DNA of 23,211 nucleotides from a virus. This document shows, one piece after another, positions 1 through 23,211 of the stretch. Location: positions 1 through 23,211 of IMG/VR virus record IMGVR_UViG_3300030677_000023; one strand, given 5' to 3'. Each line of letters begins with the position of its first letter. Position 1 is the first letter of the stretch. Under the pieces are notes generated by a model. That model searched no databases and was not told the DNA's origin. It was given only the letters and a program-made list of their open reading frames with translations. A program made the translations under genes and the position numbers.

Positions 1-170
1 TCGTCCTCGTGTACCCAATCGACAAGTGGGTGCTCATGCTCTTGGCAGCCGGCGCTGAAGTGCGTAATCTGGGCGATGTGCGCTGGCTTGCCACCGAGGA
101 CCGTTCTCAGGGCAAAGGAACCGGCCGACATATCGCCTGCTTCGTGTTGAACCCAAAGAGCCCAGAATGA
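1..170 (+). CDS. C-terminal fragment of an unknown phage protein (5' end outside window)
   Basis: The frame beginning at base 3 is open from the window edge to a TGA at 168-170 and gives 55 residues. The fragment starts with a hydrophobic stretch containing YPIDKW, has a WL pair in its middle, and ends in a beta-like IACFVLNP segment. Its stop overlaps the next ATG (ATGA at 167-170), so the two genes are translationally coupled and in one operon. The pattern is faintly like the C-terminus of phage DNA adenine methyltransferases, but no catalytic motif lies in the window, so I give no function. Codons are G/C-ending, as in the neighbours, which supports real coding. Confidence 0.6.
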   Translation, partial: VLVYPIDKWVLMLLAAGAEVRNLGDVRWLATEDRSQGKGTGRHIACFVLNPKSPE

Positions 171-532
171 GCCGCATCTTCGCCGTCCAAAACCAGCTCC
201 ACCGCGACCCCCAAACGATGGAACTGGTCCCAAAGTTCGACCTGTCCGGGGCGCTCGAACACGGCGACGAGATCATCTACCTATTAGGGAGCAACGTCCC
301 GCCCTGGACCCCCGACCGCTTCCTCGACGATCTGCACCGCAAGCTCGCCGACTTCTGCGACGATGACCACCTGCTGCTGGTGGGCAACCCCGTGCTGATG
401 AGTATCTGCTTCGCCATCGCCGCCGACTATAACGACGGCCGCGTCAAGGTGTTGCAGTGGTCAGGCAAGGATCAGCGCTACATGCCGATCCTGGTGGACG
501 GTGTGTTTCGCGCCGTTGGAAATAGTATTTGA
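167..532 (+). CDS. Conserved phage protein of unknown function (121 aa)
   Basis: This is a small soluble protein with no membrane segment or recognisable catalytic site. It has the look of a protein I know from many phage genomes: an N-terminal VQNQ...DPQT...LVPKFDLS block, a central LLLVGNP segment, then a C-terminal NDGRVKVLQWSG element. No function is established for that group to my knowledge. It starts at the ATG overlapping the previous stop. Its last codons run into the -35 region of a strong promoter (529-557), so it is the last gene before a new transcription start. Codon use matches the neighbours. Confidence 0.8.
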   Translation: MSRIFAVQNQLHRDPQTMELVPKFDLSGALEHGDEIIYLLGSNVPPWTPDRFLDDLHRKLADFCDDDHLLLVGNPVLMSICFAIAADYNDGRVKVLQWSGKDQRYMPILVDGVFRAVGNSI

Positions 533-557
533 CATCTGCTTAAACCCCTGCTAATTT
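529..557 (+). promoter_or_regulatory. Sigma70-type promoter with two ATTTGACA motifs
   Basis: TTGACA at 529-534, a 17-nt spacer and TAATTT at 552-557 make a near-consensus sigma70 promoter, with a TG just upstream of the -10 (extended -10 type). It would drive the operon starting at 598. The octamer ATTTGACA occurs twice, at 527-534 (over the -35) and 554-561 (over the -10 and start site), in direct orientation 27 bp apart. The second copy has no -10 at the right distance and is better explained as a protein-binding site. Confidence 0.75.
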
Positions 558-597
558 GACACTATCGAAGCACAGAAAAGGAACGAAGGAACCCAAT

Positions 598-1173
598 ATG
601 GTTGACATCAACGATCTCGCAAACGAATACGCATCAGACGCCGCCGAAGCGGACGGCCCCAAGGCCGACAACGTCATGGTGCGCCTGGGCAAACTGGCCG
701 AGAAGCAGGCCGACGCCGAGCAGGTTCTGCTGAAGGCACAGGAAGCGGTCGAGATCGCCAAGAAGGCGGTCGACCAGATCGCCGAGCGCGAACTGCCCCA
801 AGCAATGGAGGAACTGGGCATGGAGATGTTCCAGACCTCCAGCGGCCTGGTCATCAAGATCAAAGAGTCGATCCGCGCCTCGATCCCCAAGAACTCGAAG
901 GGCCGCGCGCTGCAGTGGCTGCGCGAGCATGGCCACGCTGCCCTGATCAAGCGCTGCGTCAGCATCGAATTCGGGCGCGATGATGACGACGCCGCGAAGG
1001 CGCTGGCCGACGAGCTGCTGAACCGCGGCCTGATCGTCGAGGACGAGGCCAACGTCCACACCCAAACACTCGCCGCGTTCGTGCGCGAGGCGCTTGCAGA
1101 GGGCAAGGAGATTCCGATGGATCTGCTGGGCGTGTTCCGGCAGCGCAAATCGGTGATCGAGATCGGGAAGTGA
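598..1173 (+). CDS. Coiled-coil phage protein, function unknown (191 aa)
   Basis: I chose the ATG at 598 over one at 556 because AAGGAAC lies just upstream at normal ribosome-binding distance and because 556 falls inside the promoter. Residues about 25-70 are Ala/Glu/Lys/Gln-rich with heptad-like spacing (AEKQADAEQVLLKAQEAVE) and should form a coiled coil. Then follow a short hydrophobic beta-like part and a helical C-terminal half. There are no catalytic motifs. Being first in the operon that leads to the ssDNA-binding candidate and the helicase, it may have an early or recombination-related role, but that rests on position only. It ends by GTGA overlap with the next gene. Confidence 0.8.
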   Translation: MVDINDLANEYASDAAEADGPKADNVMVRLGKLAEKQADAEQVLLKAQEAVEIAKKAVDQIAERELPQAMEELGMEMFQTSSGLVIKIKESIRASIPKNSKGRALQWLREHGHAALIKRCVSIEFGRDDDDAAKALADELLNRGLIVEDEANVHTQTLAAFVREALAEGKEIPMDLLGVFRQRKSVIEIGK

Positions 1174-1364
1174 AGCAGTTCTTACTATTCGGTGGCGACA
1201 ACTACTATCCGAGTGGAGGCTGGGGCGACTTCAAAGGATCATTCGACACGGTCAGTGAAGCCGTCGAGAGCCGAGGTGGGGGCGACTGGTGGCATATCGT
1301 CGATAACTCCGGCTATGTCGTTTACGACCACGTCATGTACAAGATGGATGTAAAAATACCATGA
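1170..1364 (+). CDS. Small conserved phage protein, aromatic and glycine rich (64 aa)
   Basis: It starts with GTG at 1170, overlapping the previous TGA (GTGA), and ends in an ATGA overlap with the next gene, so it is coupled on both sides. The sequence is rich in Gly, Trp and Tyr (FLLFGGDNYYPSGGWGDF near the N-terminus) and contains a DWWHIVD segment. I recognise this as a type of small protein often seen in phage early regions, with no known function. There is no membrane segment and no metal-binding cluster. Confidence 0.75.
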   Translation: MKQFLLFGGDNYYPSGGWGDFKGSFDTVSEAVESRGGGDWWHIVDNSGYVVYDHVMYKMDVKIP

Positions 1365-1804
1365 GCGACCCCTATCAGTTTTCTCCCTTCGTCACCGCCA
1401 TTCTCGTCGTCGCGCTCTGCGTCGGCGCCCCGGTGTTAGCTTACTTCCTCAGCGCGCCGATCGAGAAGGTGATCCGGTTCTTCATCTGGCTTTGGCCGAA
1501 GCGTGGCGAACGACTATTCGGTGGGCCGATGGACGCGCTGGTAGTGCATGCGGTGGGCGCACTCCTGGACGATCTGTTCGATGCTCCCGTTTACGAACCT
1601 ACGCCGAAATTTTTACGTGCCGAAGATAGTCCTGAAGCTGTTGCAGCCATGACGCCGAAGAAGAAAAAGAATGGCGTCGTGGCTGCAACGGCTACCCGTT
1701 TACCGAAGACCCCGGTCAAGGGGTCAAAGCAAAGTGCACCGCGCGCCGGCACTCAAAAAAACGGCCCAAAATCCAAGAGCAAGCGAGGTAAGAGAAGCAA
1801 ATGA
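1361..1804 (+). CDS. Membrane protein with a basic C-terminal tail (147 aa)
   Basis: Residues about 9-30 (FVTAILVVALCVGAPVLAYF) are a clear transmembrane helix, and residues about 36-47 around IRFFIWLWP form a second hydrophobic patch. From about residue 98 the chain is dominated by Lys, Arg, Ser, Pro and Thr, a disordered and strongly basic tail that could touch nucleic acid or acidic lipid. Start and stop are both ATGA overlaps, which fixes the frame. No family was recognised. A membrane-anchored protein carrying a nucleic-acid-like tail just before a putative ssDNA-binding protein is suggestive, but its role is unknown. Confidence 0.75.
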   Translation: MSDPYQFSPFVTAILVVALCVGAPVLAYFLSAPIEKVIRFFIWLWPKRGERLFGGPMDALVVHAVGALLDDLFDAPVYEPTPKFLRAEDSPEAVAAMTPKKKKNGVVAATATRLPKTPVKGSKQSAPRAGTQKNGPKSKSKRGKRSK

Positions 1805-2622
1805 ATCAGAAAACCGCAACAGCGCCGAAGGGCGAAGTGGCCGAGAAGCCGAAGAGCACCAACGTGGCCGTGATCGACTACGGCGATGACGTCGGCGCCG
1901 GATTCGAGGGCGTCTCCCAGACCGATCTGGTCATCCCGTTCCTGGAAGTCCTGCAGCCGCAGTCCAAGAAACTGGACCTGAATCCCGCAGCGAAGGCCGG
2001 TGATATTCTCAATACGGTCACCAATGAGCCCTACTCCGGCACCGACGGCATCGCGCTGATCCCGTGCTTCTCCCAGCACATCTTCGTCGAGTGGAAGCCG
2101 CGCGACGACGGCGGTGGCTTCGTCGGCAAGCACGAACTGGACAGCGACGTGGTGAAAAAGGCGCAGGCCGCGAGCGAGAAGTTCGGCGAGTACAAGACCG
2201 AGGCTGGCAACGACCTGGTCGAGACCTACTACCTGTACGTCATCGTCCTCAAGGCCGACGGCACCACCGAGTACGCGGCCATCGCGTTCACCTCGATGAA
2301 GGTGAAGATATACAAGAACTTCATCACCAAGGCCAAAATGGTCCAGGTCGTGGTCGGCGACGGCCGCCGCATCAACCCGCCGCTGTTCAGCCACGTCTAC
2401 CGCCTGAAGACCATCAAGGAAGAGAAGGACGGCTTCAAGTATTTCAACTTCCAGCCGGTCGGCTTCAACGGCGCCGACGCCACCGCCGTCCGCCTGTCGC
2501 CCGACGACAGCCTCTACCAGGACGCCAAGGGCTTCAACCAGATGATCCGGCAGGGCGCGGTGAAGACGGCGGAAGCGACCAGCGAGCGCCCCGCGACGAA
2601 GGATGCAGAAGCGGTGTTCTAA
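1801..2622 (+). CDS. Putative phage ssDNA-binding or replication accessory protein (273 aa)
   Basis: The N-terminus (about 20 residues) is Lys/Ala/Glu-rich and probably disordered. It is followed by a block VIPFLEVLQP and a beta-rich, aromatic body with a VEWKPRDDGGGFVG segment. It ends in ...AEAVF: a terminal Phe after a mildly acidic disordered tail, as in phage T7 gp2.5 and bacterial SSB proteins, which use such tails to contact polymerase and helicase. It sits directly before the RecD-like helicase. The ssDNA-binding idea comes from tail and context only, as I do not see an OB-fold signature. Third-position G/C is very strong, so it is probably well expressed. It starts by ATGA overlap. 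Confidence 0.75.
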   Translation: MNQKTATAPKGEVAEKPKSTNVAVIDYGDDVGAGFEGVSQTDLVIPFLEVLQPQSKKLDLNPAAKAGDILNTVTNEPYSGTDGIALIPCFSQHIFVEWKPRDDGGGFVGKHELDSDVVKKAQAASEKFGEYKTEAGNDLVETYYLYVIVLKADGTTEYAAIAFTSMKVKIYKNFITKAKMVQVVVGDGRRINPPLFSHVYRLKTIKEEKDGFKYFNFQPVGFNGADATAVRLSPDDSLYQDAKGFNQMIRQGAVKTAEATSERPATKDAEAVF

Positions 2623-2667
2623 ACGATGCTGTGAAGACGATTTCCAAAATCGTCTTTACTGCATCGT
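2623..2667 (+). promoter_or_regulatory. Long near-perfect RNA hairpin (21 bp arms)
   Basis: Directly after the stop of the 273-aa gene, bases 2623-2643 pair with 2647-2667 around a 3-nt loop. All positions pair except one T-T mismatch (2630/2660) and one G-U (2633/2657). There is no T-tract after it. It lies between two operon genes that may need very different expression levels, so it could be a processing site (RNase III type), an mRNA-stabilising 3' end, or a barrier to exonucleases. Confidence 0.8.
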
Positions 2668-2681
2668 TTACGAACGCAGAT

Positions 2682-2710
2682 GCGGCACCCTTCACCGGGT
2701 GCCGCTCTTT
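2682..2710 (+). terminator. GC-rich hairpin, probable rho-independent terminator or attenuator
   Basis: Bases 2682-2690 (GCGGCACCC) pair perfectly with 2697-2705 around a 6-nt loop, and TCTTT follows at 2706-2710. The stem is strong but the T-run is short, so termination is probably partial. That would let the upstream gene be made in excess over the helicase. Confidence 0.6.
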
Positions 2711-2750
2711 GGAGGTATCCGCTGTTTTCGCAGTGACCCACCGGCCATTC

Positions 2751-3980
2751 ATGGACCTCTCCCCCCAACAAGACACCGCCCTGCGCAAAGTCGCCGCCTG
2801 GCTCGCCGACCCCCACGCCCCACAGGTCTTCCGTTTCTTCGGTCCCGCCGGCAGCGGCAAGACGTCGCTCGCAAGGCACTTCGCGAAGGACGTGGACGGA
2901 GAGGTGCTATTCATGGCGCCCACGGGTAAAGCCGCGCACGTCCTGCACAAGAAAGGCTGCACCAACGCCAGCACGATCCACTCGGCGATCTACAGCCCGA
3001 AGGACAAGAGCAAGGAGCGGCTGCGGCAGCTTGAGGCCGAGCGCTTGCTCCTGGAGAAGGAGCCGCACGAGAACCGCATCAAGCTGATCTCGATCACACA
3101 CAAGATCACCGAGGAGCGGGCCAACGTCATGCGGCCGATGTTCTCGTTGAACCTCGACAGCCCCGCCAAGACCGCGAAGCTGCTGGTGCCAGATGAGTGC
3201 AGCCAGATCGACAAGACCGTCGGCGCGGACATGGCGTCGTTCGGCGTCAAGATACTCGCGCTGGGCGACCCGTTCCAGCTGCAACCGATCTACGGCCCGA
3301 GCTACTTCCCGATCCACAAGCCGGAGGTGCTGCTGACCGAGATCCACCGTCAGTCGAAGGACAACTCGATCATCCGCCTGGCGACCGACATTCGCGAGCA
3401 ACGCGGCCTCACGATGGGCGACCACCACGGCAAGGATGAAGAGGGCAACGCCGTGCTGAGCCGCGTGCTGCGTGGTAGCGATCTGGGCAAGGATAGGATC
3501 GGCGAGATCGTGATGGCTGCGGACCAGCTGATCGTGGGCCGCAACGCTACGCGGCACACATCCAACGCCCGTATTCGCGCGCTGCTGGGTCACACGAAGC
3601 CGCTGCCGATGAAGGGCGACAAGCTGATCTGCCTGCGCAACAACCGCGAGATCGGACTACTGAACGGGCAGCTGTGGTTCTGCGAGGAGGACTCCTACGT
3701 CGAGGGTCGCTACGTCCAGCTCAACCTGCGCGGCGAGGACGACGAGCGCATGTTCGTCGAGGCCCACCAGGAGCCCTTTTTGGGCAAAGAGGTATCACCC
3801 TGGGCGATCAAGGATAGCCAGATGTTCACGTACGGCTTCGCGATCACCTGCCACAAGGCGCAGGGCTCGCAGTGGAAGCGCGTCGCCATCCTCGACGAGT
3901 GGCCCGGCGCCGACTGGGACAAATGGATGTACACTGCCGTGACCCGCGCCGAGCGCGAAGTCGACATCATCAAACTGTGA
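2751..3980 (+). CDS. RecD/Dda-like SF1B DNA helicase (409 aa)
   Basis: This is an ATP-dependent DNA helicase of superfamily 1, of the RecD2/Dda kind used in phage replication and recombination. Visible motifs in order: Walker A GPAGSGKT (31-38), an SF1 motif Ia-like APTGKAA (56-62), Walker B LLVPDE (144-149), motif III GDPFQLQP (172-179), motif V-like CHKAQGSQW (367-375) and motif VI YTAVTRA (394-400). The length suits a compact Dda-type enzyme. The start is uncertain: the ATG at 2751 directly precedes the family-like MDLSPQQ opening, but no ribosome site stands close to it. A GTG at 2733 is the alternative, with GGAGG at 2711-2715 rather far upstream. It ends by GTGA overlap. Confidence 0.93.
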   Translation: MDLSPQQDTALRKVAAWLADPHAPQVFRFFGPAGSGKTSLARHFAKDVDGEVLFMAPTGKAAHVLHKKGCTNASTIHSAIYSPKDKSKERLRQLEAERLLLEKEPHENRIKLISITHKITEERANVMRPMFSLNLDSPAKTAKLLVPDECSQIDKTVGADMASFGVKILALGDPFQLQPIYGPSYFPIHKPEVLLTEIHRQSKDNSIIRLATDIREQRGLTMGDHHGKDEEGNAVLSRVLRGSDLGKDRIGEIVMAADQLIVGRNATRHTSNARIRALLGHTKPLPMKGDKLICLRNNREIGLLNGQLWFCEEDSYVEGRYVQLNLRGEDDERMFVEAHQEPFLGKEVSPWAIKDSQMFTYGFAITCHKAQGSQWKRVAILDEWPGADWDKWMYTAVTRAEREVDIIKL

Positions 3981-4138
3981 AAACACACCTCACCGAACTC
4001 CGCAAAAACTGCGCCCGCATCGCCTTCATCGCCTCGGAGATGCTGTTCCGCGGGAAGGCGAGCCGACAGGGGCTGAAGGAGATCGGGGAACTGCTGGACA
4101 AGGCCAAAGCTGCGTGGGAGAAAGCATGCGCGCTGTAG
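3977..4138 (+). CDS. Small basic helical protein (53 aa)
   Basis: GTG at 3977 overlaps the helicase stop (GTGA). The protein is Lys/Arg/Ala/Leu-rich and predicted to be mostly helical (for example LKEIGELLDKAKAAWEKA near the C-terminus). It has no recognised family. Its end overlaps the ATG of the next gene by 13 bases in a different frame. Coupling on both sides and G/C-ending codons support it; the function is unknown. Confidence 0.6.
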   Translation: MKTHLTELRKNCARIAFIASEMLFRGKASRQGLKEIGELLDKAKAAWEKACAL

Positions 4139-4515
4139 ATCGTAAGGTGGTGTGGTTCGATACAGGATTCTTGCCTATCGCTTTCGGCTTCACGATGTGC
4201 GAGCGCGCGTACTACGCAGCGCTAAAAAAGATGTGCGTCAAAGAACCAGACAGGTACGAACTGGATGGTACCGGAGCGTGCACCCACATTATTCGACGCG
4301 CAGACGGCAAAGCGCCGCGCTTGGTGTGTATCGTAAGTCTAGGCGACCAGCGGGGACTATCCCGAGCGCAGACCGTAGCGACGCTCGCCCACGAGGCTGT
4401 CCACGTCTGGCAGACCGCGCTGGAGGCGATGCGGCAGACGGGCATCTCTGGTGACGAGGTCGAGGCTTACGCGATCCAGTATTTTACGCAGTGTATGGTC
4501 GGCGAAATAATGTAG
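4126..4515 (+). CDS. Conserved phage protein with HEAVH zinc-protease-like motif (129 aa)
   Basis: The ATG at 4126 has GGGAGAA just upstream and is preferred over an in-frame GTG at 4114. The sequence TLAHEAVHVWQ (from about residue 85) contains HExxH, the zinc-binding helix of metallopeptidases, and further on EVEAYAIQ provides a downstream Glu that could be the third ligand. I know similar short phage proteins with HEAVHVWQ and EAYAIQ blocks, none with a proven activity. It may be a minimal gluzincin-like peptidase acting on a host or phage protein, or a degenerate relative. It is followed by a promoter, so it ends its operon. Confidence 0.75.
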   Translation: MRAVDRKVVWFDTGFLPIAFGFTMCERAYYAALKKMCVKEPDRYELDGTGACTHIIRRADGKAPRLVCIVSLGDQRGLSRAQTVATLAHEAVHVWQTALEAMRQTGISGDEVEAYAIQYFTQCMVGEIM

Positions 4516-4524
4516 TTCTGTCGC

Positions 4525-4553
4525 TTTACTTCTGCCTCAGTCTGTCGTATTGT
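4525..4553 (+). promoter_or_regulatory. Sigma70-type promoter upstream of the ParB-like gene
   Basis: TTTACT at 4525-4530, a 17-nt spacer and TATTGT at 4548-4553 form a plausible promoter. TTCTGC around 4530-4535 resembles the bases at the same place in the 529-557 promoter. The -10 lies inside a 13-mer, TGTCGTATTGTCA (4543-4555), found again inverted at 11286-11298. An AAAGGAAC ribosome site follows before the ATG at 4591. Confidence 0.6.
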
Positions 4554-4590
4554 CACCACTCCATACCGTTCACCAAAGGAACGCACCCGC

Positions 4591-5433
4591 ATGGCCTCCC
4601 TCTCCAACATGGCGCGCTCCGGCGCCGTCAAGAAATTCGACGCGTTCAACGTGCCGCTCGACGCCCTCAAAGTGCGCCCCGGCTTCAACCCGCGCGACAT
4701 GCGCAGCGCCGAGACGCGCGCCCACATCAAGTCCATCGCGCAGACGCTGATCGACGGCGGCAGCGTCCCGCCGCTGGAGGTCGTGGTCGAGGACGACCAG
4801 TCGATCTTCATCGTCGTCGGGCACTGCCGGCGTGAGGCTTACCTGCTCGCCAAAGAGTCGGGCCTCGACATCACCAGCGTCGCCTGCATCCCGTTCAAGG
4901 GCGACGAGGTCGAACAGGCCGCGGCGAACATCACCAGCAATTCCGGCCTGGCGCTGACGCCGCTGGAGACCGCCGACGCCTACAAGCGCCTGATCGACCT
5001 GGGCTGGAGCGAGGAGAAGGTCGCGCAGCGCAGCGGCAAGACGCCGACGCACGTCCACAACCTGCTGGTGCTGAGCGCCGCCGATGCGGCGGTACGCAAA
5101 ATGGTCCGCAACGGCAGCGTGCCGGTCGGCGAAGCCATCGGCACGATCCTGAAGCACGGCGAGAAGGCCGGCGAATTCCTGCAGGGAAAGATCGACAAGG
5201 CCGAGGCGAAAGAAGCAGCGAAGGATCTGCCGAAAGCGGTCAAGACCAAGTCGCCCAAGCGCGTGTTCTCTGACCATTCGCTGGAGTTGATGGGCAGACT
5301 GGATGCGGTGTACGGCGACCGGGTGCTGGCGTCGAAGGATGCCGAAGCGACGTTCACGATCACCGCCGGGGAACTGCGCGCGGTGATCAGCGCCTATCGG
5401 GCGGCATATGTGGTGCAGGAGACGGAGAAGTGA
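4591..5433 (+). CDS. ParB/Srx-fold nuclease-like DNA-binding protein (280 aa)
   Basis: The N-terminal part (about residues 18-115) has the ParB domain layout: the box RPGFNPRD (29-36), and GHCRREA (77-83) matching the GHRRxxA-type box that binds the nucleotide in ParB proteins. An HTH follows at about 138-162 (WSEEKVAQRSGKTPTHVHNL), then a Lys/Ala-rich linker and a C-terminal helical part. In plasmids ParB does partitioning. In phages such proteins are usually site-specific DNA binders or nucleases involved in replication or host DNA attack, and no ParA partner is seen here. It has its own promoter and the ribosome site AAAGGAAC. GTGA links it to the next gene. Confidence 0.85.
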   Translation: MASLSNMARSGAVKKFDAFNVPLDALKVRPGFNPRDMRSAETRAHIKSIAQTLIDGGSVPPLEVVVEDDQSIFIVVGHCRREAYLLAKESGLDITSVACIPFKGDEVEQAAANITSNSGLALTPLETADAYKRLIDLGWSEEKVAQRSGKTPTHVHNLLVLSAADAAVRKMVRNGSVPVGEAIGTILKHGEKAGEFLQGKIDKAEAKEAAKDLPKAVKTKSPKRVFSDHSLELMGRLDAVYGDRVLASKDAEATFTITAGELRAVISAYRAAYVVQETEK

Positions 5434-5741
5434 AAGACCTAAACCATCCGTCGAATCAGGCCTATCAGGTCACTGTGGGCCGCGCTGCGCTGGACGTTCT
5501 GGTCGAGCGGCAGCGGCAGGTCGCCGAGGAGGGTTGGACACCGCTGCATGATGACGAGCACGCAGCGGGAGAGATGGCCGCAGCCGCTGCCTGCTATGCC
5601 CTGTCGGCTGCTGGTTTTCCTACCGTTTCATACTGGCCGTGGGAGCATGGTGAATTCAAGACGACTAGCCCGCGCCGTGACCTCGTCAAGGCTACCGCGC
5701 TGCTGCTTGCCGAGATCGAACGCATCGACCGTCTGGGCTGA
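5430..5741 (+). CDS. Conserved phage protein with EGW..xHDDEH motif (103 aa)
   Basis: GTG at 5430 overlaps the ParB-like stop. The protein has the recognisable pattern ERQRQ..EEGW.P.HDDEH followed by an Ala-rich helix (AAAAACYALSAAG), a Trp/Pro region, and a final helical RRDLVKATALLLAEIERID. This layout is common in phage proteins of unknown function. The helical HDDEH region could bind a metal ion, as in all-alpha nucleotide-processing enzymes, but I cannot assign that activity. It lies immediately before the DNA polymerase (4-base gap), consistent with a replication or nucleotide-metabolism role. Confidence 0.8.
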   Translation: MKDLNHPSNQAYQVTVGRAALDVLVERQRQVAEEGWTPLHDDEHAAGEMAAAAACYALSAAGFPTVSYWPWEHGEFKTTSPRRDLVKATALLLAEIERIDRLG

Positions 5742-5745
5742 TCCG

Positions 5746-7737
5746 ATGCCCGCAACCGCACCCTTATTCCCGCCGGACTCATCCTGGCGCCCCACGCCCG
5801 TCTGCGACCTCCCCGTATGGCCCAAGCAAGGCAGGATAGGCTATGACGTTGAAACCTGCGATCCCGATCTCAAGCGGCTTGGTGCCGGAGTGCGCCGTAG
5901 TAATGCAAGGCTTGTGGGCATCTCATTCGCCATCGAAGACGGTCCGCGTCACTATCTACCATTCGGACATGCCGGAGGTGATAACCTGCAACGTGATCAC
6001 GTACTCGATTACATACGCGATCAAGCTGCGTATTTTGAAGGGGACCTCGTAGGCGGCAATCTCCCCTACGACCTCGACTGGAGTGAGGAGCACGGGATCA
6101 AGTTCCCCAGGGTAAAGGCGTTCCGCGACATCATGGTCGCCGATCCCCTGATCTACGAGCTGCACCGATCCTACAGTGTGCAGAATATCTCCAAGCGCTG
6201 GGGGTTCGACGGGAAAGATGAGACACTGTTGAAAGAGGCGGCGGCGCAATACGGAGTGCATCCGAAAGAAGGATTGTGGGAACTGCCTGCGAGATACGTC
6301 GGCGCGTACGCGGAGGAAGATGCAGATCTTCCTCTGCGCGTGCTGCGTCGGCAAGAGCGCAAGATCGTCGAGGACGAGCTGGAGCGCGTCTACGCGCTGG
6401 AGACGTCGCTGCTGCCGGTGCTGGTGCGCATGAAGCGCCGCGGCGTGCGGGTGAACCTGCAGCGGCTTGCCCAGATCGAGCGGTGGTCGGTGCTGGAGGA
6501 GGCGCGGGCGCTGGACGAGGTGCACCGTCAGACGGGCGTCCTGATCCGCGCCGGCACGATGGACCGAGAAGGTCAAATATGGCAGGCCGAGGCGATTGCC
6601 CCGGCCCTGCGCCAGATCGGCGTCGAGCCGCCCAAGACCGAGAAGGGTGCGCCGTCGATCACGGCCGCGATGCTCGACGGCCTTCACCACCCCGTCGCCG
6701 ACGCCATCAAGCGCGCCCGCAAAGTGAACAAACTGCGCACGACATTCGCCGCGTCGGTGCGCGAGCACCAGGTCAAAGGACGGCTGCACTGCCAGTTCAA
6801 TCAGTTGCCGCGGAGCGATGACTCCAGCAGCGACAGCGATGAGGAGGGCGAGGGCGCGCGCTTCGGCCGCATGAGCAGCAGCAAGCTCAACCTCCAGCAG
6901 CAGCCCTCGCGCGACGACTTCTCGGCAATGTGGCGCGCGATCTACCTGCCGGAGGAGGACGAGCAGTGGGCTTCGATCGACTACTCCAAGCAGGAGCCCA
7001 TGTGGATCATATCCTTGGCCGAGCGGCTCCGACTGCGCGGCGCAAAGGAGTGCGCGGACCAGTACCGCCGCGACCCGAAGTCGGACATCTACCAAGTCGT
7101 CGACAGCTTCATCAACGTCGGCCGCAAGCAGAGCAAGATCATCTTTCTGGGCCGCGCCTACAACATGCAGGCGAAGAAGCTGGCCGTGGACCTGGGCAAG
7201 CCGACGCGCCTGATGGTCTACGGCCCGCGCGGCACCTCCTACCCCGTCGACAGCGACATGGGCAGGCAACTGGTCGGCCAGGGCAACAAGAAGTTCGTCG
7301 GCGCCTGCGAGGAGGTGGAGGAGTACGTCCGCAAGATCGACGCCGAGATGCCGTTCGTCAGGGAACTGTCGGAGAAGGCCGAGAAGCACGCCAAGGCCAA
7401 CGGCTTCGTGCGCACCGAGAGCGGGCGCCGCTGCCACTTCGAGCAGGACGAGAACGGCAACTACCAGTTCACCTATCGTGCGCTCAACCGGCGCATCCAG
7501 GGAAGTGCCGGCGATCAGACAAAGCAGGCACTTGTGAACATAGACCGCGAGGGCTATCGTATCCTCTTCCCCGTCCACGACGAGATCGCGAACTCCATCA
7601 AGAGCCGCAAGGAAGCCGACGCCATCGCCGAGATCATGTGCAGCGCAATCAAGATCGAGATGGACATGCGGGTTGACATTGAGATCGGGGAGTCGTGGGG
7701 TGGCAGCATGGGGCATGTATGGAAGGATGTGGCATAG
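5746..7737 (+). CDS. Family-A DNA polymerase with 3'-5' exonuclease domain (663 aa)
   Basis: This is the replicative DNA polymerase of the phage, of Pol I type without the 5' nuclease. The exonuclease domain shows Exo I YDVETCD (33-39), Exo II NLPYDLDW (105-112) and Exo III YAEED (188-192). The polymerase part has an RxSSSxxNLQ-like block (375-385), motif A with the metal ligand D412 (IDYSKQEP), motif B KQSKIIFLGRAYNMQ (461-475) and motif C PVHDE (609-613). An acidic Ser/Asp/Glu insert at 357-369 is unusual. Motif A reads SKQEP where most relatives have SQIE. The start ATG at 5746 was chosen because the family-like sequence begins soon after; a longer frame overlapping the previous gene is unlikely. 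Confidence 0.96.
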   Translation: MPATAPLFPPDSSWRPTPVCDLPVWPKQGRIGYDVETCDPDLKRLGAGVRRSNARLVGISFAIEDGPRHYLPFGHAGGDNLQRDHVLDYIRDQAAYFEGDLVGGNLPYDLDWSEEHGIKFPRVKAFRDIMVADPLIYELHRSYSVQNISKRWGFDGKDETLLKEAAAQYGVHPKEGLWELPARYVGAYAEEDADLPLRVLRRQERKIVEDELERVYALETSLLPVLVRMKRRGVRVNLQRLAQIERWSVLEEARALDEVHRQTGVLIRAGTMDREGQIWQAEAIAPALRQIGVEPPKTEKGAPSITAAMLDGLHHPVADAIKRARKVNKLRTTFAASVREHQVKGRLHCQFNQLPRSDDSSSDSDEEGEGARFGRMSSSKLNLQQQPSRDDFSAMWRAIYLPEEDEQWASIDYSKQEPMWIISLAERLRLRGAKECADQYRRDPKSDIYQVVDSFINVGRKQSKIIFLGRAYNMQAKKLAVDLGKPTRLMVYGPRGTSYPVDSDMGRQLVGQGNKKFVGACEEVEEYVRKIDAEMPFVRELSEKAEKHAKANGFVRTESGRRCHFEQDENGNYQFTYRALNRRIQGSAGDQTKQALVNIDREGYRILFPVHDEIANSIKSRKEADAIAEIMCSAIKIEMDMRVDIEIGESWGGSMGHVWKDVA

Positions 7738-7777
7738 AGAACCGCTGCACTGACAATAACCAACAGGAACACTATCA

Positions 7778-8068
7778 ATGAACAAAGAAGTATTGGTCCG
7801 CGCTATCTACGATGTGCTGCCGAAAGACACGAATCTCCGCAAGCAGGACGTCGCCGTAGTGATCGACGCGCTCGGCCCCGCCGTGCAGTCGCTGCTCAAG
7901 AGCGGCAGCGAGATGGTCGTCGTGCCAGGGCTCGGCCGCATCAAGAAGGTCTTCACGGAAATCCGTCATGCGCGCAACCCGCGCACAGGCGAGGCCATCG
8001 TCGTCGACGCCCACTACAAGGTCAAGTTCGCGCCCAGCGGAGAACTGAAAACAGCCGTACGCGAGTAG
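7778..8068 (+). CDS. HU/IHF-family histone-like DNA-binding protein (96 aa)
   Basis: It has the family length and the family order. N-terminal helices are followed by a VVPGLGRIKK turn and the DNA-clasping arm with RHARNPRTGEAI (HU proteins have ...RNP.TGE.I). It closes with HYKVKFAPSGELKTAV, as in the conserved end (FKPG..LK). It should bind and bend DNA as a dimer and may organise phage DNA or help origin opening. CAGGAAC lies upstream of the ATG. It sits between polymerase and primase genes. Confidence 0.93.
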   Translation: MNKEVLVRAIYDVLPKDTNLRKQDVAVVIDALGPAVQSLLKSGSEMVVVPGLGRIKKVFTEIRHARNPRTGEAIVVDAHYKVKFAPSGELKTAVRE

Positions 8069-8075
8069 CCGCACC

Positions 8076-8471
8076 GTGTCCGAGAAGGCTATGTGGGAGA
8101 CGCTGCGACCGCACCTGGTCTCGCTCGATCCCCAGCGCGTCGAGAACTCCTGCACTCCGGGTTGCCCGGACACCGAGTTCATTGGCGGCTGGATGGAACT
8201 GAAAGAGATCGTCATGCCCAAGCGCAAGGCGCCGATCCTGAAGGTACCGAAGTACGTGCAGGAGCAGCGCGTCTGGGCGGTGCAGAGACATCGTCACGGC
8301 GGCAAGGTGTGGTTCCTGCTGAAGATCGGACACGTCTGGCTGTTGTTCAAGGGGGAGGTCGCTGCAACGGTGGTGGGCAGATGCTCGCTTGAGGAGACGA
8401 TTGCTGCGGCCCACAGGAAGTGGGAACGCAGCGTCAATGGAAAAGAACTACTAGAATGTCTACGCCCCTGA
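8076..8471 (+). CDS. VRR-NUC-like nuclease (131 aa)
   Basis: The N-terminal half contains GCPDTEFI...WMELKE (about residues 29-44), the G.PD...(12-15)...E.K signature of the VRR-NUC/Holliday-resolvase-like PD-(D/E)xK nucleases; D32, E42 and K44 would bind metal and catalyse phosphodiester cleavage. The C-terminal part has the conserved Q...W....HGGKVWFL block of the same fold. In phages such enzymes resolve branched DNA. GTG at 8076 lies 7 bases after the HU-like stop; no strong ribosome site is seen. It overlaps the next gene by 16 bases. Confidence 0.85.
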   Translation: MSEKAMWETLRPHLVSLDPQRVENSCTPGCPDTEFIGGWMELKEIVMPKRKAPILKVPKYVQEQRVWAVQRHRHGGKVWFLLKIGHVWLLFKGEVAATVVGRCSLEETIAAAHRKWERSVNGKELLECLRP

Positions 8472-8788
8472 CTGCCTTCGAGATCGACGACCACGAACAT
8501 CTTTTTTTATGGCGCCGCCGCGAGAAGCTATCGCAGACCGATGCTGCAAAAGAATTCGGCCTGAAGCGCAGCGTGTACCAGCTGTGCGAGGAAGCCAAGC
8601 GCGGCATCGACTTCGCGTTCGACCCGCAGACCGACCTGACCGAACAGGAGTACTGCGTGCTGATGCGCATGCGCTACGGCATGACGCAGGACGAGATCGG
8701 TGATGCGATCGGGGTATCGCGCGTGTGGGTGAACATGATGGAGAAGGGGAAGGTCAAGGTGGAGAAGCTGCTGGCGTATTGGTCCTGA
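8456..8788 (+). CDS. Double helix-turn-helix regulator-like protein (110 aa)
   Basis: Two HTH units are visible: residues about 20-45 (LSQTDAAKEFGLKRSVYQ) and about 79-105 (MTQDEIGDAIGVSRVWVNMME), both of the Xre/sigma-factor kind with the expected A..G.....V turn. The ATG at 8456 was taken because an upstream in-frame start at 8420 would lie deep in the nuclease gene. It could regulate transcription, or recognise the origin, since it lies directly before the primase-helicase. Those two options cannot be separated here. Confidence 0.8.
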   Translation: MSTPLTAFEIDDHEHLFLWRRREKLSQTDAAKEFGLKRSVYQLCEEAKRGIDFAFDPQTDLTEQEYCVLMRMRYGMTQDEIGDAIGVSRVWVNMMEKGKVKVEKLLAYWS

Positions 8789-8795
8789 TCCACTC

Positions 8796-11282
8796 ATGAC
8801 CAACATCACCCTCTCCGTCGTCCCGGACACCGCCGCTGCGATAGCGTTCCTGGAGCGCATGTTCCCGGCAGGACCGTGGAACCTCACCGCGATCAAGCCC
8901 GACGAGAAGCCCTCATATCCGACCGGCATCTCGTTCACCGTCGATCAGCGTCAAGCGTGCTTCGACTGGATCGAGCGCTGGCAGGGCAAGCGTAACCTGT
9001 ACTTTCAGCTCAACGCCCTGATGGCACCGCTGGGCACGCGGGCCAACGGGGACAAGTTCAACAAGGCGCACAAGGAGGACGTGCGCGCGATGACGCACCT
9101 TCACGTCGACGTCGATCCGCGCGTTGATATCGACGCGCCGAAGGATCTCGACGACGATGCGCTGAAGGCGCACACCAAGAAGTACCTGATCGGCGATCGG
9201 TCTCGCATTTTAAGGATGCTCGGCGCGTTCCAGCCGGCGCCGACCGTCATCATCTTCTCCGGCGGCGGCTACCAGGCGCTGTGGCAGCTTGAGGAGGACG
9301 ACCGCCTCGTCGTCGAGGGCAACGTCGACAAGTGCGAGCAGATCGAGGCGTATAACCGCCAGATCGAGCGGCAGATGCAGGCCGACAACTGCCACAACAT
9401 CGACCGCATCCTGCGCTTGCCAGGCACGATCAACGTCCCGGACGCGAAGAAGCGCAAGAAGGGTCGCCAGATGGAACTGGCAACGGTGATCGAGTTCAAC
9501 GACAACGTCTACCCGCTCGACCGCTTCGTCCCGGCCGTGCGCGTGCAGCAGGAGGTGACGTCGATCATCGGCCGCAAGCCGTCGAGGATGCGCGTCTCGG
9601 GCAACGTCACGTCGATCGGCGTCGAGGAACTTCAGCACTGGGCCGCCGACAACAAGAAGTCGATCTCGGACCACTGCTACGCGCTGATCGCCACGGCGAC
9701 CGACCCACTCGACCCAGGCAAGTACCCGTCGCGATCAGAAGCCCTGTTCCGCGTCTGCTGCGAGCTGACCCGCAACGAGGTGCCGGACGACATGATCTTC
9801 TCGGTCATCACCGGCAACAACGAGATCGCCGTCAGCGTGAAGGAGAAGCCCAACTGGGAGTCCTACGCGATGCGGCAGATCGAGCGCGCGAAGGAGGAGG
9901 TCGAGGAGCCTTGGCTGCGCATGCTCAACGAGAAGCACTGCGTCATCGCGGACATGGGCGGCAAGGTGCGGGTCATCAGCGAGTCGTTCGATCACTCGCT
10001 CAACAGATCCCAGATCAGTGCCCAGACCTTCGACGACTTCAGGGCGCGGTACTCGAACGTGCTGGTCACCTGCGGGACCAACGGGAAGGGTAAGGCGCTG
10101 ACGATGGACGCCGGGAGCTACTGGCTCGCCAACCCTCGGCGCAACCAGCGCGAGTCGATGTGCTTCCTGCCCAACGTGGACAACGACGAGGTCTACAACA
10201 TGTGGCGCGGGTTCGCCTGCGACGCGATCCCCGGCGACGACCACCTGCCCTTCCTGGAGCACGCCAAGCGCAACATCTGCAAGAACAACGCGACCTACTA
10301 CGAGTACATGATCAAGTGGATGGCGCGCGCCGTCCAGCAACCCGGCCTGCAGGGCGAGGTCGCGGTGATCCTGCGCGGCAAGAAGGGCACCGGCAAGAGT
10401 TTCTTCATCAAGAACTTCGGCAACCTGTTCGGGCGCCACTACCTGTACATCACCAACGCGAACCACCTCGTCGGGCAGTTCAACGGGCATCTGCGCGACA
10501 CCGTTTTGCTCTACGCGGACGAGGCGTTCTACGCGGGCGACAAGAAGCACGAGGCTGTGCTGAAGGGGTTGGTCACCGAGGACACGCTGATGGTCGAGCT
10601 GAAGGGCATCGACGCGCGCCAGGCCCGCAGCTGCGTCCACATCATGATGGCGTCGAACGAGGCGTGGGTAGTGCCTGCAGGCGAAGACGAGCGCCGCTAC
10701 TTCGTGCTCGACGTGGGCGAGGAGAACAAGCAGGACATGTCGTTCTTCGGGAAGATGCAGAAGCAGATGGACAAGACGGGCAGGCAGCACCTGCTCTACT
10801 ACCTGATGCACCTGGACCTGTCCGACTTCGAGGTGCGCCGCGCGCCCGTCACCGAGGCGCTGAACGACCAAAAGATGTTGTCGATGTCGCCGGAGCGTCA
10901 GTGGTGGCTGAGCAAACTGGTCGACGGCCGCGTGCTGCCGACGCACAGCAAGTGGGTGCAGCAGTTGTCGAAGGAGGAGATGTACGAGGATTACGTGGAG
11001 GAGATGAAGAACCAGGGTCGCAATTACCGCATGTCGCGCGTCGCACTGGCGAAGTTCCTCGGCGAGGTGCTGCCGCCAGGGTTCCCACAGGACACCTACG
11101 CGACCGTCGAGCGCATGCGGGACGACGGCGGCTACGGGACGAAGGTGAAGGCGCGCCAGCCGTGCTTCGTGCTGCCACTGCTGGCATCCGCCAGAGAGCG
11201 GTGGGACAAGATATGCGGCGGGACGAAGTGGGCGGTGGATTCGGAGGCCGAGAGCGAGATGAAGCAGGCGCAGGTTTTTTAA
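8796..11282 (+). CDS. Primase-helicase: archaeo-eukaryotic-type primase plus SF3-like helicase (828 aa)
   Basis: The N-terminal part is an AEP/RepB-type primase: HLHVDVD with the metal pair D105/D107, FSGGGYQ (154-160) in place of the usual SG.G.H, and D203 in NIDRILRLPGTIN. The C-terminal part is a DUF5906/SF3-type helicase ATPase: Walker A GKKGTGKS (528-535), Walker B LLYADEA (571-577), sensor ASNE (619-622) and arginine pair RR (633-634). It would prime and unwind at the replication fork, pairing with the family-A polymerase. The middle (about 250-500) has no clear motif. ATG at 8796 lies 7 bases after the HTH gene. The length is typical for such fusions. Confidence 0.93.
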   Translation: MTNITLSVVPDTAAAIAFLERMFPAGPWNLTAIKPDEKPSYPTGISFTVDQRQACFDWIERWQGKRNLYFQLNALMAPLGTRANGDKFNKAHKEDVRAMTHLHVDVDPRVDIDAPKDLDDDALKAHTKKYLIGDRSRILRMLGAFQPAPTVIIFSGGGYQALWQLEEDDRLVVEGNVDKCEQIEAYNRQIERQMQADNCHNIDRILRLPGTINVPDAKKRKKGRQMELATVIEFNDNVYPLDRFVPAVRVQQEVTSIIGRKPSRMRVSGNVTSIGVEELQHWAADNKKSISDHCYALIATATDPLDPGKYPSRSEALFRVCCELTRNEVPDDMIFSVITGNNEIAVSVKEKPNWESYAMRQIERAKEEVEEPWLRMLNEKHCVIADMGGKVRVISESFDHSLNRSQISAQTFDDFRARYSNVLVTCGTNGKGKALTMDAGSYWLANPRRNQRESMCFLPNVDNDEVYNMWRGFACDAIPGDDHLPFLEHAKRNICKNNATYYEYMIKWMARAVQQPGLQGEVAVILRGKKGTGKSFFIKNFGNLFGRHYLYITNANHLVGQFNGHLRDTVLLYADEAFYAGDKKHEAVLKGLVTEDTLMVELKGIDARQARSCVHIMMASNEAWVVPAGEDERRYFVLDVGEENKQDMSFFGKMQKQMDKTGRQHLLYYLMHLDLSDFEVRRAPVTEALNDQKMLSMSPERQWWLSKLVDGRVLPTHSKWVQQLSKEEMYEDYVEEMKNQGRNYRMSRVALAKFLGEVLPPGFPQDTYATVERMRDDGGYGTKVKARQPCFVLPLLASARERWDKICGGTKWAVDSEAESEMKQAQVF

Positions 11283-11285
11283 TGT

Positions 11286-11298
11286 TGACAATACGACA
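11286..11298 (+). promoter_or_regulatory. Candidate operator: inverted copy of the 13-mer at 4543
   Basis: TGACAATACGACA is the exact reverse complement of TGTCGTATTGTCA at 4543-4555. It lies in the short gap after the primase-helicase. The TTGACA at 11285-11290 looks like a -35, but no acceptable -10 follows at 16-18 nt (GAGGAT). A 5-bp inverted repeat, ACAAT/ATTGT, flanks ACGAC. I therefore favour a protein-binding site over a promoter. Confidence 0.5.
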
Positions 11299-11319
11299 TT
11301 GTTATGAGAGGATCACCCC

Positions 11320-11523
11320 ATGAGCAGACAAGCCGCACTCGCCCAAGCCCAGCAGTACCTCGACGACGCTCCACTCGCATTCTGCTGCGAAGAGAACGCC
11401 AAGGTCGTCGACCTACGCTACGTCGACCGATACGCGATCACCCTCGTGCTCGACGACGGCCAAGAGCGCATCATCAAGGGGCGATGGTCGCACCAGCTTG
11501 TTGCGCTGGACGCGGCACCATGA
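11320..11523 (+). CDS. Small acidic phage protein, beta-rich (67 aa)
   Basis: ATG at 11320 follows GAGAGGAT at a suitable distance. A short N-terminal helix is followed by alternating hydrophobic strands (VVDLRYVDRYAITLVLDDG) that suggest a small beta-sheet. Two adjacent Cys (CC) lie near residue 22. I do not recognise the family. It ends by ATGA overlap and starts a run of small genes after the 13-mer site. Confidence 0.75.
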   Translation: MSRQAALAQAQQYLDDAPLAFCCEENAKVVDLRYVDRYAITLVLDDGQERIIKGRWSHQLVALDAAP

Positions 11524-11837
11524 CGACGTTTGCAGCGCATGTCTACTGTCGCGGATGTGGCGAACTGCTGCAGTATCTGCAGGCCATCGAACCGCAGTGG
11601 GTTCGCCAGGTCGGCGCGACGATATCGAAGACCGCGCGCATGTGCAAGAATCATTGTCTGGAGCACGACGCGAAGGCGAACATCGCGGCCACAATTGTGT
11701 GGCAGAAGGAACCTGTCGTACACGCCGAAAGAACAGAGATCGTTCAGTTACTCTCGCAGGACTGCATCGATCTGTCGCCCAGACAGTCCCGCCTGCGTGA
11801 CGTGGTACTGCAGCTGCTCGGAGACAACAAGCCGTGA
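11520..11837 (+). CDS. Small protein with CxxC pair, possible zinc ribbon (105 aa)
   Basis: ATG at 11520 overlaps the previous stop (ATGA). An N-terminal YCRGCGE gives one CxxC knuckle, and CKNHCLEHDAK around residues 43-53 provides two Cys and two His that could complete a zinc site. The C-terminal half is helical (QSRLRDVVLQLLG). Zinc binding is an inference and no function is assigned. It ends by GTGA overlap. Confidence 0.7.
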   Translation: MTTFAAHVYCRGCGELLQYLQAIEPQWVRQVGATISKTARMCKNHCLEHDAKANIAATIVWQKEPVVHAERTEIVQLLSQDCIDLSPRQSRLRDVVLQLLGDNKP

Positions 11838-11989
11838 CCGAGATGAAGGATGGGTTGCCCGTCTTGCCGATGCGCCCGACGCCCAGGATCGTGTGCTGGG
11901 TGATCCTCGACGTGATCGCCGGCAAGCCGATCTACTGGCTTTTTGATCCGGAGCAACCCGGCAGTTTGCGCGAGATGGCGAATCAGTGA
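11834..11989 (+). CDS. Tiny hydrophobic protein (51 aa)
   Basis: GTG at 11834 overlaps the previous TGA, and the TGA at 11987-11989 overlaps the next GTG, so both ends are coupled. The middle (IVCWVILDVIAG, about residues 19-30) is hydrophobic but short for a full membrane helix, and it is followed by IYWLFD. It is too small for confident homology. Support comes from the exact GTGA junctions on both sides. Confidence 0.6.
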   Translation: MTEMKDGLPVLPMRPTPRIVCWVILDVIAGKPIYWLFDPEQPGSLREMANQ

Positions 11990-12453
11990 TCGCTGACCTC
12001 GCCATCGTCTGGCTGATATTGGGCGCCAACACCGGGTTCCTCTTCAGTCGATATGTTCCCAAGATGCCTTTCTGGCATCTCGTTTTAGTCGTAATATTCT
12101 TTCCATTGTGGATCGGAGTCATGGTGATGAAGGCAGTCGGTTTGTTAGGTCCGAAGAAGAAACTGGTTGACGTGACGCTCGAACTACTCGACTCCGGCAA
12201 GCGTGTGTTCCGCGTCAACGTTCGCTGGAAGATCGATCCGCGCCACGCGAGCCACATCGACATCGCGCCGGAGTCGATGCCGACGACCGAGTCGCTACGT
12301 CAAAAAATATTCCTTTGCGCGGCGGCCTTGGCGGAGAAGCACTGCGCCGAGTACAAGGACACCCTCGATCCCCAGGATGCGATCCGCATGGCTTCGGAGA
12401 GCTTCAAGGAGTGCATCATGAACGAGGCCCAGCGCATCGGGAAACTGCACTGA
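11986..12453 (+). CDS. Membrane protein with two N-terminal helices (155 aa)
   Basis: It starts at GTG 11986 by GTGA overlap. Residues about 3-22 (ADLAIVWLILGANTGFLFS) and 29-53 (FWHLVLVVIFFPLWIGVMVM) are transmembrane helices joined by a short basic loop. The remaining ~100 residues are soluble, with an Ala/Glu-rich helical end. The helical hairpin would place the C-terminal domain on one face of the inner membrane, likely the cytoplasm. No family was recognised. The last codons include a hydrophilic EAQRIGKLH. Confidence 0.75.
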   Translation: MIADLAIVWLILGANTGFLFSRYVPKMPFWHLVLVVIFFPLWIGVMVMKAVGLLGPKKKLVDVTLELLDSGKRVFRVNVRWKIDPRHASHIDIAPESMPTTESLRQKIFLCAAALAEKHCAEYKDTLDPQDAIRMASESFKECIMNEAQRIGKLH

Positions 12454-12454
12454 C

Positions 12455-12694
12455 ATGATCGGCGCACCTCCCATGAACCAAACCGAGTTCAACCGCCGCG
12501 CGCCCAAGTATCTGGCGCTGATCGCCGCGGACGTGGACGACGACGCGAACATCCTGCGCCTGAAGCGCATCCTGGAGTCGAGCACGGTGCTGACGATGCA
12601 GGATCAGCTGACGGTGTATCGGCTGATCTATCGGTATCGAGACATCATCTGGGATAAAGAAGCAGTGCGCTTTGCAGAAGATCGCAAAGCGTAG
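12455..12694 (+). CDS. Small helical protein (79 aa)
   Basis: It starts either at ATG 12455, one base after the previous stop, or at ATG 12473; neither has a strong ribosome site. It is mostly charged and helical, with LRLKRILE and a tyrosine/arginine-rich VYRLIYRYRDIIW stretch. No family was recognised. Its end forms a perfect hairpin (CGCTTTGC 12668-12675 with GCAAAGCG 12684-12691), which may end or process the transcript before the next promoter-like region. Confidence 0.7.
   Translation: MIGAPPMNQTEFNRRAPKYLALIAADVDDDANILRLKRILESSTVLTMQDQLTVYRLIYRYRDIIWDKEAVRFAEDRKA
12668..12691 (+). terminator. Hairpin at the end of the 79-aa gene (weak terminator or processing site)
   Basis: Eight perfect base pairs (12668-12675 with 12684-12691) enclose an 8-nt loop. 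No T-run follows, so intrinsic termination is doubtful. Its position at a gene end, before a separate promoter-like palindrome, makes a role in mRNA 3' end formation possible. Confidence 0.35.
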
Positions 12695-12704
12695 TCGTCC
12701 ACTC

Positions 12705-12721
12705 CGATCTATAATAGATCG
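12705..12721 (+). promoter_or_regulatory. Perfect 17-bp palindrome covering a consensus TATAAT
   Basis: CGATCTAT-A-ATAGATCG is a perfect inverted repeat. A consensus -10 (TATAAT, 12710-12715) lies at its centre. No good -35 is found 17 nt upstream, so the promoter would need an activator or be phage-specific. A palindrome over a -10 is a classic repressor layout. The gene at 12752 follows with ribosome site AAAAGGAAG. Confidence 0.55.
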
Positions 12722-12751
12722 AAGCGTCCAACTAGAAAAGGAAGATATACC

Positions 12752-13105
12752 ATGACCATCGAAGTACGAAACGCGATCATCGAATCAACGTCGCTCAGCA
12801 CCGCCGACCACGGCTGCCTGAGCGGCTGGCTGTACCTGGACTATGGCGGCAGTGGGCAGGGATTCGGCGGCTACTCGCTGTACCTGCCGAAGGACTTCAA
12901 GAAAGCTGTCAACCAGCGCAACTACGCCGGCCACTTCATCTTCCGCTGCATGGAGATCGCGGGCGTGGAGGACTGGGGCAAACTGCCGGGCCGCACGATC
13001 CGCGTGCGCTGCGAGCATTCGCGCGTCCACGCCGTCGGGCACATTCTGAAGGACGATTGGTTCGATCCGAAGGTGGAGTTCGAGACGATGGAGAAGGCGC
13101 CATGA
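12752..13105 (+). CDS. Conserved phage protein, paralogue of the gene at 17647-18141 (117 aa)
   Basis: The ATG is preceded by AAAAGGAAGATATACC, a strong ribosome site. The protein is compact and beta-rich. Its C-terminal half shares the order FIFRC...GV..W..LPGR..RVR.....VHAVGH with the leftward gene at 17647-18141 (WIFRV...GV..W..LPRR..RVR.....IHAIAH), so the two look like distant paralogues. The GWLYLDYGG and GFGGYSLYLP segments suggest a small beta domain. It is often seen in phages to my knowledge, function unknown. It starts a new transcription unit and ends by ATGA overlap. Confidence 0.8.
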   Translation: MTIEVRNAIIESTSLSTADHGCLSGWLYLDYGGSGQGFGGYSLYLPKDFKKAVNQRNYAGHFIFRCMEIAGVEDWGKLPGRTIRVRCEHSRVHAVGHILKDDWFDPKVEFETMEKAP

Positions 13106-13323
13106 GCATGCGCTACAAGCAGAGTGGATGGGTGCATGAACTGCGCGGCAAGATGGCGCTGATCCAATACGTCGATGCCAGCTTCCGTGAGGTCGATCCA
13201 TACGTGCTGGCCCAGTTCGACTACGATGCGGACAAGCAGCCCGCGCCGGAGGGCACTGTCCTGCACAAGTTTCAGCATGGCTGGCATGCGCTGCCGATCA
13301 GAGAGTTCGAGAACCCCTGGTGA
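13102..13323 (+). CDS. Small phage protein of unknown function (73 aa)
   Basis: ATG at 13102 overlaps the previous stop (ATGA). The protein starts MSMRYKQ and shows short strands (MALIQYVDASFREVD) and an aromatic/His-rich end (FQHGWHALPIREFENPW). It is soluble, with no Cys and no family recognised. It ends by GTGA overlap with the next gene. Codons are G/C-ending. Confidence 0.7.
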   Translation: MSMRYKQSGWVHELRGKMALIQYVDASFREVDPYVLAQFDYDADKQPAPEGTVLHKFQHGWHALPIREFENPW

Positions 13324-13532
13324 CCTGCGAACGCATCATCGACGGCCACCCCACACCCTGCGAGATGCGCGACATCGTCAAGGGCGACATCTTCCGCACG
13401 GGCGTCGGCGGCTGCGTGTCGCCGTGGTGGATGGCGGCCAAAAACGCTCATTGTAAGACGTCACGGATCAACCCTGGGCAGGTGGTGTGGGGTGTCAAGA
13501 CGCAGCCGTTCGCTGTGCCGGATATGTTCTGA
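13320..13532 (+). CDS. Small cysteine-containing protein (70 aa)
   Basis: GTG at 13320 overlaps the previous TGA. Cys residues at positions 3, 14, 32 and 45 are widely spaced, so a metal site is possible but not a standard knuckle. A GGCVSPWWM segment is notable for its tandem Trp. No family is known to me. The stop at 13530-13532 is one base before the next ATG. Confidence 0.65.
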   Translation: MTCERIIDGHPTPCEMRDIVKGDIFRTGVGGCVSPWWMAAKNAHCKTSRINPGQVVWGVKTQPFAVPDMF

Positions 13533-13533
13533 G

Positions 13534-13881
13534 ATGCCTCGCTATAATCGACTCGTACGCTGCATCTGCACCCGGTACAAGTGCCGGCGCCGCATCACCC
13601 TGCTTAAAGATCCTGCCGAGTACGTTGTCAAGTACCGGACGCTGGCCGATGGTACGATGATCCCGCACGGCAAGGGCTTCTGCATTCGCTGCGGTTCCAA
13701 GTTGCGCATAGACCAGCACCGACAGTCCAAGCGTGAAAGGCGCAACATGCGATGCGGCTGCGGCGCACGGATATGGAGGCATACGAAGGGTCCGGCGTGT
13801 CGGGTCTGGGCTGAGCAGCAGGCACTCCTGGAGCCGATACCTGTGTTCAGTACTGCTGATTACCTAGAGGTAGCGATATGA
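13534..13881 (+). CDS. Zinc-ribbon protein with several CxC/CxxC knuckles (115 aa)
   Basis: It starts at ATG 13534, one base after the previous stop. Cys pairs occur in RCICTRYKCRRR (near residue 10), FCIRCGSK (near 49) and RCGCGARI (near 73), enough for one or two zinc sites, in a very basic protein. Such proteins bind nucleic acid or other proteins and are common in phage early regions. It ends by ATGA overlap. A TATAAT inside its first codons (13543-13548) has no -35 and is disregarded. Confidence 0.75.
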   Translation: MPRYNRLVRCICTRYKCRRRITLLKDPAEYVVKYRTLADGTMIPHGKGFCIRCGSKLRIDQHRQSKRERRNMRCGCGARIWRHTKGPACRVWAEQQALLEPIPVFSTADYLEVAI

Positions 13882-14084
13882 ACAATAACAACGACCGACT
13901 GCACCTCGTCGACCAGGCAAACTTCTTCTTTGTAACCGGAGCGAAAGAAGCGCTGTCGAAAAGCTGTGAGGATCGTAGGTATACGATCCTCGAGAACAGA
14001 TCCAAAACATCTTCGGCACGTCAATCAAACCAGAATCTGTCGCAGTATTGCGACTACAATCGGTATTGGTTCGGCAGAAAATGA
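13878..14084 (+). CDS. Small polar protein with A/T-richer codons (68 aa)
   Basis: ATG at 13878 overlaps the previous stop. It opens with MNNNND and is unusually rich in Asn, Ser, Gln, Tyr and Arg. The DNA is visibly less GC-rich than its neighbours, suggesting recent acquisition or low expression. No motif was recognised. It ends by ATGA overlap with the HNH-like gene. It could be a fast-evolving accessory protein; function unknown. Confidence 0.6.
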   Translation: MNNNNDRLHLVDQANFFFVTGAKEALSKSCEDRRYTILENRSKTSSARQSNQNLSQYCDYNRYWFGRK

Positions 14085-14491
14085 GCATCTATCGCTACGC
14101 TCTGCCCTGCTACCGCCGCGCAATGGAGCAGCAGAAGCCCTGGTTCATGCGCCATCCGCGCCGCAAATACATCGAGCGGTGCATCGTCGCGTCTCCGGTG
14201 TGGGCTAATCGTAGCAAGATGCGCGAGCTGCTGAAGGAGGCGCGCAGATTGACGAAGGAGACAGGCGTGCTGCATACGTTGGACCATCGGATACCACTAC
14301 ACGGCCGATATGCGAGCGGCCTCAATAACGAGCATAATTTGCAGGTTCTGCGCCATGACCTGAACGCGCACAAAAGCAACCACTGGCGCTTTCATGGGCA
14401 CCCGGACCTGTTCGCCGAGCCAGAGCAGTTTCCCTTATGGCCGCGTACCATCGACGACCGGATCAGACAGCGGGACATGAGCGCTCAATGA
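14081..14491 (+). CDS. HNH-like endonuclease (136 aa)
   Basis: The C-terminal half carries LDHRIPLHGRYASGLNNEHN then LQVL...LNAHKSN (about residues 70-110). This follows the HNH pattern of phage endonucleases: a DH.IPL...GL...NLQ layout, then N..K.N. The usual zinc CxxC pairs are missing, as in many small phage HNH proteins. It would nick or cut DNA using one metal ion. It was placed at ATG 14081 by ATGA overlap; an earlier ATG (14048) would lie inside the previous gene. It could be a free-standing homing-type enzyme or part of host DNA attack. It ends by ATGA overlap. Confidence 0.78.
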   Translation: MSIYRYALPCYRRAMEQQKPWFMRHPRRKYIERCIVASPVWANRSKMRELLKEARRLTKETGVLHTLDHRIPLHGRYASGLNNEHNLQVLRHDLNAHKSNHWRFHGHPDLFAEPEQFPLWPRTIDDRIRQRDMSAQ

Positions 14492-15663
14492 AAATCCTCC
14501 TCTGCTGGGAGATGGGCGCCGGCTACGGCCACCTCGCGTCCCTGCGCATCGCCGCCAAGGAACTGGTCAAGCGCGGCCACGAGTGCCTGTTCGCCGTCGC
14601 CGATACGCACGCCGCGCGGCATATCCTGGAGCCGGACCTCGGCCGCGTGTTCCATGCGCCACAGCAGTCGCGACCGGGCCATCAACTGCCGATGCAGTTC
14701 AGCCACGCCACGATCCTGTACAACGCCGGCTTCAACAACCCGGAGGAGCTGTCTCGCCGCATCAAGCACTGGTCGACGATGATGCTCAACCACCACGTCG
14801 ACGCCGTGGTCGCGGACTACTCGCCGATCGCGCTGGTCGCTGCGCGCGCACTCGGCTTGCCGCGGACGGTGATCGGCTGCGGATTCGACGTGCCGCCGCT
14901 GGTCGAGCCGTTCCCTGCGTTCCCTGTCTTCGGGTCCACCATCCCGGAGACGACGCTGATCCACAACGAGGAGGCCGTCTGCACGCTCCTCAACGGCGCT
15001 CTGGTCGACCTTGGCTTCGAGCCGTACGAGAAGCTGCAGCACATCTACTCCGGGGCGAAGCGGGCGCTGCTGACGTACGCGGAGATGGATCACTATGAGG
15101 GTCGGCAGGGCGACGAGTATCTGGGGTTGCCGGACGACGATCTGGTGAGCGAGAAACCGTGGCCCAGTAAGCACGCCAAGCGTGTGTTCGCCTACCTGCG
15201 GCCGCACGCCCACCTGGACGAGATGCTGGCGGCGCTGCGCGACTGCGACGCCGACGTGCTGCTGGTCGCCGACCAGATCGAGGCCCACTACCTGACGCCG
15301 TACCTACGACCAGGGCTATTTATGGCCACGCGTCTGACCAACCTGCGGCACCGCGCCCAACAGTGCGACGCCTGGCTCTCCTACTCACCCCACGGCACCT
15401 CGACCGAGATGCTGCTGGCCGGCAAGCCTGGTGTGGTCTGGCCGGACACGCTGGAGCGCGAGCTGGTGGGGCGTAGGCTGGCGCAGAGCGGCGGGGTCGT
15501 GGTGATGGGCGACGCGGATACCGGAGTCGACTACGCTCTTTCGATGGCGCTGGAGGAGGATTCGCTGCGGGAGGGAGCGGACCGGTTCGCCCAGAAATAC
15601 GCGGCGCAGGATCGGTCGATGATTCCAGCGCGGCTTGCAGACATTATTCTTTCGCCCAGATAG
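14488..15663 (+). CDS. GT-B-fold glycosyltransferase, UGT/MGT-like (391 aa)
   Basis: The N-terminus MKILLCWEMGAGYGH (1-15) with H15 matches the start of GT1/MurG-type transferases, whose early His often acts as base. The C-terminal domain has LSYSPHGTSTEMLLAGKP (297-314), the family's donor-binding HG.GT..E.L..G.P segment, followed by a WP. It should transfer a sugar from a nucleotide donor to an acceptor. The acceptor is unknown: modified phage DNA base, host cell-surface glycan, or a protein. No DNA-base hydroxymethylase is in the window. Length is normal. It starts by ATGA overlap, and its stop codon TAG lies inside the following tRNA. Confidence 0.85.
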   Translation: MKILLCWEMGAGYGHLASLRIAAKELVKRGHECLFAVADTHAARHILEPDLGRVFHAPQQSRPGHQLPMQFSHATILYNAGFNNPEELSRRIKHWSTMMLNHHVDAVVADYSPIALVAARALGLPRTVIGCGFDVPPLVEPFPAFPVFGSTIPETTLIHNEEAVCTLLNGALVDLGFEPYEKLQHIYSGAKRALLTYAEMDHYEGRQGDEYLGLPDDDLVSEKPWPSKHAKRVFAYLRPHAHLDEMLAALRDCDADVLLVADQIEAHYLTPYLRPGLFMATRLTNLRHRAQQCDAWLSYSPHGTSTEMLLAGKPGVVWPDTLERELVGRRLAQSGGVVVMGDADTGVDYALSMALEEDSLREGADRFAQKYAAQDRSMIPARLADIILSPR

Positions 15664-15730
15664 CTCAGCGGCAGAGCGCGCGGCCTGATGAACCGCGAGG
15701 TCCCGAGTTCAATCCTCGGTCTGGGCGCCA
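15654..15730 (+). tRNA. tRNA with anticodon GAT (Ile by anticodon) and an enlarged anticodon arm
   Basis: Acceptor GCCCAGA (15654-15660) pairs with TCTGGGC (15720-15726), G is the discriminator, and CCA is encoded (15728-15730). D-arm GCTC/GAGC and T-arm CCGAG-TTCAATC-CTCGG (15703-15719) are regular. The anticodon stem CGCGG (15679-15683) pairs with CCGCG (15693-15697), leaving a 9-nt loop, or a sixth C-A mismatched pair closing the 7-nt loop CTGATGA. The anticodon is GAT at 15687-15689 by comparison with E. coli tRNA-Ile(GAT). G37 and G73 are atypical for Ile, so charging is uncertain. It overlaps the glycosyltransferase stop by 10 bases. Confidence 0.85.
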
Positions 15731-15731
15731 C

Positions 15732-15760
15732 TTGACATAGCGATGAACCTAATGTCAAAT
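15732..15760 (+). promoter_or_regulatory. Promoter-like region with TTGACAT/ATGTCAA inverted repeat
   Basis: TTGACA (15732-15737), 17 nt and TCAAAT (15755-15760) could form a promoter for the peptidyl-tRNA hydrolase gene. The same bases hold an inverted repeat, TTGACAT (15732-15738) and ATGTCAA (15752-15758), with centres two helical turns apart, and one ATTTGACA on the minus strand (15760-15753). It may be a repressible promoter. The -10 is only a fair match. Confidence 0.5.
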
Positions 15761-15797
15761 AGTCCCGTGCATTGACCGTCCCGCCTCCGGCGAACTA

Positions 15798-16145
15798 CTG
15801 ACCGCGATCCTCGTCCGAACGGACCTGGGGATGCTGCCCGGCAAGATCGCCGCGCAGGCATCGCATGCGGCATGCCAATCGTTGATGTACGCGCTGCGCC
15901 TGCAACCTGAACTCCTCGAATCCTTCCTGGCCGCCCAGAATAGCGGTACGCGGCTCGTGCTGCGTGCGCCGCGCCCGTGGCACCTCCATGACGCCTACGA
16001 CGCAGCCACGCGCCTGGCGTTGCCCTGCGCGCTGTTTCACGACAGTGGCCCAGGAATCCCCGAACCAATTCTCACGGCGTGCGCCATCGGGCCGGCGCCG
16101 CGGGACCTGATCAGCCCGATCATCAAGCGGTTCAACTGTGTATAG
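15798..16145 (+). CDS. Peptidyl-tRNA hydrolase type 2 (PTH2), start codon unusual (115 aa)
   Basis: The sequence ILVRTDLGMLPGKIAAQASHA right after the proposed start is the hallmark PTH2 opening (..VRTDL.M..GKIAAQ.SHA). The end TACAIGPAPRDLISPIIK matches its final strand and helix. PTH2 frees tRNA from stalled peptidyl-tRNA. The core strand begins upstream of the only in-frame ATG (15831), and no ATG, GTG or TTG exists upstream in this frame before a TAA at 15750. I place the start at CTG 15798, which gives the normal PTH2 length; ATT 15771 is possible. A +1 frameshift from the short ATG frame at 15743/15752 is another option. No ribosome site helps to decide. Confidence 0.82.
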   Translation: MTAILVRTDLGMLPGKIAAQASHAACQSLMYALRLQPELLESFLAAQNSGTRLVLRAPRPWHLHDAYDAATRLALPCALFHDSGPGIPEPILTACAIGPAPRDLISPIIKRFNCV

Positions 16146-16154
16146 GGTAAGACC

Positions 16155-16427
16155 ATGAATACCAACAACATTACCAACTACCTAGACTACATCGCCTGGC
16201 GCGCGATGTGGCGTTCAAAGCACGCGACGCTGGTCGCCGAGATCCGGGCGAAGAAGCACATCTCCCGATCACCGCAGCAGGAGCCCGTAACGCAGCAGAA
16301 TGATCGATCCTGGTCTCAGCACTTGCTGCACGGGCTGAAGGCCGAAGCCACGGCGATGTACGCCGAACGGGCCGAGTCCAAGGAGATCAGCCGGAATCTG
16401 CGGGCGCAGTGGCGGAAGGCAGCTTGA
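16155..16427 (+). CDS. Small basic helical protein, last gene of the rightward block (90 aa)
   Basis: AGGGTAAGACC precedes the ATG at 16155. The protein is mainly helical, with an aromatic N-terminal part (YLDYIAWRAMWRSKH) and a Lys/Arg/Ala-rich C-terminal part. No family was recognised. Its last 41 bases overlap, on the opposite strand, the end of the leftward zinc protein (16387-16563), so the two blocks collide here without an evident terminator. Confidence 0.65.
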   Translation: MNTNNITNYLDYIAWRAMWRSKHATLVAEIRAKKHISRSPQQEPVTQQNDRSWSQHLLHGLKAEATAMYAERAESKEISRNLRAQWRKAA

Positions 16428-16563
16428 GTTTCTGCTTCAGGCGCCATGCGCGTTGCCGAGTAGCTTTGCACGGTCGGCAGTAGCGATTTCCTGCAACGCG
16501 GGGCAAGCCCCCACAATCGCTGCATCCGTGGCTACGGCTGTACTGCTTTCCTCTGTTATTCAT
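16387..16563 (-). CDS. Small zinc-finger-like protein (58 aa)
   Basis: On the minus strand, ATG at 16563-16561 opens a 58-residue frame. It holds two knuckles, CSDCGG (from residue 14) and YCRPCK (from residue 28), plus an Arg/Lys-rich tail (TRQRAWRLKQKLKL). This is a typical small four-Cys zinc protein as found in phages, probably binding nucleic acid or RNA polymerase. The start codon directly abuts a perfect 14-bp hairpin, and a weak GAG ribosome site lies inside that stem, so translation is likely controlled by the structure. It is the last gene of the leftward block and overlaps the convergent rightward gene by 41 bases. Confidence 0.75.
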   Translation of the reverse strand: MNNRGKQYSRSHGCSDCGGLPRVAGNRYCRPCKATRQRAWRLKQKLKLPSATAPADSG

Positions 16564-16600
16564 CGTTACTCAATGTTCCATGCGGCAACATTGAGTAACG
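16564..16600 (-). promoter_or_regulatory. Perfect 14-bp hairpin immediately upstream of an ATG
   Basis: CGTTACTCAATGTT (16564-16577) and its exact reverse complement (16587-16600) flank a 9-nt loop. The stem ends at the base before the ATG of the 58-aa gene (16563). It lacks a T-run on either strand, so it is not a usual terminator. It probably acts as a translational switch, a protein operator (as for phage coat or RegA-like control) or an RNA-processing site. Confidence 0.8.
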
Positions 16601-16602
16601 TA

Positions 16603-16710
16603 TCACCGAATAATCGTCCCCGCCACCCTGCACGAGTGCACGCCCCACACCAGCAGCGCCGCCGCACCAGGCCACATCAGCACCGCCGGCAGCAGCCGCG
16701 CCAGGACCAT
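16603..16710 (-). CDS. Tiny single-helix membrane peptide (35 aa)
   Basis: ATG at 16710-16708 overlaps the KOW gene stop (TGATG). Residues about 5-25 (RLLPAVLMWPGAAALLVWGV) form one transmembrane helix followed by a short basic tail. No family can be assigned. Tight coupling and a clean membrane profile support it as real. Phage single-helix peptides often disturb host membrane or block host proteins, but that is inference only. Confidence 0.55.
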   Translation of the reverse strand: MVLARLLPAVLMWPGAAALLVWGVHSCRVAGTIIR

Positions 16711-16895
16711 CAGGCGGACTCGACCTCGCCGGGCCGGTACAGCACCACCAGCGACCGGAAGCGCACGGAGAGGCGCCCGTTGCGGTCGATCTTCTCGATG
16801 GTGCCCTGGCGGTCCTTCATGAGGCCCGCTTTGACCTTTACGGTATCGCCCTCGGCGTAGGAGGTAGTAGAGGAGCCAAAACGCTTCGCGCTCAT
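16710..16895 (-). CDS. KOW-domain protein (61 aa)
   Basis: Residues about 16-43 (GDTVKVKAGLMKDRQGTIEK) form a KOW motif, the RNA/protein-binding turn found in NusG, ribosomal L24 and some phage proteins. Here it stands nearly alone in a tiny protein. It might modify host RNA polymerase or bind RNA during transcription. The start ATG overlaps the previous stop (ATGA), and its stop overlaps the next ATG. Confidence 0.8.
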   Translation of the reverse strand: MSAKRFGSSTTSYAEGDTVKVKAGLMKDRQGTIEKIDRNGRLSVRFRSLVVLYRPGEVESA

Positions 16896-17164
16896 GATGC
16901 ACGGGCCACCTTCTGCTCGCGGCGCGCGGCCTTGAGGATGCGTTTCTGCTGCCGCGCCGAGATGTCGAGGTCGCGGCGCTGCTGGCGCAGGAAGTTGCCC
17001 TTGCCGGTGTGGATCGCCAGGACGGGATCGAGTGTGATCCTGCTACCGCGCATGCGGTGCGTGCGTTCCGGCGCTCCGCTGCGGGTCCGTTCAGCCATCG
17101 GCACTGCACCGATGCCGAGCATCATCGCTGCTACGAGTGCCGCACGGTTCTTGAGACTATTCAT
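16892..17164 (-). CDS. Basic protein with hydrophobic N-terminal segment (90 aa)
   Basis: ATG at 17164 is preceded by GGTGAGGAG and overlaps the previous gene by 8 bases; a longer start (17179) is not supported by a ribosome site. Residues about 8-25 (AALVAAMMLGIGAVPMA) look like a signal peptide or membrane anchor. The remainder is very Arg/Lys/Gln-rich, with a helical QQRRDLDIS...QQKRILKAARREQ end. The function is unknown; a secreted or membrane-tethered nucleic-acid-binding peptide is possible. Confidence 0.65.
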   Translation of the reverse strand: MNSLKNRAALVAAMMLGIGAVPMAERTRSGAPERTHRMRGSRITLDPVLAIHTGKGNFLRQQRRDLDISARQQKRILKAARREQKVARAS

Positions 17165-17390
17165 CGCCCGTCTCCTCACCTTCCGGCAGCTCGCCGGCCG
17201 TCTCGACCTTGGTCCCGGCCTGCAGCGCCGCGACGAGGTCTTCCTGGCTGGCGACCGAGGCGGTCAGCAGACCGCCGGCAACATGGCGCTTGGCGGCGGC
17301 GGGGGTGGAAGCTCGCACCAGGTGAGTTCCGGCGGGGACATCGACGGGGACGACGATGGCGTAGATTCGCTTGACGGCTGCATTGGACAC
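17157..17390 (-). CDS. Conserved small phage protein (77 aa)
   Basis: The GTG at 17390 has AGAAGGAACC upstream at the correct distance, so I chose it over the longer frame. The protein begins with strands (RIYAIVVPVDVPAGTHLVRA), then STPAAAKRHVA and a helix-turn ASQEDLVAALQAGTKVE. That layout is familiar to me from other phages, with no function known. Its codons are strongly G/C-ending. It overlaps the C-terminal part of the upstream gene by 127 bases, which is unusual here. Confidence 0.72.
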   Translation of the reverse strand: MSNAAVKRIYAIVVPVDVPAGTHLVRASTPAAAKRHVAGGLLTASVASQEDLVAALQAGTKVETAGELPEGEETGDE

Positions 17391-17650
17391 GGTATGGTTC
17401 CTTCTGTGGTTGAGGGTACAACGATAGCTTGTTCGATGGGCTTTAGGCCCGGGAAGAGAAGATAAAAGCGCCACTTGCTCGGCTCGCGCCGCAGGTTCCT
17501 GACGCGCCCACCATCGACGTACCGCAGGAAGTCCCCGCAGCACATCTCCTGCTCTTTGCAGTATTGGTAGGTGGGACAGTTGTCGCAGGGCGTGGGTTCG
17601 TCGGCCTTGAGGATATCGTGGCGTATTAGGTGATGGTTCGCGGTGCTCAT
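17264..17650 (-). CDS. Cysteine-rich protein with a Pro/Ser-rich C-terminal extension (128 aa)
   Basis: ATG at 17650 overlaps the previous stop (ATGA). Residues about 20-40 contain CDNCPTYQYCKEQEMCC, a Cys cluster fit for zinc or an iron-sulphur site, followed by a basic/aromatic stretch (LRREPSKWRFYLLFPG). From about residue 85 the chain is Ser/Pro-rich and lies in a shadow frame of the next gene, so the original protein probably ended earlier or has an over-printed tail. Confidence 0.65.
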   Translation of the reverse strand: MSTANHHLIRHDILKADEPTPCDNCPTYQYCKEQEMCCGDFLRYVDGGRVRNLRREPSKWRFYLLFPGLKPIEQAIVVPSTTEGTIPCPMQPSSESTPSSSPSMSPPELTWCELPPPPPPSAMLPAVC

Positions 17651-18141
17651 CGGGGTGCTCCAATCCAGACCTTGTCCTTCATGAGAGCCATCCGTTGGCG
17701 GAATTGACGCATCTCCGTATCCACTTCAAACCACTGAGAGCGGCCGTTCTTCATCTTGTTGGAGCCGACGTGCGCGATCGCGTGGATCTTGCCGTGCTGG
17801 TCGACTCGCACTCTGCCCAAACGCCGGGGCAGTTCCTCCCACGACTGCACGCCGATGGACTGGCATACCCGGAAGATCCAGAATCCCGTCAGATTGACCG
17901 CGCCCAGGTACTGCTGTTTGAGCTGGTTGCTGAAGAGGACGGGGGACTCCAGGATGTAGCGGATGTCGTCCCCGCCTTTCACCATGTCGGCCATGTGCAC
18001 GTAGGCGACGACCTGGCCAAACTTGGCCTCGATCGCCACGCTGCCAATATGCACCATGCGCTCCTCCAGCACCAGACGCTCGTCGACGAGCGGTGGAGCA
18101 TCGGGTGCTGGAGGGTCGGCTATGGTGCGGACGTCGCTCAT
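17647..18141 (-). CDS. Conserved phage protein, paralogue of the gene at 12752-13105 (164 aa)
   Basis: It starts at ATG 18141 by overlap with the HTH gene stop (ATGA). The N-terminal ~25 residues are Pro/Asp-rich and disordered. A central part with QVVAYVHMADMVKGGDD is followed by WIFRVCQSIGVQSWEELPRR, then RVRVDQHGKIHAIAH. The last two blocks align in order with the rightward 117-aa protein. It may be a small beta-domain protein. It follows the HTH regulator in its operon and may be expressed with it. Confidence 0.75.
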   Translation of the reverse strand: MSDVRTIADPPAPDAPPLVDERLVLEERMVHIGSVAIEAKFGQVVAYVHMADMVKGGDDIRYILESPVLFSNQLKQQYLGAVNLTGFWIFRVCQSIGVQSWEELPRRLGRVRVDQHGKIHAIAHVGSNKMKNGRSQWFEVDTEMRQFRQRMALMKDKVWIGAPR

Positions 18142-18398
18142 TCGGCGATGGGGACGTACCGCTTCAGCGCGCGACGCGCCGACGCTGCGATCTCGCTCGT
18201 CGACAGCATCACCCAGGCTGCGATGGCCGCCGGCCGCGGGATGTCCGTCGCCGCAGAATCGGTCTGCGGGTCGCCGAGCCAGCGGTGCACGGTTCTCACC
18301 GACACGCCCATCAGCTTGGCGAATGCCGCTACGGCGAGGTAGTACGGCAGCTCGGGGTGCGCGTCCTGGATCAGCTTTTTGAGCGACTCTCTGTTCAT
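18138..18398 (-). CDS. HTH transcription regulator, probably translated from a leaderless mRNA (86 aa)
   Basis: Residues about 19-42 (YYLAVAAFAKLMGVSVRTVHRWLG) form a helix-turn-helix of the Xre/Cro type. A linker and helical PRPAAIAAWVML part follow and may dimerise. A near-perfect promoter (TTGACA-17-TATACT, 18433-18405) ends only 6 bases before the ATG, so the predicted +1 is the A of the start codon. No ribosome site is present. Leaderless expression is known for lambda CI from PRM. The -35 overlaps an ATTTGACA motif, so autoregulation is likely. It ends by ATGA overlap. Confidence 0.82.
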   Translation of the reverse strand: MNRESLKKLIQDAHPELPYYLAVAAFAKLMGVSVRTVHRWLGDPQTDSAATDIPRPAAIAAWVMLSTSEIAASARRALKRYVPIAE

Positions 18399-18404
18399 GG
18401 TGGG

Positions 18405-18433
18405 AGTATAGGGTTGATGATCTGACGTGTCAA
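18405..18433 (-). promoter_or_regulatory. Near-consensus sigma70 promoter for the HTH regulator
   Basis: On the minus strand TTGACA (18433-18428), 17 nt and TATACT (18410-18405) are close to consensus. ATTTGACA (18435-18428) covers the -35, and the surrounding CTGAC...GTCAG (18422-18441) forms an inverted repeat, the expected shape for a repressor site. The first transcribed base should be 18398. Confidence 0.8.
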
Positions 18434-18437
18434 ATTG

Positions 18438-19010
18438 TCAGTCCGCACCGAACACCTGCTCCATCACCACCACGGATCGGGGACCAAAGAATGCCGCCTG
18501 CTCATCGGCACGCGCACCTTCTTCGGTTTCGGCCGGTTCGCCCAGGCTGACCGCAGGAAGGGATCGGACGGCAGCGTCACCTTCTGCTGGCCGATCGGTT
18601 TGATGCGACGCAGCACCATGTGGTTCTCGCCGAAGTAGTTGGGCCGGATCAGCAGCTCCTGGTTGTCGGGGTGCGTCCGGCGCCCCAGATGCAGGATGTA
18701 GCCCAGCACCTGAAATGCACTCTTGAAGCCGTGCCAAAACACTTTCGTCATATTCATCATCGGTGAGTTTCCTTTTCTGTTTGCAGTGGTACAGCGTGAG
18801 TACGTTCGTCTCTTTCAGCCAGCTTCGCAGCAGCGCCTCGATCAGCGCCGGCCGATGGCCGCTCAGCAGCTCGCCGACGTACGGCCCGCGCAGCTTCAGG
18901 TCGACCGCTCGCGCCAGGTCGCGCGGGATACGGACGTCCCAGCGGGTCAGCGGGACGTTCTTTGTGCGGTGCGCAATCCGCGGCAGACGGGGCAGCTTGC
19001 TGGTCTTCAA
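18438..19010 (-). CDS. Ribbon-type DNA-binding-like protein; long overlapping 3' tail (190 aa as open frame)
   Basis: It starts at TTG 19010, which overlaps the previous TGA (TTGA). The first ~70 residues hold a basic N-terminus, VRIPRDLARAVDLKL and ALIEALLRSWLKE, the kind of strand-helix-helix layout seen in CopG/Arc-like phage regulators. After about residue 85 the frame overlaps the 98-aa gene for some 300 bases. It uses poor codons and looks like shadow sequence (PASGAPDAPRQPG...), running into the next promoter. Probably the real protein is short and its stop was lost. The N-terminal part is well supported; the tail is not. Confidence 0.6.
   Translation of the reverse strand: MKTSKLPRLPRIAHRTKNVPLTRWDVRIPRDLARAVDLKLRGPYVGELLSGHRPALIEALLRSWLKETNVLTLYHCKQKRKLTDDEYDESVLARLQECISGAGLHPASGAPDAPRQPGAADPAQLLRREPHGAASHQTDRPAEGDAAVRSLPAVSLGEPAETEEGARADEQAAFFGPRSVVVMEQVFGAD
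18464..18760 (-). CDS. Basic phage protein of unknown function (98 aa)
   Basis: ATG at 18760 has AAAAGGAAA upstream. The frame is strongly G/C-ending from about codon 15 to its stop, unlike the overlapping longer frame. Residues about 12-25 (FKSAFQVLGYILHLG) are hydrophobic and helical. The rest is basic, with LLIRPNYFGENHMVLRRI and a Pro/Arg/Lys-rich end. No family was recognised. It lies just before the promoter of the HTH gene. Confidence 0.72.
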   Translation of the reverse strand: MMNMTKVFWHGFKSAFQVLGYILHLGRRTHPDNQELLIRPNYFGENHMVLRRIKPIGQQKVTLPSDPFLRSAWANRPKPKKVRVPMSRRHSLVPDPWW

Positions 19011-19138
19011 GGTGCGTGGCGCTCGCTGATCATCTGCTCTTTCAGGCTGTACGCCCAGACCGACAGCAGGATGCCGAGCAGGCCGATCCAGATGAGGGGT
19101 TCGAGGGCGAGGAGGAGCAGGCGGCTACGCAGTTTCAA
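19007..19138 (-). CDS. Tiny single-helix membrane protein (43 aa)
   Basis: TTG at 19138 overlaps the end of the upstream gene, and the TGA at 19009-19007 overlaps the next TTG. The sequence has a basic start (LKLRSR), one clear transmembrane helix (about 7-30, with IWIGLLGILLSVWAY), and a charged tail. No homology is recognisable. It is supported by couplings on both sides and by the clean N-in membrane profile. Confidence 0.55.
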   Translation of the reverse strand: MKLRSRLLLLALEPLIWIGLLGILLSVWAYSLKEQMISERHAP

Positions 19139-19463
19139 GCGGCTTTCTCCTGGCCCAGTACGGCACCTCCTGCTTCGGGTACTCGGACTCGAATCCGGCC
19201 TCGCGCAGCAGAGCGAGCGTCAGCTCCCCGGCCTTAGTCAACTCCCAGTGCCCACGCTGTTTAGACACGTCGTGCAGCACCCACACGACCATCCCCTTCT
19301 CGCACAACTGACGGCCAGCACCAACATAGTGCGGAAACCGGGGACCGTCGTCGTATACCGTGCAGTGGCCGGCGTCGATGATCTGCAACATGATGATCTG
19401 CCGCTTGCTGATCGACAGAAAGAACGCGGTATTGGTGACGTGGTCACGGAAGATCGTGTTCAT
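19125..19463 (-). CDS. Winged-helix-like phage protein (112 aa)
   Basis: It starts at ATG 19463 by ATGA overlap; a longer frame to 19586 would lie inside the upstream gene. The order SISKRQIIMLQIIDAG, then GRQLCEKGMVVWVLHD, then HWELTKAGELTLALLREAG resembles a winged-helix domain of phage DNA-binding proteins (helix, helix-turn, wing TKAG). It might be a repressor or accessory factor. No catalytic residues are seen. Confidence 0.7.
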   Translation of the reverse strand: MNTIFRDHVTNTAFFLSISKRQIIMLQIIDAGHCTVYDDGPRFPHYVGAGRQLCEKGMVVWVLHDVSKQRGHWELTKAGELTLALLREAGFESEYPKQEVPYWARRKPLETA

Positions 19464-19669
19464 TCCATGCGCTCCCAGTCGAACAACTGCCGCGTCATGT
19501 CGCTCAGTTTCACCGCTAGGCCGTGGTCGATCACCTCGACGTAACGGCCATCGACGACGCGCAGGTTCTTCATGCGGCAGGGGCACAGCGGCTTACCCGC
19601 CTGGGGGCCGATGCAGTTGCAGGCGTGGGAACCGCTAGGACTGGTCTTTAATTCGTACGCTTTGTTCAT
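19460..19669 (-). CDS. Small cysteine-containing protein (69 aa)
   Basis: ATG at 19669 lies a few bases after the previous tiny gene. Four Cys in ACNCIGPQAGKPLCPCRM (about residues 16-33) form two CxC pairs, fit for a zinc knuckle. The C-terminal part is beta-like and then helical (LSDMTRQLFDWERME). No known family. It ends by ATGA overlap with the winged-helix-like gene. Confidence 0.68.
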   Translation of the reverse strand: MNKAYELKTSPSGSHACNCIGPQAGKPLCPCRMKNLRVVDGRYVEVIDHGLAVKLSDMTRQLFDWERME

Positions 19670-19678
19670 GGTGTCATC

Positions 19679-19762
19679 CTACCAGTGTTTATTGATCCAC
19701 AGAACCAGCAAGAGGGTGAGTCCGACGCCCTCCGCGACGAAGTGCACATAGACATGAATCAT
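19679..19762 (-). CDS. Tiny membrane peptide (27 aa)
   Basis: ATG at 19762 overlaps the previous stop (ATGA) and TAG ends it at 19679. Residues about 8-22 (FVAEGVGLTLLLVLW) suit a short membrane helix, flanked by His and Lys. It is too short to be sure. The exact coupling and its membrane character, like those of two other peptides in this block, support it. Confidence 0.42.
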   Translation of the reverse strand: MIHVYVHFVAEGVGLTLLLVLWINKHW

Positions 19763-19920
19763 GGCAGTTCGTCCTCGAAAACCTCATCGACCAGAAGTAC
19801 CTCCGCGCAGTCCCTTCGCCGCTCGATCTTCTGTCGCGCGTCCTCGGCGCTCACGGCCTGGATGCGCACGCAGTCGGTAGCGTTCTCGTCGTCGGCCCAG
19901 ATGACGTCGTAGGTGGTCAT
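19759..19920 (-). CDS. Small acidic protein (53 aa)
   Basis: ATG at 19920 overlaps the upstream stop (ATGA), and its TGA overlaps the next ATG. The protein is acidic (many Asp/Glu), with MTTYDVIWADDEN at the start, a helix (SAEDARQKIERR), and an acidic end VFEDELP. It may be a DNA mimic or a host-protein inhibitor, as acidic phage peptides sometimes are, but nothing proves it. Codons are G/C-ending. Confidence 0.62.
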   Translation of the reverse strand: MTTYDVIWADDENATDCVRIQAVSAEDARQKIERRRDCAEVLLVDEVFEDELP

Positions 19921-20120
19921 GCCACGTCATCCCGGCAGCGCACATGGTAGATAGGCCGTCTGTCCCATCGGGCAAACCCGTGTCCGAGCTGCCAGAGCGC
20001 TAGGCGCACATGCTCGCTCATCAGCGCGGTGCGCATCTCGAACAGCGATAGCGCCGCGCGGTCGGCAGCGCCCGACATCGCCTGGAACGCCTTGAGTGCT
20101 TCCTGCTGCGTCTTGTTCAT
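19917..20120 (-). CDS. Small helical protein (67 aa)
   Basis: ATG at 20120 overlaps the stop of the upstream gene (ATGA). The first ~45 residues are an amphipathic, Ala-rich helical pair (TQQEALKAFQAMSG, then LFEMRTALMSEHVRLALW). The end is Arg/His-rich (HVRCRDD). No family was recognised; it is part of the leftward coupled run. Confidence 0.62.
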   Translation of the reverse strand: MNKTQQEALKAFQAMSGAADRAALSLFEMRTALMSEHVRLALWQLGHGFARWDRRPIYHVRCRDDVA

Positions 20121-20389
20121 CCCGGCGTCCTCAACAGATGCGCCACCATCGACTGGTTGTGCTCGTCCGTCAGCTGGTCGATCAGCCTCCGAAGCAGTCG
20201 CGGCGTCAGCTCGGCCGGCTCGAAGCCCTCGCAGGCTGCGACGCAGGCTTGGATGTAGGTGAGGACGACTGGGTCGTTCATGTAGACGCGCTTGCCGTCG
20301 GCGTTGTAGAGGAACCAGCCGGGGACGGCGCTGGTGGACTCCGTGTCGCAGCGGACAGACCAGGGGCGTTTAGGGAGATTGGTGTTCAT
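20117..20389 (-). CDS. Small protein of unknown function (90 aa)
   Basis: ATG at 20389 overlaps the upstream stop. It has a beta-like N-terminal half (RPWSVRCDT, GWFLYNADGKRVYM, suggesting a small sheet) and a helical C-terminal half (LTPRLLRRLIDQLTDEHN). No Cys cluster, membrane segment or catalytic site is seen. Codon use agrees with its neighbours. Confidence 0.68.
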   Translation of the reverse strand: MNTNLPKRPWSVRCDTESTSAVPGWFLYNADGKRVYMNDPVVLTYIQACVAACEGFEPAELTPRLLRRLIDQLTDEHNQSMVAHLLRTPG

Positions 20390-20601
20390 CCGCGCACCGC
20401 CAGAAAATGAAGTATTTCCTTGCTGTCACAGGTATTGCACTGATCGCTCAGCCGCAATTCGCCGCCGTCATAGAACGTCAGCACTCTGCCACCTGGATCA
20501 ACACGCTCGCGCTTCAGGCCCGCTTCATGCACGGCCTTCCTCACAGAAGCGGTGTCTGCATTGCGGTCACCAGAACAGATTGGGCACTTGTCCACGCTCA
20601 T
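20386..20601 (-). CDS. Zinc-knuckle protein (71 aa)
   Basis: ATG at 20601 overlaps the upstream stop (ATGA). CPICSG near the N-terminus and CNTCDS near the C-terminus make two CxxC knuckles enclosing a basic helical/beta segment, the arrangement of a small zinc ribbon. It is likely a nucleic-acid- or protein-binding accessory protein. It ends by ATGA overlap. Confidence 0.72.
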   Translation of the reverse strand: MSVDKCPICSGDRNADTASVRKAVHEAGLKRERVDPGGRVLTFYDGGELRLSDQCNTCDSKEILHFLAVRG

Positions 20602-20807
20602 TCCCGATTCACCGGATACACGGTCCCGTCATCGCACTGCGCGATCTCGCCGCGTTCGTCGTAGCTGATGCTGCAGTTGATGTGCAGGTTGTTCGATGCG
20701 TGGACGCGGGACTGGATTGGCGGTACGTGCACACCGACCAGGTAGAACATGGCAATCATCGCCAGGACGACGGCGAGGAACCACAGATCATGCTTGATAT
20801 TTTCCAT
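20598..20807 (-). CDS. Single-pass membrane protein with periplasmic-type C-terminus (69 aa)
   Basis: The ATG at 20807 has GAAAGGGAG six bases upstream, so it is preferred over the GTG at 20846, which overlaps the ATPase gene. Residues about 8-25 (LWFLAVVLAMIAMFYLVGV) are one transmembrane helix. The ~40-residue C-terminal part has two Cys (INCSIS, AQCDDG) that could form a disulphide outside the cytoplasm. The function is unknown. Confidence 0.72.
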   Translation of the reverse strand: MENIKHDLWFLAVVLAMIAMFYLVGVHVPPIQSRVHASNNLHINCSISYDERGEIAQCDDGTVYPVNRE

Positions 20808-20833
20808 GCGCATCTCCCTTTCCACCCGGTCTC

Positions 20834-21958
20834 TCAGATTTTCCACTTGACCGCGTCCTCGATCAGCCTGCGAAAGGCGATGATGCCGTCGCGCCGCATA
20901 TGCTTGCGGTTCAGCTTGAGCCAGTCAGCGAGGATCTCGTAGGGGGACTTCAGCTTGATGGTGACCTCCGTCTTGTAGGAGTTCGACTCCTTCACGGCGC
21001 CGTACATGGCGCCGCCAACGTAGACCACCTCCGTCATGCCCTGCTTGACGTAGCGCTCAACCTCCTCCGGGCTGTTGGCGATGATCTTGCCTGGATGGCG
21101 CTTGCGGAAGATGCTGTAGCACACCTCCTTGACCAGCTCCGGGCAGTTGTAGTTGCCGTACTCCAGGTCGGGCACGTTGTCGGCGATCATCTGGCCCACC
21201 GCCTCGTGGCGGCCGGACTCGAACCAGAACTCCTTGGTTATGAACGCCAGGTCGAAGGTCGATACCGTCTGCCTATCGCGCTCAAGCCGAAGGTGCTCCG
21301 GCTTCACGTCGTAGCCGTAGCGCATCTTCGTGTCGCACACGAACAGACCGCCGACGTACAGCTTGCCCGGCTTGCCTAGAAGGATGCGGCCCTTCGTTGT
21401 CGTGATGGTCTCGCCCAACTCCGGCTGCATCGGCAGGCAGGTCGATATGATCTGCGCGCAGTCGTCCGGCGACAGGCCGCTGACGCGAAATGTCAGACCC
21501 TCGTTGGGCTGCGGCGACGGATGGTCGCTGATGCACAGCACCTCGGCGCCGAACTGCCTGCTTTCCCGAAAATGCGGGGTCCAGATACGCTCGCCGTTGT
21601 AGACGGTGACGTCGTAGCCCTGGCGCGCGAGAACCAGCAGCGCGATCTTGTAGCCTTCGCCGAAGCTGCCGATCGTGTCGGTGCGCTCGGCCTTGGTCGT
21701 CGCGCCCAGGAGCAGGGATGAGGGGTCGAGTGTGGTGTAGCGGCTGCGGATCAGCAGGTCGCTGCCGGCCGCGTCATCCCGGTCAATCCACTCATACTCG
21801 AACGGCGACTCCGAGTCGAGCGCGTTCTGGAGCAGCTCACGGACGGCCTCGGCCATGCCCCAATGGCGCACGTAGCCCTTGGCCAGCGGCAGCTCGTAGG
21901 TCTTGCTGAAGCCGAGAACGTTGGAGACGGCTTTGAGGGTCTGGGTGGCTTGGGTCAC
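20834..21958 (-). CDS. GHKL-superfamily ATPase (374 aa)
   Basis: The N-terminal ~200 residues look like the Hsp90/MutL/MORC-type ATP-binding fold. The N-box is AVRELLQNALDSE (E41, N45), then comes LLLGATTKAE, and the glycine-rich lid is TIGSFGEGYK (95-104). The usual DxGxG box is not obvious, and a TTLDPSSLLLG segment occupies that place. The C-terminal ~170 residues are unassigned, with a basic end (LKLNRKHMRRDG). ATP-driven conformational change is the family mechanism. T4 RIIA is another phage protein with such a fold. It is the largest gene of the leftward block. It starts with GTG 21958 (GTGA). Confidence 0.82.
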   Translation of the reverse strand: MTQATQTLKAVSNVLGFSKTYELPLAKGYVRHWGMAEAVRELLQNALDSESPFEYEWIDRDDAAGSDLLIRSRYTTLDPSSLLLGATTKAERTDTIGSFGEGYKIALLVLARQGYDVTVYNGERIWTPHFRESRQFGAEVLCISDHPSPQPNEGLTFRVSGLSPDDCAQIISTCLPMQPELGETITTTKGRILLGKPGKLYVGGLFVCDTKMRYGYDVKPEHLRLERDRQTVSTFDLAFITKEFWFESGRHEAVGQMIADNVPDLEYGNYNCPELVKEVCYSIFRKRHPGKIIANSPEEVERYVKQGMTEVVYVGGAMYGAVKESNSYKTEVTIKLKSPYEILADWLKLNRKHMRRDGIIAFRRLIEDAVKWKI

Positions 21959-22152
21959 GACGACACCCCCTCCAGCCTCTCGCGCCTGGCGGCCAGCTCC
22001 CAGCCGACGCGCTCCATCGCCAGATCGAGCGCTGCAGCTGTCTTGAACAGGCCCATATCAACGGCCTCCTGCTTCATCCGGACCAGGCGCACGGGTATGT
22101 CGCAGGCGTATATCGTGTTCAGGGTTTTGTGGTGGGTCTTCGTATGGATCAT
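21955..22152 (-). CDS. Conserved small phage protein (65 aa)
   Basis: ATG at 22152 lies just after the previous stop with a weak TAGGA site; an earlier in-frame ATG (22236) falls inside the upstream gene. The protein has IYACDIPVRLVRMKQEAV then FKTAAALDLAMERVGWELAARR, a helical layout known to me from other phages, with no established role. It ends by GTGA overlap with the ATPase. Confidence 0.75.
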   Translation of the reverse strand: MIHTKTHHKTLNTIYACDIPVRLVRMKQEAVDMGLFKTAAALDLAMERVGWELAARRERLEGVSS

Positions 22153-22156
22153 CGTC

Positions 22157-22354
22157 CTACACCCCTGTATCCAGCCGCTGCGCCAGGTCGCGGATCTCGA
22201 CGTGCGACAGCGGCAGGCAGTGCCCGTTCTGCCCAAGGATGTCCCGCACGCTGACGACGATCTGCGGGTTCGCCTGCATCTGCGCGCTCAGCACGACCAG
22301 GCCGGCGATCACTGCGCCCAGTTCGGGCTCGTTGAGGTTGATTCGGTTCTGCAT
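22157..22354 (-). CDS. First gene of the long leftward operon (65 aa)
   Basis: ATG at 22354 was chosen because in-frame starts further upstream lie at the -10 of the promoter. GAAGGGA lies about 12 bases before it. The protein begins MQNRINLNEPEL, followed by AVIAGLVVLSAQMQ (helical), and ends in PLSHVEIRDLAQRLDTGV. It is soluble or weakly membrane-associated. No family was recognised. The operon promoter precedes it directly. Confidence 0.7.
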   Translation of the reverse strand: MQNRINLNEPELGAVIAGLVVLSAQMQANPQIVVSVRDILGQNGHCLPLSHVEIRDLAQRLDTGV

Positions 22355-22392
22355 GATCGGTATGTGTCCCTTCGTTGTTGATCCCTGGTGCA

Positions 22393-22421
22393 ACGATACT
22401 CCGACTTTGGCGATTTGACAA
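22393..22421 (-). promoter_or_regulatory. Sigma70-type promoter of the leftward operon
   Basis: On the minus strand TTGTCA (22421-22416), 17 nt and TATCGT (22398-22393) form a good promoter ahead of the gene at 22354. On the plus strand the same place carries ATTTGACA (22413-22420), which overlaps the -35, so the motif is inverted relative to this promoter. This fits a repressor site. Confidence 0.65.
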
Positions 22422-22429
22422 GTGTTATT

Positions 22430-23134
22430 TTACCGCTCGTCGGATTGCGGCTTCCGCTTTCCGCCGAGTCGGGCCCGGGCTTTCCAGAAGTCCCGTGCGA
22501 CCTGATTACCGATACTGTGATCCGGTTCCCGCGTCAGATGCGGCCAGTGCAGGCTACGGTGTACCTCAAACCGCGCCCTCTCCTCATCTTCCCCCAGTGG
22601 CGCAGGGGCGGGAGGGGCGAGAATTTTTTCGGCATCGGCTTCCGACAGAGATTCCAGCACATCACGAAGATAAGGAATTGCGGTTTCCGACATATGCTTC
22701 TTGTGCCCGTTGTCGAAGGCTGCAAGAACGGTATGCGCGGCATCACGTAAGGATTCCAGATTCCCCAGATCGTCAGGCTCATCCGAAGAAGCCGCAGGCG
22801 CAGCAGCGTCCTCCGGCACTGACGCGATGAATTCCGCGAACTTGGCCTCGCGTGCGGGGCGCTGTAGTTCTTCGATGGGGTCAGACTCATCCCCGCGCAC
22901 GGCCGGGGCGATTTGGGGAGTGGCAGTCTTGCAGTCCTGCTTGGTGAATGTGGCGCTGCATCCTCGGCAGCGATAATCCAGTTCAGGGCAATCGCAATTC
23001 GGACAAGCAGTGCGCTCAGGCACCGCATCGGCAGTGCGCTTGGATTGGTCCCATTGAGCGCCGCAATCGTTGCAGTTAAGCCACGACAATTCGGAACCAG
23101 TCAATCGCGATGATCCACAACAAATACACTTCAT
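22430..23134 (-). CDS. Double zinc-ribbon protein (234 aa)
   Basis: Cys at 3, 5, 6, 21 and 24 (first ribbon, with CNDCGAQW) and at 44, 47, 49, 56 and 59 (second ribbon, ACPNCDCP, RCRGCS) give two metal sites in the first 60 residues. The middle is Pro/Ala/Asp/Glu-rich and disordered. A helical segment follows (ESLRDAAHTVLAAFDN, then AIPYLRDVLESLS), and then a basic end. It may bind nucleic acid or RNA polymerase. It starts by ATGA overlap and its stop lies in front of the next promoter. Confidence 0.8.
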   Translation of the reverse strand: MKCICCGSSRLTGSELSWLNCNDCGAQWDQSKRTADAVPERTACPNCDCPELDYRCRGCSATFTKQDCKTATPQIAPAVRGDESDPIEELQRPAREAKFAEFIASVPEDAAAPAASSDEPDDLGNLESLRDAAHTVLAAFDNGHKKHMSETAIPYLRDVLESLSEADAEKILAPPAPAPLGEDEERARFEVHRSLHWPHLTREPDHSIGNQVARDFWKARARLGGKRKPQSDER

Positions 23135-23211
23135 GGCTTTCTCCTAACTATCCAGAGGCCAAACAAAGAAATCAAACAGAACAAGATCGGCCACAGGGCA
23201 TTGAGCAAGTG
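23131..23211 (-). CDS. C-terminal fragment of a membrane protein (5' end outside window)
   Basis: The frame is open from the window end to a TGA at 23133-23131 that overlaps the next ATG (ATGA). The 26 residues contain one hydrophobic helix (LWPILFCLISLFGLWIV) ending RRKP, a stop-transfer-like basic tail. The rest of the gene is unseen. Coupling and a clean membrane profile support it. Confidence 0.55.
   Translation of the reverse strand, partial: HLLNALWPILFCLISLFGLWIVRRKP

Follow-up and report, generated by a model that had tools for sequence, protein, structure and literature searches.

A perfect 14-bp stem closed by a 9-nt loop lies directly against the ATG of a 58-aa ORF that carries a CxxC...CxxC zinc motif (the zinc ORF), in a 23,211-nt stretch of phage DNA (the window) that was analyzed as a whole. 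The leading reading, which is held tentatively, is that this intercistronic stem would couple the zinc ORF to the ORF that precedes it, such that translation of the former depends on that of the latter. The stem also forms part of a set of perfect hairpins that are markedly overrepresented in the intergenic DNA of this phage. This excess is the most interesting new fact to emerge here, whereas the zinc-gene stem itself is of a known kind.

Stem-loop and gene order at a convergent junction

All elements of the stem-loop are read on the minus strand. The 5' arm (16600-16587, CGTTACTCAATGTT) is followed by the 9-nt loop (16586-16578, GCCGCATGG) and by the 3' arm (16577-16564, AACATTGAGTAACG), and zero bases separate the 3' arm from the ATG of the zinc ORF (16563-16561). 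The only GAG ribosome-site candidate before this ATG is contained in the 3' arm (16571-16569), 5 nt ahead of the ATG, and a weaker GGA is found at 16579-16577, 13 nt from it. The loop has an ATG of its own (16581-16579), which opens a three-codon frame, ATG-GAA-CAT-TGA, in the same frame as the zinc ORF and without a Shine-Dalgarno site. The perfect hairpin at the start of the ORF, the location of its GAG and the lack of a T-run had all been reported in a preliminary description of this DNA, and each of these observations was borne out. A T-run is missing after the stem on both strands, and an intrinsic terminator was rejected for want of a U-tract.

A stem of 14 bp is unlikely to have arisen by chance, because, when the window was shuffled 300 times with dinucleotides preserved, a perfect arm of at least 14 nt with a loop of 3-20 nt appeared in just one shuffle. 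The RNA fold had a z of -3.2 over an 87-nt stretch, and the corresponding values for 56-nt stretches were -5.1 on the minus strand and -6.2 on the plus strand.

The zinc ORF (16387..16563, minus strand) has an open frame and is the last ORF of the minus-strand block. It is preceded on the same strand by a hydrophobic ORF of 35 aa (16603..16710), likely with one membrane span (hydropathy of 1.84 over 19 residues), and this in turn by a 61-aa KOW-motif protein (16710..16895, minus strand; Pfam KOW, E 4.5e-7), such that the ATG of the 35-aa ORF overlaps the KOW stop as TGATG. The 35-aa ORF was absent from the ORF list that was available for the preliminary description, in which this upstream context was not seen. 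The 37-nt stem-loop (16564-16600) occupies the entire 39-nt gap between the stop of the 35-aa ORF and the zinc ATG, beginning 2 nt past the stop. The minus-strand block is compact, with many start/stop overlaps of 1-8 nt, and compact blocks with such overlaps are the usual setting for translational coupling.

The plus-strand block ends with a 90-aa ORF (16155..16427), and the zinc ORF overlaps its 3' end by 41 nt. Since the tails of the two ORFs overlap, the junction is convergent. In the same region (window 15654-16145), a tRNA-Ile gene (anticodon gat) precedes one that encodes a peptidyl-tRNA hydrolase of the PTH2 type (Pfam E 2.6e-13), a combination that is unusual in a phage.

From position 8390 to its end, the window differs from the record IMGVR_UViG_3300029951_000020 (77,431 bases; the 77-kb contig) at a single position, 14841, in 14,822 bases. 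The DNA polymerase shares ∼51% identity with its counterparts in Pseudomonas phage PaMx11 and Bordetella phage CN2, and the RIIA-like protein is 49-54% identical to the versions of PaMx11 and Epa5 (54% for Epa5). All three of these phages are filed under Mesyanzhinovviridae and, on the basis of the replication genes and the RIIA-like protein, we take the window phage to be Mesyanzhinovviridae-like. The annotated genes of PaMx11 and CN2 all lie on one strand (in stretches of 29.9 and 30 kb, respectively), whereas in the window phage the RIIA-like gene and the genes around it (16387-22354) are oriented opposite to the polymerase genes; the Epa5 stretch contains two annotated features, too few to judge its strand layout. 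The early module of the window phage may be inverted.

The zinc ORF as a probable gene and its relatives

The 58-aa ORF is probably a real small gene. Its codon score of -9.8, in a crude model trained on the same phage, hinted at a spurious frame, and the crude gene caller missed the ORF. In viral_contigs, 17 stretches fitted the DNA pattern for CxxCGxxPxxxGxxYCxxC, and all but one (16) were non-self. Within the 28-residue core, the 20 positions free of the pattern gave the window protein 18.7 bits on a profile of the 16 non-self stretches; random fill-ins scored -8.8 (sd 5.3) on the same profile, and none of 20,000 reached 18.7 bits. Two viral records match the zinc protein with E values of 8e-10 and 9e-8 per record, which are not independent of the motif, as both records were found through it. 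The spurious-frame explanation was rejected on account of the non-motif residues and these two homologs, and the ORF is taken as a gene because, beyond the search motif, its residues agree with those of 16 distant viral homologs. From the motif, we infer that the protein binds zinc.

Closer relatives were sought in several collections. A tblastn search of phages with the zinc protein returned 15 records (best E 0.5), none of which was counted as a relative, and in genome_contigs 370 stretches fitted the peptide pattern, with none confirmed. The alignment search with the RIIA-like protein yielded 76 loci. No match to the zinc protein at E up to 1 was obtained in 34 family-related records searched whole (32 picked from these loci, plus PaMx11 and CN2), and none at E up to 0.001 within the loci (all but the self locus, L036) or the three 30-kb stretches of named phages. 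PaMx11 and CN2 thus differ from the window phage in that no zinc relative was found in either.

The surroundings of the ORF were examined in the same manner. DNA relatives of 16000-17200 were not found in phages, and the KOW protein, the 90-aa minus-strand neighbour and the 90-aa plus-strand neighbour, used as baits in viral_contigs, recovered the same phage only. The inverted repeat itself occurs at one other place in viral_contigs, where it is identical and belongs to the same phage, and in none of the stretches of genome_contigs. Among the 76 RIIA-like loci, L035 also belongs to this phage (identity of 100% over 5,627 bases) and stops short of the stem. Inspection by eye of 11 of the 16 distant zinc relatives revealed no perfect stem of at least 10 bp upstream of their starts; the other five were skipped owing to long frames or the lack of a near start. 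This result counts against coupling, though a fair comparison would need relatives less distant than these.

Coupling, transcript ending and other readings of the stem

In the free RNA, the GAG is paired with a probability of ∼1 in the in silico fold. The folded stem, which pairs the GAG and abuts the ATG, would therefore block free ribosomes from starting at the zinc ORF. A ribosome that has translated the 35-aa ORF should open the helix, because the stem begins 2 nt past the stop of that ORF. This stop, of a candidate coding ORF on the same strand, is within ribosome reach. A terminating ribosome should cover ∼10-13 nt downstream and would thereby occupy part of the 5' arm, opening the helix. 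The zinc ORF would then be started either by the terminating ribosome or by the next one, and the predicted outcome is that little zinc protein is made, in step with translation at the end of the operon. A mechanism of this sort corresponds to the RNA-unfolding form of translational coupling.

When the ribosome-covered bases were held open in the fold (downstream edge at 16593-16590), two of the three GAG bases became 75-81% unpaired and the first 22-24%. In the same constrained folds the zinc ATG was partly re-paired, being 12-30% unpaired. Counting against coupling, the 35-aa ORF is barely over the coding cut-off (a score of 3.5, close to the cut-off of 3 in the crude gene caller), and the codon score of the zinc ORF is negative. 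Moreover, a review cites a library in which structure right after the stop reduced coupling (PMC12548453).

The same review describes known systems with which the stem may be compared. In the VII-IX coupling of phage f1 (Blumer et al., in PMC12548453), a long hairpin stops immediately ahead of the downstream gene. f1 shares with the window phage an arrangement of small consecutive phage genes, in which the hairpin would block the downstream start unless upstream ribosomes disturb it. In f1, however, the hairpin is part of the upstream gene, which has a 4-nt overlap with the next one, whereas in the window a 39-nt gap is filled by a hairpin that starts 2 nt past the stop; coupling has been demonstrated in f1, whereas in the window phage we only infer it. 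Likewise, E. coli rpmI-rplT and the coat-lysis pair of phage MS2 have structure at the downstream ribosome site, the formation of which upstream ribosomes are held to prevent (PMC12548453). The spacing given there for rpmI-rplT is +52 nt, close to that of 39 nt in the window, and the genes differ.

The convergent position of the stem brings in a second reading, in which its nearness to the zinc ATG is incidental. The stem would then be a terminator lacking a U-tract (dependent on Rho or another factor), possibly bidirectional, or else a stem of the 3'-end-protecting or RNase III-type processing kind, placed where the two blocks converge. We consider such a transcript-end role possible and almost as likely as coupling, and both could hold together. 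Consistent with it, a 45-nt scan of 16100-16774 gave no plus-strand fold as strong as the stem. The stem also belongs to a set of 13 perfect intergenic hairpins, and several members of that set either include a stop codon or lie shortly after one. On the minus strand, however, a stop at the stem would cut off the zinc gene, which looks real, and the absence of a T-run on either strand speaks against a terminator in both directions. In addition, a study of terminators reports that ribosomes at a stop codon prevent the folding of hairpins a few bases downstream and thereby suppress the terminator (PMC4824070), such that a ribosome at the stop 2 nt upstream should block folding of the hairpin. 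On the plus strand, nothing prevents the stem from acting as a stop signal, though the U-tract is absent. The bidirectional intrinsic terminators between convergent genes described in that study (PMC4824070) have in common with the stem a strong hairpin at a convergent junction; unlike them, the window stem has no A-tract or U-tract on either side.

In the preliminary description, the placement of the stem had been taken as that expected of a translational operator or an RNA thermometer-like switch. The occlusion of the ribosome site on which this rested is upheld by the fold, with a probability of ∼0 for an unpaired GAG, and translational control remains the leading reading, as a stem opened by a ribosome and not as a proven protein operator. 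The thermometer, in contrast, was rejected. The stem does cover the ribosome site, but its helix is perfect and stays closed to 80 °C in the model, the mean probability of an unpaired GAG being 0.000 up to 50 °C and 0.014 at 80 °C. No Rfam family reached its gathering score in the window except tRNA-Ile, and a thermometer is scarcely credible.

Two further readings treat the inverted repeat as a site in DNA. As an operator, it might be bound by a protein dimer, conceivably of the zinc protein, that controls a promoter before the zinc ORF. The dyad is perfect, with a 9-bp spacer. Elsewhere in the same phage, a divergent gap contains a 10-bp inverted repeat 4 nt ahead of the start codon of a ribbon-helix-helix gene, a typical operator position. 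Nevertheless, no sigma-70-like promoter was found near the stem in a search limited to that promoter type, and the window and the 77-kb contig hold a single full copy of the repeat. An operator is unlikely. A repeated binding site was rejected, as the window and the 77-kb contig contain no second full copy, and one half-arm match with 2 mismatches was at control level.

The repeat might alternatively serve a recombinase or another DNA transaction, with two arms around a short asymmetric spacer. Tyrosine-recombinase sites have 13-bp arms and an 8-bp spacer, to which the arm and spacer sizes here come near. The spacer, however, is 9 bp, the repeat fits exactly between the stop and the ATG, and no second full copy was found in the window, the 77-kb contig or genome_contigs; this role is highly improbable.

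Perfect intergenic hairpins across the phage

In total, 14 perfect hairpins (arms of at least 10 nt, loops of 3-20 nt) were detected in 75.4 kb of the phage, made up of four pieces (the window and three pieces of the 77-kb contig), and 13 of them, including the zinc stem, were intergenic. The gene calls, to which the zinc ORF and the longer PTH2 frame were added by hand, place 18.9% of the 75.4 kb in intergenic DNA, for a binomial chance of ∼4e-9 of finding 13 of 14 there; the calls are crude, and part of this 'intergenic' DNA may be coding. Shuffled intergenic stretches contained a mean of 0.17 hairpins and a maximum of 1 in 200 trials, versus the 13 observed. Among 72 related loci, many of them redundant (five loci shorter than 9 kb and the two of the same phage were dropped), hairpins of this kind numbered 107, of which 67 were intergenic. 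The trend is thus wider than the window phage but weaker in the related loci.

Several of the hairpins hold a stop codon or begin no more than 21 nt after one (window 2620-2670; L034 8727, 11418 and 16482), and in these cases, as judged by eye, a Shine-Dalgarno-like site is free further on. T-rich tails were observed on three hairpins (L033 5422, L034 11418 and L034 16482), and most have none. Terminator-like sites of the ordinary type are fewer than in shuffles (5 vs 11.7), a deficit that favours the transcript-end reading. Counting against coupling as an explanation of the class, other hairpins of the phage leave the ribosome site of the next gene free, and the class as a whole is therefore not explained by it. 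The existence of other perfect intergenic hairpins in the same phage similarly weakens any reading specific to the zinc gene.

Several individual hairpins and repeats of the phage stood out. The window hairpin at 2620-2670 is a 24-nt inverted repeat, 92% paired, with a loop of 3 nt and no T-run after it, and its 5' end holds the TAA stop of the gene at 1801-2622. In the structural-gene half of the phage, a perfect stem of 19 bp, closed by a 4-nt loop (L034 16482-16523; G001, same phage), begins 4 nt past a stop and has the T-rich tail CGCTTTTA. Two adjacent perfect hairpins share one gap at L032 13423-13480 (G001, same phage), and a near-copy of the first (AGGTGAATTAGATTCA) is located just upstream in the same gap. 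At L032 2720-2750 (G001, same phage), within a divergent gap, a 10-bp inverted repeat with a loop of 11 nt precedes by 4 nt the start codon for a 68-aa protein of the ribbon-helix-helix type (Pfam RHH_1, E 6.4e-7); this repeat looks like an autoregulatory operator.

A broader proposal would treat the intergenic hairpins, at least 13 in number and mostly without a U-tract, as a general post-transcriptional layer. The zinc stem would then have a dual role, stopping plus-strand antisense transcription and gating the last minus-strand gene by the passage of ribosomes, perhaps via the ATG-GAA-CAT-TGA frame of the loop. We regard this combined scheme as quite improbable. If the coupling reading of the stem is true, it would offer a clear example from nature in which access to a start site is controlled by a ribosome that ends 2 nt before a perfect stem. 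The hairpin set, for its part, might explain how transcripts are ended or processed in a phage with few ordinary terminators.
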